A DNA stretch of 36,891 nucleotides from Acidobacteriota bacterium (lineage in GTDB: Bacteria > Acidobacteriota > Terriglobia > Versatilivoradales > Versatilivoraceae): the NCBI GenBank assembly GCA_028875575.1, contig JAPPDF010000041.1, positions 1 through 36,891 on the forward strand, read 5' to 3'. A program made the translations under genes and the position numbers. Every line of letters begins with the position of its first letter. Positions within the stretch are counted from its first letter, which is position 1. The notes under the pieces are model-generated. The model was given only the letters and a program-made list of their open reading frames with translations, had not been told where the DNA came from and did no database searches. This document shows, in pieces, positions 1-36,891 of this stretch.

Positions 1-123
1 ATCACTCCCCCCTTGAGGGGGAGTCGCAGAAGCCGAGCCGCAGGCGAAGGCTGATGCGGAGGGGGGCATACGCGACGCCGCAAAGCAGCGCCGAATGGCG
101 AAGGCTGATGCGGTGGGGGTCAA
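1..123. repeat. Degenerate intergenic repeat block at window edge
   Basis: A C-tract/G-tract hairpin lies at 5-23 (stem 5-11 with 17-23). It is followed by a 17-bp exact direct repeat, ggcgaaggctgatgcgg, at 43-59 and 97-113, each copy inside a longer imperfect unit starting gccg and ending in a G-run. No credible gene covers the block. It looks like the G-rich dispersed intergenic elements seen in many environmental genomes. Two copies do not make a CRISPR, because there is no uniform spacer series. Confidence 0.6.
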
Positions 124-253
124 GGCTCGGCTCCGGACCGTGCTACGGCGCGGCTGATAAAGGGCGAAACAGCGGTGTTTCACGTAAGTCCGGCACAACC
201 CCTCTGGATCCGGCAAACGTGCTCGATGGTTCTCACCGTGTACACACAACACT

Positions 254-279
254 ACCGGGCCTGTCAGCGGCTGCCCGGT
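254..279 (-). terminator. Weak hairpin downstream of the Cache gene
   Basis: The arms accgggc (254-260) and gcccggt (273-279) are perfectly complementary and sit just past the stop of the minus-strand Cache gene. There is no U-tract after the stem on the minus strand, so it may be a processing or Rho-associated hairpin, or chance in GC-rich DNA. Confidence 0.3.
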
Positions 280-294
280 TGTGCTCGGATCCCC

Positions 295-1257
295 TCAATC
301 CAGGTAATAGCCGGCTCCGATCAGCACCGGAACTCCAAAAGACGTGACCCGCTTGACGAAAGTCACCTTGCGCTGCCACTGGTTGGTGCCCGGATTCCGG
401 TTCGAGTAGTAGAGGAAGGTTTCACCAAAAGCATTGGCAACGCCCAGAACGTTCCGTCCCCCGAAACTGCCGATGAAATTGGAGGACAACTCGGAGCCGA
501 GCAAGGGATTTGCCGGGGAGCCGGTAAAGAGGGTGTAGCCGTAGGTGTCCAGCCCGAACAGGTAGATGGAGCCGGCTCGCCAACGGGGATCGTTGGCCAG
601 ACTGACCGAGGCGAAATACCCTCCGGAATCCAACTCCATGGCCGCGCAGCGGACAAACTCCTGCAGCCCTTCGGGGGAAGGATCCTCCTCCAGCTCCATG
701 GCGTGGACTTCTTCGCTCCAGCAGGTACCCGGAATGTCGCGGCGATAGACTCCTGCGCCGATCGCCGCCGGAGTTCCGTTCCAGTCGAGTGCCTTGACAT
801 AGGAAGCCTTCGGCTCATCCCTGCCGGTGGCCGGATTGGTGAAGGAATAGTAGATCCAGCCCTCGTCGGAGTGGCCCATGACACGAGTCAGCTCCTTGTA
901 GTAGTCGTTGCCGAAGGCATCGATCAGCAGCCCCCAGGGCTCCCCCTCCCTGGAGGGGTCGGGTGGGAAGACGAACGCTCGAGCCATGTCGGTCATGGGA
1001 GTCACTTCGTCGACGAAGATATAGGTGGGGCCGCTCTTCCATTGCTCGTCCTCGTTGAAGGCTCGCCGGGCCTCCTCGATGCCCATTTCCTGGACAAACT
1101 CGTAGGCGCATTGGACAAAAGCCTGGACATCACCCTGGTTGCGCACGGCGCTGGCCGCAACGAAGCGCTCCGCACAAGTATCAGCCGAGACCAGGGCCGG
1201 CGAGACGAGAACAGTGGCAAACGAAACCAGAAGGGAAAGACAACTGCATCGAATCAT
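295..1257 (-). CDS. Secreted double-Cache-domain protein
   Basis: A 320-residue exported protein of two tandem Cache-like sensor domains and nothing else. An N-terminal signal peptide (about residues 1-25, cleavage near LVSA) is followed by two related units. Each has a helix with a Cys (VQC about 50, VRC about 204), a D/N-P-R-W or E-Q-W-K-SG-YI/YLF strand, and an end of the type IGAGVY or IGAGYY. Each unit also has an upstream Cys (28, 179), suggesting one disulfide per unit. The ATG at 1257 is preferred because GGAG lies 8 nt upstream; a start at 1293 would add 12 residues without a ribosome site. Cache domains usually sit in the periplasmic part of chemoreceptors or kinases and bind small ligands, but here there is no transmembrane or output domain. 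About 70% of residues match by eye the N-terminal half of the gene at 14510-16501. The ligand is unknown. Confidence 0.8.
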   Translation of the reverse strand: MIRCSCLSLLVSFATVLVSPALVSADTCAERFVAASAVRNQGDVQAFVQCAYEFVQEMGIEEARRAFNEDEQWKSGPTYIFVDEVTPMTDMARAFVFPPDPSREGEPWGLLIDAFGNDYYKELTRVMGHSDEGWIYYSFTNPATGRDEPKASYVKALDWNGTPAAIGAGVYRRDIPGTCWSEEVHAMELEEDPSPEGLQEFVRCAAMELDSGGYFASVSLANDPRWRAGSIYLFGLDTYGYTLFTGSPANPLLGSELSSNFIGSFGGRNVLGVANAFGETFLYYSNRNPGTNQWQRKVTFVKRVTSFGVPVLIGAGYYLD

Positions 1258-1520
1258 GGTCAATTCTCCGAAATTTTGGCAGCGTAAGGACATCTAGAGT
1301 ACCCAATGTGAATTATAGGTGAAAAAGTTTGGGGGGTTGGTGAATTACTGGAATGGCTTTGCTCAACTTGTGGGTCTTGCCTGACAGAACGCGGACAGGC
1401 TATGCCCTGCCAGATCCTTCTAAAGGCTCCAGGAAGCTGAATCCATCATGCCGCGGAAGTTTAAGCTATCCCAATATCGACACGATCTTGCGGGACGCGG
1501 GGACAGGTATTTCCACTCGT

Positions 1521-2000
1521 TCAACGACGTTCCCGGGGAGTTGGCGGGTCCACCACCCGGATCCGGGGGGGCACGATCCGGGAATAGTCGGCTCCACGCA
1601 CCGATTTACTTACGTCTTCCGGTGCAAGCACCCCGCGGATCTCCTTGCGAAGACCGGCCACGTCAATGCCCAGAAATCGATCCGGAAACAGCACCAGGCG
1701 TTCCTGGGCTCGGCGAAGGTGGATGAGAAAGCCCCGATAGATCCTGCGCCGCAACTGGTGGTAGGCGGCCGCCAACTGGATGAGCCCCTGGATGAAAAAG
1801 CGCCCGTCTTCGGGATGGCGCAGCCACACCGCCTCCCAGGCTTCATGGGCTTCCCAGAACCTGGCCTGGTTGAATAGCCGGATTCCCCTGTGGAAGTCTG
1901 TCCGGTCCTGGGCCGTCAGGACAAATTGGGTGAGAGTCGACAGGTTCAGCTCGGACAGGGACTTCTTGCGAATGGGTCGGCTTGGATCGGTTGGCTGCAC
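1521..2000 (-). CDS. DUF309 family protein
   Basis: A 159-residue cytoplasmic, all-helical protein. The family signature FNQARFWEAHEAWEAVW at about 43-59 is the hallmark of DUF309 (PF03745), followed by a second helix pair with FIQGLIQLAAAYHQL. The molecular function of DUF309 is not established. The first codon is GTG at 2000, three bases after the GAPDH stop, so translation is probably coupled to gap; no good ribosome site of its own is visible. The first roughly 28 residues are polar and poorly conserved-looking, so an internal start cannot be excluded. The adjacency to GAPDH implies co-transcription, not a proven role in glycolysis. Confidence 0.85.
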   Translation of the reverse strand: MQPTDPSRPIRKKSLSELNLSTLTQFVLTAQDRTDFHRGIRLFNQARFWEAHEAWEAVWLRHPEDGRFFIQGLIQLAAAYHQLRRRIYRGFLIHLRRAQERLVLFPDRFLGIDVAGLRKEIRGVLAPEDVSKSVRGADYSRIVPPRIRVVDPPTPRERR

Positions 2001-2003
2001 CGG

Positions 2004-3014
2004 TCAAAGCTTGCCGGCCATGATGGCGGCCAAGTCGGCGGTTCGGCAGGCATAGCCCCACTCGTTGTCGTACCAGGCAACCACCTTGACCAGGTTGTCG
2101 ATGACGATGGTGTCCACCGCGCTGAAGACGGAAGAGAAGGTGCTGCCCTTCAAGTCGGTAGAGACCAGGGGCTCGTCGGTCACCTCCAGGATGCCCTTCA
2201 TGGAACCCTCAGCATATTCGAGCATGGCCTGGCGCAGCTGGTCCCGGGTAGCCGCCTGCCCCAGTACGGCCGTGAAATCGATGACGGAGACAGTGGGGGT
2301 CGGCACCCGGAAGGCCATGCCCCCGAACTTTCCCTGAAGCTCCGGGATGACCAGGCCCACCGCCTTGGCGGCTCCGGTGGCCGCCGGCACGATGTTCTGA
2401 CCCGCCGAGCGGGCGTCCCTCATATCCTTGGCCGCCAGATCCTGCAGCCGTTGGCTGTTGGTGTAGGCGTGCACGGTGGTCAGGAGTCCCTTCTGGATGC
2501 CGAAGCGGTCATAGAGGACCTTGGCTACCGGAGCCAGGCCATTGGTGGTGCAGGAAGCGTTGGAGACCACCCGATGATTCTCAGGGTCGTATCGGTCCCC
2601 GTTGACCCCGAGCACGATGGTGATGTCCTCGTTCTTGGCCGGTGCGGAGATGATCACCTTTCTGGCGCCGCCCGATTCGATGTGGGCCTTGGCCTTGTTG
2701 GCGTCGGTGAAGACCCCGGTGGACTCGATCACCAGCTCCACACCCAAGTCGGCCCATCCGATGGCTGCCGGATCCCTCTCCGCCAGGATCCTGATCCTTC
2801 GGTCGTCCACCACCAGGGAACCGTTTTCGGCCGCGACCACCCCCGGAAATGGTCCGTAAGTGGAATCGTATTTCAGCAGATGAGCATTGGTCTCGGCGGG
2901 AAACAGATCGTTGACGGCCGCCACCTCGATAGTATCCGGATGTCTCTCCAGAATCGCTCGGAGAACCTGCCGTCCAATCCTGCCAAATCCATTGATGCCG
3001 ATCTTTTTTGCCAT
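2004..3014 (-). CDS. gap: Type I glyceraldehyde-3-phosphate dehydrogenase
   Basis: A 336-residue cytosolic glycolytic/gluconeogenic enzyme that oxidises glyceraldehyde 3-phosphate with NAD and phosphate to 1,3-bisphosphoglycerate. The Rossmann motif GFGRIGR lies at 9-15. D36 after the second strand (AAVND) fits NAD preference. The catalytic motif SNASCTTN places the nucleophile at C155, with H182 as general base. Length is normal for the family. The ATG at 3014 is chosen because GAGGAG lies about 9 nt upstream and the protein then begins [11 protein letters not shown] as usual; the frame stays open upstream to 3107 but that part is unlike GAPDH. No pgk or tpi follows; the next gene is the DUF309 gene 3 nt downstream. 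Confidence 0.97.
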
Positions 3015-3300
3015 ATTTGCAGTCTCCTCGAAAAGTATTCCAAAAGGCTCGCGAAAGCCCCCCCATTCTAACAGCAGAACCCAGCCACAACCTCCAGCTT
3101 TTCCCACTCATCGGGGACGGAAATGGTCCCGGGCATAGTTGACAAGAGATTCATCCAGGAAGAACCACGAATTAACACCAATCTATTGGCTCTTCGCAAA
3201 CCAGAGTAGTAGGATCTGCCCACTGGTTCCCAGCAATTCAATCCATGTATCGGCGCAAGGAGAGAGTTCTCTTGGCTGATCTTCGGCTCGGATCGGAATC

Positions 3301-3618
3301 ATGATAGTTACCCTGTTTTTCTGGCCGGCCGTGGCGCTTAGTGTTCCAGTTGCCATTGCCGGAGTGATCCTGCGCAAGACGACTCCGTTTCTTGTGGCGG
3401 CTGGCCTTGTCCTACCGGCGTCGGCATACCTTGCGGCAACGCCGAGATTCGAGGTTTGGGGATTGTTTCCGGTTGGTTTTTACCTGCTGGCGGCGCTGGC
3501 TATTCGCCGGCTTGAAGGCTTACCCGGCAGGACAACCAGCATGTCGCTCATTGCTGCAAACGCCTGGTTCTTTGCGGGCTTCGCTGCAGAGGTATCCAGA
3601 TTCCCCCTAAACCCGTGA
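3301..3618 (+). CDS. Small hydrophobic membrane protein, function unknown
   Basis: A 105-residue reading frame with about three hydrophobic segments (roughly 3-22, 30-47, 55-70) and a weaker fourth near 80-97, compatible with a small inner-membrane protein. I do not recognise a family. The start is the ATG at 3301 with only a weak GGA upstream. It stands alone, divergent from gap and about 450 nt before the phosphatase gene. The orderly hydrophobic pattern and lack of a better frame support it as a gene, but a chance frame is possible. Confidence 0.45.
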   Translation: MIVTLFFWPAVALSVPVAIAGVILRKTTPFLVAAGLVLPASAYLAATPRFEVWGLFPVGFYLLAALAIRRLEGLPGRTTSMSLIAANAWFFAGFAAEVSRFPLNP

Positions 3619-4073
3619 ACCTTGCCGGTCAGGATGCACTTGCTGGGCCCTCAGTACTCCCGCGCCTTCCGAGGACATGAATCCTGAGGTAGCCCTGGCT
3701 GTCCCTGCATTGCCGGATTCTTCCGTTGGGCGACCCTTGGCACCTGGGGTTTTCACGACTTCGCTGGTCCGACCACCGACCCTTCCTCATCCCACGGCCG
3801 CCGGACATAGCGTGACCCTAGTCTCCAATAGATTCTCATACAGTTCCTAAAATCACTGTCCCAAGAAGTCCTGAGGCGGGAACGGCAATCAACATTTTTG
3901 GGCACTCTCCTGAAGGAAAACGATTTTAGTTGTGCGCCGGGACCCACTTGAAGGATGATCTCGTTCGTCTCCGCGGTCACCAGTCCCGGATGGGGCTGCT
4001 GCCCCATATTTCAAACCGGGACTCGGCCTTGATCGATCCCCCGCATCCCTTGGCGCGGGTCTGCCGGAATCTC
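3619..4073. other. Gene-poor spacer, no feature recognised
   Basis: Between the small membrane protein and the HAD phosphatase I see no supported gene, RNA or strong hairpin. The reading frame of the phosphatase is open upstream to 3930, but that extension does not resemble the family. The phosphatase promoter presumably lies here, but I could not pick out convincing -35/-10 boxes. Confidence 0.4.
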
Positions 4074-4763
4074 ATGAGTGACTCCAGTTCCAAAACCCGT
4101 CGGGTGGCCGTCTTCAGCGACTTCGACGGGACCATCGCCCATCCCGACACCATCAATCTGCTGGCCGAGACCTTCGGGGGGGTGGAGTTTCGCAGGGACA
4201 TCGGCGGCAAGATCGCCAGCGGAGAAATTTCCCTTCGGGACGGGATCGCGGCCGAAGTGGCCACCATCCGGGGCAGCCTCGACCAGGTCCTGGACTTTCT
4301 CAGGCAGCGGGTTGAAATCGATGAATCCTTTCCACCCTTTGCACAGTGGTGCCGGCGCCGTGAAATCCCCCTGACCGTGTTGAGTGCCGGCATCAAGGAC
4401 GTCATCGAGCGACTGCTGGCGCCCTACGGGCTCGATCACGTGAAGCTGCTGGCCAATCCCCTCGAAATCATCGACCACCGCTGGACCTTGCGTTTCCTCG
4501 ACGACACGCCCTGGGGTCACGACAAGGGCGCGGCCCTGGTCCGGGCCCGGTCGGCAGGCTATGCCACCGCCTTCCTGGGAGATGGGTTGTCCGACCTGCG
4601 CGCCGCCAACCAGGCTGACCTCGTCTTTGCCCGGAGCAGGCTGGCCAATCTCTGCCGGCAGAAACAGTTGCCGTTCTTTCCCCTGGAGGATTTCTCCACG
4701 GTCGGGGCCACCATCACCCGCCACCTGATCCAGGGTAACGGGACCGAGTCTCCGAGGCATTGA
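4074..4763 (+). CDS. MtnX-like HAD-IB phosphatase
   Basis: A 229-residue cytosolic phosphatase of the HAD superfamily, subfamily IB. Motif I is DFDGT at 16-20, giving the nucleophile D16 and general acid D18. Motif II is the Ser of VLSAG, and motif III/IV is GDGLSDLRAA. The C-terminal run ADLVFAR-LANLCRQKQLPFFPLEDF closely follows the MtnX family, which dephosphorylates 2-hydroxy-3-keto-5-methylthiopentenyl-1-phosphate in methionine salvage; phosphoserine phosphatases are the nearest alternative. No other methionine-salvage gene is nearby, so the substrate is uncertain. The ATG at 4074 brings motif I to the usual distance from the N-terminus. The M20 gene follows 34 nt downstream on the same strand. 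Confidence 0.85.
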   Translation: MSDSSSKTRRVAVFSDFDGTIAHPDTINLLAETFGGVEFRRDIGGKIASGEISLRDGIAAEVATIRGSLDQVLDFLRQRVEIDESFPPFAQWCRRREIPLTVLSAGIKDVIERLLAPYGLDHVKLLANPLEIIDHRWTLRFLDDTPWGHDKGAALVRARSAGYATAFLGDGLSDLRAANQADLVFARSRLANLCRQKQLPFFPLEDFSTVGATITRHLIQGNGTESPRH

Positions 4764-4797
4764 ATCCATGCCTCCCGGGTAACCCAAGGGTGTCCTG

Positions 4798-6225
4798 GTG
4801 ATTACTGAATCGGAGGTTCCGGAAGCCTTGAGAATACCATCCAAGCCCCCCTCTCAAAGGAACACCTCATTCATCCATGCCGTCGCCAGGCGGAACCTTT
4901 CGGTGGCGAGTCTCTGCTGGTTCTCCATCCTGCTGATCTGGTCGGGCTTGGCGCAGTCATCCGGGTCCGATCTCTCCTGGATCCCTCCCAGGGTGGATCG
5001 TGAATACCCCTCCCTGTTCGAGCTCTACCGGCACCTGCATGCCAGCCCCGAGATCGCCTTTCAAGAGGTTCGTACCGCTCAGCGCATGGCCCGGGAGCTG
5101 GAGGCATCCGGCTTCGAGGTGAGCCGGAGCATTGGAGGGCACGGCGTCGTCGGTCTACTGAGAAACGGGGAGGGGCCCACCCTCATGCTCAGAACCGACC
5201 TGGACGCGCTACCCATCACCGAGGAGACCGGCCTGGAATATGCCAGCCAAGTCCGCATTCAGGACCCGGACGGCCAATCCATCGGCCTCATGCACGCCTG
5301 CGGCCACGACGTCCACATGACCTGCTTCGTGGGTGCCGCGCGCATACTGAGCCGGGAGAAGAGTCGTTGGAAGGGCACCCTGCTGATGGTGGCTCAGCCC
5401 GCCGAAGAACGGGGGGCCGGCGCCAGGGCCATGCTGGCCGATGGATTGTTCGAGAAGTTTCCGGTCCCCGACTACGCCATCGCGCTCCACAACGACGCCG
5501 GCATGCAGGCGGGGCGGGTGGGCGTCTGCAGCGGCTATGCCCTTGCCGGCGTCGATTCCGTCGATCTGGTGGTACGGGGCGTGTCGGGACACGGCGGTTA
5601 TCCCTCCACCACCAAGGACCCCGTGGTCATGGCCGCCCAAACCGTTCTGGCGCTCCAGACCATTGTCAGCCGGGAAATTCCGGCCATCGACCCGGCGGTG
5701 GTCACGGTGGGATCCATCCACGGGGGCAGCAAGCACAGCATCATTCCCGACGAGGTCCGGCTCCAGCTCACCGTCCGCTACTACACCGATGAAACCCGAG
5801 ACAGAATCCGCGACGGCATCGGGCGGATCTCTGAGGGGATTGCCCGCGCCGCCGGGGTGCCCCCGGACCGTTTGCCGCTGATGTCGATCCTGGACAGCAC
5901 TCCACCCACCTACAACGATCCGGCACTGGCGCGGCGGGCCAGCGAAGCCATGGCCCGGGTGCTGGGCAAGGACAACGTGCTGGATCTGAAACCGGTGATG
6001 GGGGGAGAGGATTTCGGCCTCTACGGAAGGACCCCTCAGAAGGTGCCAGTCTGCATGTTCTGGCTCGGCGCGGTTGCCCCGCAGAAGATGGAGGCCAGCA
6101 AGAAACCGGGCGCCCCTCGCCTGCCCTCACTCCACTCCAGCCGTTACGCACCCGACCCGGAGCCCACCCTCAAGACGGGCGTCAAGGCCTTGACGTCCAT
6201 AGCACTCGAGTTGCTGAATCCCTGA
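4798..6225 (+). CDS. Exported M20 family metallo-amidohydrolase
   Basis: A 475-residue zinc hydrolase of peptidase family M20, amidohydrolase (N-acyl amino acid/IAA-amide hydrolase) branch. Metal-site motifs are RTDLDALP (132-139), HACGHDVHM (166-174) and PAEE (201-204), with GVSGHGGYP in the lid/dimerisation domain and a C-terminal GGEDFGLYG supplying the last ligand. Residues about 34-52 form a hydrophobic segment consistent with an export signal, giving a periplasmic or anchored enzyme; that is unusual but known for this family. The start is uncertain: GTG at 4798 has AAGGG upstream, while a TTG about 30 nt later has GGAGG. It hydrolyses an amide bond of an N-acylated substrate; the exact substrate cannot be read from sequence. 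Confidence 0.9.
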   Translation: MITESEVPEALRIPSKPPSQRNTSFIHAVARRNLSVASLCWFSILLIWSGLAQSSGSDLSWIPPRVDREYPSLFELYRHLHASPEIAFQEVRTAQRMARELEASGFEVSRSIGGHGVVGLLRNGEGPTLMLRTDLDALPITEETGLEYASQVRIQDPDGQSIGLMHACGHDVHMTCFVGAARILSREKSRWKGTLLMVAQPAEERGAGARAMLADGLFEKFPVPDYAIALHNDAGMQAGRVGVCSGYALAGVDSVDLVVRGVSGHGGYPSTTKDPVVMAAQTVLALQTIVSREIPAIDPAVVTVGSIHGGSKHSIIPDEVRLQLTVRYYTDETRDRIRDGIGRISEGIARAAGVPPDRLPLMSILDSTPPTYNDPALARRASEAMARVLGKDNVLDLKPVMGGEDFGLYGRTPQKVPVCMFWLGAVAPQKMEASKKPGAPRLPSLHSSRYAPDPEPTLKTGVKALTSIALELLNP

Positions 6226-6301
6226 CGGATGGACGGTTTCCGGGAGAGGGCCCGGAGACCTTATTGACTGTTATCCGGAGAGGCAGTGTGTTCCGGAAGG
6301 A

Positions 6302-6325
6302 CGCGGCTGACGCGGGTCAGCCGCG
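6302..6325. other. Perfect 10-bp stem-loop after the M20 gene
   Basis: The arms cgcggctgac (6302-6311) and gtcagccgcg (6316-6325) pair perfectly around a 4-nt loop, 76 nt past the M20 stop. There is no T-tract, so it is not a classic intrinsic terminator, but it could stabilise the 3' end or slow transcription between the two convergent units. Confidence 0.5.
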
Positions 6326-6377
6326 CGTCGCCCCAGGCGTGAGCCCGGGGCCAATGGTGGGCAACTGGCGTTGCTGC

Positions 6378-6419
6378 AAAAAACGACTCGTCCCGGAAAA
6401 CTCCTCGGGGACGAGTCCT
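6378..6419 (-). terminator. Rho-independent terminator of the korAB unit
   Basis: On the minus strand a 10-bp stem, GACTCGTCCC (6417-6408) with GGGACGAGTC (6394-6385), is followed after one base by six T residues (6383-6378). It starts about 10 nt past the korB stop, exactly where an intrinsic terminator should be. Confidence 0.88.
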
Positions 6420-6427
6420 TGTAGGTC

Positions 6428-7309
6428 CTAGACGAACTCCTCCATCAGATCGTCGAACAGCTCCTTTTCCATCCCGAGCTTCTGGTGAACCAGGGGGCCT
6501 TCCTTCAAGGCCGGTTCGCTCTCTTCGTAGGTCGGCTGCTCCTCCCGGTAGAAGAGGCCCAGGGGAATGCGATCCCCCCACTCGTAGGCCCGCTTCAAGG
6601 CTCCCTGATGGTCGGTGGCATCGTAGTCCGAGTCATCCTCCAGCTTGTAGACCCGCTTTTTGAACCAGGGATAGGTGTTGATCTTGTTGTAGGTCACGCA
6701 GGGACTGAAGACATCCACCAGGGCAAATCCCTTGTGGGCGATGCCGCCGGCGATGACATCGGCCATGTGCCTGGGCTCGCCTGAAAAGGCCCGGGACACG
6801 TAGGTGGCGCCGGAGACAATGGCCAGCGCGATGGGATTGAGGGGCATTTCGGCGTTCCCACGGGGGGTGGACTTGGTGCGCACCTCCTTCATGGTGGTGG
6901 GGGAGGCCTGGCCGGTCGTCAATCCGTAGATCTGATTGTTCATGACAATGTAGGTGAGATCCAGGTTGCGGCGCATGGCGTGCACGAAGTGGCCCAGACC
7001 GATGCCGTAGCCGTCTCCATCCCCGCCGGTGATCACCACGTTCATGTCCTGGTTGGCGAACTTGATCCCGGAAGCCACGGCCACGGCCCGGCCATGCAGG
7101 CTGTGGACGCCGTAGGCATGAATGTAGCCCGGCAGGTTGGAAGAGCAACCGATTCCGGAGACGGTGAACAGCTCCTCGGGCTTGATGCCCAGTTTTCCGG
7201 CGGCCATCTTGACGCCCCTGAGAACACCGAAATCGCCACAGCCCGGACACCAGTCCGGATCGATGATGCTTTCATAGGTGCTGATGGGTAAAGAAATCGT
7301 CATTTCCAT
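6428..7309 (-). CDS. korB: 2-oxoacid:ferredoxin oxidoreductase, beta subunit
   Basis: A 293-residue TPP-binding subunit that, with the alpha subunit upstream, decarboxylates a 2-oxoacid to acyl-CoA and reduces ferredoxin, reversibly. WCPGCGDFG at 20-28 provides two Cys of the [4Fe-4S] site, with further Cys at 55 and in FSPCVTYN. GDGDG at 96-100 with MNNQIYGLTTGQ is the TPP/Mg motif. Length and motifs fit the KorB/2-oxoglutarate branch, but pyruvate or other 2-oxoacids cannot be ruled out. The start is unclear: ATG at 7309 or 7303, neither with a good ribosome site. It lies 122 nt behind korA and ends in a strong terminator. No ferredoxin-like delta subunit is nearby. Confidence 0.93.
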   Translation of the reverse strand: MEMTISLPISTYESIIDPDWCPGCGDFGVLRGVKMAAGKLGIKPEELFTVSGIGCSSNLPGYIHAYGVHSLHGRAVAVASGIKFANQDMNVVITGGDGDGYGIGLGHFVHAMRRNLDLTYIVMNNQIYGLTTGQASPTTMKEVRTKSTPRGNAEMPLNPIALAIVSGATYVSRAFSGEPRHMADVIAGGIAHKGFALVDVFSPCVTYNKINTYPWFKKRVYKLEDDSDYDATDHQGALKRAYEWGDRIPLGLFYREEQPTYEESEPALKEGPLVHQKLGMEKELFDDLMEEFV

Positions 7310-7431
7310 AGGGGTTTAAGCCTCTCCATTCTTCCCGCGCCCGTTCAGCCGGCGCGCCAAATCAAATTCAAAGTAATTCCAAACCCGATCGATCTGTCGG
7401 TTGTGTCGCCGACTTCCGTCGGTTGTGCTTC

Positions 7432-9426
7432 TCAATCGGTGGATACCGTCGAGACCGGCTGCCAGGCATGGGTGGATCCGGTTCGCAGTCCGACGAACAG
7501 GTCTCCGGTCTTTTCGCCGCCGTTACGGCTCACCAGTTCGATGCACCAGGTGGGCTCTTCTGCCGACACGCCGTTCCCCACCTGCATGGAGGCCGGACGC
7601 ACCGAGTTGCCCAAATGGGTACGAATGTAGTGATAGGCAATCTCCTGTGCCTCCTCTCGAGTGACCTCCAGCGACAGCGACACGCCTCCCACGATCTCCT
7701 TGACCCGATTCACGATGAAGGCCGGCTCGAAAGGCTCCCCGTCATACTTCAGGACCATGTCATCCAGGGAGAAGCCGGTCTCGGACCTCAAATGACGGGC
7801 AAATTGACCCGTGTAGTTCACCTCCACGCCGATGGTCTTCCTGCATCCATTCAGGATTTCCAGGGCCTCCTTGGCGTGAAAGGGCAGCAGATACTTGAAA
7901 TGGAGCTGATTGGTGGCAATGCCTTCCGATCTCAGCATCTCGGCGGCTTCCCGAATCACTCCCCTGCAGGACCCCCAGCCGACCAGGGTGACATCCGCGT
8001 CCTCCGGCCCCTCGATTTGCGGAGGCGGCAACTCCTTCAGGGCTCCTTCCAGCTTCCTCATGCGCTTTTCCTGCACCTTGCGCCGCACCGGCGGACTGGT
8101 GTACTCGTCGCTGATCAGAATCCCTTCCTCGTCGTGGTCATCGGTGGGAGAAACGTAAACCGTGTTCTTGGTCCCGGGCAGGGCTCGGGGAGATATTCCC
8201 GATTCGGTGAAAGCGTATCGCTTGTAGGTGCCGTTGTCTTCCGGCCATTCGGTCACCAGTTGGCCGCGGTCGATCACCAGATCGGGCTTGAGCGCATCCC
8301 TCTCGATGGTCTCGGGATGTTCCGAGAGCAGCAGGTCGGAGAGAATGATCACCGGGAGCTGGTACTTGTCCGCCAGGTTCAGGGCTTCGGCGGCGGTATA
8401 GTAGGCTTCGGTCACGTCGGCCGGAGCCATGATGATGCGGGGGAAATCGCCTTGGGAAGCCCCCAGCGCCTGGTTCAGATCGGCCTGTTCGGTCTTGGTG
8501 GGAATCCCGGTCGAGGGACCGCCACGCTGGACCGTAATGAACACGACCGGCGCTTCAATCATGCCGGCCTGCCCCACGGCTTCGGTCATCAGGGCAAACC
8601 CGCCGCCCGAGGTCGCACACATGGAGCGAGCCCCGGCCAGGCCGGCGCCGACAGCCATGTTGGCGACCGCAATTTCGTCCTCGCACTGCTTGACCACGAT
8701 CCCGCAACGATCGGCATGAGCGACCATCCAGTGCAGGATGGTGGAAGCGGGGGTCATGGGGTACGCGGAATAGAACTTGCAGCCGGCGGCGACCGCCCCC
8801 AGGGCCATGGCTTCGTTTCCGGTAATGAAGGGTCTCCGGATGCGGCTGAAGTTCCATTCGTACCCAAGAGGCACGAACTTATCCTTGGCGTAGTTGTAAC
8901 CCGCCTTGGCCACCTGGATGTTCTGGTTGACCACCTCCTGGCCCTTGTGCTGGAAGGTGTCGGCCAGGACTTCGGCCATCATTTCGAAATCCAGTCCCAG
9001 CAGGAAGATGGCCGCTCCCAGGGATACCGTGTTCTGCATGACGGGAAGGGTTTTCCCCAGCGGCTTCAGCAACTCCCGCACGGGCATCGGCACCGGCAGA
9101 ACCTGGCTTTCGAAAAGCGAGGAGTCGAGGGTCAGCTTGTCGGAATTGAACAGGACAGCTCCGCCGGGCTCCACTTCCCGGGCATGCCTCTCCAGGGTGT
9201 CCTGGTTGAGCGCGATCAGCAGATTCAGGTGATCTCCGTGAGAGTAGACCTTTTCCTCTCCCATCCTCACTCGCAACCAGATGTGGCCCCCGCGGATGAT
9301 GGACTGGTAACTGTTGTAGGCATACAGATACAGCCCCAATCTGGAGGCGGTCTTGGCAAAGGTGTCGCCGGTCTTGTCCAACCCGTCGCCGGCGGCTCCT
9401 CCTATTCCCAAGGTCACTTCTTTCAT
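7432..9426 (-). CDS. korA: 2-oxoacid:ferredoxin oxidoreductase, fused gamma-alpha subunit
   Basis: A 664-residue subunit. Residues about 1-190 form the gamma domain (GIGGAAGDGLD near the start, then YNSYQSIIRGGH). About 200-430 is the pyrimidine-binding domain of the alpha subunit (YSAYPMTPAST, GGPSTGIPTKTEQADL), and about 490-580 the second alpha domain (VTLVGWGSCRG, LPF). The gamma-alpha order is typical of the KorA type. The last roughly 80 residues are an extra segment with a TREEAQEIAYHYI helix and a strand-rich end, resembling a PepSY-like fold by eye. The ATG at 9426 has AAAGGAGA 6 nt upstream. It is the first gene of the korA-korB unit. CoA-acylating oxidation (or CO2-fixing reduction) of 2-oxoglutarate or a related acid is the expected reaction. 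Confidence 0.93.
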   Translation of the reverse strand: MKEVTLGIGGAAGDGLDKTGDTFAKTASRLGLYLYAYNSYQSIIRGGHIWLRVRMGEEKVYSHGDHLNLLIALNQDTLERHAREVEPGGAVLFNSDKLTLDSSLFESQVLPVPMPVRELLKPLGKTLPVMQNTVSLGAAIFLLGLDFEMMAEVLADTFQHKGQEVVNQNIQVAKAGYNYAKDKFVPLGYEWNFSRIRRPFITGNEAMALGAVAAGCKFYSAYPMTPASTILHWMVAHADRCGIVVKQCEDEIAVANMAVGAGLAGARSMCATSGGGFALMTEAVGQAGMIEAPVVFITVQRGGPSTGIPTKTEQADLNQALGASQGDFPRIIMAPADVTEAYYTAAEALNLADKYQLPVIILSDLLLSEHPETIERDALKPDLVIDRGQLVTEWPEDNGTYKRYAFTESGISPRALPGTKNTVYVSPTDDHDEEGILISDEYTSPPVRRKVQEKRMRKLEGALKELPPPQIEGPEDADVTLVGWGSCRGVIREAAEMLRSEGIATNQLHFKYLLPFHAKEALEILNGCRKTIGVEVNYTGQFARHLRSETGFSLDDMVLKYDGEPFEPAFIVNRVKEIVGGVSLSLEVTREEAQEIAYHYIRTHLGNSVRPASMQVGNGVSAEEPTWCIELVSRNGGEKTGDLFVGLRTGSTHAWQPVSTVSTD

Positions 9427-9949
9427 GTTTCTCCTTTCAAAGCCTGCAACCGGCCGTGCCGGTCACCGTGGCGCCAGGCCCTCCTGTCCCCGGAGGACTT
9501 CCCAGGTGTCCGTGGCTTCCCCAAGGAAGGCTCCACAAGCCGTCCACGAGCCGGAAATTCCCACTGCAAAATGTCAGAGAATGTGAATTAAATATCGTGT
9601 ATTCCGGTAATGCCGTCGAACCGGGCGGCGCTGCCGCCCCTGAATGAGCGCGGGAGCGCCGCCTGGCCAAATGGGTTGTCCGGCCATCAAACGCGCTACC
9701 CGCGCCGTGTATCAGAATATCAGAGATACCCGTCAAGTCGCTAACAATAAATGAACCCGGGGGGATGAGCGGTGTTTATCGAGCGAGGCTTCGCCTCGGG
9801 CCGACAAGCAATCAATGGTCAATTGAGGATGGCTGATTGGGGAATCAGGACAATGGACGTTTCTTCAATTCAAAAGTTCACAATCCGAAATTCACAAAAG
9901 CTGATTCATATGTCAATGTAGTTACAACTCCAGAGATTCAGCCCCTCCT
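9427..9949. other. 523-bp spacer with hairpins upstream of korA
   Basis: No gene is supported here. Two compact stem-loops are visible: gggcggc/gccgccc at 9623-9639 with a 3-nt loop, and cgaggc/gcctcg at 9784-9798 with a 3-nt loop. Neither has a T-tract. The second lies downstream of the decarboxylase beta gene and may mark the end of that transcript. The korA promoter should lie between about 9430 and 9750; a TTGACG on the minus strand near 9732 has no convincing -10 partner. Confidence 0.45.
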
Positions 9950-10543
9950 TCATTCCGTCAGGACTTTCCTCAATCGGTGGGCCGACTCGGCCAGCGAGGG
10001 TTGCAGGTACGCCACCGGCTCCCCCTTGCGGCTGCGGGAAAGCGGACCTTCGGATCCGGGTTCGACCCGGGCATTCACAAACACCGGCCCGGGTTCCCGC
10101 AGAATCGTGGGAAGGGTCCGAGCATAGTTCGCCGGGTCGTCGAAAGCGTAGGTCCGGGCAAAACCCGCCGCCTGGGCCAACCCGGTGAAGTCCACCCGGC
10201 CGGCGCCCGCAATGGCTTGATTGCCGGTGATTTCAAAGGTCCGATTTTCAACCGTGAAGAGGATCAAGTTGGGGGCTCCGGCTTCTACTACCGTCGCCAG
10301 GGAGCCCAGAGTCATCAAGAGGCTGCCGTCACCGTTCAGGCAGATGACCTTGCGTTGGGGCTGGGCCAGGGCAATGCCCAGGGCCAGATCGGCAACGTGG
10401 CCCATGGCGCTGTCCGCCGAGGCGAAGTCCAAGGGGCTGTCCGAGAACCTGGACCAGGGCCGCACAGCGCCCATCGTGGTCACCACCACCTCGTCCGTCC
10501 TCAGTGACGCCAGGGGTTGCAACAGTTCCTGCTTGGTCAACAC
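9950..10543 (-). CDS. Sulfopyruvate/phosphonopyruvate decarboxylase-type TPP enzyme, beta half
   Basis: A 197-residue protein corresponding to the C-terminal, pyrophosphate-binding half of a TPP-dependent decarboxylase. GDGSLLMTLG at 71-80 followed by the Asn near 100 (TVENRTF) is the TPP/Mg motif, and TMGAVRPW near 23-30 resembles ComE and the C-terminal part of phosphonopyruvate decarboxylase. Such beta chains act only with an alpha chain carrying the activating Glu; the matching alpha is encoded at 18241-18780, not next door. The start is GTG at 10543 (or TTG at 10540), two bases after the stop of the upstream gene, so it is translationally coupled. The frame is open upstream to 11071 but there overlaps the preceding gene. 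The substrate is uncertain: sulfopyruvate, phosphonopyruvate or another 2-oxoacid. Confidence 0.85.
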   Translation of the reverse strand: MLTKQELLQPLASLRTDEVVVTTMGAVRPWSRFSDSPLDFASADSAMGHVADLALGIALAQPQRKVICLNGDGSLLMTLGSLATVVEAGAPNLILFTVENRTFEITGNQAIAGAGRVDFTGLAQAAGFARTYAFDDPANYARTLPTILREPGPVFVNARVEPGSEGPLSRSRKGEPVAYLQPSLAESAHRLRKVLTE

Positions 10544-10545
10544 GA

Positions 10546-11778
10546 TCAGGATCCGCAAAAACAGGATTCGGCGGAGGGCCGGTACTCCAGCATCAGTTCC
10601 GGAGTGTCCAGCGTCACGCCTTTCTTTTTTCTGGATTCCATCCAGCGATCCAGGATGCCGGCGGCGACCCAGGCCCGTTCGGGGCGAACCGGACTTCGCG
10701 TGGATCGAATCAGGTCCTCGATCCGGGCGGCGAGACAGGCCGAGCCGGCACGGTTGGGTTCCGGGGGGAGAAGGAACTGGGTCGATGCCACTCCCGAAAC
10801 GTCGCCCAGACGGGCCGCAAAGGTAAAGTCTCCCACGGCTCCATTGAGCATCAGAACGGCAGCACTCAGTCCGTCGGAATAGTCCACCAGGCAGGCTTCC
10901 GGATGTTCGACCAGCCGGGGCAACTCCCCGGTGTCGACAAGATCCCGGGGACGCCCGTCCTTCAAGGTCTTGCCCTGCAGGGAATCGGATCGGGCCACGG
11001 CTGCCTTCAGCAGATCCCGGGACCAACGGCCGCTGTTTCCGGCCCGCCACACGGCTTGCCCCCCCACCCATTGTACCGACCTGACACCGGTCTCGCCGCC
11101 CCCGCGCCGCTCCACCATGGCCTGCAGGGTCTCCAGGGCCCGATAGCGATCGGAGCGCCCGAAGCCGATGCCCACCAACAGGGCCTGCTCCACCCGGCTG
11201 CCCGTCGGCAACTCCAGAGGAGGCAGCCTCCAGGTCATCGGCAGAAAGGATCCGGCCAGCACCGGGAATTTCAGTTGCCTGGAGGCTTCCGCCATCCTGC
11301 GGGCTTGCGCGAGGCCGAGCGGTTCATCCCAATAGACCGGAACGGCCCGGCGGTCCTCCTCAAAGACCTTGACCAGTGGCTCAAGCAAGTCGGACCCCGT
11401 GAGGGCGCTGCGCGAATCGTCTCCCTGTCCGGTTAGCATCAACACCCCGTCCACGGCCAACCGGTCCCTGCCGCAACGCAGGGTTTCGGCGACGGATGAG
11501 TAGATCCTGAAGCCGAATTCGGCCGCGCGCTCCCGGCTCTGGTCAGCATCAGGAGTCCGGTCCACGTAGAGAGAGATCACATCCATGGCGGGCCGGTGCC
11601 ACCTGCCCTCTCGCGGATAGCCGATAAGGAAGCGGTCTGCGACCTGGCGGGCCGGTGAGCCGGGAGTCCAGCGGGAAGCCAGGATGGCCAACCTCTTGGC
11701 GCCTGGCCGGGCTCGGTTCGTCAAGCTGGCCGCGGGGGAAGCCGAAGCCGTTTTCAGGAAAGTGCGCCGCTCCGTCAC
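10546..11778 (-). CDS. Exported protein of unrecognised family, paralog 2 (Gfo/Idh-like remnants)
   Basis: A 410-residue protein with a Tat-type N-terminus (ERRTFLKTA, residues 3-11), although the hydrophobic stretch after it is weak. The body is collinear with the gene upstream: D-RFLIGYPREGRWHRPAMDV-SLYVD, then AVDGVLM, WDEPLGLAQARRM, PVLAGS-LP-TWRLPPLELP, and AMVERRGGGETGV. The order (periphery-like strand, DGVLM, -EPL-A-A--M-, AGS) recalls Gfo/Idh/MocA oxidoreductases, but the glycine-rich nucleotide loop is replaced by ASRWTPGSPA, so cofactor binding is doubtful. Start GTG at 11778 overlaps the upstream stop as GTGA; the stop lies 2 nt before the decarboxylase beta start. Likely periplasmic; function unknown. 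Confidence 0.75.
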   Translation of the reverse strand: MTERRTFLKTASASPAASLTNRARPGAKRLAILASRWTPGSPARQVADRFLIGYPREGRWHRPAMDVISLYVDRTPDADQSRERAAEFGFRIYSSVAETLRCGRDRLAVDGVLMLTGQGDDSRSALTGSDLLEPLVKVFEEDRRAVPVYWDEPLGLAQARRMAEASRQLKFPVLAGSFLPMTWRLPPLELPTGSRVEQALLVGIGFGRSDRYRALETLQAMVERRGGGETGVRSVQWVGGQAVWRAGNSGRWSRDLLKAAVARSDSLQGKTLKDGRPRDLVDTGELPRLVEHPEACLVDYSDGLSAAVLMLNGAVGDFTFAARLGDVSGVASTQFLLPPEPNRAGSACLAARIEDLIRSTRSPVRPERAWVAAGILDRWMESRKKKGVTLDTPELMLEYRPSAESCFCGS

Positions 11779-13115
11779 GAGTGTCTCCGATAGGTGGGTT
11801 CGGGAGTAGGTCGATAGCGAACCGCCAGGTGGGACGTTTCAAGGCGACTCTGCCCTCGCCACAGGGAATCCACGCCCGCCTCGGTCATTCCGCCGGTCAG
11901 CAGGGTCCGTTCCACTGGGTAGGTTGCCTTGCCGGTCAGAAACATCTTCTCGACGCCATTCACCTGCGGGCTGAAGAAGTTGGCTTCGGCGCCCCCGCCC
12001 AACCCGCGCACCGGAAGGTAAAAGTGTGTTGAAACCAGCCGCGGCGGGTTTTTCAGACGGGCCGCAAAGGTCCACCCCATGGAGAGACCTTCCAACAGAA
12101 GCAGCGTGGCTTTCATCCCGTCGGCATATTCGCAGCGAAAGGCCAGAGGCTGATCCAGTTGAGGGCCGGTGTCGGTGACCCGGTCCTTGACCAGCCCGGG
12201 TATTTCCTCCAGGGACGGGTAGCTGTGGTCGAAGCCCTCCCGGGTCGAGGTCAGGGCCAGGCTGCGGCAAAGGCAGGCCTCGAAGAGTTCGGAATCCCAT
12301 CCACCCTGGTCCCAGGATCCCGCGCGCAGCGCCTCCCACACCCTGGGACCGCGGACCGCTCCCAGCGCTGCCACCCCGGTTTCCCCTCCCCGCCGCCGCT
12401 CGACCATGCACTGCAGCGCCTCGAACCCGTGAAAGCCGTAGCTGTCGGCTCCGCCGCCGGCCCCGATCACCATGGCCTCTTCCACCTCGGCGTCCGAGGG
12501 AATCTCCAACGGGGGAAGGCGCCAAGCCACCGGAATACTGGAGCCGGCCATCAGGGCAAAGTCCAGCTCCCGGGCCGTTTCCACCATCTCCTCGGCCCAT
12601 TCCCATTTCCAGGAGAGGTGCTTGTCGTTGAAAACCGGCGCGCTGCGGCCGCTGGCCCGGAAGACGTCCACGATCTGCCGGAAGAACTCGTAGCGTGGAT
12701 ACATGGTCTGCCCCTTCTCGTTGCGGGGGTAGGTCCCGTGCTCTCCGATCAGCAGGACGCCGTCGACCGCCAGATTGTCTCCACCCCGCGTCAACGCTTC
12801 GGCGATGGTGGGATAGATCTTCATGGAGGGGTATTGGCGTGCCCGGTCGCGGCTGAGATCGCTCTCTCGTACCTGGTCAACGTAGAGCGACACCACGTCC
12901 ATGGGGGGGCGGTGAAATCGACCTCCCCAGTTGTAACCGCCCAGGAAGCGGTCCACGATGTGCTGGCCGTGGGCCCGGCGGCGGTATTCGGTGACCAGGG
13001 CGGCAATCCTGGGGCGTCCGGGCGTTACGGGACGGCAGCCCGTGAGCAGCAGAGCCGCGGGTATCCCCGCCATCACCGTCCTGCGGGAGATCATTGGAAG
13101 CCGGGAAGGGGTCAT
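11775..13115 (-). CDS. Exported lipoprotein of unrecognised family, paralog 1 (Gfo/Idh-like remnants)
   Basis: A 446-residue protein beginning with a twin-arginine motif and lipobox (SRRTVMAG at about 10-17, then LLLTGC), so probably a Tat-exported lipoprotein. Motifs shared with the next gene, in order: DRFLGGYNWGGRFHRPPMDV, SLYVDQ, YPTIAEAL, AVDGVLLIGEHG, VFNDKHLSWKWEWAEEM, LMAGSSIPVAWRLPPLEIP, GFHGFEALQCMVERR, GGETGV. The EHG and NDKHLS-A--M positions match where Gfo/Idh/MocA enzymes have their EKP-type motif, but the dinucleotide loop is missing. Start ATG at 13115 is preferred over 13094 because it gives a fuller n-region; neither has a good ribosome site. The frame stays open upstream to 13547, inside the MBL gene, which I reject. 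It is 44 nt behind the MBL gene. Function unknown. Confidence 0.75.
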   Translation of the reverse strand: MTPSRLPMISRRTVMAGIPAALLLTGCRPVTPGRPRIAALVTEYRRRAHGQHIVDRFLGGYNWGGRFHRPPMDVVSLYVDQVRESDLSRDRARQYPSMKIYPTIAEALTRGGDNLAVDGVLLIGEHGTYPRNEKGQTMYPRYEFFRQIVDVFRASGRSAPVFNDKHLSWKWEWAEEMVETARELDFALMAGSSIPVAWRLPPLEIPSDAEVEEAMVIGAGGGADSYGFHGFEALQCMVERRRGGETGVAALGAVRGPRVWEALRAGSWDQGGWDSELFEACLCRSLALTSTREGFDHSYPSLEEIPGLVKDRVTDTGPQLDQPLAFRCEYADGMKATLLLLEGLSMGWTFAARLKNPPRLVSTHFYLPVRGLGGGAEANFFSPQVNGVEKMFLTGKATYPVERTLLTGGMTEAGVDSLWRGQSRLETSHLAVRYRPTPEPTYRRHS

Positions 13116-13159
13116 GGGAAGAACTCGGGGGAGGTTTGTTCGTTGGTGCCAAGCGCCGG

Positions 13160-14131
13160 CTAGGGTCCGCCCAGAATTTCTCCGTGAGGCTTGCCCTCGG
13201 CGAGTTCCGCGTACCGCACTCGCACCTGTTCCGCAAAGCGATTGCCGACCCAGTTGCCGACGTCGTCCGACAACTTCACGGTCGTAGCCACGCCGGCTCC
13301 GTCCTCCAGCGTCACCAGGTCTTCCAGCGGCGTCTTGCCCTCGAAGGCCTTCTCGACGGCAGCGTTGATTTCCTGCAAGAACTGCCGCTGCCCTTCGGCA
13401 ACCTCTCGACCTCCCGAGGAGCCGTGGCCCGGTAGGATGGTTTCGAAGCCCAGCTCCATGGCCTGGCTGACCACATTCGGCCAGTTGCCCGTGTTGCCGT
13501 CGCCCGTGTAGTTGAAGGGCCCGTTCACGATCGCGTCGCCCGTGCAAAGGATCTTGTCGTCCGGCAGATAGACCATGCCGTCACCGCGCGTGTGGGCCCA
13601 TCCGAAGTGATGAAACTCCACCCGCCGGCTGGCTCCCTCCAGCACGTGCGGGACCTGGCTGAACGTCTTTTGCGGGAGTTGCACCGTATCCTCGCCCACG
13701 GCGGCCACATCCTCGCGGTTCCGGGCCGCTTGCTGCCAGCGGGCAGGCTCGTAGCGCTTCATCTCCTCGGCCACGCCGATATGTGCCAGCGTGGTGGCGC
13801 CGGCCCGGGTCCAGACCGCATTGGCATAGGCATGGTCCCCGTGATGGTGGGTGTCGAACACGTAGCTGACCGGCTTGGTGGTGACCTGCTTGATATCCGC
13901 CATGAGCGCCTGGGCGCCGCTCGGGAAGTTGGCGTCCACCACCAGCAAACCTTCTCCGAGGTCAATGACCACGTTGTTGCAGTGTCCGTGCTCCCGCTCG
14001 CCCATCCGGAACCACACCCCCTCGGTGATCCGCTTGAGGGTGTCGGTCTCGGAAGGAAGGGGCGGATCTGAGGCGCAGTTCCAGGCCACGCAAAGGCCGA
14101 TCGCGGTGATGGCTATGAGGACGATTCGCAT
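13160..14131 (-). CDS. Secreted MBL-fold metallo-hydrolase
   Basis: A 323-residue exported hydrolase of the metallo-beta-lactamase fold. A signal peptide (MRIVLIAITAIGLCVAW) ends near C19, a poor lipobox. The zinc motif THHHGDH sits at about 94-100, followed by AHTRGD, CTGD and PGHG, so the binuclear metal set is complete. The order is that of class B-like secreted MBL hydrolases also found in quinoprotein-associated and SoxH-like groups; an actual beta-lactamase role is not implied. The start ATG at 14131 has GGAGG about 7-8 nt upstream; a longer frame to 14227 lacks this. It is the first gene of a four-gene minus-strand unit and faces the Cache/SBP gene divergently. Confidence 0.88.
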   Translation of the reverse strand: MRIVLIAITAIGLCVAWNCASDPPLPSETDTLKRITEGVWFRMGEREHGHCNNVVIDLGEGLLVVDANFPSGAQALMADIKQVTTKPVSYVFDTHHHGDHAYANAVWTRAGATTLAHIGVAEEMKRYEPARWQQAARNREDVAAVGEDTVQLPQKTFSQVPHVLEGASRRVEFHHFGWAHTRGDGMVYLPDDKILCTGDAIVNGPFNYTGDGNTGNWPNVVSQAMELGFETILPGHGSSGGREVAEGQRQFLQEINAAVEKAFEGKTPLEDLVTLEDGAGVATTVKLSDDVGNWVGNRFAEQVRVRYAELAEGKPHGEILGGP

Positions 14132-14509
14132 GATCCTACCTCCCTCCGGCAGTCCCGTCGCGGTCGCAAGTGGAACCGATTGTACGCCCGACGGAACCGA
14201 GACACAAGACACCCTGCCCTGAAACAACGCCCGGGCGTCGGGTGGCGTGAAACCATTTCATGATCAAGCAGGAGTCCATGGCCTATTTACATGGATAGAC
14301 AGGATTTACAGGATTGTTGGTTGATGGTGTGGGCTGCACGCGCCGCAACAGCCAGAAAGAGAAAATTCCCCTTAAACCACCTGTCTGCCCTCAACTTCTG
14401 AACGCGAAAAAAACAAAAGAGCGTCTTACTTCCGTTAAACTGCCTGCCGACCCCGACAGCGCTAGTATTGCGTGGATCGGCCTGACGAGTACAGAAGGAT
14501 GGAACGATC
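14132..14509. other. Divergent promoter region with a degenerate repeat
   Basis: This 378-bp spacer separates the MBL unit (minus) from the Cache/SBP gene (plus), so it must hold two promoters; I cannot assign boxes with confidence. From 14291 to 14315 lies a 25-bp element with two ACAGGAT-type units, whose inverted counterpart is at 16687-16711. The stretch after 14380 is more A-rich than its surroundings. Confidence 0.5.
14291..14315 (+). repeat. Left copy of inverted 25-bp repeat flanking the Cache/SBP gene
   Basis: It starts ATGGATAGACAGGAT and contains two ACAGGAT units. The reverse complement of 16687-16711 matches it at 20 of 25 positions. Sequences of this type are common degenerate intergenic repeats in environmental genomes, to my recollection. 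Confidence 0.65.
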
Positions 14510-16501
14510 ATGAAAGGAAATCGCTCTCCATTTCTGATTTTCCTGATCTTGCTCCATGCCGCCGTTCCGGCTTTCGTTGCCCAGGGGGGCGCTGAACCGT
14601 TGTCTTGTTCGGATCGCTCCATATCCGCAAGCGCTGTACGCACACCGGAGGACGTTCGGGCGTTCGTTCAATGCGCCTACGAGTTCGTTCAGGAAGTGGG
14701 GTTTGAGCAAGCCCGCAGGGCCTTTCATGAGGACGAGCATTGGAGAAGCGGCCCGATCTATGTCGTCGTCGACGAAGTGACCCCCATAAGCCATCAGGCT
14801 ACAACCTTCGTCTACCCCCCCGATCCATCGAGGGAAGGGACTCCGTGGGGGCTCCTGATCGATGGCTTCGGCAATGACTGGTTCAAGGAACAGCATCGTA
14901 TCGTGAGCGACTTCGGCGAGGGCTGGATGTATTACTCCTTCACCAACCCGGAGACGGGCCGGGATGAACCGAAGTTTGCCTACTTCAAGAGCCTCGTCTG
15001 GGAGGGGACCCCGGCTGCGATCGGTGCCGGTGTCTACCCCCGCGACATCCCGGCCGCGTGCCGGAGGGATGAAGTCAACGCCAGGAGTCTTGAGGCCGAT
15101 CCTTCTCCTGAGAAACTTCAGGAGTTTGTCCGTTGTGCCGCGCTCGATCTGGAATCGCAGGGGTACTTTGGCACTGTCGCCCTGTCAACCGATCCGCGCT
15201 GGAGGAGCAACTCGATTTACGTATTCGGTTTGGACAACTATGGCAATACATTGTTCACCGGCCACCCCTACAGCCAGGGGAACGGCCTCAGCGAATCCGA
15301 GTTGGATGCCGATTTAAACGCAGCCCTTCAGGGCCGGGACGTGGTTAGCGTTGCGGACACGTTCGGGGAAAGCTTTCTCTACTACTGGGCGCACAGTCCG
15401 GCCACCGGATTGCCGCAGCGCAAGAGGGCTTTCGTCAAGAGGGTCGTGATCCACAGTCTGCCGGTGCTGGTTGGCGCCGGATTCTACATGGATTGCCCGC
15501 CTGCCGGATGCGGCACTGGCTCAGGGACCCCAGAGGGCGCGACCGCGGCGGCCTGCGAAGCGAGCCGGGAAATGCTGGCTGAATCACCGGCCATGCGCGT
15601 CAATTACGGTTTCTATACCGATTTCAATCCGATAAGTTACTCGGTCGCGTTGGCGGTCCACCAACCGATGGGCTATGAGCCGGACCTGGTCGCTGCCCTC
15701 GAGACGTTTTCTAAGGGAAAGCTGAGCTTCGACACGTTGGGGATCGGCAATCCCTTCTCCGGGATCTGGCTCAAAGCAGCGCAAGAACGTTACGACATGG
15801 TGGGTGGCGGCATCACCGCGTTGCCTGAACGCACGCGGGATGCAAACTGGCGCCAAGTGATTCGCTTCGGCGTGGCCCATATCAGCTTCCGCCAATCGCT
15901 GTTGGTGCGCTCCGAGAGTGCCATCAACCGGCATGCCGATCTGACGTCAGAACATAGCGTGGGCGTGCTGCGGGGCACTACGGGCGAGAAACGGCTATTG
16001 GAGCTGACCGGCATCATCGATGCCGAGGGCGTCCTCCGCGGCGGGACGCAAGTGCAGCTGGCCGGCGGCGATGTCTTGATCGCCGGAGAGCCCGACAGCG
16101 GGGCGGTTCTGCGCATAGCCGCCGGCACAGGTTCTGTCGCCATTGCTACCCGTGTCCGCCTGGCACCGGCCGGGGATAACCACCCCGAAGTGCTCTATTT
16201 CAACAGCGACAGCGAGCAGCTCAGTGCGTTGCTGGAGGGTGTCGTGGATGCCGTCGCACGGGGGGAGCTGGGCAACCGGGTAACTGCACGCGACACACCG
16301 GCCCTGCGCGTGACCGCCATCGACACGGAGGGCAGCGAATGGGGGGCCTTCAGCTATCCCTACACGCCCGCCGGCAATGCACTGCGGAGGGCCATGAATT
16401 CAGCCATCACTTGCCTGACCGCGAACGGGACCATTGGGTTTTCACAATGGCTCGAAAGCGGGGGCACGATCTTCTCCGAGCGCGCCAAGGAATGGCGCTG
16501 A
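14510..16501 (+). CDS. Secreted Cache-Cache-solute-binding (SBP_bac_3-like) fusion protein
   Basis: A 663-residue exported protein. A signal peptide (about 1-25) precedes two Cache-like units (about 40-330), about 70% identical by eye in the first unit to the gene at 295-1257, with the same four Cys in the arrangement LSC/VQC and AAC/VRC. After a Gly/Ser/Thr-rich linker with Cys (PPAGCGTGSG), residues about 360-600 read as a family 3 periplasmic amino-acid-binding domain (RVNYGFYTDFNPISY, GYEPDLVAAL, YDMVGGGITALPERT). Thus a ligand-sensing Cache pair is joined to an ABC-type binding fold, with no membrane anchor or signalling domain. The ATG at 14510 has AAGGATGGA upstream. No transporter permease or ATPase gene lies nearby, so the partner is unknown; a soluble receptor or scavenging role is possible. 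Confidence 0.82.
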   Translation: MKGNRSPFLIFLILLHAAVPAFVAQGGAEPLSCSDRSISASAVRTPEDVRAFVQCAYEFVQEVGFEQARRAFHEDEHWRSGPIYVVVDEVTPISHQATTFVYPPDPSREGTPWGLLIDGFGNDWFKEQHRIVSDFGEGWMYYSFTNPETGRDEPKFAYFKSLVWEGTPAAIGAGVYPRDIPAACRRDEVNARSLEADPSPEKLQEFVRCAALDLESQGYFGTVALSTDPRWRSNSIYVFGLDNYGNTLFTGHPYSQGNGLSESELDADLNAALQGRDVVSVADTFGESFLYYWAHSPATGLPQRKRAFVKRVVIHSLPVLVGAGFYMDCPPAGCGTGSGTPEGATAAACEASREMLAESPAMRVNYGFYTDFNPISYSVALAVHQPMGYEPDLVAALETFSKGKLSFDTLGIGNPFSGIWLKAAQERYDMVGGGITALPERTRDANWRQVIRFGVAHISFRQSLLVRSESAINRHADLTSEHSVGVLRGTTGEKRLLELTGIIDAEGVLRGGTQVQLAGGDVLIAGEPDSGAVLRIAAGTGSVAIATRVRLAPAGDNHPEVLYFNSDSEQLSALLEGVVDAVARGELGNRVTARDTPALRVTAIDTEGSEWGAFSYPYTPAGNALRRAMNSAITCLTANGTIGFSQWLESGGTIFSERAKEWR

Positions 16502-16550
16502 ACAAGCTGCAAAATTCAGACAAGCCTTTTCGGTTTCCCGCCAGATCTTG

Positions 16551-16573
16551 AAGGATCCAGTGGATTCCTTTTC
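16551..16573 (+). terminator. Possible terminator of the Cache/SBP gene
   Basis: The arms aaggatcc and ggattcctt pair with a single bulge around a 3-nt loop, followed by a short TTTTC run, 50 nt past the stop. The T-run is short, so this is a weak candidate. Confidence 0.4.
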
Positions 16574-16686
16574 AAAAAGAAGGAAACAGTGAGGGCATTG
16601 CAGCAGACTGACCCGTAGTAACTCTTTTATAAATAGTACTTTACAACTTAGAGATTGCGAGCTGCGCAGCAGCCCCTCGTACCATT

Positions 16687-16711
16687 AGTCCTGTCCATCC
16701 TGTATTTCCAT
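16687..16711 (-). repeat. Right copy of inverted 25-bp repeat flanking the Cache/SBP gene
   Basis: Read on the minus strand it starts ATGGAAATACAGGAT and continues with GGACAGGACT; it matches 14291-14315 at 20 of 25 positions, in the opposite orientation. Confidence 0.65.
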
Positions 16712-16904
16712 GTTCCACATTGGAGTCAACCGGGTTAGCGGGACCGAGTGCCTGCTCCCGAAAGTTCATAGGATCCGTCGTTTAGCTCTCGAGTGATCCG
16801 CGCGGCAGGTCGGGAGCACTGCCAATCACTGGTCGCTTGAACCGCCTGACCCCGACGGCATCGATCTCGTCCAAGCGATCCCCGTATTGCCCCGCCCGAA
16901 GCTC

Positions 16905-18176
16905 TCAGGCCACCCAGATGTCCCGGCTGACGATCGACTCCGGTGTCAGGACCTCATGGCCGGTTTCCGTCACCAGCACCACGTCCTCCAGTCCGTACTT
17001 GTTGCTCACCTCCCAGAGGGGATACCCGCCCCGGTGGTAGAAGAATGGCTCAACGCACAGCACCATGCCGGGTTCGATCCGGGTTCGGCTGCCGATGGAA
17101 ATCCCCGGCATTTCGTGGATGTCCAGTCCCAGGCTGTGCCCGATGCTGGACCAGCCCATGGCCTGGCACCAGTCCACGAAGTCGGGATGGCCCGCGTCTC
17201 GAATGACCTGTTGGGAAGCTTCATAGACCTCCCCCAGGCTCGCGCCCGGCTTGACTGCCTCAATGGCCGCCTCCTCGCTGGCCCTGGCGATCTCGAAGCC
17301 GTGCCGTTGATCGGCGGTCGGTTCTCCCAGGCAGGCAAACCTCTTGAAATCAGCGAAGTAGCCGTCATAGGTGCAGCCGCCGTCAAACTGGAGCAAGCTT
17401 CCCGGACCGAGGACCATCTCCCGCCGAGGCGTGGAATCGGCCCACAGGGCCCTGTCGGGCCCCGCGTAGAGAGCCAGAAAGTGGATCTGGCTGCCACCCT
17501 CGGCGTGCATCCGGGCCGACATGACGTTGGCGATGTCCCGTTCGGTCTTACCCTTGCTCATGGCCTCGAAACCGGCCTTCACCCCCAAACAGGAGATGCG
17601 GCACGCCTCCCGCAACCGCCGCACCTCTTCCGGGGACTTGATACGGCGCACGGCCCACATGATTTCCCCGCAATCCACCCAGTCAACCGCTGGCAAGGCT
17701 GCCCGAATGCCATCGAAGCATTCCACCGATAGTCCCATGCGGAAGTGGGCGCTCAGCTCGGTGGCCACGCGGGCCCGTCTCAGGCCCAGCTTCCCCAACC
17801 AGGATGCCGTGGCTCGCACCAGGCTCTCGCCGACGCTGCCGGTATAAAATCCCACCGGAAAGTCCCATCGGACCACGGTCTTCACCCAGGCGGCCTCGGC
17901 CTGAATCTGGCATCCTTCGGGGCAGAAAACGGCTGGAGGAAGGTCCGCCCTTCTCGGGATGAAGGCCGTGTAGAAGTAGGCGGGCACGATCCAGCCTACT
18001 TCATAGAATCCAGTGGCGTAGCGCACGTTGGTCTGCTGCGTCAGCAGCAGTCCGTCGACGCCCGACCGCTCCATCTCCTCCCGGAGCCGTTCCAGGCGTC
18101 GCTCAAACTCCTGCCGGCTGCAGTCGGCAAAAAATCCGCTCCGCTTCTGGCGGGTGACCTTCAGGCTGTCGGGCAT
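16905..18176 (-). CDS. M24 family metallopeptidase (Xaa-Pro peptidase-like)
   Basis: A 423-residue cytosolic pita-bread-fold enzyme. The N-terminal creatinase-like domain (about 20-170) includes LTQQTNVRYATGF. The C-terminal catalytic domain has all five metal ligands: D265 (FDGG), D276 (YFADFKR), H347 (GHSLGLDIHE), E376 (CVEPFF) and E397 (YGLEDVVLVT). The family includes Xaa-Pro dipeptidases, creatinases and DddP-type DMSP lyases; sequence alone does not separate them here. The ATG at 18176 has GGGAG about 6 nt upstream. It is the last gene of a minus-strand unit, 64 nt behind the decarboxylase alpha gene, so it may process a substrate or product of that enzyme. Confidence 0.92.
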   Translation of the reverse strand: MPDSLKVTRQKRSGFFADCSRQEFERRLERLREEMERSGVDGLLLTQQTNVRYATGFYEVGWIVPAYFYTAFIPRRADLPPAVFCPEGCQIQAEAAWVKTVVRWDFPVGFYTGSVGESLVRATASWLGKLGLRRARVATELSAHFRMGLSVECFDGIRAALPAVDWVDCGEIMWAVRRIKSPEEVRRLREACRISCLGVKAGFEAMSKGKTERDIANVMSARMHAEGGSQIHFLALYAGPDRALWADSTPRREMVLGPGSLLQFDGGCTYDGYFADFKRFACLGEPTADQRHGFEIARASEEAAIEAVKPGASLGEVYEASQQVIRDAGHPDFVDWCQAMGWSSIGHSLGLDIHEMPGISIGSRTRIEPGMVLCVEPFFYHRGGYPLWEVSNKYGLEDVVLVTETGHEVLTPESIVSRDIWVA

Positions 18177-18240
18177 GGATTCTCCCGGGAGGCAGGATGC
18201 AAGGGAGGCCGCTGGAAGGGTTGGACCGCCCGAGGCGGTC

Positions 18241-18780
18241 TCAATCTGAATTCATGTCCCGGGTTACCAGCAGGGCGACCGGAGTCGACAGACGATGCGC
18301 CTTTTCGACCCAGGCTTTGACCTTGGGAACGTCCTGCTCCTCGTGGAGATAGTCGAAAGGCAATCCCCAGGCCTGCAATGTGGGTTCGGTGAGCAGCGCC
18401 GCCGAATCCACGTCGGGACGGCTCAACAGATGCGGGTCGAGCTTGCCGGGTCGCGGCCCGACGCGTTCCAGCTTGGCATAACCCCGGAAGGTGATCAGGC
18501 AGAGGAGCGGGATCCTCATCCGCAGAACCGTGCCGCGAAAGCTGTCTCCGCTCTCCAGCAAGCCGGTGTTCTGAATCAGGACGGCCGGGACCCGGCCTCC
18601 CATCCAAAGCCCGGCTGCCATGGCGAAAGCCTCCCCTTCGCGGGTGACCAGGCGGATGACCGGCTCCCCGCCATCCTTCAGCAGGGAGAACAGGGCCGCC
18701 GAGCTGTTGTCGGGCAGCCCCACCAGGTCGGTGACTCCTGCCCTGCGAAGCGCCTCGACAATGGACCGGGCCTTGGCCAT
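18241..18780 (-). CDS. Sulfopyruvate/phosphonopyruvate decarboxylase-type TPP enzyme, alpha half
   Basis: A 179-residue chain matching the N-terminal pyrimidine-binding half of a TPP decarboxylase (ComD or N-terminal phosphonopyruvate decarboxylase type). The activating Glu is in LVTREGEAFAMAAG (E48 or E50), followed by AVLIQNTGLLESGDSFRG, the family's MQNSGLGN equivalent, and PLLCLITFRGY. It needs a beta chain, most likely the one at 9950-10543, about 7.7 kb away on the same strand. The ATG at 18780 is four bases after the stop of the PQQ propeller gene, so the two are likely translated together. Usually comD and comE are adjacent or fused, so the separation is odd. The substrate (sulfopyruvate, phosphonopyruvate or other) is not resolved. 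Confidence 0.87.
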   Translation of the reverse strand: MAKARSIVEALRRAGVTDLVGLPDNSSAALFSLLKDGGEPVIRLVTREGEAFAMAAGLWMGGRVPAVLIQNTGLLESGDSFRGTVLRMRIPLLCLITFRGYAKLERVGPRPGKLDPHLLSRPDVDSAALLTEPTLQAWGLPFDYLHEEQDVPKVKAWVEKAHRLSTPVALLVTRDMNSD

Positions 18781-18784
18781 GACG

Positions 18785-20119
18785 CTATCTCAAAGCCAGG
18801 TCGAAGCAGGCCATTTCCTGGGAATTTCGTACCAGCAGCAGTCCTTCGGAGATGGCAGGGTGATTCCAGGTCCTGCCACGAATCGCGGAGAAGCGGGCCA
18901 GCTCCTGCTGCCGCTCGGGATCGGCCTTGACCAGCACCAGCTCGCCCGACTCGGTCAGAACGACAAGGTGGTCCCCGGCCAACAGAAGCTGTCCATGCCC
19001 GTACCGGCCACCCTTCCACCTGAGCTCGCCGGTCTCGGCCCGGATACAGGCCAGGATTCCTTCGTCCAGCCCGTAGATGAATCCGTCCTTCAGCACCGAG
19101 CAGGTGAACTTGTTCTTCATGCGGCGATTCTGCCACAGCGCGCTGGCCTCAAAACTTCCGGAAGTCCTTTTCACCTGCACCAGCGCCGCGCCGTGGCCGT
19201 AGCCCGCCGAGATAAAGACCCGACCCTGCCCCAACACAATCGGTTGGGCGACGTTGACGTCATAGTCGGTGATCCAGGGGAATTCCCAGAGGAGAGACCC
19301 ATCCTCGCCCGAGAGGCCCATCATCCGCCTGGCGCTCACGATCAGAAGCTGGGGTTGTCCGGCAAGGGTCACCCACATGGGAGAGGTGTAGGCCTGCTTG
19401 TCACTCAGCGATTTCCACAACGCATTCCCCGTCTCTTTGTGGTAGGCAGCCACCGATCTGCCACGGGAGCCTCCCGGCAGGACAATCACCTTCTCACCCA
19501 CGATCAGGGGCGAAGCGGACATGCCCCAGGTCAGGTTTTTGGCCCGACTGTCCCGCAGAATGTTCCGAGACCAGATCAAACGCCCCTCGGAGGCATCCAG
19601 GCAGTGCAGCTCTCCGGTGGCGCCCAGGGCGTAGATACGGCCTTCGTGCCAGGTGGGAGTGGCCCGAGGCCCGTCCCCGCCCAGGGACTCGTCGAAGAAG
19701 GCCTCCCAGGAATGGGTCCAGATCTCATCTCCCGTCCGTATATCGTAAGCCGCCACCACTTCCCGGGAGTCGCGCTGCTCGATGGTGAAGGCCCGCCCCT
19801 CAGCCAGCGCCAGGGAGGCGTATCCGCCGCCGACGGTCCGACGCCAGAGGGGCTTCAATCCCTGCTCGGGCCAACGGGTGAGGATGGGGGCTCCCCGATA
19901 GTGGCCGTCGCGCCTCGGCCCTCTGAAATCGGTCCATTCCTCGGCACTTGATGGGGCCGCCGATGCGGTGCCCGCAACCCCGGCAATGGCGGGAGGCAAC
20001 GCGGCCCCGGATGGCCTGCTCCCACTGCCTCTCCAAAACGGGAGTACAGCCATGGAAGCCAGCACCCCGCACACCAGACCCCGCATCAGGCTCGAACGCA
20101 TCCAGGCTCTCAGGATCAT
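18785..20119 (-). CDS. Exported PQQ-type beta-propeller protein, paralog 1
   Basis: A 444-residue exported protein. The N-terminal hydrophobic segment (about 13-28) and Ala-rich linker precede a WTDFRGPRRDGHY motif. Repeated propeller blades follow, with G-(I/R)-W and TG-(E/L/N)-W motifs: YDIRTGDEIWTHSW, CLDASEGRLIWSRN, AYHKETGNALWKSL, LSGEDGSLLWEFPW, CIRAETGELRWKGG. These are PQQ-like repeats of the BamB-type structural family; residues for PQQ or metal chemistry are not evident, so a scaffold or binding role is as likely as catalysis. The ATG at 20119 is set by AGGAGG only 4 nt upstream; the frame is open to 20296. It heads a three-gene unit with the decarboxylase alpha and M24 genes. A paralog lies at 26078-27445. 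Confidence 0.88.
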   Translation of the reverse strand: MILRAWMRSSLMRGLVCGVLASMAVLPFWRGSGSRPSGAALPPAIAGVAGTASAAPSSAEEWTDFRGPRRDGHYRGAPILTRWPEQGLKPLWRRTVGGGYASLALAEGRAFTIEQRDSREVVAAYDIRTGDEIWTHSWEAFFDESLGGDGPRATPTWHEGRIYALGATGELHCLDASEGRLIWSRNILRDSRAKNLTWGMSASPLIVGEKVIVLPGGSRGRSVAAYHKETGNALWKSLSDKQAYTSPMWVTLAGQPQLLIVSARRMMGLSGEDGSLLWEFPWITDYDVNVAQPIVLGQGRVFISAGYGHGAALVQVKRTSGSFEASALWQNRRMKNKFTCSVLKDGFIYGLDEGILACIRAETGELRWKGGRYGHGQLLLAGDHLVVLTESGELVLVKADPERQQELARFSAIRGRTWNHPAISEGLLLVRNSQEMACFDLALR

Positions 20120-20378
20120 GTCGCCTCCTCGACTCATTTCCGCCGGCCCAGGCTGCCCTGAAGATACCCCATAGAATCCGTCAGGCCAACCGGAAAACAG
20201 CGGGGAAACCCCGGAAAACGGGATGCGGTTCGGCGAGCCCGATCCCGCCTCACCACGACGGGGAGGCACATTCGAAGTGAGAGAGCCGACCGCCAAGAGA
20301 GACGAACCACGAATGGAAACGAAGACCGATGGATCTCCTTTCGTGCGCCGGCGTCATGGGATGATGGCCCCCGGCAGC

Positions 20379-20395
20379 GCGGGCGTGCCGCCCGC
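20379..20395. repeat. GC hairpin repeat (AGGTPALP/SAGVPPA type), copy 1
   Basis: gcgggc at 20379-20384 pairs with gcccgc at 20390-20395 around a 5-nt loop. It is related to 20554-20566. Confidence 0.5.
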
Positions 20396-20553
20396 AAAAT
20401 TCCTGGCACAGCCTCTCCCATTTCCTCCACCGGGATCGACCGGCAACAGCGCCATGGCTCTGCTTCGGCTGGGCCGATGCGGTTCCCGCCGACAGAGTGG
20501 CTGGCTGCGGCATCGCGGGGAATCTGAGCGCCAACCGGCAGGAGAGGATGCGT

Positions 20554-20566
20554 GCGGGACGCCCGC
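20554..20566. repeat. GC hairpin repeat (AGGTPALP/SAGVPPA type), copy 2
   Basis: gcggg at 20554-20558 pairs with cccgc at 20562-20566 around a 3-nt loop, followed by gacgg. It resembles 20379-20395. Confidence 0.45.
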
Positions 20567-20602
20567 GACGGAGCCGATCCATCGAGAAGGACCATTCATT
20601 CA

Positions 20603-20811
20603 ACATCGATGCACAGGATCATCAAGCCGGGAGGTTGCTGAACGAGAGGCTGACTCCTGCGATGATCGCGTGCGGATTTCAGGTGGAACGCCTCATGCGT
20701 TTCGGCGAACCGAACCTCGAATTCAAACGTTTTGTCCCAAGCAACACGGATGCCCAGGACTACAAGCCGGCCGTTTCCAGAATGAATCCCGTGCATCCTG
20801 TGCATCGATGT
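20603..20811. repeat. Inverted-repeat-bounded 209-bp element
   Basis: ACATCGATGCACAGGAT at 20603-20619 is matched perfectly in inverted orientation at 20795-20811, bounding about 175 bp with no gene. The ACAGGAT core links it to the repeats at 14291 and 16687. It may be a small non-autonomous element or a degenerate intergenic repeat; no target duplication is obvious. Confidence 0.55.
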
Positions 20812-20984
20812 GAGTCAAGTTTCTGCCAGTGCTCGAATTTGAACCGGTTTCCAGCCACCAGGCGCAGGCGGTTGTTTCAGCTCACCGTCTCGGCGATCAC
20901 AAGCCCGGCAAAAAGCGGCTTCAGTCGGTAACGGTTGTAATAAACTGGCCGGACCCCGTGCGGATCGAAAAGAAAGGCCCGATC

Positions 20985-23600
20985 ATGAACCTGGCATCTC
21001 GGATGTCTCCTCTCTTCCGGATCCTGCTGCTGGCCCTGGGAAGCCTGGTCTCCACCGGCTGTTCCCGCGACCCTCAACCCCCAGAGCCAACACGTCAAGC
21101 ATCGCCCCGGCCCGGCGGGACCTATTCCGCCGCCGGGCACGGTGGCGGTTACATGCACAACTATTACCTCCCGCCGGCTCCTTCGGCCACGCCCTGGGCT
21201 CCTGCCTGGTCTCCGGACGGCAAGCAGATCGCCTTCAGCCTTAGCGGTTCCATCTGGCGGATTGACCTGGCCAGCTCGGATGCCTTCGAACTGACCTACG
21301 ATGGGCACTATCACTCCTCCCCCGACTGGTCCCCCGACGGCAGGTGGATCGTCTACACCGCAGACCACGGAGGCCGCACCATTCAGCTTCAAATACTGAA
21401 CCTGGAAACGGGAGAGTCCCATGCCCTGACCGACGACGCCTACCTCTACGCCGATCCGGTCTTTTCCCCCGACGGGGACCGGTTGGCCTACGTTTCCACC
21501 GAGCCCAGCGGGTACTTCAACATCTACGTGCGCCCCATCCGGGACGGACACTGGGCCGGACCGGCCACCGCCCTGACCCGAGACCACTCCTACGGGAAAA
21601 ACCGCCTCTACTTCGGGGAATGGGACATGCACATTCAACCCGCCTGGGCTCCGGACGGGAGTGAGCTGCTCTTGCTATCCAACCGGGGCGTCCCGCTGGG
21701 ATCGGGACACGTGTGGCGCATGCCGGCCGAGGTGCCGGGCATGGCCAGGGCCGAGCCCATCCTCGAGGAGCAGAGCCTCTACCGGACCCGTCCCCACGTC
21801 TCGCGCGATGGAAAGCGCTTCATCTATTCTTCCACCGGTGGCGCAGCCGACCAGTTCAGCCACCTCTACGTGCTCCCCATTACCGGCGGGGCGCCCTACA
21901 AGTTGACCTTCGGAGGCTACGACCACTTCCATCCCCGCTGGTCGCCGGACGGAGAGCGGATTGCCTACATCTCGAACCAGCCCCTGCTTTCAACCGGTTC
22001 CGGCTTGCCCCGGTTGTGGCTGATGGAGACTTACGGCGGCCGCAAGGAGAGGGTGGCGCCCAGGAAATACCACTGGAAACGTCCTATGGGTACACTCCGG
22101 GCGGAGGTGCGGGACCGGAGCACCGGTCGCAAGACGGCTGCCCGGATCTACGGGCGGGCGTCCGACGGAAAGCTCTATCCCCCCGGAGACAGCTACGCTC
22201 GGGTCAGCATCTCGGGAGAGCCTCTTTTCCATACGGGTGGGGAATTCGAGATGAGCCTGCCCCCGGGAAAAGTGACCCTGGAGGCGGTCAAGGGGTTGGA
22301 ATACCGGCCGGCCCGGCAGGAAGTGGAGATCCGGGCGGGGGAGGTCTCCCGGGTCAGCCTGCTGCTGTCGCCGATGATCGATATGGCCGCCAAGGGATGG
22401 TACAGCGGATCCACCCACGTGCACATGAACTACGGCGGAAACCTGCGGAATACGCTGGAGAACCTGATGTTCCTGGCCAAAGCCGAGGATCAGGATGTGG
22501 TCTGCGAGCTGATCGCCAACAAGGACAACCGCATCCTGGACTGGGACGCCTTCGTTCCCAACCGGGTCGAACACCCGGTCTCCCAATCCGATCCCGACCT
22601 GGTGGTGATCGTGGGGGAGGAGTACCGCCCCCCCTTTCACGGCCACGTCTCGCTGCTGGGACTTCGAGACCATCTCATCTCACCCTTCACCACCGGCTAT
22701 GAAGGCACTGCCATCGAAAGCCTCTACCCCAGCAACACCGACATGTTTCGCAAAGCCAGAGCTCAAGGGGCGCTGGTCGGCTATGTTCACGCCTATTCCG
22801 GCGAAACCGATCCTCTGGAAAGGGGCCTGACCCACGCCAGGACTTTTCCGGTGGACGCGGCCCTGGGCACGGTCGACACCCTGGAGTGGTCCTCGCCCAA
22901 CTCGGCCACCCTGCGTGTCTGGCACCACACCCTGAACAACGACCTGGGCATCACGCCGGTTGGAGGCGAGGACGCCATTACCGACCTGCACCGATCCACC
23001 CTGCCCGGGGCCTTCAGGACCTACGCCTACCTGAAGGGCAAGCTGTCGGCGGAATCCTGGATCGAGTCGGTGCGACAGGGAAAAACCTTCATCAGCAGCG
23101 GTCCGCTGCTGGACTTCCGCATCGACGGCCGGATGCCGGGGGACCGGCTGGAACTGCCCCGGGAAGGCGGGACCGTCAACCTGGAGGCCACCGTCTGGTC
23201 TATCGCCCCCTTGGAAAGGGTGACCCTCTTTCGCAACGGTGAGGCGCTCAAGGAGTTCCCTCTCACCGAAGGGCAGGCCTCGGTCTCCATCAAGGAGGGG
23301 CTCGATGTCAGGGACAGCAGTTGGTTCAGCCTGACGGTCACCGGGCCCCGCCGTTCCCATCCCCTGGAGACCGGCTATCCCATGGCCGCTACCAATGTCA
23401 TCCGGGTCTACGTTGGTGAGGGCAAGATTCGCAGCCGTCGCTCGGCGGAATATTTCATGCGATGGATCGACCGCCTCAAGCAGCAGGCCGAGGAGTGGCC
23501 GGATTGGAGATCATCCGAAGAGACAGCCCACGTTCTGGGGCAGTTCGATGAGGCCAGGCAGGTCTATGAACGTTTGGCCAGTGAGGCGGATGAGGAGTGA
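20985..23600 (+). CDS. Lipoprotein with TolB-like propeller and CehA/McbA-type PHP domain
   Basis: An 871-residue exported lipoprotein: hydrophobic signal with lipobox VSTGC (Cys 26). Residues about 60-370 form a six-blade TolB/WD-like propeller (WSPDGKQIAFS, WSPDGRWIVY, FSPDGDRLAYVS, WAPDGSELLLLS, VSRDGKRFIYSS, WSPDGERIAYIS). An Ig/carboxypeptidase-regulatory-like segment follows (about 375-470), then a PHP metallohydrolase part (GSTHVHMNYGG, about 480; GEEYRPPFHGHVSLLG; GYVHAYSGETD; VGGEDA), as in CehA/McbA enzymes that hydrolyse esters or carbamates. The ATG at 20985 has AAAGG 7 nt upstream. The combination is recurrent in Acidobacteriota-like genomes, to my recollection. The substrate is unknown. 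It ends 14 nt from the convergent Cys-rich gene. Confidence 0.9.
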   Translation: MNLASRMSPLFRILLLALGSLVSTGCSRDPQPPEPTRQASPRPGGTYSAAGHGGGYMHNYYLPPAPSATPWAPAWSPDGKQIAFSLSGSIWRIDLASSDAFELTYDGHYHSSPDWSPDGRWIVYTADHGGRTIQLQILNLETGESHALTDDAYLYADPVFSPDGDRLAYVSTEPSGYFNIYVRPIRDGHWAGPATALTRDHSYGKNRLYFGEWDMHIQPAWAPDGSELLLLSNRGVPLGSGHVWRMPAEVPGMARAEPILEEQSLYRTRPHVSRDGKRFIYSSTGGAADQFSHLYVLPITGGAPYKLTFGGYDHFHPRWSPDGERIAYISNQPLLSTGSGLPRLWLMETYGGRKERVAPRKYHWKRPMGTLRAEVRDRSTGRKTAARIYGRASDGKLYPPGDSYARVSISGEPLFHTGGEFEMSLPPGKVTLEAVKGLEYRPARQEVEIRAGEVSRVSLLLSPMIDMAAKGWYSGSTHVHMNYGGNLRNTLENLMFLAKAEDQDVVCELIANKDNRILDWDAFVPNRVEHPVSQSDPDLVVIVGEEYRPPFHGHVSLLGLRDHLISPFTTGYEGTAIESLYPSNTDMFRKARAQGALVGYVHAYSGETDPLERGLTHARTFPVDAALGTVDTLEWSSPNSATLRVWHHTLNNDLGITPVGGEDAITDLHRSTLPGAFRTYAYLKGKLSAESWIESVRQGKTFISSGPLLDFRIDGRMPGDRLELPREGGTVNLEATVWSIAPLERVTLFRNGEALKEFPLTEGQASVSIKEGLDVRDSSWFSLTVTGPRRSHPLETGYPMAATNVIRVYVGEGKIRSRRSAEYFMRWIDRLKQQAEEWPDWRSSEETAHVLGQFDEARQVYERLASEADEE

Positions 23601-23614
23601 AGGAATCTTCCCCT

Positions 23615-24961
23615 TCAATTCCCGGCGGTGGCGGCAGCCGACCAGGCGGTAAGGTCTCCCACCCGGTAGGCGTCCACGAAGCTCTCGGCGGTCACCTGTG
23701 TTCTGAGGCTGGTCGTCTTGGATCCGAAAGCCATGAGGGCGGTCTGAAAGTTGCTGGTCCCCGGAATTTCCAGACACATTTCGATGATCCGCGGTTGGTC
23801 GAATTCCCAGGGCTCGGAGGAGTGCCGGGCCCCGGAAACAGCCAGATCGGGGGCGCTGCCTGCAAGCCTCCCATTGACGTCGAAGGTCCGGAATCGGAGC
23901 GTGGTGCCGGCGGGAGCGGCGCTTCCCGGCTGGGCGGTGACCGAGGCCAGGCTGACATTGCGCCCATTGCCGAATATGGCAGTCAGCACCCGGCAATCCC
24001 CGTCCCCTAGCCAGTCGCGGGGGGATTGGCCTGCTACCGACAGCAACTCCTCGATTTCACCGCTGTTCCGGTTCTCGATCAGGGAACGTCCCTGGACATG
24101 CAAGGAAGCGGCCGTGCAGGGAGAGCGTGCGTACACATAGACGGCCCCGGTCACCAGGTCTTGCGCTTCGGTGGTGGTCAGAGCCACGATCTCGGCGCCT
24201 TCCCTGGGAATGGTGGCCTGGAAGAGGTTCCGGTCCATGGGCTGGCCGTTGAACGACACCGCCGGACCCTCTGAAGTGCCCTGGTGAAACAGCAGGGCGA
24301 CCTCGCAGGCGCTGGGGTTGGGATCGCTGTTGGCGATGACCACTTCGGTAGTGGCGGTGCTTTCCCCCTGGGTGCCCAGGTAGACCTGGGGCAGGTTGGC
24401 CACGGTGGCGCAGGGCAAGCCGTCCCACAGGGAAAGGCAGAAGGGGTCCTCGACCGCCAGTTGGAACTGTCCCGTGCTGCTGAGCCCCTGGTTGCACCAA
24501 CCGGTGTAGGTGCCGCCCGTGGCCGAAGTGAAGTGGAGGAGGGTGCTGCAGGTCTCCTGACCGGGACTGGCGGAGGTTGTGGTCAGAATTGCCGTGTCGG
24601 GGCCCGTCCTGCGGTAGGTATAACTCCCTGAATTGTCCAGGGGAAGATCCTCCGACAGGGTCCTGGTGGCGTTGAATTCCCTCTCGTTCCGGAAGAGCAG
24701 CGTGAGGCCCTCGGGGTTTCCTTCCGAGCTGAATCCGTCAAGCTTGAACTGGGTCCCCTTCAACTCCTCCGGCGCCAAACCCGGCTGTCGAACCTCGCCT
24801 TGCGCCGCATCGGCGGTACCTGCCAGCGCCAGCAGCAATGCACCCAACCAGCAATGGAGGCCCGACCTCCCCGCGCCGCGGGCCGGCCGAGGCGAACTTG
24901 CCGGCGCCCCCTTGGGGACCGGACGAGAGAAAAGCACGCGCAGCCTGCTGCTGTCGAACAT
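23615..24961 (-). CDS. Secreted Cys-containing protein of unknown family
   Basis: A 448-residue protein with an unusually long basic n-region (about 36 residues) before the hydrophobic signal CWLGALLLALAGTADA. The mature part is beta-rich, with eight Cys spaced over the sequence (QETC, GWC, DPFC, LPC, SAC, SPC, GDC, EMC), suggesting disulfides. A segment around SPGQETCSTLLHF reads like a lipocalin or jelly-roll-type strand; the C-terminal half has TTEVVIANSDPNPSACEVALLFHQG, similar to the domains of spore or virulence factor-type secreted proteins, but I recognise no family. The ATG at 24961 has GGGA 8 nt upstream; the frame is open upstream to 25123. It is divergent from the PhyH gene. Function unknown. 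Confidence 0.75.
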   Translation of the reverse strand: MFDSSRLRVLFSRPVPKGAPASSPRPARGAGRSGLHCWLGALLLALAGTADAAQGEVRQPGLAPEELKGTQFKLDGFSSEGNPEGLTLLFRNEREFNATRTLSEDLPLDNSGSYTYRRTGPDTAILTTTSASPGQETCSTLLHFTSATGGTYTGWCNQGLSSTGQFQLAVEDPFCLSLWDGLPCATVANLPQVYLGTQGESTATTEVVIANSDPNPSACEVALLFHQGTSEGPAVSFNGQPMDRNLFQATIPREGAEIVALTTTEAQDLVTGAVYVYARSPCTAASLHVQGRSLIENRNSGEIEELLSVAGQSPRDWLGDGDCRVLTAIFGNGRNVSLASVTAQPGSAAPAGTTLRFRTFDVNGRLAGSAPDLAVSGARHSSEPWEFDQPRIIEMCLEIPGTSNFQTALMAFGSKTTSLRTQVTAESFVDAYRVGDLTAWSAAATAGN

Positions 24962-25142
24962 GGTGAATTCCCGGAAGTTCCCGGCTTCGAGCCTGAATGT
25001 CGGCGTTACTCTTGACACGCCAGTATACCCCAGGCGAAAACGGCCCGACAAGCACCGGTTGCCCGTATCGACAGTTCCACTTTTCCTCCCAGGTGTTTCC
25101 GGATACAATGGCCCTCCGATCAAGACTGGAGGTGCTCCCGCG

Positions 25143-26048
25143 ATGCTAGAGTGCGTGGTTCAGGAACAGGAAATTCCCCAGGATATTGTTGGCGAGCTGA
25201 GCGACAGCTCCTCCTGCCTGGACGATCCCAGCGAGTTGCAGCGGCGGCTCCGCAACGACGGATACCTGCTGCTGAGACAGGCTCTGGACTACGAGCAGGT
25301 GATGGCCGCGCGCCGGGAGACCCTGGAAGCCCTGGTGGAGGTCGGCGAGATCCACCCTCCGGCCATCGAGGGCATCTTTACCGGGACCAGCCGTAGACAG
25401 GAGCGGCCGGAGGGTCTGGGCGCCTTCTGGAAGGCGGTCAGCGAAGGCCCGGGAATTCGGGGGCTGACCCATGGCGGGGAGCTTCGCGGAATCATGGACC
25501 AGGTGCTGGGGCAGCCCAGCAGACCTCACGACTACATCTTTCTGCGGGTGGCCGTCCCCGGACGCTCCACCGGCCTCCACTACGACCATCCTTTCTTTGC
25601 CAGGGGCTCCCAGCGAATTCACACCGTGTGGCTGGCCCTGGGCGAGGTGACCATCGAGGAAGGCCCGCTGGTGGTGGTCGAGGGTTCCAACCGGTTCACG
25701 GACCTGATCGAGAGAGCCAGCGCCATCGACTACAACTCCACTTCTTCGCCCAGAGTGATGGTGGACCCACACCCGGTGGAGCTGGCCCGGGAGCGCCGGA
25801 CCAGGCTCCTGACCGCCGACTTTGGCCCGGGGGACCTGGTTGTCTTCGGCATGCATACCCTGCACGGATCCCTGGACAATCGGTCGCGGGCCGGACGGGT
25901 GCGGCTCTCCTGTGACATTCGCTTTCAGCCGGCCGCCGATCCCCTGGACGACCGCTACTTCGGTCCCGACCCCAAGGGGACCACCGGCATCGGTTACGGC
26001 GAGTTGAACAGCGCCAAACCCCTGACCTTGCCCTGGCACATGCGCTGA
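25143..26048 (+). CDS. Phytanoyl-CoA dioxygenase family Fe(II)/2-oxoglutarate oxygenase
   Basis: A 301-residue cytosolic oxygenase of the PhyH family. The iron facial triad is HYD (H146, D148) and the distal His in TLHGSLDNRS (about 241); the Arg after it (252 or 254) would bind 2-oxoglutarate. A double-stranded beta-helix core runs from about 125 to 260. PhyH-type enzymes hydroxylate diverse substrates (lipids, ectoine, small metabolites), so the substrate is open. The ATG at 25143 has GGAGG 10 nt upstream; the long upstream open frame in the same phase is antisense to the neighbour and rejected. The PQQ propeller paralog follows 29 nt later on the same strand, so the two may be co-transcribed. 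Confidence 0.9.
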   Translation: MLECVVQEQEIPQDIVGELSDSSSCLDDPSELQRRLRNDGYLLLRQALDYEQVMAARRETLEALVEVGEIHPPAIEGIFTGTSRRQERPEGLGAFWKAVSEGPGIRGLTHGGELRGIMDQVLGQPSRPHDYIFLRVAVPGRSTGLHYDHPFFARGSQRIHTVWLALGEVTIEEGPLVVVEGSNRFTDLIERASAIDYNSTSSPRVMVDPHPVELARERRTRLLTADFGPGDLVVFGMHTLHGSLDNRSRAGRVRLSCDIRFQPAADPLDDRYFGPDPKGTTGIGYGELNSAKPLTLPWHMR

Positions 26049-26077
26049 AACCGCCCCCATGCCACTGGCGGCAGCCC

Positions 26078-27445
26078 ATGCAAGACACCATGAGCGTCCC
26101 CTTCCCTTTCCCAAGATGCGCTTCCGCCCTGCTCCTGCTGGCCACTTGTCTGGTCACTTCGAGCTGGGCCGAGGACTGGCCCGAATGGCGGGGCAAGGGA
26201 CGGTTGGGCGTCTGGCTCGAAGATGGCATTCTGGAGCGATTTCCCCCGTCGGGCCTGCAAGTGCAATGGCGGGAGTCCCTGGGTAGCGGCTACGCCGGGC
26301 CCGCCGTGGCCGAGGGGCGCGTCTTCGTGCTGGATTTTCTGGCGGAAACCGCCCGCCAGGGAACCGAACGCGTGTTGGCGCTGGACGAGAAGAGCGGCCG
26401 CCAACTCTGGAGCCGCTCCTGGAAGGCGGACTACACCGGGCTTTCGGGAAGCTATGCCATCGGGCCCCGGGCCACACCCACCGTGGACGGCAGTCGAGTC
26501 TATGTCCTGGGAGCCAAGGGCGCGCTCTATTGCCTCCGCACCGACAACGGCGAGATCGTGTGGCAAAAGGACTTCGTGCGGGATTATGGAACCGAGGTCC
26601 CCGTCTGGGGCATGGTGGGAGCTCCCCTGGTGGACGGGCCTCGCCTGATCGCCGTGGTGGGCGGGCAGGACGGAGCCAAGGTGGTGGCCTTCGACAAGAA
26701 GAACGGCCGGGAGCTCTGGCGAGCGCTGCCTTCGGACTCGGAACCCGGGTACGCCCCCCCGATCCTCATCTCGGCCGGCGGACGCCGGCAACTGATCCTC
26801 TGGCACCCCAAGGCGGTGAGCGCGCTCGATCCCGCGACGGGCGAGGTCCTCTGGCAACAACCCTTTCGGTCCGACAAGGGGCTGTCGGTGGCCACCCCCG
26901 TGTTCAGCGGCTCGCGACTCCTGGTCAGCGCTTTCGTGAACGGGTCCATGATGCTGGAGCTGGACCGCCAGCCCCCGGCAGCCCGACTGCTCTGGCGAGG
27001 CAAGAGCGACAGCGAAATCGACACCGACACGCTCCACTCCCTCATCAGCACGCCGGTGATCGACGGGGACACCCTTTATGGGGTTTGCAGCTACGGACAC
27101 CTCAGGGGGCTGAGCGCCAGCACCGGCAAGCGGCTGTGGGAAACACTGGAGGTGACGGGGGAAAAGGCGCGCTGGGCCACGGCCTTTCTGGTTCGCCACC
27201 AGGATCGATACTTCATCTCCAACGACCGGGGCGAGCTGATCATCGCCAGGCTGTCGCCTTCAGGCTACCGTGAGATCGACCGGACCCACCTGATCGCTCC
27301 CACCTCCCGCGGGGGAATCGGCCGGCGCCAGGCCGGCGCCGTCAACTGGTCCCACCCTGCCTACGCCAACCGCCACATCTTCGCCCGCAACGACCGGGAG
27401 ATCCTTCGCGCCTCCCTGGCACGGACCGCCGCGGCGGCGGAGTGA
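26078..27445 (+). CDS. Exported PQQ-type beta-propeller protein, paralog 2
   Basis: A 455-residue secreted protein. The signal peptide (about 1-31; LLLLATCLVTSSWA) is followed by EDWPEWRGKGR and propeller blades with the PQQ-like signature: ALDEKSGRQLWSRSW, CLRTDNGEIVWQKD, AFDKKNGRELWRAL, ALDPATGEVLWQQP, LSASTGKRLWETL. The fold is the eight-bladed PQQ/BamB-type propeller; no cofactor ligand is assured. Either ATG at 26078 or 26090 could start it. It shares the blade pattern and the W-(D/E)-FRG/WRG entry motif with the gene at 18785-20119. The role is unknown: perhaps periplasmic binding of a small molecule or an assembly scaffold. Confidence 0.88.
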   Translation: MQDTMSVPFPFPRCASALLLLATCLVTSSWAEDWPEWRGKGRLGVWLEDGILERFPPSGLQVQWRESLGSGYAGPAVAEGRVFVLDFLAETARQGTERVLALDEKSGRQLWSRSWKADYTGLSGSYAIGPRATPTVDGSRVYVLGAKGALYCLRTDNGEIVWQKDFVRDYGTEVPVWGMVGAPLVDGPRLIAVVGGQDGAKVVAFDKKNGRELWRALPSDSEPGYAPPILISAGGRRQLILWHPKAVSALDPATGEVLWQQPFRSDKGLSVATPVFSGSRLLVSAFVNGSMMLELDRQPPAARLLWRGKSDSEIDTDTLHSLISTPVIDGDTLYGVCSYGHLRGLSASTGKRLWETLEVTGEKARWATAFLVRHQDRYFISNDRGELIIARLSPSGYREIDRTHLIAPTSRGGIGRRQAGAVNWSHPAYANRHIFARNDREILRASLARTAAAAE

Positions 27446-27569
27446 ACTGTCAGATCATCAATTTTGGTCGTTCTTGGTGCCCCTTCGTCGTTCTTCGTTT
27501 CCCTTGGTGGAAATCTCCTTTGTCTCGGCGTGGGTCCGCTTGGCGGATCTTGCTGTCCTCCGGACGGCC
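27446..27569. repeat. Degenerate T-rich repeat between convergent genes
   Basis: The stretch around 27464-27525 has repeated units of the form TTCTTGGTGCCCC, TTCGTCGTTCTTCG and TCCCTTGGTGG. It resembles the dispersed TTCGTGTCCTTCGTGG-type intergenic elements seen in many environmental genomes, and has kin near 3165 and 20306 in the window. Confidence 0.4.
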
Positions 27570-28553
27570 TTACCACTTCCAGGTTTCACGGACGGCCGGG
27601 TTGGCCACCGCCGCGGCCGGCCACCCCCCGCGATAGAGCTCCACGATGTTCCGGGCCGCATCCACGGCCATGGCCTCCACCGATCGGGTGTCGATGCCGG
27701 CCGTGTGATCGCTGACCAGGACGTTGTCGAGTTCCAGCAAGGGATGGTCCCCCTGGATGGGCTCCTGCACGAAAACGTCCAGTCCGGCCCCGCCCAGGTG
27801 GCCGCTCTTCAATGCATCCACCAGGTCCTCCTCTACCACCAGCCCGCCGCGGGAGGTGTTGACCAGAAGGGCTCCCGGCTTCATCCGCGAAAGGGTCCGG
27901 CGGTTGATCAGCCCGCGGGTCTCTTCGGTCAGGGGTACGTGCAGCGTCACGTAGTCGGAACGGGCCAGCAAGGTGTCCAGGTCGACCAGCTCAATTCCGT
28001 GCCTTTGAGCGAACTCCCGATCCGGATAGGCTTCGTGGGCCAGCAGCCGCATGCGGAAGGCCTCGGCTCTCACGGCCACGCTCCGCCCGATGCGTCCCAG
28101 CCCAACCAGGCCCAGGGTCTTTTCCCGAAGCGGCAGCGAGCACCTTCGCTCCCAGAGGCCCCGGTGGATTTCGTCGTTCCTCTGCACCAGAAAACGGCTC
28201 ACCGCCAGCAGCAGCGCCACCGCATGCTCGGCCACCGCCTCGTGATTGGCCGAGGGGGTGATGGCGACGACCGCGTTGCTGCCGGTCACCGCCTCCAGAT
28301 CGACGCGGTCGACCCCCACTCCCCAGCGGGAGATCACTCTCAGATCGGGCAGGGCGGCCATCACCCGCCGGCTGTAGGGCTCTCCACCGGCAATAGTGGC
28401 CGAGATCCCCTGCAGCACGCGGATGTTTTCCTCCTCGTCGGTGATGTCCGGCCTGGGAGGGAAACGGACCTCCAGCCCGGCCTCGCGCAGCAGTTTCACA
28501 TGGGGGCCGTTGGGGTCTTGCAGAAACTGGATGAAGATCATGACGCTGGGCAC
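27570..28553 (-). CDS. D-2-hydroxyacid dehydrogenase (phosphoglycerate dehydrogenase-like)
   Basis: A 327-residue cytosolic NAD-dependent oxidoreductase interconverting a D-2-hydroxyacid and its 2-oxoacid. The nucleotide loop GLGRIGR lies at 151-157. Catalytic R235 (NTSRGG), E264 (FVQEP) and H283 (SDHTAGID) are all present, and the substrate domain has VISRWGVGVD. The start is GTG at 28553, fixed by AGGAGG 7 nt upstream; the nearby ATG 12 nt in is too far from it. It lacks the ACT regulatory domain of many SerA, so it is a catalytic-only member; substrates such as glyoxylate/hydroxypyruvate or phosphoglycerate are possible. It is divergent from fhs. Confidence 0.93.
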   Translation of the reverse strand: MPSVMIFIQFLQDPNGPHVKLLREAGLEVRFPPRPDITDEEENIRVLQGISATIAGGEPYSRRVMAALPDLRVISRWGVGVDRVDLEAVTGSNAVVAITPSANHEAVAEHAVALLLAVSRFLVQRNDEIHRGLWERRCSLPLREKTLGLVGLGRIGRSVAVRAEAFRMRLLAHEAYPDREFAQRHGIELVDLDTLLARSDYVTLHVPLTEETRGLINRRTLSRMKPGALLVNTSRGGLVVEEDLVDALKSGHLGGAGLDVFVQEPIQGDHPLLELDNVLVSDHTAGIDTRSVEAMAVDAARNIVELYRGGWPAAAVANPAVRETWKW

Positions 28554-28760
28554 AGGGTAACCTCCTGGAATTGAAGCAACTGGCGGATTTCCGTATTATG
28601 GCACGGTGCGCTCGACCGGGAACGAAAACTGGTTTCCGAGGCGACACCGGCCTTGCGCTGCCCCGGACGCCGTCAAATAAACCCCGTTGGGGTGCTGACG
28701 TCAAGCCATAGCGGCGGCGCTGAAGGGCTGGAGCACAACGAGCCAACCAAGATTCGACCT

Positions 28761-28778
28761 GGAGGAACCCCACCCTTG
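28761..28778 (+). promoter_or_regulatory. Ribosome binding site deciding the TTG start of fhs
   Basis: GGAGG at 28761-28765 lies 10 nt before TTG at 28776-28778. The next downstream ATG is far inside the conserved N-terminal helix region of the enzyme, so the TTG is the natural start. Confidence 0.7.
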
Positions 28779-30455
28779 AACACCGACCTCGAGATCGCCC
28801 GCCGAGCCACGCTGAGAAACGTGGTGGACCTGGCCAGGGAACAGTTGGGGATTCCCGAGGACCAACTGGAACCCTACGGCCACTACAAGGCCAAGCTGTC
28901 GCCGAACGCCCTGGACTCCGGTTCGCGCGACCGGAAGAAGGGAAAGCTCATCCTGGTGACGGCCATTTCCCCCACGCCGGCGGGAGAAGGCAAGACCACC
29001 ACAGTGGTGGGGCTGGGTGACGCGCTCAACCGCCTGGGCAAGAAGGCCTTGATCTGCCTGCGCGAGCCCTCCCTGGGACCCTGTTTCGGCATGAAGGGGG
29101 GCGCCGCCGGGGGCGGGATGGCCCAGGTGGTTCCCATGGAAGACATCAACCTGCACTTTACGGGCGACTTTCACGCCCTGGGCCTGGCGCACAATCTCCT
29201 GGCCGCCATGCTGGACAACCACATCCACCAGGGGAACCGCCTTGACCTGGATCTTCGCCGCCTGACCTGGAATCGGGTGGTGGACCTCAACGACCGCGCC
29301 CTGCGTCGCATCGTCCTGGGTCTGGGAGGGGTGGGCAACAGCTACCCCAGGGAAGGCGGCTTTGAAATCGTGGCGGCCTCGGAAGTGATGGCCATTCTCT
29401 GCCTCTCCCGTTCACTGCAGGAGCTCAAGCAGCGGTTGGGCAACATCACCGTCGGCTACACCCATGCCAGGAAACCCATCCGAGCCGCCGACCTGAACGC
29501 CCATGGAGCCATGGCCGTGCTGCTCAAGGAGGCCCTCAAACCCAACCTGGTGCAGACGCTGGAAAACAACCTGGCCCTGGTGCACGGCGGGCCCTTCGCC
29601 AATATCGCCCACGGCTGCAACTCGGTGATCGCTACCCTCACCGGTTTGGGGCTGGCCGACTACCTGGTGACCGAGGCCGGATTCGGAGCCGATCTGGGCG
29701 CCGAGAAATTCGTGGACATCAAGTGCCGCAAGGCCGGACTCCGCCCCGACCTGGTGGTGCTGGTGGCCACCCTGCGCGCCCTCAAGTTTCACGGGGGAGC
29801 CGACAAGACCGCCTTGGACCGGGAAGACCTGGAGAGCCTGGAAAAAGGAATTCCCAACCTGGAACGGCACCTGAACAACATCCGCAACCACTACGGTCTT
29901 CCCTGCGTGGTGGCCATCAATCGATTCACCCACGACACCCCGGCGGAGATCGCACTCCTCAAGAACCGCATGGACCACCACTCGGTGCCGGTGGTGGCTT
30001 GTGACCACTGGGCCCGGGGCAGCCAGGGATCCCTGGATTTGGCGCAAACGGTAGTGGAAACCATCGCCACCACTCGCGCCAATTTCAGATTCGTCTACGA
30101 CGAGCAGGATTCTCTCTGGGAAAAGATCACCAAGGTGGCCACCCGAATCTACGGCGCCTCCGAGGTGGTCGCCGACACCCGGATACGGGCCAGGATCCGG
30201 CGCTACCAGAAGGAAGGATTCGGGCACTTTCCGGTCTGCATCGCCAAGACCCAGTACTCCTTCTCCACCGACCCGCTGCTGAGAGGCGCCCCCAGCGGAC
30301 ACGTCCTGCCGGTCAAGGATGTGCGCCTGGCGACCGGAGCTGAATTCCTGGTGGTGATTTGCGGTGACATTCTGACCATGCCGGGTCTGCCCAGACAGCC
30401 CGCCGCCAACCAGATCGATCTGGATGAGGAAGGAAAGGTAGTGGGGCTCTTCTAG
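28776..30455 (+). CDS. fhs: Formate--tetrahydrofolate ligase
   Basis: A 559-residue cytosolic ATP-dependent enzyme that activates formate onto tetrahydrofolate to give 10-formyl-THF, the entry to one-carbon metabolism. The P-loop-like motif [11 protein letters not shown] lies at about 66-76, preceded by the family-typical [15 protein letters not shown]. The central [16 protein letters not shown] and the C-terminal [11 protein letters not shown] are also family landmarks. Starting at TTG 28776, the length is as expected for FTHFS. It ends 53 nt from the convergent flavin reductase. Other folate genes (folD, gcv) are not present in the window, so the wider pathway is inferred. Confidence 0.95.
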
Positions 30456-30456
30456 A

Positions 30457-30493
30457 ACGACCCCCCATGCCGGGTTGGTCCGGCCGGGGTCGT
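30457..30493. terminator. Compound hairpin between convergent fhs and flavin reductase genes
   Basis: acgacccc (30457-30464) pairs with ggggtcgt (30486-30493) and encloses a second stem gccgg/ccggc (30469-30484). No T-tract follows on either strand, so it may act as a transcription barrier for both convergent genes rather than as a classic terminator. Confidence 0.45.
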
Positions 30494-30508
30494 CGCGCCG
30501 GTTTCAGC

Positions 30509-31015
30509 TCACAACGCCTTGAGGCTGTCGACTCCCCTGTAGCGCGATCCGTAGAAGACCAGAGGCGGCCGGGATTCGTCCAGGTTCAGGCCGACCACCT
30601 CCCCCAGGAAAAGCGTGTGGGTTCCGCCGTCGTAGGCCCGGGCCACCCGGCAGTCCAGGTACCCCTGGGTCCCCTCCAGGATCGGTGCTCCGGTAACCCC
30701 CGTGGTCCACTCGATGCCCTCGAAGCGGTCGTCGTCCTTGTCCCGGTGACGTCCGGCAAAGCGATCGGAGATCATGGTCTGATCTTCGCTCAATATATTG
30801 ACGGCAAAGAGCCGGCTGCGGTCGATGAGGGGCCAGGAGCGGGCGTCCTTGGCCACGCTCACCATGACCGTGCAGGGGTTCAGCGAGATGGAGCAGAAGG
30901 CGTTGCAGGTGAGCCCGTGGACTTCCTGGCCCGACCGGGTGGTGACCACGGTGACACCGGTGGCGAAGCGGGACATGATTCTGCGAAATTGAGAGGAGTC
31001 GATGGGTGTTTGCAT
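30509..31015 (-). CDS. Flavin reductase family protein
   Basis: A 168-residue FMN-binding split-barrel oxidoreductase that reduces flavin with NAD(P)H, often to supply a two-component monooxygenase or as a flavin-binding partner. Signatures are the N-terminal FATGVTVVTT, the GLTCNAFCSISLNP loop that binds the FMN phosphate, and the end motif RPPLVFYGSRYRGV. Length is typical. The ATG at 31015 has AAAGGG 6 nt upstream. It is the last gene of a minus-strand unit with the TPP enzyme and an unknown gene, 25 nt after the latter; the shared transcript suggests a joint 2-oxoacid/flavin reaction, but no monooxygenase is seen nearby. Confidence 0.93.
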   Translation of the reverse strand: MQTPIDSSQFRRIMSRFATGVTVVTTRSGQEVHGLTCNAFCSISLNPCTVMVSVAKDARSWPLIDRSRLFAVNILSEDQTMISDRFAGRHRDKDDDRFEGIEWTTGVTGAPILEGTQGYLDCRVARAYDGGTHTLFLGEVVGLNLDESRPPLVFYGSRYRGVDSLKAL

Positions 31016-31040
31016 GGATATCCCTTTATTGATGGCTGGT

Positions 31041-31790
31041 TTACAGCGGTGTCTGGATGCACAACCGCATGGCGGGGGTCACTTCCTCGTAGATGGCCAG
31101 CATGGATTCCACCAGGTCGGTTCCGGAAGTTCCCCGGACGGTATCCTCGTCCATGGGGAAATAGAGCAGGAACCCGGCCCAGGCGTCTCCCGGGGCCTGC
31201 TCCAGGCCGGCCCGCAGCCGGGACGCCGGGGGTAGGTTCGACTTGCAGTAGCGAAACAGGTCAGAGCGCCAACCGCCGGCCTGCACCCGGAAACCCTCCC
31301 GCAACACCAGCCGCTTCAGTTCCCTTTCCATGCCCCCCCTGGGCTTCAGCGCCCGCATCAGCCGGTGCCAATCCCAGTCGTCCCTCAATCGGAAGCGTTC
31401 CTGTCCGGGGGGAGCCTCCAGCAAGCCCCGCTCCACCTGCAGCCCGCACTTGAAGCGCCCCTCATCGGTATCGACCATGAGGAAAAACTTGGCGCACCCG
31501 AAGCTGACCTTGGAGGAGAGGGGCTTGGCGGCCCGATTGGCCTTGGCCAGGAACCCGATCCACTGCCAGTAGACCCCGCGGCCCCAGCGCTCGGTGACGA
31601 AGGGCTGCCGGTACCTAGCCTCCAGGGCGACCTTCAGAATGCGGGTGATGCGTTCGTCGTCATCCAGATTTCCGACACGAATTCCGCGGCGAAAGTCCAG
31701 GAACTCCGGACGGAATCGAGTGTGCTGAGGGGAGAACCCCTCCGAGCGAGGCGATGGACGGACCATGTCTTCCTCACTCCCTGCTGTCAC
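31041..31790 (-). CDS. Conserved-looking protein of unknown function
   Basis: A 249-residue soluble protein with no signal or membrane segment and no family I recognise. It is Trp- and Arg-rich (RWGRGVYWQW, DDWDWHRLMRAL). The GTG at 31790 overlaps the upstream TPP-enzyme stop as GTGA; an ATG at 31766 with GAGG upstream is the alternative. It lies between the TPP enzyme and the flavin reductase, so it may be a partner or accessory of that enzyme. No metal or nucleotide motif is visible. A homology or structure search would be needed to say more. Confidence 0.75.
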   Translation of the reverse strand: MTAGSEEDMVRPSPRSEGFSPQHTRFRPEFLDFRRGIRVGNLDDDERITRILKVALEARYRQPFVTERWGRGVYWQWIGFLAKANRAAKPLSSKVSFGCAKFFLMVDTDEGRFKCGLQVERGLLEAPPGQERFRLRDDWDWHRLMRALKPRGGMERELKRLVLREGFRVQAGGWRSDLFRYCKSNLPPASRLRAGLEQAPGDAWAGFLLYFPMDEDTVRGTSGTDLVESMLAIYEEVTPAMRLCIQTPL

Positions 31791-33400
31791 TTCATCCCCA
31801 CGGTGCGGCCGAAGCTGTCCTGGTAGATCAGCGGGTCCACCCGAGCGTCGATGAGCGTCGGGCAGCCGGCGGTCATGGCGGCTCCCAGTTCGCGCTCGAA
31901 GTCCTCGGGCGTGTCCACGGTGGCCGCCTTCAGTCCGCAGGCCCTGGCCACCTCGGCAAACTGCACCGGATGCAGATCCAGACCATAGTCGGGCAGGCTG
32001 CGAATTTTCTGGCGGGCTTTCATGGTCCCCAGGGCCTGATCGTTCACGATCACCAGCGGCACGGTGCCCCCCGTGCGTGCCAGCACTTCCAGCTCTCCCA
32101 GGCGCATCAGGAGACTGCCGTCGGCTCCCAGACCGATCATGGGCGTATCGGGATCGGCCAGGCGGGCGCCGCAGATGGCCGGCAGGGTCAGTCCCATGGT
32201 GCGCCCCCCTGACGTCCCGTAGTAGGTGCCCGGCTGGTCGGCCAGCCAGAGATGCTCCAGCATGCAGATAAAGACTCCCGTCTCGGAAATGAGGATTCCA
32301 TCCGTAGGCAGCACGCTTCGGCAGATCTCGATAATGTCCTGGGCAGCCAGCCTGGCCCGACCGGGCCGCTTGAAGGCGGGAAGTACCTCCTGGCGCAGCG
32401 CCTGGACCTCGCGGCCGTGGAAGCCCGCGCGGGCCTGGGGCGCCAGTGCCGGCAGCACGCTCTTGAGGTTGCCGTTGACCCGGGCCCCGGGTTGCTGGGA
32501 AAGGGATCGATACTCAGGGGAGCTGAGCACTTCCGCCGTGGGCAAGCCGCACTTCCAGGGCCCGTGGGTCATGAGGGCGTCCACGCCCAGCAGCAGCACT
32601 CCATCCGCATTCTCAAAAGCTCTGGACTCGATGATTCCCGGAGAGTAGATCCCCACGAAGACCCCGGCCCAGCGATCATGCGATTCGGGAAAGACGCCGC
32701 GGGCTTCCATGGTCACCAGGACGGCGGCTCCCAGGTTCTCCGCCAGGGAGAGCAGTTCCCCGGTGGCATCGTCCCGCACCACGTCGGCTCCGGCAATGAT
32801 CAGAGGCTTGCGCCACTTGGAAAGCAACTCCCTGCAGGCCGTGATTTCATGCTCCGGCGCGGAGGCTGCCGCAGTGCGCGCCCGCGGGGGAAGCGGTGGA
32901 CCGCACTCCGCACTGCCCAGGTCGGCGGGAAAGTTGAGCAGAGCCGGACCCGGCCGGCCCTCGGTGGCGCGGTAGCTGGCCTCCTGAACCGCCAGCGGCG
33001 CATTCTCCGTCGAAAGCGTCTCCCGATAGCGTTCAATTCCGCTGAAGAGGCTCAACTGGTCGCAGTGCTGGACCATCTCGTAGCCGGCGGTGGCCGGAGG
33101 ACAGGTTTCGCAGACCGCCACCATGGGGGCCCGTTCGAAGTGAATGTTGGCGGCGCCGCCCACCAGGTTGGCGGCCCCCACCCCTCGAATGGTCAGGGCC
33201 AGCCCGGCCGTATCCTTCATCAGGCCGTAATAGGCGGCCATGATGGCGGCCGAGGACTCGTGGTTCACGCTGACGAAATCCACGCCCAGCTTGCGGCCGG
33301 CCTCCATCAGGTCCAAGGGACTGCCGCCCCCGGGAATGCCAAAGAAATGGCGCAGGTTGCGGGCTCGTGCATCCTCCATGATCAGTTCGGCAATGGTCAT
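31787..33400 (-). CDS. Thiamine pyrophosphate-dependent enzyme (acetolactate synthase/benzoylformate decarboxylase family)
   Basis: A 537-residue TPP enzyme with the usual three domains. The N-terminal activating Glu is E48 (SVNHESSAA), a central NAD/FAD-like domain follows (about 190-330), and the C-terminal TPP/Mg motif is GADGSLLMRLGELEV ending at IVND (about 424-455); the first G of the usual GDG is present with Ala in the second position. It is shorter than typical acetolactate synthases and lacks an obvious FAD or regulatory subunit; decarboxylases or carboligases of 2-oxoacids are the likely activities. The ATG at 33400 has GAGG 8 nt upstream. It begins the unit with an unknown protein and flavin reductase, which is divergent from the FG-GAP gene. 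Confidence 0.92.
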   Translation of the reverse strand: MTIAELIMEDARARNLRHFFGIPGGGSPLDLMEAGRKLGVDFVSVNHESSAAIMAAYYGLMKDTAGLALTIRGVGAANLVGGAANIHFERAPMVAVCETCPPATAGYEMVQHCDQLSLFSGIERYRETLSTENAPLAVQEASYRATEGRPGPALLNFPADLGSAECGPPLPPRARTAAASAPEHEITACRELLSKWRKPLIIAGADVVRDDATGELLSLAENLGAAVLVTMEARGVFPESHDRWAGVFVGIYSPGIIESRAFENADGVLLLGVDALMTHGPWKCGLPTAEVLSSPEYRSLSQQPGARVNGNLKSVLPALAPQARAGFHGREVQALRQEVLPAFKRPGRARLAAQDIIEICRSVLPTDGILISETGVFICMLEHLWLADQPGTYYGTSGGRTMGLTLPAICGARLADPDTPMIGLGADGSLLMRLGELEVLARTGGTVPLVIVNDQALGTMKARQKIRSLPDYGLDLHPVQFAEVARACGLKAATVDTPEDFERELGAAMTAGCPTLIDARVDPLIYQDSFGRTVGMK

Positions 33401-33854
33401 TGTCCAATCCTCGGTCGGTGAAGGGTTCAGTCAGCCGTCGGACCATCCGTAGGGTCAGGCATTTGTCTCATTTTTGCGGATCTTTGTAAAGGGCGCCGGT
33501 CCGCCGCCGGCTGGAAGGATTTCGCGAGGATCGCCGGCCTTGCCGCCTGCGCTGAAACCGAGGGTTACCCGGGAACGTCAAAAAGAATTATCCACGGGGT
33601 CTTTCGCAGAATTGGGCAGTGGGACGTTTACCGGGATTGGCCACAAAAGGCACAAAAACACAACTTGCGGCTTTTGTGCCTTTTGTGGTTAGACAGTATT
33701 TTTCGCCGGTTCGCGCCCGATAATTGATAAAGGCAGAACCTCAGGTTTGCCGGCAAGATAACCTGCCCGGCGCCTCTTGACCCCTTTCCGCCAAATGCCA
33801 TAGCATCCCTCCAACTCAAGACCGGATGAAGCCCAAAGAAAGAAGCGTGAATCC
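33401..33854. other. Divergent spacer with a long perfect inverted repeat
   Basis: 454 bp between the TPP-enzyme unit (minus) and the FG-GAP gene (plus). Its main feature is the inverted repeat at 33641-33688. No gene is supported; short open frames on both strands cross the repeat and look spurious. Confidence 0.55.
33641..33688. repeat. 17-bp perfect inverted repeat
   Basis: CCACAAAAGGCACAAAA at 33641-33657 is perfectly complementary to 33672-33688, with a 14-nt loop. Because both flanking genes point away from it, it cannot be a terminator for either. The arms are A/T-richer than the surroundings. It may be a regulatory palindrome, or a degenerate dispersed repeat. Confidence 0.75.
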
Positions 33855-36668
33855 ATGAGACCGTTGCTGAGCATTGTCATCCTGATCTTCCTCTGTTGGC
33901 CCGGCGGGGTCTCCGGGGGCGAGTCCCACCAGGCCTGGCTGCACCATACCGAATTCGCGGACTTCGCCGGCGGAACGCTCGAGGACGGCGGGGCCAACCT
34001 CTATGTCACCCGCTCGGGCTCGGTGCGCATGATCCACACCCTGGACCTGAACAATGACGGCTACCTCGACATCTTCGTGGCCCAGGACCACAACCAGCTG
34101 GAGAACGAAGACCTCCTGATCTACTGGGGGACCCCACAGGGCCCGCGGTCGATTCTGCCGCCCCTGCCCGACCAGCAGCCGCTGGGCAAGCTCTTGCGGG
34201 AGATTCGCGCCCGGGACGGCGGCGTCACCCGGCTCCCCACCGATGGAGGAGGCCCCTCGCTGCTGGCCGACCTCAACGGGGACGGCTACCTGGAGATCGT
34301 CTTCTGCAACTTCATCCACAACTACTCGGTCCACATGCAGGCCCTGATCTACTGGGGAAGCCCCGAGGGGTATGGGCCGGAGCGGCGGACGGAGCTGCCC
34401 ACCCTGATGGCCTCCGACGTAGAGGCCGCCGACCTCAACCGGGACGGCACCCTGGACTTGGTCTTCGCCAACAACGGCACCGAGGGGGGTGAGCGCTTTG
34501 GACACGCCCACCACCTGGAATCCTACATCTACTGGAACGGACCGACCGGGTTCTCCACCGAGCGCCGAAGCTCCATCCCCAGCATCAGCGCCGTGGACTG
34601 CGAAGCGGGAGACCTGAACGGCGACGGCTACCCGGAACTGGTTTTCCTCAACAACAACACCAAGGAGAAGAGCCTCTACCTCTACTGGGGAGGCGCCGAG
34701 GGTTTTTCGGAGTCACGCCGCCAGGTCCACCAGTGGGGCGATCTCCTGGGGGCCGAACTGGCCGACCTGAACGGGGATGGGTCCCTCGACCTGGCGGTGA
34801 CCCACCGGGACAACCGGGCCGAAGTCCGCCGGGGCAACGCAGAGGGTTTCGAGGAAGAGCCCTGGCGCCAATACCCCACCCGGGAGGCAACCACCCTGGG
34901 CGTGACCGACTTCAACCGGGACGGATTTGCCGACCTGGTCTTCCCCAACCGAAAGGGGGAGTTCTCCTACATCTATTGGGGGAGCGCTGACGGCCCCTCC
35001 ACCGAGGGAATGCTGAAGCTTCCCACCCTGCATGCGGCGGCGGCCGCCTTCCGGGACTTCAACGGCGACGGGTGGGTGGACCTGGCCTTTGCCAACGAAC
35101 AGGACGGCCGCAGCTATGACGTCAACTCCTACATCTACTGGAACGGTCCCGAGGGCTTCGACCCCGCCTATCGTCTGGAGCTGCAGGGTTTCGGCGCGGT
35201 CAGCCTTCAGGCCGACGACCTGAACCTCGACGGTCATGCCGACCTGGTCCTGGTCAACCGCAACTCCGGCAGCGAGGCCTCCATCCCCACCCTGATCTAC
35301 TGGGGCAACCCCAACCACCACTACTCGCAGGCCTCCCTGTCCACGCTTCCCTTCTCCATGTCGGCGCCGGCCATCGCCGACCTGGACCAGGACGGTTGGG
35401 TGGACGTGGCCTTTCCCACCGGCCGGATCTATTGGGGAGGACACCAGGGTTACAGCCAGGGGCACAGCCAGGATCTGTCCGTCCCCTCGGGATACGGCGC
35501 GGCCACCGCCGACCTGAATCGGGACGGCTATCTGGACCTGGTGATTTCCGCCGGCACGGCCTACGGGGAACCCAAGCCGAAGGGCATTATCCTGTGGGGA
35601 GGCCAGGCCGGCTACGACTGGTCAAAGCGAAGCGAGCTGAAGCTCAACACCCTGATCAGCCAGAGCCCTACCATCGCCGACCTCAACAAGGATGGCGCCC
35701 TGGACCTGGTCTTCTGCGACGTGGACGGTCCTCGAGTGGAGATCTTCTGGGGGACGGACCAGGGAACCTTCAACCCGAGTCATCACTCCGCGCTCCGGGT
35801 CCAGCCTTCCTCCACGGTGGAAGTCGCCGACCTGAATGCCGACGGCTGGCTGGACATGATCGTGGGCGGCGGCTGGGACTCCGAGCAGTTCGGACGGCCC
35901 ACCCGGCACATTTCGATCCTGTGGGGAAGCCGGGAGGGCTATTCCGAGGAGCGGATGCTGCGCCTGGAGGGCTACGACCCCCTGGAACACGCGGTGGCCG
36001 ACCTCAACCGGGACGGGTTCCTGGACATCGTCACCAGCAACTATCACGCCTACTTCACCCGCAGCATCCCCGCCTTCATCTACTGGGGCTCGGCAGAGGG
36101 AAGCTACAGCGAGTCCCGCCGCAGCCACCTGCCCGCCGAGTCCTCGGGAGCCCTGACGGTAGCCGACCTCAACCAGGACGGGTGGTACGACATCGTGGTC
36201 TTCAACCACCTGGACCAGGGCGACCACGGCGCCGGGGCCTACATCTACTGGGGCGGCCCCCAGGGCTACTCCGCCGACCGGCGCCACTGGATCCAGACCT
36301 TCGGCCCCCACTTCGGCGCCCGCAAGGATATCGGAAACATCTATGACCGCAAGCTGCGGGAGTCCTACCGTTCGGCCGCCATTCGATTGCCGGAGGGCAA
36401 GCAGGCCGGACGCCTTCGTTGGGAGGCATCCACTCCCCACGGAACCGGGGTCCTGCTGCAGGTTCGCAGCGCCGCCTCCGAAGCGGGGCTGACGGAGGCC
36501 GCCTGGACCGGGTCCGAGGGAGAGGGAGACCACTTCAAGGATTCGGGAGCCGCCCTGAACCTGCCCGCCACCCACCGCTGGCTCCAATACCGCGCCACCC
36601 TCACCACCCCCAACGGGGGCAGCACTCCGGTGCTGGAAGCCGTGCATATCGACGTGCGTGGGGAGTGA
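33855..36668 (+). CDS. Large secreted FG-GAP/VCBS-repeat protein
   Basis: A 937-residue exported protein. After a signal peptide (about 1-21), 14 repeats of roughly 54 residues run from about 63 to 805. Each couples a Ca-binding loop (D-L-N-x-D-G-x-x-D, for example DLNNDGYLD, DLNGDGYLE, DLNQDGWYD) with a strand motif (Y/L-I-Y-W-G-x-x-x-G). The pattern is that of FG-GAP/VCBS propeller proteins, here probably two seven-bladed propellers. The C-terminal roughly 110 residues form an extra beta-rich domain (LPEGKQAGRLRWEAS, LQYRATLTTPNGG). The ATG at 33855 has only a weak AAAGAAAG upstream. Such proteins are typically surface or extracellular, binding or structural; here none of the repeats shows a catalytic site. 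Confidence 0.9.
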   Translation: MRPLLSIVILIFLCWPGGVSGGESHQAWLHHTEFADFAGGTLEDGGANLYVTRSGSVRMIHTLDLNNDGYLDIFVAQDHNQLENEDLLIYWGTPQGPRSILPPLPDQQPLGKLLREIRARDGGVTRLPTDGGGPSLLADLNGDGYLEIVFCNFIHNYSVHMQALIYWGSPEGYGPERRTELPTLMASDVEAADLNRDGTLDLVFANNGTEGGERFGHAHHLESYIYWNGPTGFSTERRSSIPSISAVDCEAGDLNGDGYPELVFLNNNTKEKSLYLYWGGAEGFSESRRQVHQWGDLLGAELADLNGDGSLDLAVTHRDNRAEVRRGNAEGFEEEPWRQYPTREATTLGVTDFNRDGFADLVFPNRKGEFSYIYWGSADGPSTEGMLKLPTLHAAAAAFRDFNGDGWVDLAFANEQDGRSYDVNSYIYWNGPEGFDPAYRLELQGFGAVSLQADDLNLDGHADLVLVNRNSGSEASIPTLIYWGNPNHHYSQASLSTLPFSMSAPAIADLDQDGWVDVAFPTGRIYWGGHQGYSQGHSQDLSVPSGYGAATADLNRDGYLDLVISAGTAYGEPKPKGIILWGGQAGYDWSKRSELKLNTLISQSPTIADLNKDGALDLVFCDVDGPRVEIFWGTDQGTFNPSHHSALRVQPSSTVEVADLNADGWLDMIVGGGWDSEQFGRPTRHISILWGSREGYSEERMLRLEGYDPLEHAVADLNRDGFLDIVTSNYHAYFTRSIPAFIYWGSAEGSYSESRRSHLPAESSGALTVADLNQDGWYDIVVFNHLDQGDHGAGAYIYWGGPQGYSADRRHWIQTFGPHFGARKDIGNIYDRKLRESYRSAAIRLPEGKQAGRLRWEASTPHGTGVLLQVRSAASEAGLTEAAWTGSEGEGDHFKDSGAALNLPATHRWLQYRATLTTPNGGSTPVLEAVHIDVRGE

Positions 36669-36891
36669 GCTCAGCCGGCCTCCGTACCCGACGACGGGGC
36701 GGATCATGCGGGGGTGAGACAGGGGCCTCTTACGAGCCTCGGAGACTTGGCCCCCCTCATGCTCGACTGCGGGCTGGATCTCCTATCTGGCGATCTCACC
36801 AATTCCGTCCCCCCCACCGGTTCGACTGCGGGCGGAGCCCTTGTCTCACCGACTCCTGTACCGTTCTGAGAAGGACCTTTGGCGGATAATC
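36669..36891. repeat. Truncated repeat-like tail
   Basis: No gene is supported. GGTGAGACAGGGGC at 36713-36726 is matched with one difference in inverted orientation at 36837-36850, and two partial direct copies of a CGACTGCGGGC unit lie near 36762 and 36823. The window ends inside this block. Confidence 0.45.

Follow-up and report, generated by a model that had tools for sequence, protein, structure and literature searches.

Gene content and organization of the locus

The window, i.e., the whole 36,891-nucleotide stretch of DNA analysed here, belongs to an Acidobacteriota genome and carries on its minus strand two adjacent genes, designated A and B, embedded in a longer gene row. From the upstream end, the features are as follows.

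18785..20119 (-): exported PQQ-type beta-propeller protein, start set by inspection
18241..18780 (-): TPP-enzyme alpha half (TPP-alpha), TIGR03845-like, below the cut-off; upstream partner of the beta half
16905..18176 (-): protein of the M24/Xaa-Pro-peptidase family, lying between TPP-alpha and the MBL gene
14510..16501 (+): Cache/solute-binding family 3 protein, opposite strand, splitting the gene row
13160..14131 (-): metallo-beta-lactamase-fold (MBL) hydrolase carrying a signal/lipobox-like segment at its N-terminus; neighbour at the genus level
11775..13115 (-): protein A, 446 aa, Tat signal and lipobox-like LTGC, predicted Gfo/Idh fold
10546..11778 (-): protein B, 410 aa, GTG start, B-clade paralog with a degenerate putative active site
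9950..10543 (-): TPP-enzyme beta half (TPP-beta), GTG start, PF02775, phosphonopyruvate/sulfopyruvate decarboxylase-like, below curated cut-offs
6428-9426 (-): 2-oxoacid:acceptor oxidoreductase alpha (TIGR03710) and beta, KorA/KorB, directly after TPP-beta; kept in genus mates

The GTG start of B overlaps the stop codon of A in a 4-nt GTGA, TPP-beta begins 2 nt past the stop codon of B, and the beta-propeller gene lies 4 nt upstream of TPP-alpha. The gene order, the sizes of A and B, the overlap and the 2-nt gap had all been described in an initial annotation and were reproduced on re-reading; the paralogy of the two proteins is borne out by 34% identity over 441 columns (E 6e-70). The same annotation had credited the locus with only half of a decarboxylase. 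A missing half is ruled out: the alpha gene lies upstream in the same window and on the same strand, so the decarboxylase looks complete. Scores against the sulfopyruvate decarboxylase models TIGR03845 and TIGR03846 (57.7 and 100.3 bits) are below the respective cut-offs (147.95 and 221.5), and the phosphonopyruvate decarboxylase model TIGR03297 (cut-off 312.5) gives 101.3 bits for the beta and 42 bits for the alpha half, a split enzyme being penalised here because this model spans both halves.

Predicted fold and the cofactor loop

The AlphaFold2 model of A, built on a 73-row alignment, reaches pLDDT 89.9 and pTM 0.88, and its residues 32-430 match the Gfo/Idh/MocA fold in Foldseek and VIA-align comparisons. 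The best structural match is GenD2 with Z 26.7 (against 6nor, rmsd 3.2 over 295 residues), followed by inositol dehydrogenases (Z ~25), KanD2 and oxidoreductive sulfoquinovosidases, nearly all entries in the match list being Gfo/Idh oxidoreductases. The model has the two-domain arrangement of a Rossmann domain and an open-sheet C-terminal domain, and a profile-profile comparison of the A/B family with eleven Gfo/Idh proteins encoded in the genome of the window gives a probability of 89 (P 2.3e-6). Gfo/Idh landmarks had been read from the sequence at the outset, and these matches uphold them, with a reservation about NDKHLS/WDEPLG: the EKP-type lysine is present in A as K165 (DKH of NDKHLS, 100% of A-type proteins), and the B of the window has E at this site.

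The Gfo/Idh match is confident, yet the glycine-rich dinucleotide loop is absent, as the initial annotation had stated. In the profile-profile alignment GxGxxG falls opposite V-T-E-Y-R-R, ahead of a conserved SHAQH, and EKP opposite DKH; none of the three loop glycines (positions 41, 43 and 46) is consensus in A, in B or in the single-copy clade. The PF01408 profile gives no match above its curated cut-off for A, B or the 73 aligned members, and none of its 39 matches in the genome of the window falls on an A/B-family gene. The loop following beta-4 is replaced in the family by the segment EHGxYPxNEKGQxxYPRY. The acid ending beta-2 is kept at position 80 (D in 75% and E in 24% of A-type proteins), and the candidate Asp/His pair of the C-terminal domain, D224 and H229, is invariant in A-type proteins at a spacing one residue longer than that of inositol dehydrogenase. 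With these residues and the lysine kept, an unusual mode of NAD(P) binding may persist in A. Of 67 reference positions, defined by at least 95% identity in both the A and B clades, A in the window keeps 66, including H49, H52, E125, H126, K165, D224 and H229.

Distribution of the family

Scans of A and B against Pfam and NCBIfam returned no covering family and no family name, B giving only a sub-threshold TAT_signal match; a Pfam scan of the 73 aligned members yielded TAT_signal and chance matches only. Sequence searches of the PDB gave only chance matches with A alone; the 73-row profile retrieved nothing beyond Gfo/Idh, at E 1.2. No relative was found in the viral contigs searched, and no description of the family in the open-access literature searched. 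GTDB contigs hold at least 543 relatives, the best 80 of which underlie the detailed comparisons. These 80 bear ten phylum labels, mainly Acidobacteriota, Poribacteria and Planctomycetota, with Gemmatimonadota, Latescibacterota, Chloroflexota and Verrucomicrobiota among the others; labels of some metagenome bins are doubtful, as L049, labelled Acidimicrobiia, is the same as a genome from the taxonomic family to which the window belongs. Within the phylum of the window the distribution is patchy (at least 11 of 297 genomes at E 1e-20, a lower bound because few candidates were scored in each genome), and all six sampled genus mates possess the family. The A/B family is real and widespread, and represents a known fold in a form that none of the family libraries searched has named.

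Seven A/B-family genes are present in the genome of the window, two of them forming a second tandem pair on another contig (C80:132878-135405), which is non-degenerate and has a cupin/SMP-30 lactonase protein nearby; in a relative of that pair (L166), genes for SMP-30 and HpcH aldolase come next. A third clade consists of single-copy members with SHAWH replacing SHAQH, many of them from Planctomycetota and Verrucomicrobiota (L016, L036, L097, L110, L115, L120, L122, L123 and L127). A distant relative with 31% identity (L167, 8422-10272) resides on the conjugative actinobacterial Arthrobacter plasmid pHiyo8-1, about 8 kb from genes annotated as phosphonopyruvate decarboxylase and PEP phosphomutase.

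Pairing and co-diversification of A and B

Most loci among the best 80 of at least 543 relatives hold two genes. In the tree, all first genes fall into clade A (99*) and all second genes into clade B (98*), with A first and B second in 65 of 65 two-gene loci. As judged from the sequences, A and B are two ancient clades in fixed order, probably arising from one duplication that preceded their spread across phyla; the redundant pair originally suggested finds no support. The two co-diversify: their distances correlate with a Mantel r of 0.72 (0 of 2000 permutations as high), rising to 0.81 once five loci with a degenerate B are left out. A-B fusions occur in four genomes, three of related Chloroflexota and one of Gemmatimonadota, as chains of 810-817 residues with a Pro-rich linker between the A and B parts. 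An AlphaFold model of one fusion (pTM 0.74) is compatible with packed halves but only suggestive, owing to an uneven alignment in which single rows were placed on the second half only. At one locus (L088, 9185-11303) A and B, otherwise adjacent, are separated by about 2.1 kb, and another (L109, 7923-11937) carries a run of three family genes, of which one is A-type and the others are B-type.

Degeneration of B

In the window, B keeps 47 of the 67 invariants, with H49, H52, E125, H126, Y129, Q136, R141, K165, D224 and H229 among the residues lost; the median B of the family loses none. The losses are common to genus mates at the sites inspected. Pairwise dN/dS within the genus is 0.28 for B (range 0.21-0.41) and 0.115 for A, indicating that B is still under selection, albeit less tightly. 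In L052 and L104 B has decayed in a similar way, possibly on separate occasions; the grouping of these long branches in the tree may be an artefact. From its residues, B in this genus is probably non-catalytic. The initial suggestion of a non-catalytic pair is supported to the extent of this one member, its putative site being lost.

Export signals

Reading of the N-termini in 66 pairs revealed a signal on neither protein in about 25, on B only in 17, on A only in 16 and on both in 8. Automatic scoring for Tat signals gave 25 pairs with a signal on neither protein, 16 with B only, 14 with A only and 5 with both, but misjudged several loci (e.g., L049, L051, L055, L058, L060, L076, L085, L089 and L098). 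With about 25 of the 66 pairs lacking any signal, export is no inherent property of the family. Exactly one subunit carries a Tat signal in about half of the pairs, which suggests export of a folded heteromer; Tat export of folded heteromers led by the signal of one partner is described in PMC4273604 and PMC10924467.

Both proteins of the window have a predicted N-terminal signal, that of B being weak, in line with the initial claim that both are exported. The N-terminus of A, SRRTVMAGIPAALLLTGC, fits a Tat lipoprotein as had been proposed, although the lipobox is inconstant within the genus (LLARC in L023/L048). Across the genus the signal is kept in A and is weakening in B, where RH stands in place of RR in L040.

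Genomic neighbourhoods

In the genus of the window the row runs propeller, TPP-alpha, M24, MBL, A, B, TPP-beta, KorA and KorB, and is found whole or in part in four genus mates (G001, G002, G004 and G006), as far as contig ends permit; some genomes have insertions in it. The M24 gene is kept in G001 and G006 and reduced to a 44-aa remnant at L048. The Cache/solute-binding gene, which interrupts the row in the genome of the window and in G002, is outside the module. At L160 (9045-14064, G001) the MBL gene and A are about 5 kb apart, with a DUF1501 protein encoded in the interval. Phosphonopyruvate is a conceivable substrate; a PEP-mutase-family protein is encoded elsewhere in the genome, outside the window.

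Among the loci fetched outside the genus, none had close TPP-beta or MBL homologues beside the pair. The initially proposed tie of the pair to the TPP decarboxylase and MBL hydrolase therefore stands within the genus only, where alone the order of two paralogs followed by TPP-beta was seen, and a TPP/MBL core module of the family is ruled out. The conserved unit is the A-B pair, rather than the operon.

Elsewhere, the commonest neighbour is the creatininase family (14 of the best 80 of at least 543 relatives, in three phyla); others include RraA, MR/MLE, MFS and sugar-type TIM barrel proteins, with SMP-30 lactonase and HpcH aldolase beside the C80 pair or its relatives. Neighbour clusters that were shadow ORFs or overlapped A/B were left out. 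These neighbours hint at sugar-acid, lactone or cyclitol catabolism; as the neighbourhood is loose and varies by phylum, they lend the substrate class weak support.

Proposed function and alternatives

The best overall explanation, to which we assign a probability of roughly 0.55, is a heteromer of Gfo/Idh-fold paralogs, with A active and B its partner, Tat-exported in the folded state and acting on a sugar-type substrate. Gene order, fusions and co-diversification suggest that the products of the single early duplication would be the two subunits of this heteromer. A would be the subunit carrying the putative active site, with chemistry relying on a Lys/Asp/His set resembling the one in Gfo/Idh enzymes and on a His/Glu-rich pocket (SHxxH, EHGxYP, NDKHLS) which, from topology and conservation, may occupy the place where the NAD(P) pyrophosphate normally sits. 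B would be the partner subunit, turned pseudoenzyme in the genus of the window. Assembly probably takes place in the cytoplasm, after which the complex would cross the membrane folded via Tat, led by the signal of A; its substrate is most likely a sugar-, sugar-acid- or cyclitol-type small molecule. A bolder extension, unlikely in its entirety, would make the family heteromeric, often Tat-exported enzymes using a Gfo/Idh scaffold without a dinucleotide site, in which a new His/Glu-rich, perhaps metal-dependent pocket performs sugar or cyclitol chemistry and B repeatedly turns into a pseudoenzyme.

The retained beta-2 acid, EKP-type lysine and candidate Asp/His pair would also suit an NAD(P)-dependent dehydrogenase with a remodelled phosphate loop, in which A holds the dinucleotide tightly and is exported with it in the folded state, B being structural. 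Tat export suits such a prebound cofactor, and the exported GFOR (1h6d, 1rye) is among the fold neighbours of A; we nevertheless regard this reading as doubtful, on a par with the bolder extension, given that no loop glycine is consensus in any clade, that PF01408 detects no family member and that EHGxYPxNEKGQ takes the place of the post-beta-4 loop. Much less probable is that the pair is no enzyme and instead binds a ligand as a sensor or regulator, built on the Gfo/Idh scaffold as yeast Gal80 is. The ranking of Gal80 among the best Foldseek matches of A, the vanished cofactor loop and the persistence of B after losing its site speak for it; against it, the polar site is near-invariant in A and in most B proteins across phyla, which suits catalysis, many members are exported, and genes for transcription or signalling are not among the recurrent neighbours of the pair. 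Somewhat more credible than the dinucleotide reading, yet still tentative, is that in the genus of the window the pair shares a pathway with the complete TPP alpha/beta decarboxylase, e.g., supplying or removing a 2-oxo acid, which is compatible with the heteromer proposed for the family. TPP-alpha and TPP-beta bracket A and B in genus mates, and only 2 nt separate B from TPP-beta, but TPP and MBL genes occur at no other family locus fetched, A and B bear export signals and the TPP enzyme bears none, and the C80 pair in this genome is flanked by different genes.

With at least 543 loci in several phyla, the family has escaped Pfam, NCBIfam and PDB sequence searches despite its very common oxidoreductase fold. 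The family lends itself to testing how a dinucleotide enzyme might shed its cofactor loop while retaining a conserved polar site. Intact pairs, fusions and degenerate B proteins together form a natural series for following the conversion of a duplicated subunit into a pseudoenzyme, and the one-sided Tat signals provide a clean test case for the export of folded complexes.

Comparison with known systems

TPP-alpha and TPP-beta match split sulfopyruvate/phosphonopyruvate decarboxylases best, with both halves below curated cut-offs and with genes that bracket A-B instead of being adjacent. With Gfo/Idh/MocA enzymes (PF01408; GenD2/KanD2, inositol dehydrogenase) A shares the fold over model residues 32-430 (Z ~25-27), the EKP-type lysine and the beta-2 acid, and it keeps a candidate for the Asp/His pair; A and B differ from them in lacking GxGxxG and any PF01408 match, in the EHGxYPxNEKGQxxYPRY segment and in the obligatory-looking pairing. 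The glucose-fructose oxidoreductase (GFOR) of Zymomonas, likewise an exported Gfo/Idh-fold protein (A has Z ~23 to 1rye), travels through Tat with bound cofactor and keeps the classical NADP loop, whereas A and B lack this loop and are paired. Gal80, in which the Gfo/Idh fold is used without catalysis, ranks high in Foldseek; A differs in its conserved polar site, its bacterial origin and its frequent export. In Tat hitch-hiker complexes such as PaoABC (PMC4273604), the signal of one partner can serve the complex; in the A/B family, where export is predicted from the signals, the signal-bearing partner alternates between lineages.
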